The notes beneath the pieces are model-generated. The model was not told where the DNA came from. It saw only the letters and a program-made list of their open reading frames with translations, and made no database searches. From Pezizomycotina sp. ARF18 (Eukaryota; Ascomycota), in NCBI GenBank assembly GCA_002224055.1, contig AZLU01000006.1, forward strand, positions 1-64,000: DNA of 64,000 bases. The letters run 5' to 3'. This document shows, in pieces, positions 1-64,000 of this stretch; the first letter of the stretch is position 1; each line of letters begins with the position of its first letter. The position numbers and the translations under genes are program-made.

Positions 1-2690
1 ATATTATCATTGTTTAGTCTCAGATAGAAATAGAAAGTAATATCGAAGACCCAGGCAGTTTAGTTTTTCATCGGAGTAGATGTTTATCCCCTGAGCTTAG
101 AGATTGCGATGAAGATATTATATCCCGGCCGAATCCCGATGCTGAATGTTAAATTCGCGAATATCATCCCGCCTAGCGTACTTTTCAGAAATGCGCAGCC
201 GGACAGAATAGAAATATATATGCCGTCGACTTCAAGAGTAATCAATTGGTAATCCCTCAACCTGCTCGGTGCGGCGACTTTGCTTTTATATGTAAGCATC
301 CGTATCGATCCAGATAGCCACGGCACGAAACGCAATGCTGCATGTCATTATCCCAGGAGGCGTGTTCAATCAATTTAAAAGTTAGACTGTCTCCAGATGT
401 TCTAATAAGAATTATCCCCTTGCCTCCGTACCCCGCGTCTTTGTATTGTCTACTACAACATAGCTTATGCAGCCCGTTCACCTCCAATATTACTGATGCC
501 ATATGAATCGGGACGGCTGCTGGTTGGTAAAATCTACATATCGGTCACGCGAATATTCGTGTCTCATAAGACTATACTCCTTTCGGAAGGCTTACGGAAC
601 AGAATGGGCTTGCTTTTGAGACCAATTATCGCGAGAACTTGATATGGTGACTGCTGTATAGTAGAGCCCTGTGGCGAACACCGTTAGCGGCGCATTATGC
701 AAAATCCGGCCGTCTCGAGCTCGTCAACTAGTATTCATTTTTTTTTTATACTTGCGTTTCTCCGATTCTGTCTAACTCTATATGTCTCTATCTGTTCGAT
801 ACCGAAACGTAGCCGCTCTAGTTAATTTGGAATATCGACCCGCTCGAGTGCTCCCAAAGCCATTTGCGAGAGAGTCCTCTGCACAGCGGTCCCTGATGCG
901 AAGGGTTGATCAATTTTGTATCGAAGGCGATGAGATGAATTTTACAATATCCCGCTCTGCCAATCAACTGATGCAAAATTTATCCGTCGATGTCGTTTGA
1001 ATCTTACCGCTTCTTCGCAAGATCCAAAAAACTAGAAAGCTTATAAGCGGTGAGTTTGATCGTGTGTCGTCGTGTATCGCCTCCTCGTTGTAGGCTTTCA
1101 ACATTCAACATTTCTCGACAAACGATCAATCTGGATACGTTATCGTTTGCTGGTAAGGTTCGCCAGAGGAATCTCCATGAGTAGATAGAGAATATGAAGG
1201 CAGGATGAACGTATGCTCCTGTCAGATTGTCTGCGTTCAAACAAGTCGGTTTCACACTAGATCTATCCTGCCGCTGTTGCCGTGGATAAATCAGTTAGTA
1301 TCTTGCAGAAGCTAGCGCTAGCTACCAGTCGTCAACGAAGTAACGAGTTCATCTACAACTAGCGACGGGTGAGATATCGGCTGATTGGTAGTAGATGAGC
1401 TAGCTTTAGATGTCACCAAAGCGGATACTTGACCATAATCATTCGTGTCGTTATGATGAGGCCGCAACGAACCCGGAATCAAAATGAGAACGTATGATGC
1501 GTTGGGGATATTGCTAGCCGTATTGACTCGATTACCCTCTTTGATTTCCTCGGTTTTGTTTATGGTTCGGACGTGAGGCGTTCTAACTACCCTTATCGTC
1601 GATGCATTTGTCCGGATTTACGCCAGTCATTAATACAAAAAGCCTTTATGCTTATGCCGGTGTTTCCAGAAGGGCATAGCACCCTGTGCATCGCGATTTT
1701 ATCGTCAAGGGCCGAGGCGATGCATTGCACTAATCAATTTTCCAACTATGCTATCGTTCAGTACCCTGAAGCTTTTTCAATAGAAGAAAAGAATCAGCTA
1801 CTATCAGAGAAGCCGGTTCTCCGTCGTTTATAACGAACAAAACCGGAAATATAACATGAGCATTACGACGCCGTCGCTGCCTCGCGGCTCGGATCGCGCG
1901 CGTGTTGTATAGAAGATGGTTAGCTCTAATCTAAGAATTACGACCTATCGTTCCTCTGATTCGTTGCGTATTGACTCGTGTGGTTTATGATGCCAGTATG
2001 GTAGCGCTTAGAATATCACATGGAAGGTCACACGCAGTGCGCGTCGATTAGCAAAACATGCAATAGTATCAATTCTCGGTATGCAGCCCGAGTACTTTCA
2101 CGTTTTCGTTATGCCGCCGAGCGCGGGGTGGGTTCTACTACTCTTTATCGTAGAGTTGTTCACCAATACTCATGTTTTGTCCCACTCTTCAAATGGATAT
2201 TATCCTGCGTGCGCCTTGCTTATTTCGTTTCGAAGAGTGTTTATCATCCAAGCAGACCCAACATAGTACGCCTGTATTATAGTAAACCACCCTGAATAGA
2301 TGACTACGAAAATAATTACCAGTATCGTAACGCATCGTTAACGTTGGTAGCACTATGCCACCTGAAGCGTACTTGAGTCGAATGTATATTTCCTGATGGC
2401 CCGGGTCACTTAATATAGTTGCGGCGTTTACGCCTTGGAAGCTTAACTCGAACTAATTATGGAATAAACCCGTCCGCTTCTGCTATAATAACAAAATCAA
2501 CAAATACGTTTGCTCGATAGAGTAGTACGAGGTATCGCTAGTTAGATGCTTATCCAAACGCTGATGTATGTCACTTTGATAATATGCGCTAGTATGAAGG
2601 ACTAGAGTGTGAGGATACGGATATCAACTGGCGGTGATATAGAATATTAATATTGCACTTAAGTTAACGGTTTAGATCGAAATCTAGATA
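1..2690. other. Gene-free island with distinct base texture
   Basis: I recognise no gene, RNA or mobile element here. Open frames are all below about 95 codons, overlap on both strands and show no family motif. The texture differs from the other spacers: mixed sequence, many CG and TA steps, and almost no A/T homopolymers except a T run near 738. Around 2,690-2,830 it changes abruptly to A/T-rich, homopolymer-containing DNA. It resembles the island at about 10.3-15.6 kb, so an old degenerated repeat block is my inference. I could not show that the two share sequence. Confidence 0.45.
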
Positions 2691-2699
2691 CTGTTGTTT

Positions 2700-3761
2700 G
2701 TTGAAGTTGTTTGTTTGTTTCTACTTGCTGAAATCAATACTTATTATAAGCTCACCAAATATTATTAGAAGTAACAATAACCCTAGTCAAGTCTCCCTCC
2801 GAAGAAAGAAAGAAAAAAAAAAAAAAAAAAAACCAGAAAATTCTAGTTTCCTTGGCTAAAGCACACAAGTGCAAAAAAGCTTCCATAATTTCTCCACTTC
2901 AAACTACCTAGGTATTCTATACTTACTAACGATAGGTATTGTGTATTTTGTTAAATTTCTTTGAATATATAAAAAACCAATTTCCTACTTTAATCTCTTT
3001 TCGGGAATATACTAGAATACATTTATCTCGAGACGGCTAATGCTAAGCCGCTCTAAAAAAAAAAAAAAAAAAGGAAAAGAGAGAATCCGCAGCACTACAA
3101 TAAAGAAAAATTACAATAATAAATACAGGTTCCATCCAACTCGCGTTTACCAATAATGTGTATACTTGCTATAGTAGAAACAGTTTGCAATAGAAGAACA
3201 GGGGGAAGGCAGGTGTTAAGGGAGAAAAGATACGACAAAACAATAAAGTGGTAAATAAGTTTTAAATATATTTGATTCGATAATAAACCGATAATTTCCT
3301 CCAACAGAAAGCTCCTAAGAGACTAGAAAGGGGGGAGGGGAGAACGGGAATCGATATATTCGTAAAACTCATGGGAAACGTGTATTGGGAAAAAGGCAGG
3401 CAGAACACAAAAAAGGGAAAGCTAGCAAAACATACGCCTTGAAAAAAGTCCAGTTATTCTGTATATCTCTATAAACTCACGTAGTGAAATGAAATAGGGA
3501 GAGGAAAGAGGTGAGAAGTAAAGGGGGGAAATGAATAGAGAAGTTCTCCAAACTATTTGACGAAGGTGGAAAAGAAAAAGCATCTCCAGTTCAACTGTCG
3601 AGAACAGAGAAAAAATCCATCCTAATGCATATATTAAGAAGTGAATATGTTTTTTGGTCAGTTCCGTGGACAAAAGGCCCAGGGAACTCCAATTAAAAAG
3701 AAATAGGTAATACAAAAACACACCCTGCCAAATATTACATAGATTTAGTAGGCGTTCATTT
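2700..3761. other. A/T-rich spacer downstream of CAC2
   Basis: This stretch is the 3' flank of the CAC2 gene, which reads toward it. It holds two A runs (about 2813-2832 and 3055-3072) and purine-rich tracts. I see no gene. The open frames here run through low-complexity sequence and lack motifs. Confidence 0.5.
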
Positions 3762-6269
3762 TTACGACTGCATTTCGTCCCTACTAACCGGCGTCGGCGC
3801 AATTCTCCTCCTCTTCTTGTCGCCCCTTTATCCGCCTCGCTAACCTCCTTCTTCTCTTCGGTCTTGGTCTCCGGCTCAACAGTCGCTTCGGGCGCGCTTT
3901 CCTTCGTAGCGCTCGCCTCTCTCTTGCCCAAAACGGTCGGGACAGCGGTAGCCGGCGTAGTTGGCGGCGTGGTAGCAGGAGGCGTCGTTAGCGGAACCTC
4001 GAGCTACCCGTGACGTCGAACTAACACCGGGGACGCTGGATATGATCGGCGTCGGGTCGTTCCTAACTTCCGACGAGGGCGTCGCGGGTACGTATTGCGC
4101 CATGCTCGTGATCGTCGCTATGCTAGAGTTACTCAGCGACCGGGCAGGCGAAGCGGCGGCGCCCGGGTCGGTGTTGTGGCGGTAAGCGGTAGGGTTCCTG
4201 GAACGGTGAGTTGTTGAAGGAAGAGCTCGACGAGTCGCTCGGAAGGGTGCCTGCATGGTCGTGGCGGAGAGGCTAGGTGTCATTGGCGTCATAGCAGGGC
4301 CATCAAAATACGGTTCCCAGTTCACCCGGCGAGAAAGTAACGACGGACAGAAACCGTCCGTGGACGACATGAGAAGCGTGAGGCCATCAGGTGCCCTAGG
4401 AATTATGTCAGTACGTCATAGGGCAGCATCAGGTTAGGGAAATGAACTTACCAGGTAAGATCGGTAAAAGCGGCGTAGTGCAAATTGCTGACTATACAAA
4501 GTGGGGTCTGTTGCTGTGTGTCGTATATCAATACCGAGTCCTGCGTGGCCACTGCATAGACTATCCTGAACGGCAAAGCAAATACGGCATTCGTAGCAGC
4601 AGCACTCGAACCGCTCGGTGTTGTAGAACCCGATGGAGCGGAAGTCGGCGCTTCCTTGTCTTGGTTCATTGCCGGAGGCGGCAAGGCGGTCATGTTTTCA
4701 TCCCGGAAGACGTGTCGACCGTGATGTGCTTCGTCGCAACGGAAGATTTTCTCAGGTTGTACTTGATTGCGAGCAGCTCACGGCGATAGAAGGCTTCTTG
4801 TGGCCGGGTAAGTGCGCAATCGGCGGCTTATTGAGCCCCGCTCGTGTATAGATGTAAACAGTGTTGATAATGTCGTCTGCAGTCTTGATACCATCGTCGT
4901 TCAAGGGGTGGGCCACTTTGTACTGACCGGATGGCGTTAGCAGTAAGCTGCCGTCCGGAGTGAAGGTAAGGCCGCCTAAAGAACGAGGTCATGCATCGTT
5001 GCAATATAGCATATGATTGCGAGCACCTAAGCTGTACAACTTCGGCGAATCCGCGGGCTTGACTGCTGGTAACGGAAGAGCAGGCGAGGGTGATGTAGAT
5101 CGGCGTAGCGACGGTGACGAGCTGAATGACGATCTGCGGCTATGTGCTTTGAGCGGTGGGTTCATGGGCATCGAAAACGAAGTGGGGGTACCGGGCGTTG
5201 ATGGAACAGGGGATGCCAGTGCGCCAGAAACGTCGGATGTTGTATTGTGCCGGTGCGTTGATTCAGATTCAAGTCCGGTGGGGCCGGGCTGCTTGATGTG
5301 GTCCTTCTGGTCGGTGGCAGATCCATCTTGGAGATTTTGCCGTGTTGCGACAGGGTAAATTGGCATCCTTGGTCTTCAGTGTGTAAATGTGTACGGAGCG
5401 GTCCGAGCTTTGTGTAGCAACGTATTCGTTCAAGGATCCAAGCTACGCCCTGGACGTAGTGCTGGTGTTCGGCGATTTGGCGTATTATCTGGCCTGTTTG
5501 AAACCGTCAGAAATGTGATACAAGCAACAACATTAAAAAAAAGAAAAAAAAATTTTCTCTTGGAGAAGGCAGAAAAAAATTTCCATTTACTTACCAGTTT
5601 GTGAATTGTATATACGGGCAATGTTGTCCATGCTCCCGGTTATGAAAAATTCGCCATCTGGCGACACGCAAGATCGTATATTTCGGATCCCATCGAACGG
5701 CACATGTGTTTCAGCCTCCATGTTTCCTTATCGTCAAGGTCTTCCTCCCCAAAAGCCTTGTTCGTGTGAATATCCGAGGGTACCCACAAAATGACGTTCC
5801 ATCGTCACCGGCGGATGCCAACATCTCCCCTGTAGAAGGCATTATGTCAGTAATGGAATGAAGAGACCACGACAAGGACCTCCCTGTACTATTCAAGGGA
5901 CCGGTGAAAAAGGAAAAACGCGTGGGACCTACCTCTGGGGCAGAATCGTACGACATTGACGGCCTGCGTGTGTTTGCTCAGTGTGCTGAGGTAGCTAACC
6001 TTCCGGTCGTCTTCCCAGAAAGTTTCCAAAGCTATTCGAAGCCGTCCAAATAAACATTAGCAAACAGCCCCGAGCCAGCGTCAAAATTTGCTGAATCGAA
6101 AATGAAGATTGGTTTTTTTTTTTTTTTTTTTTTTTTGGTTTCTTCTTCTTACCGCTGACATTGTTATCGCCTCCAGCAGTGGCTAGTCGTTTCCCGTTGG
6201 TTCAAAGTGAGCCGAATAGATTGCCTGGTTCTCTTGGTGCCAATGGATGGTGAGAGGAATAGCCCTCAT
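3762..6269 (-). CDS. cac2: Chromatin assembly factor 1 subunit B (CAC2, WD40)
   Basis: This is the WD40 subunit of CAF-1, which deposits H3-H4 behind the replication fork. The start at 6267-6269 gives MRAIPLTIHWHQENQAIYSA, the usual family N terminus, followed by LATAGGDNN. WD repeats follow: KHTQAVNVVRFCPRG, EMLASAGDDGT, SPDGEFFITGSMDNIARIYN, HYVQGVAW and FTLSQHGKISKMD. The B-subunit signatures VYAVATQDSVLIYDTQQQ, VSNLHYAAFTDLTW and LMSSTDGFC come next. A Ser/Pro/Thr-rich tail ends in KKRRRIAPTPVSRDEMQS with the stop at 3762-3764. Introns are visible at 5494-5594 and 4396-4451 (56 bp, CTAAC branch), with another near 6060-6160. The frame changes by one base just after STDGFC and returns at the T4 run before DGPAM, so VVTFSPGELGTVF lies in a second frame. 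I take these as assembly indels. Length, about 740 residues, fits the family. Confidence 0.9.
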
Positions 6270-9200
6270 TTGGTGGCAGGTAGACGTCCGTAGCCGTCTC
6301 AGAATTGAAATTGATTTGTATCCTTTGATGGAGTGATTCCTAGAGGCCCAGGTATCGTGAGATTCGAGAGTTTGCAGGTCTGTTGAAGGGAGGGCTGGAT
6401 TACAGGCTGGTAATCCGTGACGTTTATTGGCTTGTGATAGCGTTTCCAAAGTAACAAAACTTTCAGCGGTTCTAGCTCTCCACGGGAGGGTTTGCTCTCC
6501 AAAATGCGAACGACAGAAGGGTTTAAACACGATAATGACAAGGGCAATACTGAGTAGTAGTAGGAGAGTAGGTAGTAGTAATAATGAGTAAAGTTGATTG
6601 AAGAAAGTGAAGGGGAGGGTGGTGGTGGTGATGGTGATGGAAGAGGGAGAAGAATAAAAAAAAAAAAAAAAATTGTGGTGGTTAGTTAGTGGTATTTTTT
6701 TTGATGTGTGTAATAATAAAATTTGAAGGTGGGTGGTGGTGTGGTGTGTGGGAAGGGCACTTTCTTTGGGTGCGTTTGGCGTAAAGTGGGTATGTATTAT
6801 TTTGGCAGTGGCATGTCCCGCAAAATTAAAATAAAAAATAAATAAATAAAAAAAAATAAAAATAAAAATAAAATAAAATAATTATTTATAAAATGAAAGA
6901 ATAAGATATAATACGAATCACAGTATCAATTTACCCCCAGGATGTGCTATAGAAAGAAACACTGCAAGCAGATACCCAAGCTAGACCGTAAGGATCTCTA
7001 ATCTGCTCTTAGAGATCGAAACTAACGCTGAAAAGAGGAAACAAAGACGAAAAAAAGTTTGTATCTTAACCTAAGTAACTCCCTGTGTTTTTCTCTCCTC
7101 CGTGTCTCACTAGTGCTAGCAATGCTGTATACTGATTCCGATGCAGAGAGAGAAAGGAATACAAAGTGAGATACTCCACCGAATAGCGAGATCACAGTGC
7201 AGACTCTCGTACATGCACGGTAAAGATACTCTGTTTACTAACTGTCATGTATTGTATGTACCTCCTTCCTGACTTTACTTCACTTCTTAGCTCTCTTGTC
7301 TGTTCTCAACTTGCAGTGTGGGAGAAAAAATAAACCATAATTTACACTGTCAAGTACGAGTTACAGCGCGGGTTTGTAGCAGAAAGACTCTGTAATGTAC
7401 TTTCTCATCACTTATTCCCACAGCAGAAATAAAAAAGCATACTTCCCCTTTGGAGAAATGATTAAGAAATCAAAAAAAAAAAAAAAAAAAAAAAAAGAAG
7501 CTAAGAGAAACGCGTGTGCGAAGGGTAAAAAAAAGGAAGACAACCGCTATTATGACCGCCAACCATGCAAATGATCGGGGAAGGGGAGATCCTTGCTGAT
7601 CGTCTGCTATTGGTGGTCGGCGGTCATAAAAAAACACAAACGATAAGAAACAATTACTATTGTTTATCGATCATTAAGGAAAGGCTGTCCTCCCCTAGTA
7701 CCTACTACCTAACACCTTGCTCGACTGATACTGTAACAAAAGTAAACGCTATTACGATCTCAAAGAGGAGGGTCCTTAAGGCAATATGCATCTCCCGCTA
7801 GGCCTCCTGGAGAAGAGCTCTCTAATTGGCTCTTCCTCCGTCATATTTCCCCACAAAAAGCCACCGTTCGTGGTGGCAATCTTTTTTTCGTTTCTCTTAA
7901 GGATTACTCTAGAGTCTTAGCTCAAGAGAATCTCATTTTATTGTTCCTTTTTGCACTTTTGCATTGACATTGAATATAGCTTCGGGTTCATCGGCAGTAT
8001 CCGTCGTCTACTTGCACATCTTAGGTACATTGAAAAGTTAATAATTTTTTTTTTCTCCTCCGTCCGTCTCCTTTTCGTGCGATTTTCTCCTTCGAGATCT
8101 ATTAAGCGTTGGATATGTATCATCGTACATCAATCTGCACGTCGAAAGCATTTCTCTCTAATCACAATGGCGTTTAAAGTTTTTTTTTTTTTTTTTTTTT
8201 TCTAAGGGAGCGAAGGTATGCATGCGAGTTTTGTATACATATTGCAAGAGCTCGGTTTACCGTAAGCTGTGCCCCGTGCAAGGGTTTGTTTTAACAGACG
8301 AAGATAAATAGCATATACACAACTATCAAAACGGAGAAGGGCCATAAGGAAGCACCTTGTACGGGCTGTTTAAAAAAGAACTGATGTTCGAGGAGTCCAG
8401 TATGTTACGAACCGAGAGGATAATAACAGCCTTACCTTAACGTTAACCACCCACCAAGAAAAAAAAGAAAAAAAAAATAAAAAAAATAGGGCTACATCAC
8501 TATATCTCCCCCAAATGTTCTATAATAAGGCAGAGCAACCTATTAACAATTTCTTATCAGCTAACGCTTCTTGTCCCTTTTTTTTTTTAGTTCTGAGCGC
8601 ATAATACCGCATTCCAGATAAAAGCTGCAACAGAGAGCAAAGGGGGACGAATTCCCGAGTATCCTAAAAACAAAATAATAACGAAAGATAATAAATCAGA
8701 TCATAAGAGTGATACAGCACGCGCACGAAGCAGTAGCTGCAAGAGCTACCGAGATTTGGAAATTTCAGGGAAACACTATATATTTTATTAATAATATTAT
8801 ATATCAATTGCAACAGACATTGAGGTTCCAGACAACACTAAGTAAGATAGGGAAACCATATGATAGACGCCAGAAGGCTCATTACAGGACCACTGCCGTA
8901 TTAGCTAGAGTAATTAGTGATATTTCCGTTGCTCTCGGAAATGTCGGCATGGTTACCTCTGAAGATCTTACACAAAGAAATCTTTGTGTTCGGTGAGAGG
9001 AATCTGACATGTATATGTATCCGGACGTAACGCAACACAAGGGAAAAAAAGTAAAATAAGCACTAGTATCAGGATTGTAAACATATAAGACACCTTTGTG
9101 TAATAAACAAATTAAAAAGATAGCATATTAAAAAATAAGGATCCCTTGCGTTGTTCAGGTGCTATGGAACCCTTAAGAATCAACGGATATTAGTATTCCA

Positions 9201-9831
9201 GAGAAGCCCCCAAAACCAGACGCTTTTGATATTTTACAGGGTATGAGGCTTTTTTTTTTTTTTTTCGCTAGTTCTCTTTATTTTGACGCTCTCTATAATT
9301 TCTTCGCATTCCGATCCCTAAGGGGGGGGACCCGCCCTGTCGCCGACGGCGCCTTCTCTTTCGCTCGACATGCCTTTCTTTTCAAGGGTCTCGCGGCAGG
9401 GTAAAATATTCCTCCCCCCCGCCCCCCCAGTTATTACATTTTTTACTCGAGGGCTGTCTAGCTTGTTGCTAGGCTAAAATGTCGGCCTCCGTTTTCCCTT
9501 AAATTAATACGAGCAAAATGGAAAGGAGATCCCTCTGATTCCGTGATTATACCACCCATTTCATCGCCGGTTATATTATATAGCTGGCTAGTATAACCCT
9601 TGCCCTGCCTTCTCTCTCTCGCTCCTTTTCCCTTCCCTTGCAAAACTACGCACCAATTACTTATAAAGTTCTAAAAGGTTCTTGATCCACAAACTGCACG
9701 GCAGGTGGTCAAAGCAATGCCGTTTTCTTAGTACTTACTCGATTTGAAAAAAAAAACCCCTTTTTTTCAACGACACAATGCAGGTCTTTTAAAAAATAAA
9801 GGAGCTTTGGATTTTAATTGGCTAGCCCTGC

Positions 9832-9833
<2 letters not shown>
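6270..9833. other. Spacer upstream of CAC2, homopolymer-rich
   Basis: No gene recognised. The first 400 bases hold GTA/GTG-rich simple sequence and an A run that would lie in the CAC2 promoter. Further on are A or T runs at 6657-6673, 7472-7496 (25 A), about 8180-8201 and 9250-9265, and an A/AAT-rich patch at 6826-6890. Short open frames (for example 7565-7801 and 8709-8996) show no motif, codon bias or splice logic that I can defend. C and G runs occur at 9324-9331 and 9413-9429. Confidence 0.5.

Positions 9834-9865
<32 letters not shown>
9834..9865. repeat. T32 homopolymer
   Basis: This unbroken run of 32 T is the longest homopolymer in the window. It lies at the left edge of the homopolymer-poor island that follows, so it marks the boundary between the two kinds of non-coding DNA. 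The exact length may be wrong if the assembly is from long reads. Confidence 0.8.
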
Positions 9866-10279
9866 CAATAAGTTCTCATTGAGAAATAAAGCGTTGGGAG
9901 TGAGATGATTTAGAACGGCAGATACGGAGTATAATTGCGAAGAGCAGCGGTAGCTCGGAAGGGTAATTGTAGCCGGTTCAACCGTTTCCCTCAGAATCTT
10001 TCACTGTAAACAACATGACAAGTGGAATTTCGTGTATGGTAACCGAAGGATTTTTCAGTACTCTCATCGATCCATTCAACCTACTCATCTGCTAGCATCC
10101 ACATCAAATGTTTCATTGTAGCTGATTTACCCGATATATTAGCTAAAGAAAGCTCTATTTGTAACAGTACTATTTGTTCATCTTCCCTGATACAGCTTAC
10201 AAATTAAGCACAACTTTTACAAGAAACAATTTGAATGTTTTTGAAACGATTGTAAATTTACTACATTAGCGCTTGGCTT

Positions 10280-13200
10280 GTGACACACAGCATTTGAGGT
10301 TGAGAGCGAATGGGGAATTTAGACATAACAGAGCGTCTATGAAACAAGGAACCCTTAGGATATTTTCACATAAAGCGAAATATATGAAAGACATGCCTCC
10401 TAGTAAGTACATCGTGAAACTATATTTCAATTTGGGAATTATATATATTATTGAACGGCTATATCGTTATATCAAATAGTCAATTGGACAATCGATTTAA
10501 TATACGTTAAGCGCTTGGCTGTGCAAGGAGCTCAAGCCCATTCCATCACCCTGGAGGAGATTATACGATGATCCCTAGCGCGCTTCAAGACGTAAATCAA
10601 GTTGGACAAATTAAAAATCAGTTGAAGAATACATTGCTACTCTATAAGTTGATAGGAAGCGTTCTCTTCACAAGGCGCAAATTTATAATGCGTGTAACTG
10701 CTGTTTGTACTGTATATTTTAAGCGCGAATATTGGCATCGTTGCCCTTCAATACAGCCATAGAATTGGAAAGTAGGCTACTTTTTTATCATAGAGGTCGT
10801 GCGGTTTTTGTTCAATCTTTACTTATCAAAGTAGTGCCGCATGGCAGAATTTCAGTAATATCTGCCGCCGGCGTTCTTACTACGCCACTAGGCGCTCAGT
10901 TTATCGGTATAGGGAGTTCGTCTCATGCCGATAAGTCCTATCTGCAAAATTTGAACAACAAGGCTCCATTCCGTATGGTGGGATCCTTACTATACAGCGC
11001 GAAATGGTCTGGATGAGATGTTAAGTATCCCAAGGCCAGTAGTTGAAGCTCCCTTTGATATGCGGCGCGGTGCGCAGGTTGTGGCTTGAAATGCATGTAG
11101 AGCAATATGGCAAGGGATGCATAATCATCACATATATACTGAATAGCCACTCGGTACCCTATGCCTTTGTGACCGATGCTGCCTTGATCCCCGGCTACAT
11201 TCTCGTACGCGCTAATGTATGAATCCATAATCTAATATGTTGAGCATTATAGCAATCTGGGTATCGGGGGGAGTTCGGCTCTACAGTACTCAAGCTTAGT
11301 ATATGAAGTCCGCTTGATCAACCTAATACCAGTATGCGACGGTTGCTGGAAGTAAGTCCAGAATCGGTGCTACTATTAAAGATATCTTCCCAATAACGTG
11401 AATTATCGTAAACTGCATTCATAACCTCAGAGACAATTGCATGTCTCCGTTAACACCGGTCAAGACCAAGAGATGATTGATTAGTAGCATGCGTTTTCCG
11501 CTAGTAGAGATCGTTACTATGGAAATTATAGATTTATACGTGGTTCAGAAAGGCACGGCGGCTTCGTGGAGTTGCTGGTATGAGAAGTAACTCTTGTGAA
11601 CTTCGTCCTTTTGCTTCATTTTGGAGTGATGCTGTGTGAAATTCTAGGGTCCAGCGAATCCCAAACGGATCGGCGGTCCATGAACAAAACTTAACTTAGT
11701 CATTGTCGCATCTTCATAGGCTCCGCAATCCACTCGGCGAAGCAGGACGGCTCCTTTATAAATTGCAAGGGCATAAGCGTTTTCTTTATCCATTGACCGC
11801 GCATGCGTCAGCTACAGTTTTAACAATCGATATCGTGGCTCCACTCCGGCTTGAACAGCCTGCTAAATCCAGAAACGGTTTTATGGAATTCTCGTGGTTT
11901 CATCGTCTCCAATAAGACGGAAGACATCTGTTAGAGAGGCAATGTTCTAGTATGGATATTACTCGTCCTCGCGATTGTCCTACATCTCTCGTGAACATTC
12001 GAACTATGCCTCTTACGCGGCCTTGATGTGAACTCTGGGGTATGCAGAACGCTCTTAGTCCTGGGTCCGGCTTTTGATTTGCCCTGGATTTGAGATTCTC
12101 AGATTTAGCCAATTATCCTGTCTCTAAGAGATCGTTTAATTTATATTTCCGATGCTTGGCTTCATCTAATGGCCGTCAAAAGATGATGTCCGTCAGATTT
12201 ACTATCGCGGTTTGCTCATGTCCCTCGCTTGGCTCCAGATGGATTTCTATCCTGAGAGAAAACTCTAAAGCTGAAATGCTTTCGTAGCTGCCCGTCATGA
12301 CTTTAGGCGATACATTAGCTTTCGCTAGACGGCACTAATAACACCTCTGCTACTCCAGAAGCCAGGGAGGTATCAGCATTGTACCGATTCGGCCCGTATC
12401 GAAACTTTTCCACCCTTCGCTCGAGGATGTAATCGTAGAAAATGTATCCTCGCAACGTCTGTATCTATGGCAGTCTCTTCAATGTTCTAGATCGCTTTAT
12501 GGAAAGTTTGATCGGTTTCGACGAACTATCAAAAGTTCTTCGCCGGCCTAAATATGAACTTTGAAGTAAGAATATGCTGCGGTTTCATCTTTTTTTGATC
12601 AAGCCTTCCGGCTACGGTATTGACGCGAAGCTTTCTGCTGTTTCGTCTACGATTTTTCTTTGTGATATTACGCATATCCATCTATTGGGAAACCACGAAA
12701 TATATATATTCGTTATAAGTAGACCGTGTACCCTTGCGTGTTCAAGAACATGCATCGCTGGTAAGGGACTGCTATCAATATCACACAGCTCGCGCCCATC
12801 CACCAAAATTATACGACGACTCATAGAAAGCCTTTCTGCCTATGAGTCTCGCTACCATCTGGTTAGGCGCCATCTAATCTACTCTACTCGCATGTAATGC
12901 TAATTGCCTTGTATCTTCTTTGACACATATTTGTTCCCGTTTATATTGCGAAAGCCTCTACAACTCTACAAAACATATGCTGACTCTAGTTCGCGCTCGC
13001 TAACGTTCTATTAAAGTGCCGTGCTCGATTTAGTCAGTCAATCATTAAATCAGAAATATATTGACGGTGCTGGTAAGGTACTCCTGCGTATGACAGCTGC
13101 GTCGACGGTGTATATACGCTCTCTATCTAACCTTCTACGCTACGTACTGAGTAGAGCGGCGTATAACAAGGTCATATCCACCACGCCATTGGTAGAGCAC

Positions 13201-15600
13201 TCCGAGCTCTATATGTGACTGAAGCATTTTCTGTCTCGTTGTTCAGGATAGTAAGCCTAGCGGACAGGTAATCCTCCAACAGCAATCGTTGGGCTCTATG
13301 CTTTGTGTCTGTTAAGCTCGCGTTTGTTCTGTACGTATAGAGAGTGTGCGGCTGATTGGATGAAACCTTGATTTATAGATAGTGTCTGATAGTCTCTGGT
13401 TTAAATACCGTATTTAAAGTATGATAAAGTCATACGCTCTGTATTCACAAGAACTTGTCCCAAATAGCTAACTCGAATGGGTTTCGAGATTGTTACGCAA
13501 CGTAGAGCTATCCGGAGGCGATGTTTTTTCGCTCGTCCGGCTACCTGCGTGAATTCGGGGGGCAATTATGTCTACTTGTTCATCCCTCGTGTAGTTCAAA
13601 GCTTCCAAATATCGCATTTCATTGTACTCTTGATATTCAGTTAATCCTAGAAGGTCGCTAGTGGGTTTGCACTATAGCCAGAAGCTGCTTTTCTTAATAA
13701 AGCTGCAAAGTCTCTCGGTAAATATTTCTTCCTCAACTTGATCTAGGTAAGGACATTATCGCTCAGGTGGAAAGCGCAGAGTAATTATGGGTCACTCTGA
13801 GCTATCCCCGCCTATACCTAGTTTCATATCATCTCACCGACACGAAATTTCGATGCGAACTTTGAAGTTTTGGAAAAGGATAACCTTTCTATATTGCGTC
13901 CTTCCCTGACGTCACATTCGTGAGTATGATTTCTAGTTGGAGCGGCCTCCTTTACGAAGTGAAGTCGTCGACGATTCGTTTTACCTAATCGATTCTAGCG
14001 ATTTGCAGAAGAGAATGGAGAATGGTGATTATCGCGCGGTAGTTCTCGCTTCTACGTTCAAATGTCTCTATCGCAGTGCTTTTTGCCGTCAGCATTTTGG
14101 GGTTTACGGGTTGAATATGCTGTTCGGGGACTTTGAGCAGTTCCTTACTTCGAAAATAATCCCCTATGAAAGTGTATAATTTGTTCGCCCATGCCTACAC
14201 TTTATCAGAAACTCGCCCGACGTCCTTGCGCTGTAATGTATGGACGCCGGCTTACTTCAACTCTGCGTGCTTGTGGTACTTCGATTTCGGAATTACCGTC
14301 CTCGACTTTAGTAAATTCAAGATATGTCGATGGCGCAGCAATGCTTTTCAAATATTGAATATCACTTGATCATTCACTACCTGGGTACTGTATAATAGTG
14401 TACTGCGCATGCGATGCGAGCATACCCATATCGTTTACGGTCGTATCATAAAACGGCAACCTGCTACAGAGACATAGACGCGGTATTCGGATGCGAGGCT
14501 TGGATGATCCCTCTTACAATTCAAGAGGGATTCCGTCATATCAATTAGCCCTGTTGTGTTAGAAGCGTTAAATGTGCAATGCGAAATCGACGTATGCTTA
14601 CGAGCGCTTACAGCTCGTACTAATCCGTACTTTGGCATTTATCGTTATAGCTTCCACGTTGGGTATACATTATGGTGAGAGGTATGAAAGATGTTTTGAC
14701 CCGTTGATAAAAAGAAATCCCCTGTCGCTACTCCGCAGCGGTCTGAAGAAAAAGCACCGTTTAAAAGGGCTGTCATTATCATTCCACTCATGCGAGATGA
14801 CAAGTTTATCCGATCGCCGGCGAAGAAGGTTATCTATTCCACGTCTCTACCTGGAGATGAGGTGATGATTATCGTGCGGCTCTTGTTTTCGGCTCTTGTT
14901 TTCCAAGTAGAGCGTCCCTATGGATTGCAGTCAGTGGCGTGAGATTTTCGTAAACAAACCCTGAATATCTGGCCAGCTGAAGTTCTTCATTACTTCGAAG
15001 TTTAATAGCTTCGACGAAAGTCTACGACAAAGTACAAGAATTTGAGACTGCACTTATCATTGCCTGGTGGTGCATACGATGACTTTTACCGGAATATTCA
15101 AATTGCTAGCCACCAAAATGCCCAGAGAATACTATATGTCTATAGCGACTTTGCTCTTCGACTTGCGAATCTCAACTTTCTAGTTGCTTCTGGCTATCTC
15201 GGCTTTGGAACATAGACTAAATATCGCGTATTTCTCTCAGTGATTGAATACACTTTGCGCTGCATATGCGGTTGGGGCAATACCCACGTTGTTTGTGATC
15301 TTATCGTACGTAGCGAATTTATTTCTAGGGCGTCGGTCCGGCATATGGTGGGCTTAGGTAAACTACTTGTATCGGCTCAAAGACCTCTGAACTGGCATTG
15401 CCTGTGATGTTGGATCCAAAGATATTACTTTTATCCATCGACTCTAGCGCCGTTCGTTTATGCCCAAATGTTGATATTTAAGAGTTCGAGCATAGCGAAT
15501 TAACGTATGTTGTTGGAGTAATCGGCCATACTAATCTATATACTGGTATTTCTCATGATTAAGAGATATTTGTCTGATACCTATGAAAGTTGTTTCCATC
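10280..15600. repeat. Ancient, strongly diverged tandem array, period about 860-880 bp
   Basis: I recognise no gene here, but hand comparison finds anchors recurring at a regular spacing. Anchor 1 (CTG-TA-C/T-TAT type) starts at 10710, 12459, 13329, 14195 and 15048. Anchor 2 (GCAT-rich, then GGCAATACCC-like, then TATCGTA-like) has its core at 10924, 11803, 12673, 13550, 14408 and 15263. The two anchors stay 213-221 bases apart in every unit where both are found. The best pair, 14403-14449 against 15260-15307, matches at 33 of 47 positions with one gap, and 11 of the 14 mismatches are transitions. Collinear matches between the fourth and fifth units include TGATTATCG-GCGG (14026/14866), TGAATAT (14112/14962) and TTACTTCGAA (14145/14990). 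Reading frames are broken throughout. The edges are uncertain: the array may begin before 10.3 kb and fades near the A/T run at 15602. The outer units rest on weak matches. Confidence 0.6.
14879..14907. repeat. Short tandem duplication (CGGCTCTTGTTTT, two copies)
   Basis: A 14-base unit reading CGGCTCTTGTTTT plus one base is repeated twice in direct head-to-tail order. It lies within the diverged tandem array, just after the TGATTATCG anchor. The copies are nearly identical, so this duplication is much younger than the array around it. Confidence 0.7.
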
Positions 15601-17215
15601 AGAAAAAAAATTTTTTTTTGCAGGATCGATGCTTCCGTATGGTACGCGAAAGCAGCTCTTAGAAAGGTGCGTAATCATTCGTTTCACGAAAGAAGTATTC
15701 ACTACCGTTTTACGAGTAAGACTGATATTAAACAAACAAAAAACAGCTGGTAAAGTTTTTGATCAATCATCCGGAACATCGTTACGGTCCTCACATCGAT
15801 GGGTAGCGTAAGGTCGCATTGTTACTTTACCAGAAGATGCACCGTAGAAGTGGTAGACTTTATAGATTTAAATGGGAAGTACGGATAACAAATAGAAGTT
15901 ACTAGTAGAAAGAAGTAATAAAGAAAGTACTCGAGGATTACATTCTGAGGAAGCTATTTATTTATTTATTTTAATAGCGAATTCAACAATTTTTAAGCAA
16001 AAGGGATAAGGTAATAATAATAGTAGTAATAATAATAATAATAATATACTGTTTCTTATTTTTTTTTTTTTTTTTTTTTTTTTTAGTGTAGCTTTTTGCA
16101 TATAAACAATTCTGGTATATGAAAAAAGTAGGAAAGTAGGTATGATCTTTCCAGAACGTTACAGTTTTTGCTTTAGTATGACTATCTACGCGGACCACTC
16201 GGTTGAGCGCATTGCCCTTTGAAAATATAAATCGTAGATCAAGAAACGTAGGCTTTTTCCTAGCTATACTCTTATGAAAACTATGATCTAGCTTGCTGTA
16301 TGATATTTTGCTCAATTCATTCTTTTACAACTTGAAAACAATTCTACCGTTGGAGTTCCTTGCAATACTACCCTGACCGACCAACCCCGAATCTTGATTT
16401 ATCTAAGCCCTTGGTTATGAAGTCAACTACTTCGTTCTAGCTATTGTTCCTTCTCTTTCCCTTTCTCCGATATTGTGGTCTTAAATTTTATATATTTATA
16501 TATACATATACATATTTTCATTATCATATTTTTTTTCTCTTTATTAAACGTTAAGTATAACATGAATATGACAACACAAAAAGGACAACGGTATTTCGGA
16601 CGAAAAACATAGGTACGACAACTTCATGAATTTAATACTTTAATTTTCTTTCTTTCTCTCCATTTTTTAGCCTTTTTTTTTCCTTTCATTATTACAGCAA
16701 TGAACTTTTGTTTGCCAGAAAAATTACGACAAAAAGCAGAAGAAGAAAAAAAAATTAAACAAAAACTGGTAGCTTTTTTTTGTGAATTTGGTCTAGAGAT
16801 ACGAATTTGTATGAGATAGGAATAAGAAAATATTTTTTGTGATATATAGAAAAAAACCTAGCTCTGCCATAATCCAAATTCTATGGGAAATTTTTGATGA
16901 AAGGAGACAAAAACGTTGATTTCTTTTGTAAAACTAAAAGAAAATAAGAAATATATATATAAAGTGTATATCTGATATAAAATGCGAAAAATGCGAGATG
17001 CTAAGGTATAACTATACGAAAAAAGAAAAGGAAAACGATTTTTATAATGCAACTGGTGATGCAAATAAAAAAACTGTTTCCTGAAACTTTTTGATATAAA
17101 ATGTCATAAAAGCAGCGCCGGCCTGAAGAGTAAAAAAAACAAATTCCGAAAAATTCTTATCCCCAAGAAACCGCCTTGGAAAATAAACATTTCATCGTCA
17201 TAAAAAAAACCTCTC
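15601..17215. other. A/T-rich spacer downstream of the ABC transporter
   Basis: No gene recognised. It contains a TAA/TAG microsatellite (about 16012-16046), a T run of about 25 bases (16060-16084) and several A runs. The ABC transporter reads into this region from the right, so its 3' UTR and poly(A) signals should lie in the last few hundred bases. Confidence 0.5.
16012..16046. repeat. (TAA)n microsatellite
   Basis: This is a trinucleotide repeat of TAA with a few TAG interruptions, followed within 15 bases by a long T run. It is simple sequence with no sign of function. Confidence 0.8.
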
Positions 17216-22125
<4,910 letters not shown>

Positions 22126-22460
22126 AATTGGGAGTTCCGCAGTCGCAAACTTTTTTTGGGGGAAAAAAAAATTTAAATAAGAAAACCACTCGGAAGCTTT
22201 TTTTTTTAATAAATAGATATATAGATAAAGCAGATTAATAAAGAGTTTTTAATAGAAGAGGAAATATATAAATAACAGATATTTCTAATAGGAATGAGAG
22301 AATTATTGCGTGATGTAGTCAAGTTAAAAAAGAGAGAGAGGTTCTGATAGAGAGGGTGTGGGTTGGTAAGTGTTATTTAAGGATTTTATTTTCTATTTTT
22401 TAATTCTCCTCGAAGGGGGGAGGCGATCGAAGATATTTTCTCGAAAAAAAAAAAGTAAAG

Positions 22461-22490
<30 letters not shown>
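22461..22490. repeat. A30 homopolymer
   Basis: This is an unbroken run of 30 A about 350 bases upstream of the ABC transporter's 5' end, followed by CACACTC. Confidence 0.8.
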
Positions 22491-22491
<1 letters not shown>

Positions 22492-24398
22492 ACACTCAAC
22501 TCTACTTGATATCTCTTATCGCTCTCGTTCAAACAACAGACTGTAGATACACGTCGAACAATCACCATTATCGAATATGCAAGCTATAATCATTGCATCC
22601 CGTCTTTCCTGATGAGCAATTAAACGAAAGACTCATATATCTCACCCTCTATTTTCTATTATCAATATTATTGTCTACAAGGGGGGCTCAAATCTAAATC
22701 TTGCGTCCCATGTAAGGAAATAGACCCCACTCTTGCCAGCAGAGATCCCCAATAGCAGAGGACGTTCATTGCGTCGGACTGCATGTGGTCGGCAAGGATG
22801 TCATGTCCGGTTTCCGCAGGATTCCAAAAGGGCTCATTCGAGAAAGGCTAATTGCTGTTTGGTTCGTCGCACCGTCGCCAAAAAAAACAATATATGGTTT
22901 TAGCAGCTGCCGTTCTTTTCCCATCTCGCGAAAGTATAGTTAACCAATTCGTCTCTGATCTCCGTCCGCCAGGGTCAGATATAATTCTTCTTCTTTTTTT
23001 TTTTTCTTTGCGATATGTAGTATAATTGCTATAGGTTACGAGTCCTGCGCTTCTGCGGAGGAATGACAATGGAATTTTCAATCTTTTCTTTTCTAATCTT
23101 CAACCCGTGTTTCTAAATTCAATTGAGCACCAATATTCTCCAGAAATAACCGAAATATACTGCAATCATAGAGTCATTGTCGAATCATCAATGCGCGACC
23201 AGTTTAAGGTTTTTTTTTTTTTTTTTTTTTTGTATTTTGTCTGTTTGTTTGATTGGCGCTCGATTGGTGGGATCGAAATTTGAATCCTGTTCGCCGCGTG
23301 AACCTTTACTGCTGCAAGAGCTGCCATCCTGCAGGAAGATCCGACCATCCTATCTCCCGATTGAGGCTGGTTTTTGAACGAAAAAGCATGCAGGCGTGCA
23401 GCTTAAAAAAAAAAAAAAACCTAAACTGCCAAATGTTACGCAGACTATTCGGAGCTTTTTTTTTTTTAATGGGAAAAGCTTGAGTCATGGCCCACTGCCT
23501 CCGTGGACTAGGATTGGGGCGGAAACTAGAAAGAAAACTGAAGATCAGTCTCGGTGGTATCAGGTAGGATCAATTCGACTCCTTTCAGAATATTACGAAC
23601 CCACATATCGTGGGATATCAAAACGTCGCCACGAATTGCTAATGTATCAATTTATAATTAACGTGGAAAATGGAAACATCTGCCTTCGGCTATCTGTGGG
23701 TTGGTTTGAGGCAGGTCGTGATACTCAATTTGTTTTTTTTTTTTTTTTTTTTTTTTTTTGAGACTAGAATCAAAGCTTTCGGCGACCAGACTGATACTGA
23801 TAGAACCACGGTTAGTAATTTGGTAGAAGAACCGAAAGGAAACGGTGAGCAATAATATCCTGCCCTTTCCTAATATCTTACCCTAAAATCCGTTCCCTCA
23901 ATTGGCCCTTAAGCAAGGATAATCCCGGCAGGCCATACGTTCGAGAATACGGGAAAAAGAAAACTCTGCTTGACGCATATTTTCATGGACCCGCCGTCTG
24001 AGTCAATAACTTGAGACGATCTAGAAATCCGTAGTCGCATTTCGCCGTACTCTACGCCTACTTTTGCAGAATCATCCAGTACCAAAGAGAAGTGTTTTTC
24101 ATTTTAATTTAGGTCTGAGAAAGACTTATGGAGGGAGTCTCATTAGTGAGCCGTCTTTTTCTCGAAAGAAAATTTTCAAAATAGACGGAAAACAACTCCG
24201 CCGTTCAAAAGATTTCGTCAATTAGGCCTTACCCGCCAGGTGCCACAAGATTTGTGTGACTCTTCCCTCCGCATATTGATATCTTCGAACCATTATTGGA
24301 CAATTGCTCCAGGGTTGAACCTTTCTAAAGAAAATAATACGATGAATTGACTCAACTTGATCTTTGATTTGGGTTACTGCTAGTTCAGCCACGATATT

Positions 24399-24450
24399 TT
24401 TATTATTATTATTATTATTATTTCTTTCTTTCTTTATTTTTTTTTTTTTA
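24399..24450. repeat. (TTA)n / (TTTC)n simple sequence
   Basis: Seven or so TTA units run into TTTC units and then a T run. It lies about 600 bases upstream of the NLR. Confidence 0.75.
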
Positions 24451-25044
24451 TTTTTATAACTTTCCTTCGAAAAGGAAAATATACAATTGGATCCTAGCCT
24501 GTTCCTTCCCGTATCCCAGGAAGAATGATGGAACGTTGTTTTTCGTAGTTAAAACATCACGCACCATATCACGCACTATAGTTTAAAGAATATCGTTTAT
24601 TACCAATGCACTTTTTTTTTTCTTTTTTTCTTTTTTTTTAAATAGAACCAAAAAAGCCTTAAGTATACATGATATTATATTTCCCATCTCCTGCGCGAAT
24701 TTGTATCAATAATCGAAAAGAAAGAAAAAAGCATATCGCAGAGCAGATTCTGGCTAAATACGAAAACCCTCCGCAACGAGGGCAATATATATGCATGGGA
24801 TGGAGATGAACGTTATATCTATTATCTAAAGTCTCGCGCGACGTCGAATAATTTTTATCGTAGCAAATTTTAAAAAAAAAAGAAACAAAACCCCGGTTTT
24901 CATCGTATTATTATATACGTCGCGCGCGACATTGACTATCGCTGAGAGCCAACGAGACGCGGAAGCGTGTCCGTGTGTGTACGTCTCATATACACCAACT
25001 TTTACAATCACCTATAGCTAGCGAATATCCATTATACGGCCTTA

Positions 25045-28000
25045 AGACCACCCGTATAAGACGTGGACCCTCGCGGTTAAAAAAAAGAAGGACGTTAAGG
25101 AAGTGCTCTGGCTACGGGATCTGCTGCCGCAAGATATGCCGGGTTCGAGGATATACACCTACAGCTACTCGTCCGAAATATTTAACGATTCGAAGGAGAA
25201 AATCGAGAGCTTCGCGGAGAAGCTCCTGACTTGCTCATGGATGTGAAAAAGGATGATAAAGTGAGTTTATAAAATATCTTGACGGACGCACGTAAAACGG
25301 CACCTTGGAGGAAAAAGGAAATTAAAATAAGAAAGAAGGATAAGAAAGGAGTGGTATCATCCCATTTTAAACTTCTAACAAAAAGCAATTGCAAACGAAG
25401 GTGAACCGGCCAATAATTTTCGTTGTGCATAGCTTGGGTGGCATCGTTCTGAGGCAGGTGCGTCTCCATCCATTCAGAAGCCGATAATTGAGCGATGACT
25501 TACCGATTCCTTACACGTTTCAACCGGGCCCTGCTGTTATCGCACGATAGCGCTGATATAAAGAGAAAGAGAATATACGAATCAACCCATGGGTCATGTT
25601 CTTTGGCACGCCGCATGGAGGGTCAGATGTGGCATCTCTGGGGAAAAAGTTAGGCCGTTCTCTGGATCTCTTGACACCATATTTCGCCGGTGGCGACTTC
25701 AGGGTTGATCTGTTAGATATATTAATGAGAGACTCAGAGTCCTTAGTAGAGACTTCGAAATCTTTTGAAAAGATCGCGCACGCTTTAGTTATTGTTTCTT
25801 CTTTGAGCTTTGTCCTATGAAAATTGGCAATCTTCGTCAAGTTGTGAGTATACCCGAGCACCATCTACTACCAGGTATTTGCATAATAGCAAAAGACATT
25901 TCACATTTTATTGTGGTATACATTGGGTTGAGGGCATACTTATATCATATATGTATGTGCTAAACACCTGATCCAAAAGATCGTCGACGAAGTTTCTGCA
26001 ACGACAATATCCCGGGCGAGATTTTACGAGGTCTCCAAGCCGACCATAGGTCAATCTGCCAATTTGCAGATGAAAGTGGGGATTACCCTCTCGTGCGATC
26101 ATCGTTGCAAAGGATAGCAAATAAGTCAAATCCCGAAAAGCATTGTGAGTGCTACTGGAATCGAGGGGAGCATCTTGTGCATCTGTTGTTCAGGTTAAAT
26201 TATTTGCTGATATTCTGGTTTGCGAACAGACACAACGAAGCTGGAGGAGGAATGTATCGAAGTTTTCAGCACGCCGCAGAATAGCAAGTTCAAAGCACAA
26301 CTTCCGAAGCGCGTGGACGGTACATGGGAATGAACCCCCGATGAACCGAAATACCAAGCCTGACTCAACGATGCCAGGCCTGACTTGTCCTTGGTGACAG
26401 CCAATCCCGGATGCGGGAAGACGATAGCTTCCTCCTTCATCATTGGTTGCCTCGAATCCCGGTCCGCCGTATCGAAATCGACGCAAGTGGGCAAACTTGT
26501 CTGTTTTTTCTTTTTCGATCACGGGCGTGAAAACCAGAGTTCCCCGGTTGAGCTACTCAGGAGCATAATACACCAAACTCTGAGGGAACGAACGCACCTT
26601 GCCAAACACGGCGTCAAATTTTACGACACCCACGGCTATCGTCTATTGGATTCATTTGATGCCTTGCGGAGCCTATTTTCTAATATTATTCACGACGAAG
26701 ACGCCGGTGATATCAAAATAGTGATCGACGCTATCGATGAGTGCGATGAGAAATCCAGCGAGCAGCTGTTAAATCGTACTACAGACTTATTCAGGAATTA
26801 AAGAAATCGGACGGCCATACAGGAACTTTCAGAGTGAAAATCCTCATAACAGGTCGTCCGCTGCCAGGAATCACCTTACGTCTCAAGGACTTCTCGAACA
26901 ACGCTTACACGTCGATAAACACCACGAAGGCTCTAAGAACGACATCAGGCTCATGGTGGAAAACTGCGTAGAAGAAATTGTCGATCTTGGTAAGAAACCC
27001 GGTTTAAAGATGAACGTATAGCTGAAGAGGTAAAAAAGCTGTTGTCGAAAGCGCTCTCCGAAGGCGCTGATAGCACGTTTCTGTGGCTCCATCTCGTCCA
27101 AGAGAGGCTTAAAAGCCATATCATGAACGGGAACCGGAACAATCCGCGTGAGTATGAGAAGGTGATCATGGAAACGCTGTTAGGCTCGTAGATATCTATT
27201 GGAACTTTTGGAGGATATTCCTCGAGATCTGGAAAACCAGGCAAAGCATCTTCTCCAAGCGATTGCCTGCGCTAAGAGAGAGTTAGCGCTGGAGGAGATC
27301 GCAATAATCGTCACCATCAAGGATACTCAACAACGCACAGCAGCTGCGCTAGACTCGGAACGTCCGTCCGATATCCAATTACATTTGGGATCCTCGGTGT
27401 CCTTGTGAGGCTAACAGCAGGGAAAATTAGCTTGGTGCACTACACCGCCAAGGAATTCTTAATTTTTGCCGCCACCAAGGAACCGCATATAAACCACCCG
27501 CAAGTTCGAGTTCGCGGCGTCGAGGAAAAGATCGCAAATTTATTGCCTGCTGAATGCAGCATCAAGTATTTGCTGCTCGATGATTTCGACTCAGGCGATG
27601 CTGATGCAGAGGTTGATAATTCGGAGAATAATAGCATGGACGACAGTGCATCCCAAACATTGGAACGTGTAAAAGCCGAACTTGCTGACCTGTTTCCGGA
27701 TATCGAGGACGAAGAAAATGAAGACGAAACAGAAGAAAACGAAGTGGAAAATTTTTGTAGAACAAAAGAAGAGGAAAGAACGAAATTTGACTTACAATTG
27801 TATAACGAAGACCCTAGCTTGTTTCCTTTGTTCGATTATGCTGCACGTCACTGGGCACAGAGCACTTGACACAATGCGAAGAGATCGCTTCACCGGGACT
27901 TTTGGGAGCTTCTATGCGACTCAACAACGCTAAGAACAGCAGATTCTCAAACTGGTTCCGGCACTTCTGGGAAAATTCTGGCGCCGATGTTTCCATACCT

Positions 28001-28932
28001 CACCATTCTAGTCCCATGATTGCCGCTCGTTTTTTCGGCCATACTCATGCCTCAAAGTGTTATTGGAGTCAAAGGCAGACGATTTAGGAGCATGTATAGG
28101 GCCGGACGAAGATCTAGTCTCGTAACAGACGAGAGAACCAAGATCGACGCAGTAGGATCTCGGTCGAAGAAATCTGCTTTGGTAAGAGCGGCGGAAAATG
28201 GAAGTTCCGAAGTGGTCAGCTACTTCCTAAGTCGTGAAATACAGAAGTAGATCAGGCTGATAAGTACGGCTGGACTGCTTTGCACTATGCTTGCGATGGA
28301 ACTTCAAGCAGTCACTCGCTAGAAATCTGCAAGGCGCTGGTCCAAAAGGCGGGGCAAATGCAAACCAGCTCGACAAGGATGGTCGATCGCCATTATCCTG
28401 TGCAGCCGAAGCCGGTGCTATCGACGTCGTCCAATTCCTGTTGTCCCTGAAAGGCAGTAACATCGTGGATGTAGACAAAGCTGATAAAAATCTCCGTACC
28501 CCTTTGATCTACGCCTGTCAACACGGGCACGCTAAAGTCGCAGAGGCTCTCCTAAACACTAAACGAACGAGAATCTGCGCCAAAGATAAAACTGGCCGGA
28601 ATGCGATATCGTGGGCCTGCGGACGAGGGCACGATCTAGTTTTGAAGAAGCTGTTAGCGTACTCCAGACTGAAATTCTGCTCAGCAGCAGCAGCAGCAGT
28701 CACCTTCAACCTGACAACACCCCAGCCATGAAAACCCTCATCCGTACTCGACTCGTCGACATCAACAAGAAAAACAAAATGGGCAAACGGCTTTGACCTG
28801 GTGGCCTCTTCTGGGTTTAAGTGGATGCTAAAGACGTTATTAGACGCCGACAGGATAGACCTGTTCTCAGTTGACGATGACGGCGCGACAGCTTTGGTGT
28901 GGGCAGAAAAGAATAACCAGCATCATGTGTGA
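25045..28932 (+). CDS. NLR: alpha/beta-hydrolase - NACHT - ankyrin protein
   Basis: This is a fungal STAND protein of the kind linked to self/non-self recognition and regulated cell death; no partner can be inferred. The N-terminal lipase-like domain shows HPYKTWT, WLRDLLPQDMPGSRIYTYSY, the nucleophile elbow IIFVVHSLGGIVLRQ (HSLGG) and MFFGTPHGGSD. The NACHT domain follows with Walker A ANPGCGKTIASS (about 26.40 kb), FFFDHGRENQS and Walker B IKIVIDAIDECDE. Next come the winged-helix mark KISLVHYTAKEFLI (27.4 kb) and an acidic stretch. Ankyrin repeats cover about 28.15-28.93 kb (DKDGRSPLSCAAEAGAIDVV, NLRTPLIYACQHGHAKVAEA, TGRNAISWACGRGHDLVLK). Introns probably start at GTGAGT near 25260 and at GTGCGTCT near 25458. 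The start is unclear: HGL-like sequence precedes 25045 but no Met fits. At least six frame changes occur, so I cannot tell an assembly artefact from a decayed gene. The stop is at 28930-28932. Confidence 0.83.
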
Positions 28933-29549
28933 GATTTTGAAGAGTCGTATGGCCATGGAGCAGCAGAAGGCAAGAGGACAGGACAGAGAAAGGGATTATG
29001 TGTGTTTGTAGAGAGAGAACTGAAGAATTGATAGCGGTCAAATCGATATATTGCATGATATATATAATAGAATAGAATGGAAAAAAAAAAAAAAATCACG
29101 GTTGACGATGGGCACTCCCCTTTTTCAGTATCAAATACAAGGGAAAAAAGAAAGAAAAATTTTTTTTTTATTTTAAATAATAATATAAAGAATTACTGGA
29201 TAACTGGGAAGCAGAAGAAAATAATAATATATTAAATATACTTATCATAATCATAAATAAAAGAATATATTAATTCTGGTACCCTTTTTTTTTTTTTTTT
29301 AATTCTCATTAACATGGCAAAGCACTTGTTGCCTTCATGCATACAAAAATCTTCCACGGTACTTCATTCTTTAACTTTTAACGTCAAAGTATTCGTATCC
29401 GTATTGCATCTCATACGCGCTCCTCAGGCTCTTTAGCCTTTCTCTCGAGGGGAGTTATCAATAATCGTATACTACGAGGGTTTAAACGAAAAGCGCGAAC
29501 ACCATCGAAGGGGTTGTTGACAAGCCAAAAAAAAAAAAAAAAAAAAAAC
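28933..29549. other. A/T-rich spacer between the NLR and the G-domain gene
   Basis: No gene recognised. It contains A and T runs (29077-29092, 29160-29168, 29286-29300) and ends in an A22 run (29527-29548) that sits directly before the ATG of the next gene. Confidence 0.5.
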
Positions 29550-30707
29550 ATGGACTGGCCGCTAAGGTTGGATACCCTACCGCCTATCAACATCTACGCA
29601 AGCGGAACGCAGAGGTCCGGAACCAGCACGGCTCTCGGGCGAATCCTTGAGCTCGTAAGTAGTTACCTTTTTGACGTTCTTGTTTCCGTTTAAAAATGGA
29701 TAGAAAGAAAAGCAAGAACAAACTGATGAAATATATCGTTATCTAGACCGGGGCATGGGATGACGAAACCGACGCATTGCTGAGGCAAAACGTAAACGAG
29801 TTCCGCGAGATCGTTCCGTTCCTCCACCAGAATGACGTCCGACGTCGTTTAAATCGCAGACCGGACGGAAGCTGCGACTGTACACCGGTAAGAGAAGCGC
29901 AAGTTCTCCTCTGATTATTGGAAGTTTGTAGGTAGTGCTGATTACTTCTGAATTATAAAACAGACGATTCAAAAGAGATGATCCAAGGACCCGACAAACT
30001 CGACGACTGCAGGATCGCCATCGTGGTCGTAATACCGGACAATGCCCCCGATATTGAGGACCTTGTATCCGTCCTCGAAACCGTCGAAGTTATCGTTATC
30101 CTCGTGAACCAAATGCACGTTTTATGCAAATTATCCATCCTCAATACAGAGTCTTGATCTTTTAAGATATCACGCATTCCAATTAATTTTCTGACAAAAC
30201 AAGAATTTTTCAAACAGGGACGAAGAGAAATGGGAGCAAAGAACATTCGTCGAAGTCTGCGAGTACTGCTGCATCGCCTTACGCCCTCACTGCGACAGCT
30301 TCACCCGCTTGAAAGCGTACGCATCTCTGCTCCCCCATTCCCATTCCCCATTCCTCCCCTCGTCCTCATTCTACCTTTATCTAACTATACATAACAACCA
30401 GCATCCGCTTTGTCCCCACCGCCGCCCTCTCAGGCGAAAACCTCGCCGAAAGAACACGCTGCACGAACCACTGGGCCGCCGGCTTCCACACGTACCTCCG
30501 CCTCACGAACCCGCACAATCCCAAATTCAAGTCACGATGAACCCGCACGAATCCGCGCAGGCGGTGCTGGAGCGCGACGCTCACGCCTTGCTGCTGGACG
30601 ATTTACTGCTGCAGAGCGCGAGGGAGCAGGCGGACGGAGAAGGTGCAGGCGGATGGCAGAAGCGGTGGAAGTGGAAGGGAATGGATGTAGCCTTTTTTGT
30701 TTTTTAA
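29550..30707 (+). CDS. EF1A/HBS1-like G domain with degenerate nucleotide-binding motifs
   Basis: Exon 1 (29550-29654) gives MDWPLRLDTLPPINIYASGT, then QRSGTSTALGRILEL. The order matches translational GTPases: a P-loop GTQRSGTST where the family has GHVDSGKST (Lys replaced by Thr); TGAWDDETDALLRQ like CGGIDKRTIEK; CDCTPGDDSKEMIQG where DAPGHRDFIKNMITG is expected (catalytic His replaced); IVILVNQMH for IVAVNKMD; then EEKWEQRTFVEVC and FVPTAALSGENL, as in FVPISGLTGENL. Introns: 29655-29746, 29888-29963, 30119-30217 and 30317-30401 (CTAAC branch). The two middle junctions need one extra base to hold frame. A short helical tail (QAVLERDAHALLLDDLLLQ) ends at 30707; the beta-barrel domains II and III of EF1A are absent. 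The G domain is about 20 residues shorter than EF1A between P-loop and DxxG. It could be a pseudo-GTPase or a dying paralogue. Family assignment is by my own motif alignment only. Confidence 0.6.
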
Positions 30708-31759
30708 TGGGAGAATGGAGTAATTGGATGATGGATAATGGATTCGTTATTGTCTTTGGAGTATTTTTTTTGTCTTTGTTGATGTTAATATGGCGTCTTT
30801 TTGGAACGGCCAATAGGGGTCTCAAAGGAATTTCTTTTTTCATATTATTGATGAAATCCCCTCCTCGTCTCGTGATAAAAATTCAAGGGATTTGATCTAG
30901 TCTGTAGAAAATCCGAAAAGCATTCACTCTGACCAGAAAAGAAAAAGCTCAGTAGAATCCGCTTAGCCTTACAAAGGGGAAGCATATATCTGTCAGTATA
31001 TGTAGAATTTCCTTTCTCAGCGAAGGTATATTCCGTATAGAGTAAGAGAGAAGAAATTGCAGGCTCCAGAAAGGATTTCCCTAGCGTGCCTTTCTGAATT
31101 TATTTCCAAAAAAAAAGTACAAAGTAGAAAGTAAGTAGTGTTTCTCTGTGCACAAATACGTACACTTGGAAAGGCAAGAGGAGAAAAGGTGGTAGTAAAC
31201 TAACAAGAAATCTCAAAAGGTTCCGTTAGAAGGAAGTGAAAGGGAAAAGACAAATGGAATTAGAAGAAGAAAAAACGCAAGCTAGCTTGTAACTACAACT
31301 GGTGTTCGTTCAAGCTGTATCGTAGCAAAAAATTACAAAAGAGAGAAGAAACAGAAGGGGAAAAAAGAAACGCTGTCGGTTATAAAATCTCGTTTTCGTT
31401 TTTGTGAAATGAAAAAGAAAAAGTGTTTGGAGGGAGGACATGAACAAATGTCCGCGATTCCGCGAGAGAAAAAAAAAAAAAAAGTCAAAAAAGAGTTTCC
31501 TCCACAGAACAGAAGTAAGTCTCAGACCTCACCTAGTCGGAGATCCACATTCTCAAAAGGATCCCCGACCATACCAGACCATACCAGACTCGCGTCCAAA
31601 TCTTTAGCGCGCAAAAAAAAAAAAAAAAAAGGGAAAAAGGCAATAACGTGAATAGTAAAACAAGAAAGAGCTATCATGGAAGGTGCAGGAAGAGCAGATT
31701 TATATATCCGACCGAATTCAAAGCGCCAGGGGGGAAATGCGATAGAGACAGACACCGCG
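30708..31759. other. Purine-rich spacer between two convergent genes
   Basis: No gene recognised. The right half is strongly purine-rich with A runs at about 31469-31484 and 31612-31630. A short tandem repeat (ACCATACCAG, two and a half copies) lies at about 31567-31592. Confidence 0.5.
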
Positions 31760-33768
31760 CTAATACAGAATCCTTAAAAAAAAAAAAAAATGCTGTGCGA
31801 GACTGGAAAAATCAGCAGGATGGTTTTTCATCAGAATACAATGTCGAAGAAAAAATGGTAGTGCTAAATAACAGAAGCAATATGTATAAAGAAATAGAAG
31901 AAAAGAGCGTTGCTCTTTAATCTTTTTATTTTTTTTTGTGAAGGTACATGACCTTTTGAAAGAGTTACCGGTAGCGTTGGGGCTAGTATCAGAGCTCCCG
32001 GTTGTACTTCTGTTCGTGTATACGTCACGGCCGACGACCCACCTCTCCCAGTGCAGCATCTGGTACTTGGAGACGGTCTCGCCGTAGTCTTCCATATCCA
32101 CGTCCATGGTTTCCAGGTCTTCCAGCTCGCTTGAGCTAACAGAGCCCGGACCCATGAACTTCGGGCGAGGATGCTCGATAATACCGTGGGATGAGGTGCA
32201 CAGGATCGGTATCGCTAACGGAGGAATTTGCGGGGATAGCTCCATCGGTGCCGTGGCTCGCGCCGCTGGAGGACGAGCTAGATCCTTCGGACATGGCGGT
32301 CTGTGGTTGCGCGGCCTGCTGTATCTGTTGAAGATGTTGGATCTGCTGGAGCGTAGAAGGCTCGCCGTGGCTGGAGCTTGAGCCGTCAAGGAGATGTTGA
32401 AGCCGAGGTCAAAGCTACTATTATCGTCCATGTCATCTGACGCGTCGGCGTCGTCGGGGAACTCAAAGGTTCTACTGGCCGCCCGTTGCCTGTCAAAGTC
32501 GACCTCGTAGCCGATGGTGTCAAGGCTGAGCCATTCGAGATCGAGGTCTTTCAAAGCAATAACGACATCCTTCCAGAAGGATCCTTCCCTCAGATAGATC
32601 GTTGCGAGGCGTATACCTCTGATGGTTGGGCGGTGGCGGCTGGCGATTTCGATAATCTCCTCAGAAGTAAGGCGCCACGATTCGATGCCGAAGATGCGCA
32701 GCTTCGGCCACAAAGCGTGGTGGAAGACTTCTTCCAGCTGCAGCTGCAACGGCAGCGACGGGAAAAATCCGATGTGGAGCTCGACAAGGTTCTGCGCGTT
32801 ATGGAAAAGCTTTTGAAAAATTCGCTCAGCATGGTTATCTTGCTTTCGAGTTCCGAGTTGTACCAGTCGCGGTCTGACATGTGATTGAAGTTGAGCTTCA
32901 AGTAGGAGAGCTGGCTCCAGGTGGAAAGCCCCAGCTCTTGGACTTGCGGGCTAAGGCGGAGTAGACTCTGAGGGCTCATCCTGGTGACACGAAGGAATAC
33001 ACGGGCGGCCTTCCGTAATCTAGCGCTTGGATCATAGTCTCCACCGCGTGCGTGCACGCAGGGTTCCACTTGCAGTCCACGTAATCCCACTCGTCGTATT
33101 CCTCCGCTAGGTCGAGCAGCTTGTTATCTTTTTCACCTAGAACGGAGAGTATCTGGACCTGTTGGAGTGACGTGAAAGATTTCATGGCTTTCTTGAGAAT
33201 TTTGAGGTCATCCCGGAGTTCATGAGATGCTGCTGTTCTTCGAAAACTTCCAAGCAGTGAAGAGGTTCCTGGAAGACCGCGGAGTATGAGCCAACTTGCA
33301 TGTGAAAGTCGCGAAAGTCCTCCTTGAACTCGGAAAAGTCCTTGGTTCCTACGATGCAAAAGTTAGGGCATGCCGGGGGTTTGGTAAAGCAAACGACGAC
33401 GTGGCGTGAAGAAGGGGATTAGGGATTATGAGCATACCTTTCACGTAAAAGTAAGGCATGAGATAGACGAACTTTTTGACGTATCCTCCGAAGACTGGGT
33501 GATCAGCGAGATTGCTTAATCTGTCGAAGCTCTTGCTGTTGTACCTATGTGCGATCGTTCGGAAGAGATACTGCGCTCCTAGATCGCCAAAACGGCGACA
33601 CACGAGCCTAAACTGCCGAATATCGGCCTGCGTCGCTCTCCCGCCGCGGTCATTTCTCGTGGGATTCCAAAACTTCCCACGCGTATTCGAGTCGGAGTAA
33701 TCGGGATCCAGCTGATCCAAGATCTCTCGTAGCACATCTGTTGGCAGTCGTCCATCATCGTTTCCTAC
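31760..33768 (-). CDS. F-box domain protein
   Basis: This is probably a substrate adaptor of an SCF ubiquitin ligase. The N terminus reads LPTDVLREILDQLDPD, then RQFRLVCRRFGDLGAQYLFR, the usual fungal F-box layout. A leucine-rich middle follows (LADHPVFGGYVKKFVYLMPY; FTSLQQVQILSVLGEKDNKL; AVETMIQALDYGRPPVYSFV; SPQVQELGLSTWSQLSYLKL; WRLTSEEIIEIASRHRPTIR), and then a Ser/Pro-rich region and ELEDLETMDVDMEDYGETVS. An intron lies at 33349-33437 (89 bp). The F-box exon begins just after a TAG near 33765, so a short first exon may lie upstream, past the T26 run. Two or more one-base frame changes interrupt the middle. The open frame runs to 31760, but the last 60 codons pass through A/T-rich sequence and are doubtful; the true end may be near 31,950. 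No substrate can be guessed. Confidence 0.75.
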
Positions 33769-34988
33769 ACGGGAGAGGAGTCGCGAGAAGTTTTTTTTTT
33801 TTTTTTTTTTTTTTTTGGTTCGTTTAGCTTGTTCGGCAATGGCGCGATACGGTGTATTGCTTGTGCTTCTCGCCTATGCCTTTTCCGCGCCTGAGCTAAA
33901 GAGAATTAATGTCTGATGATATAATATCTATAATATCTACAACAACATATTCACAAGTTCCGGGGATCGTTAAAGAAAAAAAAAATCTGAAGGCAAAGGG
34001 CTCGGGGGAGAAGATATGCTTTTTCAACTCAAGCAAGGGAGAGAAGATGTGAGGTAAGATTTTTTTTTTCGTGTGGTGTGGAGATTTTTTTTTTAAAAAA
34101 AAAAGGAAAAAAAGAATTTTTGGGCAAAGGAAGATAAAAATAATAAATATAATAAAAAAATTAGAAGCTCATGCGGAACATGACCTAGCAGAAAGTAGAA
34201 CTTCGGTGCTCTCAGAGATAATAGTGTGAGAGAAATATTGTCACCAACCCCCCAAAAGCACAGGCGATAAAAAAAATAGAAAAAGAAAAGAAGAAAAAAA
34301 GAGATCGGGAAGAGAAAAAAGAAAAATGGAAAAAGAGTAGAAAAGCAGTAAGAGAGCAAAGTATAAAGGAAAGGATATATACCTTCGCTAGGAGTGGAGG
34401 GAAATGATATTAGAATGCTATTGAATAATAAAAAAGGAACCTCCTCTCGTCTCTCTGGCCTTGCTTTCTCCTCACAGGGTACTTAATGGTTAAACGAAAA
34501 AAAAAAGAAAGGGAAAACCTGCCAATATGTTTGTATATCTTCAAATCTAAAGCGGCTGGTAGGCGTCTCCAAGGCAAGGCGAGGAGCACATGGTACATCG
34601 ACACCAAGTCGAATCTGGAAGGAAAAGGGGCCGGAAAGATGGGCAAGTCCCGGGGAAACCCAACCAGCATTGGCTAAGAGCACAGATTCGCTGTGGCGTG
34701 TGAAACAGGATATTTAGTATGGGGAAAAGGCAAAGAAAAAGGTACTTGCTCACAAACCTTGGAGTGATATTGGCCAGAGAGCTCTTTTTTTTTTTTTTTT
34801 TTTTTTTTTGTGGACAAGGGCTCAGCTTCGTTAGCTTATTTGAAGACATTTCATGCGACATGCATTTGCCATGCACCTGGAGAAAGATTTTCGCACCCTA
34901 ACACCTCCTCGCCACCTGCTAACTCCGTTTTAAACTGTAAATAAAATTGGAAGAAGAGGGGAACGAATAGTGCAAATACGTAACCGTA

Positions 34989-35016
34989 TAGGGTTGGGCA
35001 TAAGGGTTGGGCATAA
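34989..35016. repeat. Short direct tandem repeat (AGGGTTGGGCATA)
   Basis: Two adjacent exact copies of a unit of about 14-15 bases are visible. They lie in otherwise unique spacer DNA and look like a recent slippage duplication. Confidence 0.75.
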
Positions 35017-36542
35017 GCGCTTCGCGTAAGACAGTGGAGAGGGTCACAGCCTCCGATCACGGATTGATTTGCGTTTGACGGTCGGCAAATGGGGTTTCAC
35101 AACCGTCGATATGTATATATATGTCATATACAACCCCCCAAAGTCCGAAAGCACAGGGTGAGCGTTCGAAAATTCGTCCGGGGTTGGAATTGTTGTTACC
35201 CAATATCAGGGCGATATCTGAGTAACTCCGTTCGTTAGAGAAATGCTACAGGACGGTTTAGGAACGAGAAGACTCGGAGAAATAGGAGAGAACAAGATCT
35301 ACCCCGGCTCTGGTACCTTTTTTTTTTTTTTTTTCTCAAATCCTTCAATCAATTTCAGTTTCGCCAAATCGCTACATCACATTGGAACAGGTGGCAACGT
35401 GTGAGAAGTCGACGGCGTCGTACGAGTCCTTTGGCAAAAGGTCGTGTTTTTGTTGTCTCGTCATCATCCAGCTGGAGTCAGAACCAAAAATAAAATTAGC
35501 AGAAAAGAAACTCGTGGCCAGTTGCCCAGCTGGAACCGGGATGATGATAAGAGAGCTACTGTTGCTTGCTGCTACTGTTGTAAGACATAGGAAGGTCCCG
35601 CTTCCGCTTTCCCCGTTATACTTTTCGGGATCGGTTATTCCTTGCCTTGCAGGCGGGTGGCAGGTAACGTCAAGTAACGTAACTTTGGCGAGCAGCTAGA
35701 GCGAAAGTGGAGAATAAACGGAAACTAGGCCTAGAACTTTTCGTATTCAAAGGATTAGCAGGCAAGCAAGCATCAACCTCAAAGAGAAAAGACAACATGA
35801 AGGCAGATAGCCAGCTTGAGGATATGATCAATTTCACAAACGTAAACGGATTGAAGAAGAAAAAAAAAAAAACAAAGAAAAAGGAACAGCTTTCTTAGGG
35901 AAAGAGTCATAGACAAGGGACAGTTCATCATCAAGAAGATAAGGCTGCCGGCTGATATCTTCTGATTTGAATACTTGGGGGTTTTGATCTGACAGTGTCG
36001 TGCATCTCAGCGGAGGAAAGCATGGCGCCATCCTGGGAATTGCGAGGGTACGTATGCCAGGTTTCTTACTCTGCTTGGATCTCCCCCAATCTGCGTTCGT
36101 ACATGGTACAAAAGGCAAAAAACGAGGCGGCCATCTAGGGACGTGAACATACGAATGAAGCGAAGTGACAGAAACGCATTGCTGCCAACTGCTTCGAAAC
36201 TTGGAGTTGCGCAGCTTTAAACGCAGCGATGAAGAAGAATAGAAACCATCAGATTAACAAAAGGGACCTGATTAAGCAATGACATACTTGGATGACAACG
36301 AATCTAACAAACAGAAGAAGCCTCGTTGCGAGTGAGATGAAGTCGAAGAAAGAGGAAAGAGAAATGAGAATCCAAGGCTGGCCAGCTGTTCGGCGAAAAT
36401 AGGAGGAAAGGGGGACAAAAAAAAGGGACATGATGGATGATAAAATAAAAGAAAATGTAAAAAGGTTGTCGTCGTGGTTCGTTGTTGTTAATGACTTGTT
36501 TATTTTGTATCAGATTTGTTTGGGGGGATACAACAGCTGTAC

Positions 36543-36569
36543 AAAAAAAAAAAAAAAAAAAAAAAAAAA
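36543..36569. repeat. A27 homopolymer
   Basis: This unbroken run of 27 A lies in the spacer between the F-box gene and the unrecognised gene at 37.4-38.75 kb. Confidence 0.8.
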
Positions 36570-37446
36570 CAGAACTGTAAAAAAATAGATACAGTAGTAT
36601 GTAAAAGTAAATAAAATAAATAATGTATTAAGTAAAAAAAGGAACCGATGGGAAGTGCGTAACAACGGACGAAGAACCTTGAAATATGCGGTATGAGCTG
36701 GTCAGGCAGGAAGAAAGGAAAGAAAAAAAAAAGGTGAAATGCATATGCACCAGCGTTTGGAGGTATGAGAACCAGTAAAACAACAAAATACGAGTACAGA
36801 ATATACCAAATTAAGTATACTTAAGCTTTTAGAGTCCCTTATTTTTCACGCTTTTGGCTTTTGCAGACATTTCATGCAGGACACGCCGATTACTACATAT
36901 CGCATGCCTCTCCAGCAGCTAGCAAGATGCAGCAGTGCTGAGAGTGAAGATTTTTTTTTTTGCAATTTGTTTCTTTTATTTTCTTCACGATTCATCTGCT
37001 GAATACAGTCACAGGAATGAATGACAAGATCGCGAGACGCTGTGTTTGTTTAAGAAGAGGAAGGAGGTGGGGTTTGTCGGATAGTAACCCCACCTCTGTA
37101 CATTTATCGGGGTTCTAGCCCGAGCTGCTGCGGGAGCAAGATCTTTCATTCAAAAAAGCGAACCGTGCGGTTGATCAATATGTATCGAAGCGAATTTGGG
37201 TATCAAAAGTTCTAAGTATAACATTGTTAACCTTTTCCCCAGTTTCTGCACCAGACTTTTCGTTAACTGCATCTCGTCTTTTCTTGCTGTTTCCATTTTT
37301 TATTTTCTGCGTCTTTTCCCTTCGATTTTTTTCGGTTTTTTGTTGAGACCCACTATCGCCTTCCCCTTCCCAACTGAAAAGTTACTTCGGCAAGGATGAC
37401 TTGGGAAAACTAAAAAAGAGGGAAAGAAAGCAGTGGTGATCGGAAA

Positions 37447-38754
37447 TCAATCTCCGGCATGTTGTTCCTCCCAAGCCCGTTGCAGCCGCTCTTTGCGCTG
37501 CAGCCTGTGCTTTTCGTCGATTCGATCTTTAAGTCCTGGCCGCCGACGGGGTCTTTTACCCGGAATTGTCTCCAAGAACCCGTCCGGCGCCACTCCTCCT
37601 GCTTCCCCACGCCAACTATTGATACTATCAACCCTGTTCCACATGCGAAGGGTTTTTGCGGTCGACGAGCTCGCCTCCAATAGAAATATTTTGCTCCCGT
37701 GCAGGGATAACGATTGGAGGAGCTTTTGCCGATGCCTCGGTCCATTTAAGGGGTGGATGGGCGGAAAAATTAGCAGCTTCAGGGATCGAATAATAACTCA
37801 AATCCTCGAATCCTCCTCTGGGTAAAATCTTTGCCATCCTCTTGGCGGAAGCGTGGAGCACATCAGTCGGCCAGCCGAGTAGGGTACAGTAGTTGAAGAC
37901 GTCTTGTGAGGTCATAAGTTTCAATTTTTTCATCGATGCCTTTGACACCTCTATGCCCTTTCTCTGGGGGGCAGGTTCTTTTCCGGATTCGATTTTTGTG
38001 ACGTTATCAAGTGCCTGCTCAGAAGCCTTTGCTTCTTCCTTCTTCCTTCTCTGGCGGTAGCCGCAGCCTTGCCTGGCGCGGTACATCGCACGGTGAGAAT
38101 ATGATCGATTTTGGGAAGCATTCCTGGACGATCGGTCTGCACAGCTCCAGCGTGGCGGTGTCGTCCGTGGAGATAAAATACCTCTCGCTGCGACTTTTCA
38201 GTGATTTTGACGCCTGTCGAAGCATGGTCGTGAAAAGGGCGTCGCGGAGATATATGTCGAGCTCTCAGGCACAGGTGCAGGCATCTTTGACGGCGGGAAG
38301 GGCCAAGCTGTCCACTTCTTGAGGAACAAGGCGTGCTTTGCCCGCGAACGCCGCGCCTTGCTTGCTTTTTCGCTTTCCGTAGAGTCATAGTCCTCGCTCT
38401 CCATGTCGGAGTTGTCGCTGTCGGAAAAGCGGCTCATCCTCATTGTAAATGTCCTCTCCCTTCGCTTGCGCCCCATGCTTGCCTTCCCGCTTTTTTCTGG
38501 AACTGGTCCATTCTTCAGTTTCCAGGCAACACAAAGGTGTTTCGCTAGATCTTCGCGATCCTGAATGTCCAGGTGGTTGAGGATGCCTTGCTGCTGCTCG
38601 AAGAAGTCCCGCTTATGCTTTTCGAGTCGAAGAATATGCCCACTTCTTCACCGTCGGAGTCTGGAACCTGGGATGGTCGCGGCGTGAAGAACGAGGACGA
38701 CGGTACTTGAGATTGTGCGTCCTGGAACGACTGAGGTGAAGATCTTTCTGACAT
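37447..38754 (-). CDS. Unrecognised protein, divergent neighbour of SPT5
   Basis: I do not recognise the family. The start at 38752-38754 gives MSERSSPQSFQDAQ, then a Ser/Pro-rich acidic stretch and RDFFEQQQGILNHLDIQDRE. A basic/acidic middle (SRFSDSDNSDMESEDYDSTE) leads to a folded-looking block (SLKSRSERYFISTDDTATLE, then LCRPIVQECFPKSIIF), a second block (MTSQDVFNYCTLLGWPTDVL, then HASAKRMAKILPRGGFEDLS) and a strongly basic C terminus (GKRPRRRPGLKDRIDEKHRL). The stop is at 37447. Continuity across frames argues that this is one gene of about 430 residues with four or so one-base frame changes, but without a homologue in mind I cannot prove the joins. The charged termini would suit a nuclear protein; that is inference. 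It starts 681 bases from the SPT5 ATG, so the two probably share a bidirectional promoter. Confidence 0.6.
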
Positions 38755-39127
38755 GTTCCAAAAAACTTTTCCTTGGAAGAGATATGCTGGGAGGCCGCAG
38801 CAACACTGATGAACCAGCTGCTTTTCCGGCTAAGTGATCGTATTGCTGCTAGAACTATACAGCAGACAGCTGCGCAAGAGAAGCATCTGAGAAGAAGTAG
38901 CCCGTTTGGGGTGGAATATACTCATAACCAACCAAGTGGCTTGACCAATTGTTGTTTTATAATCTTTAGAAGAAAAGGCACGCGGGTACTTATATCGTGA
39001 TGGAATATCGATGGCTGCCGAAGTGTAGAAAATACTGGTGATAAAAAATTTCAGGTGATAAAAAATTTGCAAGCAAAAAATTTTGGCAGTGCCTATTTAT
39101 GATTAGCGTCGTCTTACATAACTGCCA

Positions 39128-39162
<35 letters not shown>

Positions 39163-39435
39163 TTAAGGCGCGCAAAAAAAAAAAAGTGACCAGCAATTCA
39201 ACCACGTTTTAAAGCTTTCTCTTACTTCTCACCTCAAACCCCGTCTCCCCGATTTTTCTGCCTCCCTTTTTTTTTCCCTCTTCTTCTTTCAACAACCATC
39301 ATCAACGAAACAAGCCTCCATTCTCGTTATTTTCCGCCCTCTCATCACGACAAGTTTTAGACGTGAACGAGGCAGCATTTTATTATTCTTCCGAGAGATT
39401 CTTCCTTGGCCTCATACACTTGAATCCAATACAAG
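38755..39435. promoter_or_regulatory. Bidirectional promoter region, unrecognised gene / SPT5
   Basis: The start codons of two divergent genes flank these 681 bases. Inside are a tandem 17-base duplication (GGTGATAAAAAATTT-type, about 39037-39070), a 31-base AT dinucleotide tract (39130-39160) and pyrimidine-rich CT tracts (39220-39300) of the kind often found before fungal start codons. No specific factor site can be assigned. Confidence 0.5.
39130..39160. repeat. (AT)n microsatellite
   Basis: About fifteen AT units, followed by a short T run, lie in the divergent promoter region 275 bases before the SPT5 start codon. Confidence 0.85.
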
Positions 39436-42400
39436 ATGTCAGACTCTGAGGACGATTACATCACCGAAGCTCCCGCAAAACGGCGAAGACCCGACGATGA
39501 TGACATGGAGAGGACGATGAGGAAGACCTACCACCAAACAGCGGAAAGAAGGACAAGCGGAGGGTAGAAGATGATGACGAGATGGATGAAGAGCTCGAAG
39601 ACTTGGATGAGGAAGAAGAGAGGACGAGGAGGATGAGGATGAGGACGAGGAAGACGACAATCCGTATGCTATTTTCTCTCTCTTTACTCTCTCCTTTGCC
39701 ATTGAACCGGCAATTTGGCTATGGCTTCATTTTCTCTTTCTTCTGCAATCTGTCCTCTTGTGAGACGGAGGCTGAATTCGCTGACATAATCGATGAATAA
39801 ATTGTAGCGCCGTCGCAAACGTCCCAGAGAGCGCAGGAATCAGTTCTCGATATCGAAGCCGACGTCGACGAAGACGAGAGGACATCGAAGAGACGAGGAC
39901 GACCTGAACAGGGAGAACGACTTCGTTATCGGAAACGAGGACGAAGAGCTGCACCCGTCCGCACGGTTCGACGACAGGCACCACCGCGAGCTCGACCGCG
40001 CTCGCCAGGCTGACCTCGCCCAGGATGCCGAAACCCTCGCCGCAAGGTACAGGGACCAGTACGGCCGCCAGCAGCGCAGCAATATCGCCGAGGGTGCCAG
40101 TTCTATGCCGAAGAGGCTGCTGCTTCCTTCGGTGGAGGATCCTTCGATCTGGGTATCAAGTGCAAGCCCGCAAGGAGAGGGAGATCGTCTTCGCTATCAT
40201 GAAGAGATCGAGGAGTATCGCGGCTCGAGGGCGGCTCTTAACATTATTTCCGTCTTGGAACGCGCAGAGTCCATGTCCGGATACGTTTACGTTGAAGCTC
40301 TGACCCAGGCGGACGTGATGGAAGCCACACAGAACGTCAACAACCTTTACGCTCGGCAGATGCTCCTCGTCCCGATTCGGAAATGCCCGACCTTCTACGT
40401 GTCCAGAAGAAAGCAGAAATCTTACCCGGCGCGTACGTCCGCTTCAAACGAGGGAAGTACGCGGGCGATCTTGCGCAGGTAGAAACGTGGAGAGCAGCGG
40501 GCAGATGGTCCGCGTCAGGGCGGTTCCCCGTTTGGATTATGGCGCCGGGGACTCTAGTTTTAGAGTAGGTGACGATAGCGCCAAGAGGAAGCGCACTGTT
40601 ACGGGCGGTCCACGTCCTTCGCAAGGCTCTTTTCGGAAGTGGACGCGAAGAAGTACCATCCGAAGGAACTTTCGCCACCATCGAGGCAGGGTCGCAGGAC
40701 ATATACACTTACATGGGCGAAACTTACGAGAACGGTTACTGTGCAAGGACGTCAAACTATCGCACTGATCACGGAGAATGTCAATCCGAAGCTGGAAGAG
40801 GTTACGCGGTTCGCTCAAGGATCGGAGACGGCGGATGGGTAGAGCATATCGATCTTCACGCCCTCGCTCAATCCTCAAAGCGTCCACCGACAAATCCGGT
40901 TCTTATCTGCCTGGAGATATTGTCGAGGTATACGCCGGAGACAGGCTGGTATTATAGGAAAAGTCACCTCCGTTCACTCCGACATCGTATCTATGAGCGT
41001 TTTGGAGGGCGAATTGAAAGGGCAGGGAGATTGATGTCCCATTCAAAGGCCTGCGGAAGAAATTCAAGGAGGAGATCATGTTAAGGTCACTGGAGGCAGC
41101 AAATACCGGATGAGGTCGGTATGATCGTCAAGATCGTCGACGACAAGGTTACTTTCCTGAGTGACCTTTCCATGCTCGAGTATACTGTGTTCTCCAAGGA
41201 TCTCCGGGAAGCTTCGGATTCCGGCGGCGTGGGTGCTGCAACGGACGTTACGATCTTTGGGATTTGGTTCAGTTAGAGTACGTTTCTTTTCGTTTGTTCT
41301 TATATTACGATTTTGGCGAGATTTCCTACCGAGTAGCGCGTAGTTCTACCACCGTTGCTTGTATTACAAGATTGATCGAGAATCTATCCGCGTCCTAGAT
41401 CAGAACGGTAACCACAGGACCGTCATGCCGTCGCAAATAGTGGCTAAGATTCCTGGGAAACGCTTCGGTGCCGTGCGACGGATCGCAATGGTTCTGAAAT
41501 TCGCGTTGAAGACACTGTTAAGGAAGTGGCTGGTGGAGAAAACCGGAGTGGTACTATCCTCCACTTGCATCGCGGTTTCGCCTTCATCCATTCCAAGGAG
41601 CTTCAGACTGAAAGCAGTGGCGTCTTCGTCGCCCGCACGTCCAACCTCGCAACGATGATTGCCAAGGGTGGTCGGGTCGCTAGTGCCGGCCCTGACCTTT
41701 CCAAAATGAACCCGGCCGTCCAGAGGATAAAAATGCGGCAAAGATGGCTCACCACCGGTTCCAAGGCAAGGCGGAAGGGACAAGACCCTTGGCCAGACGG
41801 TTACGATCAGCAGGGGCCGTACAAGGGGCTGTTGGGTATCATCAAGGATGCAACGGATACAACGGCTCGTTTGGAGCTTCACACCAAGAACAAGACTATC
41901 ACTATTGAGAAGACGAACTCGGATTCAAAGAGTAAGTTAGATATCAATCCTCTCGTCGGCATTCTCAAAACCTGGTTATAAACACGTTATAATCAATAGT
42001 CAATCCGGCCGTCGCATGACGTATGAAGAGTTTGTCTCACCCAGAGGTCGCGGCAGCGGAGGCTTTGGCGGTGGCAGCGGAGCTCCCAATTCGAGCTCCG
42101 GTGGCGCAACACCGGGATGGAGCGGAAGCAGGACTCCATCCGGCCAGGGCTGGCAGGGCTCCCGAACGCCTGCGGCAGCTCACGGAGGCGGTGGCAGAAC
42201 CCCAGCTTGGAGCGCTTCAGGAGATGGTGGTCGTACTCCTGCCTGGAGGGCCGGTAACGACGGCAGCAGGACCGCGAACCCTTACGATGGATCCAGGACT
42301 CATACGGTGGCGCTGGTGGTAGGACTCCCGCTTGGAACCCAGGGTCGAGGACACCTTACATGGGCTCCGATTCTTCGTCTTCGTCGGCGTGGGATTCCGG

Positions 42401-42822
42401 ATCGAGACTCCGGCAGGCCGTCTGCGAGTGAGGCCAACGCAACTTGGAACGATTCGTACAACAGCTCCTCGTCGGCGCGTACCCGGCAGCGTACAATGCG
42501 ACTTCGCCAGATTTCGAGCTCTCGGCGCCGACTCCCGGAGCGAGCGGTCTTTCCGCGCCTACTCCTGCAGCGATGTCTGCACCACTCCCGGTCCAGTCTC
42601 CGCACCTACGCCGCGTGCTGCTGCCAGTACGCCTTGGGATTCTGCGCCTACTCCCGGTCCTATCTCTGCAGCTACACCCGGTGCGAGTGGTGATCCGAGG
42701 AGGTATTACGATGCGCCGACTCCTGGAGGTTTCAACCCGAAGACTCCAGGAGCCAACTATAACGATGCGGACGGAGATGATGACGACGGTCCTCGTTTGC
42801 TAGCGAGTCACCTAGTCCGTAA
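39436..42822 (+). CDS. spt5: Transcription elongation factor SPT5
   Basis: SPT5 pairs with SPT4 and clamps RNA polymerase II during elongation. The ATG at 39436 opens [20 protein letters not shown], then a long acidic region and [14 protein letters not shown] and [18 protein letters not shown]. The NGN domain starts at [12 protein letters not shown] and [16 protein letters not shown] and runs through [23 protein letters not shown] domains follow: [64 protein letters not shown] and [19 protein letters not shown]. The C-terminal repeat region has many GSRTPAW and SAPTPG motifs, the kinase-target repeats. Introns: 39664-39807, 41278-41343 and 41932-41999. The tail reads DDDGPR, then in the next frame ASESPSP with a stop at 42820-42822; I chose this end because restoring one T makes it continuous. 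About 1,040 residues, as expected. Six or more one-base frame changes sit in this normally essential gene, the strongest sign that they are sequence errors. Confidence 0.95.
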
Positions 42823-43805
42823 AGATAAAGATTATAATTCGACATGTAACCAAAGGAGGGAAAGGACAATTAGAGGTCTAAGAATATGTTCACAAATATT
42901 TTTTTTTTTTTTCCTTTAACAAGGGGGTTTATCATCAAGCATTTTGTTTTTCCTTTTCTTCTTTTTTTTTTTTCATTGATGTTTTCTAAATGGTTCTTTG
43001 CCCTTACCACTGCCCTATTTTACTCTTCTAATGGATGTTCCTCAACTCATCATGATTTTTTCATTACTTGTATCATTTTTCTTTTTTGTAAAAAGAAAGG
43101 AAAAAAACGCAACGAAAGCATTACGTAGGTTCACGATACTCCAAAGTGCAGAAAATTAATAAATCACGATATACTGCTCGTCAGTTCCTTCACCTTTTAT
43201 ATAGAATCCTTTTTTTGTTCGAATGTGGTCTCAAAAGTCTATGAGATAGCGCTTATGGCGCTAAAGTAATTGAGTGAGAATTGCGATATCGTGCAGTGAT
43301 CTCCGCAGCAAGGTTAACCAGATCGACTTTTTGCTTTTTCCCCCACGTTGCCGTCCCAAAGTCTTTTTTTTTTTTTTCTTGTTCCTTGTGAGCTTGAACC
43401 AAGCCAATTTTAAAGCTAGATCCCATTTTGGATAGCGCCGCCCCTTCGTGTTCGGAAAGCCGCCAATAAAACTCGACAGGTGGTAGCAATTTTTTTTAAC
43501 TCACTCCATCGTTCAATCAACTCTACTAAATTATTAAAGTAAATTATCCTTCTTTGAATACGAGGAGGAGCTTCGACGCTCTGGACATCATCGAGCTGTA
43601 CGATGCTCTGACGACGTGTACTTGTACTACCTTTTTTCTCTTCTTGTCTATGTACACTATCTTCTCGTCTCTCCTTTCTGCTTCTTATAATCGGTATTTT
43701 CCGAGGTTTAACTTCTGGAAGCCTTCCAGCTAGCCCCAGCACCCCTTAATTCCCCCTCACCCCCTTTTTTTAACGCCCTTACAAGCAGCTACTGCGACTT
43801 CGACA
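42823..43805. other. Spacer between SPT5 and the glutaminyl cyclase gene
   Basis: No gene recognised. The SPT5 3' UTR and the promoter of the next gene must lie here. T runs occur at 42899-42912, 42962-42973 and 43363-43379. The 108-codon minus-strand open frame at 43416-43742 is charged low-complexity sequence without motifs. Confidence 0.5.
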
Positions 43806-44961
43806 ATGACATCGACATGGCTGCGCAATCTCATCCTCCTCCTCCAACTCTTCTTTACCTTCACGCACGGCTATAAAAAGCTAAGCGATGGCGCCCTCAA
43901 AAACATACCATCACCCGGCAACACTTTAGACGCCAAGAAGGGCCAGCTACTCTCACCGCTACTGATAACGCGGGTTCCGGGTACCGAAGGCTCCAAAAAA
44001 GCGCTCCAGCACTTCACGACCTTCTTCACGAAGCTAAACTGGGACATCTCGTACGACAACTTCACGGATATAACCCCACTGTCGAAGGAACCCGTCAGCT
44101 TCTCGAACTTCTGGGCGACGCTGGACCCGCCGTGGAAGCGCGGCAAGCAGAATTCCGGGGAGACGGCGCGGCTGGTCCTCGTCGCGCACTACGACAGCAA
44201 AGTTGCGCCGAAGGGCTTCATTGGCGCGACGGACTCGGCCGCTCCCTGCGCGATGATAATGCACGTCGCGGGTGCCATCGACGCACCGCTACGGAAGCGC
44301 TGGGAGAAGATGGAGAAGGAGAATAATTTGTCGGATATGGAAGACGAGATGGCGTTATGGTATTGTTGTTGGACGGAGAGGAGGCGTTTCAGATGTGGAC
44401 GGATAAGGACTCGCTGTACGGCGCCGCCACCTCGCGGAGAAGTGGGAGAATACCCCGCACGTCGCGCTGAGCACGTACCGCAACCCGCTCGCGGCGATAA
44501 ACCTGTTCGTCCTGTTAGATCTGTTGGGCGCGGCGTACCCACACATCCCGAGCTACTTCCAGACCACGCACTGGGCGTACAAGCACCTGTCCGAGGTCGA
44601 GTCGAGACTAAGGGAGAAATCACTATTAAAGACGGATAAGGACTACCAGCCTTTCCTGTCGGACACCACCGCGAGGTATTCACGGCGAGCTTTGCATTAG
44701 CGATGACCATATACCGTTTTTACTCGGGGAGTTGAAGTATTGCACCTGATACCGTCGCCGTTCCCAACGGTGTGGCACAGGATGGAGGACGACGGGGATC
44801 ACTTGGACAAGAACGTCGTGGACGATTGGGCGGTCGTTATGTTAGGATTCGCGATGGAGTGGTTCGAGCTGGAGCCGTATATGGATGCCAAAGCAGCTGA
44901 GCACGGCGTCATTGGAGCTGCACCCAGTGCGACGAAAGTAGCGAAGAAGACGGAGCTATAG
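43806..44961 (+). CDS. Glutaminyl-peptide cyclotransferase (M28-fold, secreted)
   Basis: This zinc enzyme cyclises N-terminal glutamine to pyroglutamate on proteins in the secretory pathway. The first 22 residues (MTSTWLRNLILLLQLFFTFT) form a signal peptide. GQLLSPLLITRVPGTEGSKK follows. The zinc and active-site blocks are all visible: VAHYDSK, FIGATDSAAPCAMIMHVA, LLLDGEEAF with WTDKDSLYGA, then TYRNPLAAINLFVLLDLLGA and YPHIPSYFQTTHWAYKHL, DDHIPFLL, and VLHLIPSPFPTVWHRMEDDG (His ligand region). The stop is at 44961, giving about 385 residues with no intron, typical for the fungal enzyme. Frame changes occur near 44350, in the GCC run near 44423, near 44675 and near 44730, each within or beside short homopolymers or GC repeats. 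All catalytic residues survive in one frame or another. Confidence 0.93.
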
Positions 44962-45824
44962 TACGCCTCTCTCTCATAGTAACTGTTTTTGTTTTATACG
45001 GATATTCTTTAGTTTGGTATAAGGCATTGTTTTCCCATCGAACTCTGTAATACGGCATGTGGTTTTTCACTGTAAACATAACTAGATCTCATCCTGCAGT
45101 TGTTTTTATATCTATATACATGTTTCTAAGTGCTAGTTATACCACCATGCGGCCACCAAGCGTCTTTCCCATGCATGCTTATTATGATCGTGATCTTCAA
45201 GGTCCTCGTCCCTGTTCCGAGTTCCCCAAAATCCGTTACCGAGTTCCCCCGCAATAACCACCGAGTCGACTATCGCCAAAAAAAAGCAGTAGCTAGCGAG
45301 TTCTGCTGACTAAGAATCTTAAAATTAATTTTCTCCGCCAATTTACGGCGATAAAGCAAATTTTTAGGTTCTCCGCGTGAGAAAATCGAGTCGCACAAAA
45401 AATTTCTCTTATTTTTTCCGCACAAATAAAAAAAATTTTCCCAACTTTTTTTCCACAAAATCCTCAACTATCGCCAGCAGTCACAACAAAAGCAGTCCCA
45501 CAGCAAAACCCTCATTTTCGAGCAAAACCTCACCTAAGGAAAAAGGAAAAAAAAAGGCGGAAAGGGGAACAACAATTAGGGATGACGAACAGTCCAGACT
45601 GTGAGTAAGCCTTAGATCATTTGAAAGCTTCAAACTCATTAAAGATTTCGATAATCAATATCCTTTCACGATGTCTTTCGGGTCATCGTCGTCGTCGGTT
45701 CTCTTTTTTGTTACCTTTAACTACCCTATATGATGAACCCTTACTTTTGAACGGCCCGCTAATCGCGAGATTCCTTCCATCATCGCATTGCGCACTGGAC
45801 CCTCGATGATCTCGCGACTTCCAA
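44962..45824. other. Spacer between the glutaminyl cyclase and DUF3020 genes
   Basis: No gene recognised. The stretch 45270-45580 is rich in AAATTTT-type sequence with weak palindromes (GAGAAAAT / AATTTCTC). Promoter and possibly the untranslated first exon of the next gene should lie in the right half. Confidence 0.45.
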
Positions 45825-48800
45825 TTGGACATTTCTCTTTCAATCGTTCGCATCGTTCATGATCTAAGGTTGCGATTGCGTCTGATAAGAGGATTGTCAC
45901 GATTGTGTTGTTCTTGCGGGATCGTCGAGGTGTGCCTTGCGCCTTACGGTGAGGTGTGGAAGCTTCTCTGCCCAACAGTACGAGAAGAGGACATACAACT
46001 CCTGATAGAAGCCACCCGAGGGTCATCGTCCACAACCACCGCTGTCGCGACACCTACCGCGGCGACATTCGGCAGCGATGCGACCGTTACGAAGGTTCCG
46101 GAGGTTAGGGAGGAGCCGGCTTCGATAACCCAGACGACAGTAAACGATGCGCCGAGGATAGAGAAGCGGCCGTTGGAGGAAGGGCAGGATGGGCAGAGCG
46201 AGCAGCCGCAGAAGCGGAGGCGGAGCTCGTTGCAAGGGAATGAGACGGTCGGGACGTTCAGATGGTTGACGCGCCGACGCAGACTCCGCCCGCTCCCGAA
46301 GAACAACCACAACAACAACAAGAACAACAGCCAGAACAGCCAGCGACGCAAACCCAGGACATTCCCGCGACGAATCCACCAATGTCCGTCGCCGAAACAC
46401 AAACTGCTTCGGCGGCCGATGTGCCACCCCAACCTGCCGACGTCCCTCCACCTCCAAATGAAGCTCCGACCGCCAGCGCCGCGCCCGAACCTGCCAGCCA
46501 ACCCCCCGGGCCGATCGACGTAAACTCGATACCGGAAGGCAAGGACGGCATGATGCTGTGGCTCGCCAAGCAAGTTAAAGCATTTGGGACCAGCACGGCA
46601 TCGGCGTCGAGTCTACCCGCAAGACGGCGAGAGCCCCGAACGGGTACTCGAGAGGGAAAAAGTCAGGGAGGAGAACCGCGAGCGCAAGAAGCGGTGGAGG
46701 GAAAGCAATCAGGCTAGGAGTAAGGCTCTCTCCATCTGGAATAAAAAGGTTTTTGGCACTCACTAACGATTCTTTCGATATTTAGACAAGGATAACGACC
46801 TCCGTTGCCGAGTTACAAAGCGCGCCAACAAGCTCTTTGGCACTGGGACGACGGACGAGAAAGCAGCCTGGATAACGGCCGAATTTAATAAACGGCGCGC
46901 GAAGCGTGAAGCCAAAGAACGTTCTAAGCGGTACGATCAAAACGGCAACACGATATTCTCGCTCAACGACAACAACATATTCCACGACAGTCCCGCCGGC
47001 AAGCTCCTCGTCAACGCGTTCAGTGGTGGCGAAGGGCGGTCGAGAGCGTCCGCGAGATGCTGCAGGGATCCGTCGACCTGTCGGGCTTTACGGAAGCGCT
47101 GATGGCGATGGCGGCGGACGAACCATAATGAAGATGATCGCGGATTTGCTTGTGACAAACGGCTTGGAAGGGTTGTCGGCCCTGACCGGCGGCGTAGATA
47201 TCTTGTCGCAGTCGATGGGAGTGGAAGCACAGGAGGCTACCGTGCAGGAAGGCGTGGTCATGGGGGAACCAGAGGCTCCTCCTACTGAACATAACGAAGC
47301 GCTCGAACAGCTTCAGCAAGCTCTTGCGCTAGTGGGTGATGTTACGATGCAGAACGCTGAGGGTGAACAGCCTGTACAAGAAACTGCGGCTCCAGAAAAC
47401 GCTGAACAGGACGTTCATATGCAAGAGCAAGCTACCGGATTTGAGGAAGAAACTGAGATAAATCCGTTGGAAGATGCATCTTTGCTACAGGATCTTGACC
47501 TTAGTCCCGAAATGATAGCCGCTCTACAGGCAGCCACGGCGGCAATGGCGAAGAAAGGGCTCGATATTAACGATTTCGCGGCGCTACAGGCGAATTTGCC
47601 GGAGACTTTCACGAATATCGGTCTGGCAGTTGGAAGGGAAGAGCCACTCGCTGAAGATGGGGTTGAAGAGGAGAATCCAGAAGAACTCAAGGTCGAGGAG
47701 ACTGGCGAAGCGCCGAATCATGCAGCGGACGAACAGGCTAGTGCTGAGGTTGAGGTCACAGGGGAGCAGCAAGCGCCGCAATCGGACGATATTCCCGAGC
47801 CTAACAAAACCGAGCAAACTCATGAAGTCCCCGATGAGACTCACTACGCCGAGGACGGCATTGAAGCGGGACAATCGAACGAAGCTGAGAAGGCACTTGA
47901 CGCAGAGCAGGCCGAAGAGGTCGAGGCGAAGCTCACGCTCCTGCATTCTCCATCGAAGACCTCGCCAATATGGATTTAAGCGGTATTGATCCAGAGCAGC
48001 TCCAGGCGCTCCTCGCTGCCGTCGGTCAGACCCTCGGGGAGGCGACCGGAGAAGAAGTAAGCGAAGAAGCCGTCGAGCAACCTCAGGAGGAACATATCGA
48101 AGAACCTGCTCCCGAACCTCACCAACATGCCGGCTCGTCGCCACTTGTGCCGGAGCTCCCCGCCGAAATTGAGCACCATACTGAAGCCCACGAGGACGGC
48201 CCCGCGCCAACAATGGACGAAATCCTGAACAGCACCGCAGACGACGAAGGAACTGCTGCGGACCCAACTCAAAACATAGCGCAGGCTTTCCTACAGGCGC
48301 TACTACAGCAGGTCATAACTTCGCAGCAGCAACAACAGCAACAACAACGGGCTACCGTAGCAGCGGAGCCAGCCGACCCACCACCTCCCGAGACAACATG
48401 CACGACGTCCGTCTTCCCCGTCGATCCCCAGCGGCCGATGAAGCAGAGACACAGGTATCAACCCGCACCGACTCCGCTGCACATCCCGGCTCCTCCACCG
48501 CCAGCACAACCTCTCCCACCGAAGCCCCAGCCTCCCTCGACGGCTTTCTCGCTCAGGCCGCAGAACACGATGATGCCGCCGATAATCCAGCAGATGCCGA
48601 GGAGCGCGCAGGTCGACGACGCGCCGATACCGCCGGAGGTTGCGAAGTTGCTTAGACCGCCGTCGTTCTTTCCCAAGGCTACGGCGCCGTCGTTTGGTAC
48701 TAGTATTATCAGGGAGAAGCCGAGGTTCGACCACGATCCCCGCGTTAAGGCTATGGGTTCCCACCGATGCTCGCGAAGCTTAAGAAGCCGCCGCCGCCGC

Positions 48801-48838
48801 CGCCGCCGGTTGCGAGCTCTAGTTCGATCGTTACATAG
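45825..48838 (+). CDS. DUF3020-domain protein (transcription-regulator-like)
   Basis: The DUF3020 domain, found in fungal proteins annotated as transcriptional activators, is clear: VREENRERKKRWRESNQARN, then KDNDLRCRVTKRANKLFG and KAAWITAEFNKRRAKREAKE. It is split by a 66-bp intron (46720-46785) at a junction conserved in meaning (AR-N/K-DND). Before it come KRPLEEGQDGQSEQPQKRRR (nuclear-signal-like), a Gln/Pro-rich segment and MMLWLAKQVKAFG. After it come FSLNDNNIFHDSPAGKLLVN, an acidic Glu/Gln-rich region of about 300 residues (47.15-47.98 kb), IDPEQLQALLAAVGQTL, poly-Gln, a Pro-rich stretch, FDHDPRVKAMG and a final FPPMLAKLKK, poly-Pro, SSSSIVT with the stop at 48836-48838. The start is uncertain: a splice acceptor near 45978 may mean the first exon is upstream. 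About five one-base frame changes occur. Target genes are unknown. Confidence 0.8.
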
Positions 48839-49635
48839 TAATTTTCTTTTGTGGATGACTTTTTTTTTTTTTTTTTTTTCTTTCGGGTTGTGAATGTATT
48901 TTTATCAGTATACGTTTTTGATTCTCCTTTTGTACATAAAGGTTCTTTCTTATTCTTTATGTTTTCTTTTATGACGGAGTTCTGGGGCTCTTTTCTCTCT
49001 GTGGTTTTTTGTTCCTCTTTTTTCTCGTATAAAAAAGCATGCAATTGTGGGGTTTTATTCTGGCATATGGAGGGTTGATATCTTCTTTAATTCTACTTAC
49101 AAGCCACTATTATCAAAAGTCGAGCGACGTTCTTTCTTTTTTTTTTGTCTTTCTGAATTGGAGTTTTTCTTCGGGTATTTTCTGTTGGGATAGGGAAGTA
49201 TGGCGAATGGGTTTTTCTTAGCTAGTATATAGTCTCTTGTTGATATTCGATCTCTTACTTTCTTTAATTGAACATACTATCTACAATTCCTTTTCCTTCT
49301 TCCCTATGTTTTACATCTTTGGTCGTTTTGTAAAATACTCCACTACGATTCAGGAGATGGAAATGATGGTCGGAAGTACAAAACAGCTTATTCCGATTTT
49401 CAAATTTTTTTTTTCTTATATTTTCAAAAGTATTTATGCTATTCTCCAATTCCTCTCTAGATTTTGTCGGAGAACACAGCAAACAATCTACCACTTGGGA
49501 AGACTGAGAATAGTATATAAGGTGAATATCTTGCACTTCTTTTTTCTAAGAAGCCATCGGTGCATCTACCAATACCAATTACATCTACTCCATCCTATAG
49601 CGCCATAAATTTCAAATCTATTCAAAGCTTCGTTA
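48839..49635. other. Convergent 3' spacer
   Basis: This lies between the 3' ends of the DUF3020 gene (+) and the hydrolase gene (-). It is T-rich with a T18 run near 48860-48878 and no gene that I recognise. Confidence 0.5.
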
Positions 49636-50694
49636 TTAAAGTTCATCAGCCCACATTTCCACGTGCGCGCTCATCTGCTCCAACCACGTTTCCCCACCAT
49701 TACCACCGCCATCCCCCTCCTCGTGCCAAAAGTGCGTCGCACCCTGTACCTCGATGCCCGTAAACAGCGGATCTTCAGCCTTCCTGCGTTTTTCCGCCCA
49801 GGCGCGTAGTTTCGATATGGAAACAAAGACGTCGTTCGTACCGTAGATCGCTAGGGTTTCGTGTTTGCTTTTTTGCTTTTGTTCTTTGATTGTTGTGGTA
49901 GAGGGATCGTTCTGTTCTTTGGTAGCTGAGGAGGGAGTTGTGGGCGTAGAGGAAGAAGACCACAACGACGAAATACCAGAAAACAGACTCTTCGGAGCGC
50001 TTGCGATAGAGAGCGCCGTTGATACCGGTGGGAGGAGAGGCGATATTAAAATATACGACGTTGTCGTCTTGATATCACCTACACCCCCTTCATCCTTCCT
50101 TTCTAATGTAGTATTGGGCTGATTCTCATCCCGCCATTCACCGCTAGGTAGTTTCGATAACGTAATACTACTCCGCGACGTTTCCTGCGCTGTACGCCGC
50201 GCGAACATCATAACATCACCAGACGCATTCTCTAGTAGCGTAGCTGCGGGCGCTACCTGCGACGCGACCAGCGAGCCGTAAGAATACCCGCCAATACCAC
50301 ATCCACATCACACCTACTCCTGTAATACGCATACAACGTAACGAACGTAGCTATAGTACCGTAATCCGCCGTCTCCGGGTGCGACGACCAGGAAGTCCTA
50401 CCGGCGGAGCTTCCCGCGCCGCGGAAGTTAAACGTGCTCACTATAAATCCTTTGTGTAGTAGGGAAGATGCGACGGTTAGGACGACGGGATCGTTGTAGG
50501 AACCGGCGAGGGGGCGTAGGGTGTGCTACGACTGCGACTTTTGCTTTTGTGGTGGGAGATGTTGTTGGGTGGTATATGCGGCCGTCGAGGGGTGTGGAGT
50601 CGTGCGACGAGGGGATGGAGAATGTGATTGCTGGTGATAGGCGGGAGGAGGAGGAGGCAGAGGGGTGGAAGGTGGCGTGGAAGCGTTGGGACAT
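49636..50694 (-). CDS. Alpha/beta-hydrolase superfamily protein
   Basis: The start at 50692-50694 gives MSQRFHATFHPSASSSSRLS and then DGRIYHPTTS. The hydrolase core follows: VAVVAHP and YAPLAGSYNDPVVLTVASSL, then LLHKGFIVSTFNFRGAGSSA, GRTSWSSHPETADYGTIATF, the nucleophile elbow GYSYGSLVA (Ser in GxSxG), and later LAIYGTNDVFVSISKLRAWA (acid Asp) and GATHFWHEEGD (catalytic His). It ends in EMWADEL with the stop at 49636-49638. A Ser/Thr-rich insertion of about 50 residues sits between the nucleophile and acid parts. At least two one-base frame changes interrupt the N-terminal half. The substrate cannot be predicted. It is divergent from Argonaute, with 496 bases between start codons. Confidence 0.77.
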
Positions 50695-51190
50695 TTTTTT
50701 TGGCGGTTTCGTGATGGTGGATGGACAGTGGATAGTGGAATTGTGGAAGAAGGTTCGAGGTTGGAGATAACGCTGGGGTCGGTTTTAAGTGAGAGTTAAA
50801 ATTCTAGCTCGCTGAGATGACGGCATACCGGCAGCACCACCTAAGAAAGCCGTTAACGAAATATCCATTAATTGGATCAGTGTATATAAACCTTTTTTAT
50901 ACTATCCTTATAATACGTTCCTTTGTACAATGACGGAGTATTACTTAAATACGTCTGTAAAGAAGTTCTGTTAACCCTATTACATTATCAATTATATGAG
51001 TCTTTAGCACTGCTGCGGAAATCATAAGTTACCAATAATTTCTCGAAACGTGTGAGCAATTCGGATATCAACGCGGGGGAAATTGAATAAATAACTCGAC
51101 GATGACTTAAATGGAGGGGTTCTTCCACTCCTCTTTTTATCTTTCACCATGCTCACCGCAGCGCAGAAGTCTTAGAGCAACACCAAAGCA
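50695..51190. promoter_or_regulatory. Bidirectional promoter region, hydrolase / Argonaute
   Basis: Divergent start codons flank these 496 bases. The sequence is of moderate GC without long homopolymers, unlike most spacers here. I assign no specific regulatory site. Confidence 0.45.
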
Positions 51191-54100
51191 ATGTCAAGCG
51201 ATCAACCAAGAGGCGGTAGAGGACGCGGCCGTGGGAATCGAGGAGGCCGTGGAGGCGAGAGAGGTGGGCGTGGGCGTGGGCGTGGAGGCGGAGACGGCGG
51301 CGGTAGCGGAGGTCCGGCAACCCCCGCCATTGGCGATCGAGGAGGACGAGGAGGTTTTCGAGGTGATCGTAGAGGCGGTGGCGGGGGTGGAGGCAGGGGA
51401 AGAGGAGGAGGATTTGGAGATGACGGCAATCGTCCGAGGAGGGGATCGTTCGATTCTTCTGCGGGTAGGGGCAGCCGCGGCGGCGGAGGCGGCGGCGGCT
51501 CGGGCGACCGCGGCGGCTTCAGGGGCCGCGGTGGTAGAGGGGTATGAGGGGGCCGGAGCCTGTCGAAATCTTCAGGTATAGTCTTCTCATACTATCATGG
51601 AATTGAGGAAAGATGAAGCTAGGCAATTAAAGACATCAAGCTAACCGGACAATTAACCTATTTACAAGCCCCAATTCGCCCATCCGGCCAGACCAGACCG
51701 TGACACAGAAGGAAGACGAAGCGGCGATGGCAATGAAGCTACAGAGCCTTACGCTATCCACAGAACCGCGGCATGTCCAAGAGAAAGCTCAGTCCCCCGA
51801 TCGGCCGGGCTTCGGCACAAAGGGCAAACGGGTCCTACTGTGGAGCAATTACTTCGTCATGACCTCACGCTCCCCCGAGGAGCTGCCGATATACCGATAC
51901 AGCATGCAGATGACGCAAGTAAACCCGAAACCTCGCGGGGACGATAATAAAGTGAGCAATAAGGATCGTAAGCGACTGGTTGAGATCCTTCTGGACGATC
52001 ACCTGTCGGATTTCCGAAGGGGATAGCAACGGATTTCAAGCAGCAGATCATCAGTACTCACGAGATCCCGAATAATACGTATGACATCAAGCTTAGGGAT
52101 CAAGGGGCAGACGAACCAGGCGAGAAAGCCAAGGAATTTCATGTTGGGTTCAGCAAGAAACGCCCGTTTACGCTTTCCGAGTTCCTACTTTACGTGGACT
52201 CCTTGTCTACTGGAAAGGAAAGGCTCGATTTTAAAGAGGAGATTATAGGCGCGCTGGACATCATCATGGGCCACCATCCGCAGGCGAACCCGAACAACAT
52301 CTCCTTCCGCGCCGCGGCGGGCACCAGGCACTTCCAGCACACCGGCGCGCTCTGCGAAAGTACTGACCTAGGCGGTAACCTCCTCGGCCTCCGCGGTTTC
52401 TACCTCAGCGTCCGCGCAGCGACGTCCCGCCTCCTCGTCAACGTGCAAGTCAGGTACGCCGCCTTTTTCAAGGTGGTAACCTCGCGGACATGATGAGGGC
52501 GTGGAAAAAGGATAGAAATTTGGAGAAACGGGTAAAGGACATACAGCAGGTTAAGCTGCTACACATTACTAAGGTAAATGCTAGAACGGGCCAGGAGGTC
52601 GTGAGGATGAAAGGTATCTGGGGGTTCGCACACCCCGGAGATGGGAGAAAGCAGGAGCATCCGCCGAGGGTGCAGGGCTACCGCCCGGTCCGAATCAGGT
52701 GCAATTTTACCGCCGTTTTGACCAAAGTGCGACGCCGCAGCAGCCGGCAGGTGCTGCTGGGCCGAGCGGCGGTAGAGGAAGAGGCAAAGGGAAGAAGGCG
52801 AAACAGGGTCCCGCGAGACCCACCGATGGGGAATACGTCACGGTTTTTGATCATTTTAAAGATAGTAACAAATTCATTCCGCACCCCGAACTTGCACCGT
52901 CAGGTGATTATTGATCAATTCTAAACCTCTTGCAGGATGGAACATATCCAACATGGATACGAGTTTACCGGTTATCAACGTGGGCAGTAAAACAAACCCA
53001 AGCTACGTCCCCGCGGAGGTTTGCTTTGTGCTTCCTGATAGGGGCGCGAAACTCGGTCTTAATCCTAGCCAGATGGGTTATATGGCGCAATTTGCCATTC
53101 GGAAGCCTATCCTCAATGCTCAATCAATCATGACTACAGGATTGACCTTGCTGGGCCTATCAGGTCCTAATGAAACGTTGGTAAGTATACGTTTCACTCA
53201 ATCTGGTTTGATCTCCATGCGACTTCCGATCCCTAATCTACTTGTTTAGGATTCTTTTCAACTCACCGTTGACCCAAACATGGTTATGGTTGATGGTCGA
53301 GTTCTCGACAAGCCGGCTGTGACGTATGCCAACAACAGGACACCGGCTACCGTTTCTTCCGGCAGCTGGAACATCAAGTCCATGAAGTTCATCAAGGCGA
53401 AACATTTAACGAATTGGTCGTACCTTCGCATTTCACAATATCCAGAGGGGGATTATACTCCATGGCCGGAAATGCAGAGTTTCGAGGATGCTTTAAAGAC
53501 CTTCAGCAAGGTCCTCCGTAATCACGGGCTGAGAGTGGACGATCTGAGGCCCGGCAAGATGCTTTGGAACGTTGGGGACTTCAAAACTGCTTCGATTTTT
53601 ATTGAAAAAGCTATCGAAAATATCGCCGGGGATCAGAACCCCCCGAGCTTCCTGCTCGTCATCTTGCCCGAATCTGAACACGGAGAACCGGGCAGGAGGA
53701 AGAAGACCTCCAACGCCGATTTCTGCAAGAAAGTCTACAACCTCGTCAAATGTTTACTCGACATACGCTACGGAATAACCTGCGTATGCGTGCTCTCCGA
53801 CAAGTTTTCTGTCACGGGGGGTAGGCTGGAGGGTTACGTCGCGAACGTCGCCCTGAAGGTCAACTTGAAGCTCGGCGGCCACAACCACCGCGTCGGCGAC
53901 GACCAGCTCGGCATCATCTCCGAAGGGAAGACGATGGTCGTCGGCGTCGACGTTACGCACCCGCAGCCCGGTGCTGCACCTAATGCGCCGAGCGTTGCTG
54001 CGGTGGTGGCATCGGTTGATAAGGACCTCGCGCAGTGGCCCGCGGACTTATCCATCCAGCCGCGTTCGACAACCGCTATGTCCGTAGAAATGGTAGCGGA

Positions 54101-54805
54101 TTTGACGGGTATGTTCGCCACCAGGCTGCGCCTCTGGCAAAAGCACAACAGCGCCCGGTTGCCCGAGAATATAATAGTCTACAGGGATGGAGTATCAGAG
54201 AGCGAGTATCCCCTCGTCCTCAAGAAAGAACTACCGCAACTCCACGACGCGTGCGCTAAAATATATTCCGCCGCGGATACTTCCCGCGGCATACCGCATA
54301 TTTCCATCATCATAGTAACGAAGCGGCATAATACCCGCTTCTACCCTACCGAAACCGAGGATGCCGATTCATCGAGTAATCCGCACAACGGCACCGTCGT
54401 CGACCGCGGCGTCACGCTGGCGACCAACTGGGATTTCTTCATGCAGGCGCACACGGCGCTAAAGGGAACCGCAAAGCCGGCGCATTACTTCGTCTTATAC
54501 GATGAGATATTCAGGTACCGTCCCATTCCTGAGAAGTTTGAAAATACGGCGGACGTGGTGGAGGATATGACGCACTGCATGTGTTACCTCTTCGGGCGCG
54601 CGAATAAGGCTGTCAGTATTTGTCCGCCGGCGTATTACGCTGATATAGCGTGCACGAGGGCGCGGTGTTATTTGAATCAGTACTTTGACCGAAGGCAGCA
54701 GAGGAGGGGAGTATTTCGGGGAGTAGTGGTGCCGCTGAGGAAGAAGCCCATGAGGGATTGGTGAGGGTGCATGAGAAGTTGAGGGATTCGATGTTCTACA
54801 TCTAA
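51191..54805 (+). CDS. Argonaute (QDE-2-like), slicer motifs present
   Basis: This is the small-RNA-guided effector of RNA silencing. The ATG at 51191 opens MSSDQPRGGRGRGRGNRGGR, an RGG-rich stretch of about 115 residues. The N and linker domains follow (GFGTKGKRVLLWSNYF; KPRGDDNKVSNKDRKRLVEI; FKQQIISTHEIPNNTYDIKL; FHVGFSKKRPFTLSEFLLYV), then PAZ (EYVTVFDHFKDS and LPVINVGSKTNPSYVPAEVC) and MID (PPSFLLVILPE). PIWI has VVGVDVTHPQPG (Asp), AMSVEMVADL (Glu finger), ENIIVYRDGVSESEY (Asp) and PAHYFVLYDEI (His), so the slicer DEDH set is complete. Introns: 51576-51668 and 53181-53249, plus an apparent 32-base one at 52904-52935. The usual C terminus VHEKLRDSMFYI lies in another frame after a one-base change near 54,720 and ends at 54803-54805. 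Four or five more one-base changes occur upstream. About 1,140 residues; the RGG region explains the excess over QDE-2. Confidence 0.95.
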
Positions 54806-56492
54806 AAAGTGAGAGCCACCTGCACTGATGAGTTCTAAAATCTTTCATGGAGAGTATGATCGAGACTAGCACAGAATGTGAGCCTGTGCCCGAGTGTTGG
54901 TGCCGGCCCCGTTTGTCGTTTGTATCGATTTTCATTCGAGTTTTTTACGGAAAGGGACGGGAATGTTACCTACGTCCCTTTCATAACAATCACGTCTACT
55001 TATTTGGCAATACATGGGCCTCATTATCTACCTTCCTTTTGCTTTTGCTCTCTATTCAAAAAAATCTACGCTAAAAAACCCCAAAAAAAAAAAAAAAAAA
55101 AAAACCCCATTTGTTGTCATCTTTGTTGTAGTTTGTCGAGTACATTATTACTATTATTTAAAAAAAGAAAGAAAGAAAGAAAAATCAGAATGCAGAACAT
55201 TATACTCCTTTCCACTGGTAACGTGTATTTCTCAAAAGCATATCCCAATTGAATCTACAAATTCTGCGACTTCTATGATGCATCTGTCTGTCAGCTTATG
55301 ATAAGGGCCGAGCGACCAATATATCGATGTGAGAACCGTGAGCCGCGCAACGAAACGGAGATAATTAGATTCCACAAATCTGCCAAATACTGCGTCAAAA
55401 TTGATATCAGCTTTTAAATTTTACTCTATGCGCGCCAATGAATCATATATTTCTCTCATATGCTTCATGTTTTCCAACCGAAAAAAAAAGGCTTTAAATA
55501 TTTTCTACTTACACTCTTTTATATGTAGCAAAAGAAACACATTACATCTATCACTAGCTACGGCTGCCGCTTAAACTCAAAGGTAAAGGTATACACATGT
55601 ACCGATTTTCGACTGGAAAATATCGTTCTAACCATAGAGCTTTATTTACCCTAATCTTCGGAGAAAGGCATAAGAAAGCCAAGGTTTCTTCGGCTAACCG
55701 TTAGACATGCGCCCCGTCCCGCCACCCCGCTTTACGCCGTGGGGGAAGGCGTGGTTTTCAACCCCCGGCTAAATAACCACGACGTTCAAAGCCCTACGAC
55801 AAGGCCGAGCCGTGTAAATGCGCGACGGAGAATGGGAGAATTGCATAGGCATTGTTTTAAAAAAACAAAAAGGTGCATAGACATCCGAAATAAAATACTT
55901 CGGTATACCAATTCTACTTTGGATGGGTTACTAGGGACGTCCAGCACAGGCTTTGGAAGGGCTATGCGTCTCTTTCTACAAAGGTTTATTTTATCCGATT
56001 CTATTTTTTTTATTTTTTTTGTAAGGCTTGCACCAGCTGCATTGTAACAAACAACACTACTGAAAAAGCCTGTCTATTAATGCATTTAATAAGAAAAAAT
56101 ACGCAAAATGTTGGGTTTCCAGCACTATTGTTTCATGTTGCAAGAGTCCCTGGCAAATATAGCGAGTAAGATCTCCACTTGCCTTGATATCCATGGCACA
56201 AGACTGAAGGAAAGAATAAATTTTCTGTTTTGCCCCGCTGTGTCTATACTCTTCGCTGATTTATCTCAGATGCTAGATACTCAAGCTAGAAGCTAAAATA
56301 TTGAAAAGAAATGTAATGAGAAGAGACACAAGGAAGAAAACATACGTTCTGTGACGCGTCATATATATAAAGTAGCACCGTAAAGAAAAGCTATTAAAAA
56401 GAATGCACGGGAAATTTCCAATTACTCTTACATGTTCTGACTGAAAAGGATCGTAATTAAGAAACACTCTAAGCTGCAAATGCTAAAGAGTA
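54806..56492. other. Convergent spacer between Argonaute and the P-type ATPase
   Basis: No gene recognised in 1.7 kb where both neighbours end. It contains an A20 run (55082-55102) and A/T-rich 3' flanks. Short open frames at 55739-56047 and 56108-56296 have no motifs. Confidence 0.5.
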
Positions 56493-59400
56493 TTACCATG
56501 CGGCCTTCGCAAGTACGCCATCAGGCCACCTCCTGACGCAATACTTTCTACCTTCATCTAACATCAAAATCCCATACCGAAAGCAACGGGGAAAAAGAAG
56601 TGCTCTGCGGGCACGTTCGTGCTCAATATAACCTTCTGTATCGGCGGAACGTAACAGAAGAAGAACGCAATAAGCAGCGCGAACAATATTGCGGGGAACA
56701 TCTTCAAATTCTGGGTCTCTTATTAAACGCGGGCGGCTGTTGGAAGATACTCAACCGCCGAGTACGGACCGCCATGAGGTTAAACCACTGCATAACGACT
56801 AAATTGATGAAATAGATGATGATGCTTCGTTCTGCATCCGCTGGACGTAATCCGCGTCGAGGCCCTCGGGAGGTTACCGAACTTCAGCCACATCGCGCTG
56901 AACGGGACGCCTTTGCGCTGGAGGTACCAGTACGCCATCGCGAAGGAAGTAAGCGTTTCCGTAGTACCGACGAAGCCGTAAGCCTGCAGGAAGAGCTTCC
57001 AGTCGACGAGTTTGTCCCTGCGTAGGTTTCTAGGCTTGCGGAGGAGGACGTCCGCTTCGGGCTTCTCGTACGCGAGGTCATGGCAGCGGCGCAGTCCGTA
57101 AGGCAGCAGATTATGATCATGAGAAAGCTGCTGAGGATCTGCGGAAGGCCGAATATGACGTTGGTCATGACGGCCAGAACTCGGAGTATGAACCTGCGGG
57201 TAGGAGGTAGGCGATGGTCTTGCGGAGGTTGTCGAAGACGACGCGGCCGAACTGCACGGCCTCGACGATGGCAGAGAAGGAGTCGAGGAGGACCATGTCG
57301 GCGGCTTCGATGGCGATGTCCGAACCGGAACCTAGGGCGATTCCGATATCCGCGGCTTTCAAGCTGGGGGCGTCGTTGACGCCGTCTCCGTCATACCCGT
57401 GATGTAGTTGCGAGCTTGGAGCTCCCTGACGATCCTGAGCTTTTGTTCCGGGGTAGTGCGGGCAAACACGATTTCGTGGTAGTGCAGAGCTGTTCCCACT
57501 GGCTTTCGTTGAGGGTTAAGAGTTCCGGTCCGCTCAGCACAATGGAGTTTGAGGAAGGTCGGGATTGGGGTCGACTTCCTCGTAATCGCCGGCTTGGGTT
57601 TTCTTCTTCTTGGCATGGGGAGATCGCGGTTAAGGGAGGATATATCGTGGACGCGATCGGGAGGGTTTGTGATAATGCCGCATTCACGTGCAATAGCGTG
57701 GGCCGTAAGTTGAAGTCGCCGGTAACCTAATGGGATCATTAGTTGCTTGTAGCATAGGCAAGATTGTGAATATAGCTCTTACCATGAATATACGGATACC
57801 AGCTCGACGAAGAGTCTCAATTACGCTAGGGATTTCGTCTCGCTAATATTTGAGAACTCAAGTCAGCTGCTTGCTTCTTCGGGGTTAAAAAAAAAAAAAA
57901 TAACTGCGAATAAGAGAGGTACGCACTGGTGGGTCAACGATAGCAACAAGACCAACGAGAGTGAGATTCGTGAGAGCGTGTTCCATGACTTCCTTTTCAA
58001 AGTCATTTGAATCGGAGAAGACCTGATATTTTTACGTTTGATCACTTTCTGGCGAGCAGAATAACACGCTTGCCTTCGCTTGACCAGGAATCCTTTATTT
58101 GTTCAATGCCACTGAAGGCCTTTACATCAAGCGGTTCAACAACGCCGTCCTCATTGATGACGGTCTTGCAGCGGCCAATGAGAACATCCGGTGCACCTTT
58201 AATAAGCAGGACCCTGTAGAAAAAAAAAATTAGTTATTTAGCTTCTTATATACGGTGGAATAATCATGGTATACCTATCCTCTTGTTGAAATCCTTTAGA
58301 TCACTGTTGCTCAAGAGTACCCTCGAGCCTTCCGACTCAGCAAGGGATACAAGTCGGATCATGTACTTGTTCCTGCTGTTAAAGGCGAGCTCATACTCCT
58401 TTTTCCAAAGGCGACGGAGATCGTTAACGGAGCCAATGCTCTCAGAGAAGCGGAGGACAGCTTGGTCAGTGGCGTCGCCGTGAATTTTGCGCTCGCTTAG
58501 TGGCGCATGAGCCGTAGATGCGTCAAATTCACCAGCGTTGCAGAGGCCAGCGACGGCTCTCAGCTGAGTAATCGCATTATCTGAACCGGGCTGAGAGGCC
58601 GCAAGTTGCTTGACCATTTCGTCGCGAGCAGACTCTGGCGTCATCCCGGTTGTCTTGATGGCACACTCGGTGACAAACATGCGATTCTAATATCATTCTT
58701 CGTGTTAGCATATCAAACTTTTTTTAAGACAGCGAAACGGAGCAATAGCTTAATATACTTTGGTAAGAGTTCCCGTTTTATCCGAGCAGATAACTGAGAC
58801 GGAACCTAAAGACTCTACCGTTCTCACGACTTGCAGAGGATCTTGTTCTTTTTCATCATAGTTGCGGTGATGGTAAGTCCGGCAGTCAGCGCAATCGGAA
58901 GACCTTCGGGATGAAGGCAACCGCGACGACACGCAATCTACAATCAATCCCGGGACGGTAATCCAGGAAGGATAGGAATGACGAATCCAGGCGGCCTATA
59001 TGCGTGATACAATCGGTTTAGCAATTGACTCTTACTCAAAAAAAATAAAAATAAAATAAAACGCAATAAAAGAGTAAACAAATAAAATGTCACTTACCAC
59101 AAAATGATGACAAGCAGGATCATGGTAATAGCAAGCGAGAGGATCACAATCACGAATCGAAGAATTTCCTTCTGCAGCGGTGTCATTCCGTTATGCGGCT
59201 GACTGGTGAGTTTCGCGATGCGGCCAAAGACAGTACGGTCACAATAGAGACAACGACACCGATACCGCTACCAGAGATACAATGCGTTCCCTGGAGGCCG
59301 ATGCATTGGGTTTCGAGTAGTTTTCCTCGGTCGAGTCGACCGCACCTCCAACGGGACGGATTCACCTATAAGTTACAGACTGTTAGCATTTATATGGAGC

Positions 59401-60533
59401 TTTGAAGAGAAAAAAAAAGAATTTGCCACTTACCGGTAAGGATGGCACGGTCGAATTTGGCGTCAGAAGAGACTTCAACGAAGCGGACATCGGCCGGGAG
59501 CTTATTGCCAGACTTGAAGTACAGGACGTCGCCCGGAACGAGTTCTGTAGCCATGATTTCAGACTGAGCGCCGTCACGGCGGACTAAGCAGCTGTCAGGC
59601 AACATCGTAGTGATAGAGGCCATGACGCGAGAAGAAGACCAATCTTGCCATGCGTTAAACGCAGCCTGGGCGAGGAAAACCACAACGAGGACAATGGCAA
59701 GGCAAGGTTTGCTGGAGCAGGAGGTGATCCTAATGCCTCCAGGAGATGAAGACCAGCACGGCGCCGAGGAGCAATATGCTTCCAAAGCCTCCAAAGAGGT
59801 ATCCCACGATTTGCCGAACAGGCCGAAGGAGGTCTCGAGGGAACATTTTTGCCGTATTCCATTACACGGCGTTTGACCTGATCGCTTGACAGACCTTGGG
59901 CCGAGCGACGTCGAGAGGCGATTGAACAATTCCTTGACAGAGATAGTGTGCCAATCGAGTTCCGAAAGTTCTAAATATCTGTTAGCCAACGCATTAAGAA
60001 GTGGTTTGGCATACACTTACCTGCTGCAGCTTGCCCTTTGACTCTTTTAACTTCTGCGATTTCCTTTCCTTGCGATTTGGATTCTCCGATCTGAATGGAA
60101 CTATTGACAGCGGGTTATAATTTCAGCTTTAGAAACAGGATTGCGTAGTTTTCCTCTTTCTCTATCCGCTCACGGTTCTTAATCTTCCACGAGAATCTAC
60201 CCATGCCGATGGAATAGCAACAACAACATAATTGAAATTTCCTTTCTTTCTTTTTCTTTTGTTTAAAGTGCCCTAAAATATCATCATAAACACAATCTTA
60301 AGAGGATAAACTTACATTGTGCGATATTCGATAGAATCACGGCAGAAGGTCAATGGACCCCCTCCTTGAATGCCTTGACTGGAAACTCGCGACTGAAGTT
60401 TCCGAGGCTGCTGACAGCCGCCGCTGGAGCCTCGGACGAGCATTTGCTGCCTCTACATCGCTGCGCCCATCGCGAGCGTATCTGACGTGACTGACTCGCG
60501 AGCTTCAGCGAGCTTTTCGTCTTCAAAATCCAT
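56493..60533 (-). CDS. P-type cation ATPase, Na,K-ATPase-like (P2C group)
   Basis: This is a membrane cation pump. The start at 60531-60533 gives [34 protein letters not shown] and [20 protein letters not shown] follow. A domain: [20 protein letters not shown] and TGES, split by an intron at 59365-59433 or so. M4: [21 protein letters not shown] domain: [20 protein letters not shown] (phospho-Asp). N domain: [18 protein letters not shown] and the [11 protein letters not shown] region. Hinge: [20 protein letters not shown], then [20 protein letters not shown] and [21 protein letters not shown]7-M10 follow, ending in [13 protein letters not shown] with the stop at 56493-56495. ETVESLG-type spacing and the [14 protein letters not shown] block favour the Na,K-like fungal group over SERCA or PMCA; cation choice (Na+, K+ or H+) is not decidable here. 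Several introns and one-base frame changes break the reading. Confidence 0.88.
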
Positions 60534-63500
60534 GAAGAACGATACGGCAGGCAAAAAAAGCCAAAATATAGAGAGGCGACGAGAGAAGCAAGAAGAGAAC
60601 CTCACAAAGAGGGTAAGAAAACAGGGAAAAGAAAGAGAAGAAAACAGAGATATTTGGCGATAGAGACGCAGTAAAAACTACGATGCCCTTTCCTTTGCTA
60701 CGGAATTGCAAAAAGTGAGGGAATGGACACTGAGAAAAGAGAGCGAAAAGGAGGATCGTCCTCCCTTCTTATACCTCCAACGTCTCCATGGCTCTGGAGC
60801 AAACTGCTTCGCCATTGTTCTAAACATTACGGCGAAAATAGTTTTGCGGCGTATATGGTTAGGCCAATTCTGAAGACGACCGCCAGCCTCTCCGGAAATC
60901 ATGCACCGTCGTTTTGGTGCAATTTTTGTGAGGGAGAATTGGAAGGCTATGGTCGCCTCTCCCAAAAAACAGACAGGCGTGATAGCCCAAGGAGAGGATT
61001 TAGAATAGTACAAGTCTCCTTTCTCCGTTCTCTATTCTTGATTCTCGTCCAGGCATATTCGAACTGATCATCTTCCTTCCATCCATGGAGGTATGAGAGA
61101 ATATGACGACGGAGGATATCCAAATCCCAAGAAGAAAAAGACGGGGAATAAGAATATCTCTACAGTTTTCTTTAGCGTGATTGAGAATTCGGCTGTGATG
61201 TTTCTATTCTGACTTTGTTCGAGAAGCGAAGTATATAGTACAGGAAATGATATATATTATTTATTTCATTCAATTTTTAATAAACTTTTGGGTAAATATA
61301 TTTATTTCTAAATTAAAATATATATATATATTATTTAAGAATAATAGGGAAATACCTGATATACTTGTCGATACATCTAACCAAATTTTTATCACCACAC
61401 AGCTCTGGAATCGCTCATTCAAGCAACTTTTCTTCCGCCCGGCTCGTTTCATTATGCGCACCAAAGATCTCACGTTTTCAACGCCGTTCAGAGTACCGTA
61501 CGCTTCAGATGAATGAACACCTCGAGCTGCGCCTCCCGTCTCATTTGATCTATTATCCGTCTTGGAAGAGCTTTTCCAGATGCGGGAGAGACATTTTCCC
61601 CCGGACAGATAACCCTCGTTTATCGCCTTATCGTTCATTAATGCAGAGCTACTATCACGTCATTCCTTTCTGATGGCTGGCCCAGGTTTGGTTTGACCGC
61701 CGTTGGGAAGCGGATCAAAAGCTAACATGCAAAGGTGTAGGGAGAGGGGTAGCCAAGAGGCACGTTTCCAAGGGTTGAAGTGGGATTCTACCGCGCACAA
61801 ATGGCAAGCTTACCTTTCATGCAAGTCATTGGGCGTAGAGGAAAGCTACCGTAAAATAAAATTTTTTTTCCTATTCTTCTTCTCCTGCGGTAGCCAGGAC
61901 TCCCCTAGATTTTGGTAAGGCCATTTCCAGCTATTCTGTTCAGTGCATCTCAATCCGTCTCCCCGACCCTAGGCTAACCACGATCAGCCTGTGAAATTGG
62001 TAGGGACAAAAGCAAACCTTTGCGTGGACGGTGAGGATTATTGCCATGGCCATCGTCATCTGCCCCCCAGTCTTCGCAGCTAAGTGTCCACTCCTGCTGC
62101 TGCCGGGGGTTGATAATTAAATTTGGAAACTTTTTTGCTGGGGGAGGGGCGAAAAGGTCCATCCAACAAGGGAGAAAATATGAGGGGAGTCAAAAATTAG
62201 ACGATGGGCTGCTAACAAAAGAAACTCGAATCATGACAAGCAAGCAGTTTCAATCCAAACCGATCCACTTCACTCTGGGTGAAAAGACCAGTATTTTCTT
62301 CGTGGTTTCCTTTTTTACGTATTGAACTTCCCAATAGAACTCGTGCATTTTGAAGCAATCTGTGGATAAAAAAAAGAAAGTTGCTTTTTTTTATACAGTG
62401 CGTCAGAGGAAGAATATCCTTGCTATTTTTTTCTCTCACATATTCACACCCGCTGGTCGTCTTGTACTCGATACCAGTTCCCGAGAAACCTCACACGCCA
62501 ACGCCAGCGTCGAAGCCGGGGCATTCATGGTAGATGGTTCTTTCAGGCACAGCCGCGCCGCCCAACGAGCCCTAAACCGGCCCAATGAAAATCTCTCATA
62601 GAATATCAAACGAAACGCTATTCCCAGAATCAATAATTTGTCCTGGCTCAGAACACTTGACCTCACGCATTGTTCGCCCCCTTTGACGCCGTCAGGTCTC
62701 ACAAGGCTGAATTTTGCGTGGATCGACCTCGGTCTCATCTTCCGGGCATGCCAAAACTGGAGCAGAATTTTTTTTTTTTTTTTTTTTTTTTTTTAGCACC
62801 GTGCTTTCTTTTTCTCCGTTCCCCTTTATTTACTGGAGGGTTGTGAGAGCTGGTTTAGTCTCTACTTTCATATTTTTTTGAATTCACTTGCCGTCTACTA
62901 GTACAGTACGGTAGCAGGCCAGAAAATTCCCTGCCTTTTTTTTTTCCAATTGCAATAGTTCTACTACTAACTAGGCATGGCTAACTTGGCTAATATCGCT
63001 TGAATTCAAAAACAATACGCTAATAGAACTTTCAAACTTCCCGTGTCAGGATCCAATAGTCTCTCTTGTAAGCATATCAAAAAAACTCTCATCAAAGCGG
63101 CGGCGAGATAACTTCTACTAGTCTTTACAAGGACTTAGAATAATACCAATCACATTCTGAGCGGTATGCCGACACAACAGTAGCAATTCGAATTCTCCAT
63201 GAGACACAGGGAAGGATGCTTTAGTCGGCTCGAGCTCTGCAGATTTCCAAAGCTTAATTCGTATAAGCGAATAATTCAGAGACAACAAAAAATAGCAAAT
63301 CGTGTGTTGAAAGACATTCCCTTCGGAAGGAACCGAGTCAAATGCTACTAATTACGTCGTATTCTATTCATTTTGCTTTTCGACTTCTATTTATTTTTCT
63401 TTGTGATAGAATGCTGATAGATTTCCCTCTATTCCTCCTTTTTCTTCCTACCGCTCCTCCAAAGTAAGTTCTCACACGTGCGCAGTGGTTGCATGCTCTG

Positions 63501-64000
63501 AGTATGCATTTACTTGAGATTTACTATTTTTTTTTTTTTCGTATTAACCGTGACGAAAATTGGCAGCATTTGATAGGGCTAATTTGGCGAGAGTCGCACG
63601 ATAACCTCCCCAAAAATCTGGGAGCCATTACTCAACTGCGAGTATGACCATGAAGCTGAAAAAAAAAAAAAAAAAACAATTGGAGCAATTGTACATTTTA
63701 ATCACTCTTTATGCAAAGGAGCTGCTGACCATTAGAGCTTTTACCTCCTCGAATACAATTACAATGAAAGCCATCTTCTCCTTAACGAAATGAAATGAAG
63801 CATGGCCTTGCTTCCCCGAAAGACAGAGGACTGGAATCGAATTGCTCTTACGAAACTTTTTTCATTAACTCTACGTGTTCCAAGTCTTTTCTAAGGGGAA
63901 AAAGAAAGAGAAAAAAAAAAAAAAAAAAAAAAAACAAGAAGGCTGTATCCACCTCCGTGGCTCTCTGAACAATGGGTTCGGAAGTGATATAATGGTACCG
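60534..64000. other. Right-end spacer without recognised genes
   Basis: In 3.5 kb I see no gene. The left part would be the ATPase promoter, with CT/GA-rich sequence. T27 lies at 62768-62794, and A runs lie near 63660-63677 and 63912-63934. The longest open frames (61270-61638 minus, 122 codons; 62436-62738 minus, 100 codons) match no family that I know and lack splice or codon support. Confidence 0.45.
62768..62794. repeat. T27 homopolymer
   Basis: This unbroken run of 27 T lies in the right-end spacer. Confidence 0.8.

Follow-up and report, generated by a model that had tools for sequence, protein, structure and literature searches.

RIP is regarded as ancient in Pezizomycotina in the available part of PMC7882544. 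For Neurospora, PMC2621366 in its accessible text places the RIP threshold near 80% identity and 400 bp, and PMC4858203 in its available part describes triggering by close repeats as short as 155-220 bp and also by interspersed homology with an identity as low as 36%. RIP-mutated repeats share with the tandem pair described here a length of the duplicated DNA above 400 bp and a genome in which RIP-type change occurs. They differ from it in that the pair has a G + C content of 0.433 and carries no CpA-biased C-to-T change. Gene duplications lacking RIP marks are, like the pair, long, old and less than 80% identical, but they are genes, whereas the fossil duplications on contig C6 are tandem segments without open frames or detected selection. 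Satellite and minisatellite arrays consist of head-to-tail, gene-free units, as is the case here; one such place on C6 (82-87.3 kb) has many units, whereas the island at 10280-15600 has two units only.

The assembly comprises 46.4 Mb in 408 contigs, of which C6 has a length of 511 kb. The window, i.e., the whole stretch of DNA that was analyzed, covers the first 64 kb of C6, and the features are collected in Table 1. The island at 10280-15600 has a G + C content of 0.433 with few A/T runs. Its longest stop-to-stop frame has 110 aa, and 79-112 stops are present per frame compared with 102 expected from the composition. None of the 19 different frames submitted to Pfam (20 submissions) passed the cut-off, the sole weak match having an E-value of 0.028 and 14.7 bits (cut-off 25). 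No tRNA was found in the island in a search using the bacterial code, and no Rfam match in it reached the gathering score (three sub-threshold matches, E 1.5-2.9). The original prediction of a gene-free island is borne out to the extent that no recognizable gene is present. A second island of similar texture lies at the contig start. Its best local match to the island at 10280-15600 has an E-value of 0.016, on the opposite strand and without a shuffle control, so that homology is not demonstrated, and no further match was seen at the sensitivity of the search used. Elsewhere in the window, an Argonaute PIWI-domain exon is located at 53280-54764, with Neurospora QDE-2 as the best solved-structure match, and an ABC transporter transmembrane region at 18647-19240 on the minus strand barely exceeds the Pfam cut-off (30.1 vs. 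28 bits). The QDE-2 match and the strong RIP-type bias of some contig ends suggest that the DNA comes from a filamentous ascomycete.

Table 1. Features of the two gene-free islands (window positions in bases) and further duplicated places on contig C6 (kb).
Feature	Position	Strand	Unit size or lag	Basis or remark
Copy 1 of ancient tandem duplication	13920-14696	+	unit ~850 bp	local alignment to 14772-15595
Unaligned spacer between copies, end of unit 1	14697-14771	.		outside the alignment
Copy 2 of ancient tandem duplication	14772-15595	+		local alignment to copy 1; tile ranking on C6
Remainder of gene-free island, without detectable repeat unit	10280-13919	.		unit pairs, tiles, profile
Second gene-free island, similar texture, contig start	1-2720	.		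few A/T runs, without long frame
Old duplication	C6 75.7-78.4 kb		lag ~2.2 kb	longest frame 167 codons
Many-unit ancient tandem array	C6 82-87.3 kb (L005/L006)		units roughly 500 bp	longest frame 148 aa
Old duplication	C6 93.5-95.3 kb		lag ~870	score 607 vs. 132 +/- 20
Old duplication	C6 153.1-154.5 kb		lag ~885	
Old duplications	C6 200.7-204.5 kb		lags ~500-780, one at 1.1 kb	

At 13.9-15.6 kb the island contains an ancient tandem duplication of two copies with a step of ~850 bp. The copies, whose starts are 852 bp apart, align end to end with a score of 335, compared with 136.6 +/- 21.8 and a maximum of 226 for 200 shuffles in a gap-tolerant local alignment. In total, 461 of the 693 aligned columns are identical, a figure that exaggerates the relatedness of the pair since shuffled pairs are also 60-67% identical in their aligned columns. 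When the tiles of C6 were ranked against copy 1, leaving out plus-strand tiles starting at 13000-14700, the tile at 14851 in copy 2 scored 315 and the next best among the 948 tile-strands 197. Four of the six best pieces of a sensitive local self-alignment were collinear, linking 14.0-14.7 kb with 14.9-15.6 kb at lags of 862, 917, 840 and 901. Single pieces are marginal (28.1 bits for the best one, compared with shuffled maxima of 27.2 at the 95% point and 33.3 at the highest in 60 shuffles), and it is the collinearity of the pieces, not any single piece, that stands out. The proposal that the last two units of the island are related through collinear blocks is confirmed by this alignment of 13920-14696 with 14772-15595, with local lags of 840-917.

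Under five scoring schemes the z-scores of the pair were 9.5, 5.6, 3.5, 3.3 and 0.8 (300 shuffles each). This variation shows that the signal is a long, indel-rich collinearity and not a strong local identity; the value of 0.8 under one of the schemes speaks against the pair. The 232 mismatches are composed of 89 transitions and 143 transversions, and the 51 gaps have sizes of 1-25 bases, with multiples of 3 in eight of them. The identity along the pair is fairly even, with 0.48-0.78 per 50-column window and a variance of 1.3 times the binomial one. As had been anticipated, standard repeat finding nearly misses this repeat: only a 17-base block of the pair (14023/14863) was reported by the repeat finder, and Tandem Repeats Finder as run was blind to the pair because the longest period was 500. 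Self-palindromes at 13351-13468 and 14560-14656 were also considered and dropped, the top score being reached by 8 and the second by 2 of 60 shuffled islands.

RIP-type change is evident elsewhere in the genome. The AT-rich contig ends L019 1-8000, L015 1-3700 and L014 1-900 have lost CpA almost completely and are saturated with RIP-type change; CpA and TpG amount to 0.05 and 0.06 of expectation in the first, 0.09 and 0.24 in the second, and 0.04 and 0.24 in the third. The pair at 13.9-15.6 kb shows no RIP bias, with a CpA<->TpA dominance of 0.27, TpA/ApT of 0.87, (CpA+TpG)/(ApC+GpT) of 1.06 and G + C of 0.433, and does not resemble a RIP target in these values. Six further pairs, which come from four places, have a dominance of 0.29-0.45. 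The pair at 75.7-78.4 kb is the exception, with a dominance of 0.92 on 25 sites and a G + C content of 0.34-0.41, and the index of 0.90 for that at 153.1-154.5 kb is slightly RIP-like, yet its dominance is 0.34. A BLAST search of 314 kb against itself revealed two pairs of more than 200 bp at 70% identity or higher, each of them dispersed between contigs and strongly RIPed. All un-RIPed direct pairs above 80% in this search have a length of 107-168 bp, and it revealed no long tandem pair of young age, whether RIPed or un-RIPed. The long un-RIPed tandem pairs are visible only to more sensitive alignment and are 62-75% identical in aligned columns. With regard to the enzymes, the genome has five C5 DNA methyltransferase matches, and three of them lie at C51:202475-203852, marking a candidate RIP or DNA-methylation enzyme. 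The first 10 kb (L021) of contig C50 (231 kb) have a G + C content of ~25% and no RIP bias. All five COX1 matches, two of them above the cut-off, are located on this contig and spread over 91.8-206.5 kb; C50 very likely represents a mitochondrial genome that is large and rich in introns.

For the detection of further local duplications, 214 kb of C6 were scanned with 600-base tiles against the next 2.6 kb, and a duplication was called at more than 100 points over shuffles. Direct duplications were called in 33 of 709 tiles and inverted ones in 2 of 709 (the tiles at 69301 and 86101), compared with 0 of 709 in the block-shuffled contig. Five of the direct tiles were excluded, namely 69301 and 71101 (56% G + C, possibly coding), 144301 (unexamined), and 156301 and 211201 (short young repeats). 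The remaining 28 tiles correspond to six places, including the pair at 13.9-15.6 kb, and at least five other places on C6 carry old duplications with 62-75% identity in aligned columns. Among these, the place at 82-87.3 kb is a better example of the array that had been described for the island; 12 matches below E 1e-3 were obtained there with an iterated profile that includes them. Matches in low-G + C sequence (L014, L015, L019, L021 and C6 at 124 kb) were not counted as duplications, since such matches can arise from composition alone; the sequence at 124 kb matches L015 with 80.6% over 499 bp. Homology of the island with the place of similar period at 93.5-95.3 kb is not claimed: a z-score of 4.2 was reached in one of eight comparisons, but 5 of 1000 shuffles did as well, and a four-way alignment was unconvincing. 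Furthermore, a U5 spliceosomal RNA was found on L006 at 6898-7013 on the minus strand (47.3 bits vs. a gathering score of 40).

The pair is probably explained by a segment of ~850 bp that was duplicated in tandem long ago, with both copies drifting afterwards, and that arose before effective RIP or escaped it. Replication slippage or unequal exchange may have produced the duplication. The two copies would then have diverged, presumably neutrally and without a function, until a third or more of the aligned sites differed and about 50 small indels had accumulated, and the gene-poor islands of C6 would contain several fossils of this kind, the pair among them. Because some other repeats are RIP-saturated and the pair is free of RIP change, the duplication is most likely older than effective RIP in the lineage or an escapee from it, and by now the copies would be too diverged to serve as a good target. 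With RIP regarded as ancient in the group (PMC7882544) and with the triggers known from Neurospora (PMC4858203), as far as the available parts of the two reports go, un-RIPed duplications of 850 bp are not fully explained.

Gene families commonly originate by tandem duplication, and the two units might instead be decayed tandem gene copies, i.e., pseudogenes. Copy 1 has an open frame of 80 codons at 13937-14176, which is in favor of a coding past. We consider this origin unlikely, since all frames are closed today (the longest one over both copies extends over 97 of 580 codons), none of the 19 frames exceeded the Pfam cut-off, and the single frame searched in the genome matched itself alone. 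Neither an open frame nor a protein family thus marks the pair as a tandem gene duplication. The spacing of mismatches in the pair gave no signal at lags 1-9, lag 3 included, which, like the small number of gaps in multiples of 3, says less against pseudogenes than it might seem. Such tests have little power to reveal a former gene, a point in favor of pseudogenes: three control tandem pairs inside long open frames yielded lag-3 z-scores of 2.26, -1.37 and 1.98, with gaps in multiples of 3 in 3 of 16, 3 of 12 and 1 of 4 cases, so that the coding pattern appears weakly or not at all in mismatch spacing and indels even there. The three-base periodicity is 1.4-1.6 in the copies, 8-11 in the Argonaute exon and 0.7-6.3 in windows of the ABC transporter region, so that this measure overlaps as well. 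A structured RNA is not supported either: unit 1 folds no better than shuffles on either strand (z +0.30 and -0.99, 20 shuffles each), and no Rfam match was found at the gathering score.

Gene-poor islands of like texture are common on the contig, and the units could also be what is left of a family of transposable elements inserted or amplified in tandem. A DNA search of the whole genome with the unit returned no second match at its sensitivity, which speaks against such a family; the same search also missed the known tandem partner and is therefore uninformative on relatives of such age, which leaves room for old dispersed members. Six profiles, one per duplicated place and that of the pair included, were run over 314 kb of the 46.4 Mb; at E<1e-3 none of them detected members beyond the place from which it was built, and weak matches elsewhere had E-values of 0.2 and 0.6. 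The limits of these profiles are illustrated by that from 203 kb, which missed its own neighbors at 200.7-202.9 kb at E<1e-3. Judged by these profiles, the six duplicated places do not appear to share a common family. Together with the absence of RIP bias in the pair, which also argues against it, this makes a transposon origin quite improbable.

According to the original prediction, the whole island is a six-unit array with a period of 860-880 bp. This was retained for the last two units and abandoned for the other four. Six tiles at the proposed spacing were compared with shuffles in 15 unit pairs, of which only the last exceeded them (z 7.2), the next highest z-score being 1.9 and all 14 others remaining within the shuffles. 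The suggested autocorrelation was positive in part: k-mers showed a mild excess at lags 840-889, matched by 1, 6 and 31 of 200 shuffles at k=7, 8 and 10, and a weaker one at lags 1700-1769, matched by 14 and 18 of 200 at k=7 and 8 (at k=10 none was observed, 200 of 200), but no lag bin rose above the 95% point of the shuffled maxima at any of the three k-mer lengths. The recurring anchor blocks fared no better when the proposed positions were compared with the last copy. For block 2, shuffled islands did as well in 300 of 300 cases at both 12 and 20 bases, and block 1 was equalled in 49 of 300 (12 bases) and 299 of 300 (20 bases); this control is strict, as the phase was free by +/-25 bases in the shuffles and the real positions were fixed.

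In the remainder of the island (Table 1), 13 tiles of 600 bases with starts at 9901-13501 scored below the shuffled maxima except the one at 12301 (162 vs. 154, eight shuffles each), and no periodicity above chance was detected. When 264 kb were searched with a profile of the pair, the island yielded no third copy at E<=10, and two sub-threshold matches (E 6.4 and 9.3) were located elsewhere; a search of 314 kb likewise gave no such copy at E<=1. A satellite or gene array, which would have three or more related head-to-tail units, is not supported at 10280-15600, where two units are present and only the last pair is related above chance. That the island was once a six-unit array in which all but the last two units have become unrecognizable is very improbable despite the many-unit array at 82-87.3 kb, by which such arrays are known to occur in this genome, and the mild k-mer excess at lags 840-889, to which the last pair contributes, given the single unit pair above shuffles, the missing third copy and the anchors of units 1-4 within the strict control.

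The duplication of an ~850-bp segment before or out of reach of RIP thus remains the preferred explanation, and the pair at 13.9-15.6 kb in itself reflects ordinary genome decay. The wider pattern also shows how common old local duplications can be in gene-poor DNA, even though standard repeat finding overlooks them. Tentatively, and at odds that we put well below even, the gene-poor islands as a whole may preserve, like a fossil record, tandem duplications that predate RIP or lay beyond its reach; the fossils fit the pre-RIP idea, but the sample is small. In the available parts of the literature on RIP thresholds, lineages and duplication pattern, no report was found in which gene-free tandem fossils are used in this way, which does not prove that there is none. 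If long un-RIPed tandem duplications of high identity are missing from the whole genome as well, the upper limit of identity among those present would calibrate when RIP became effective in the lineage. Gene-free tandem duplications may then serve as a clock for the duration of RIP, without the complication that selection brings to the gene-based argument.
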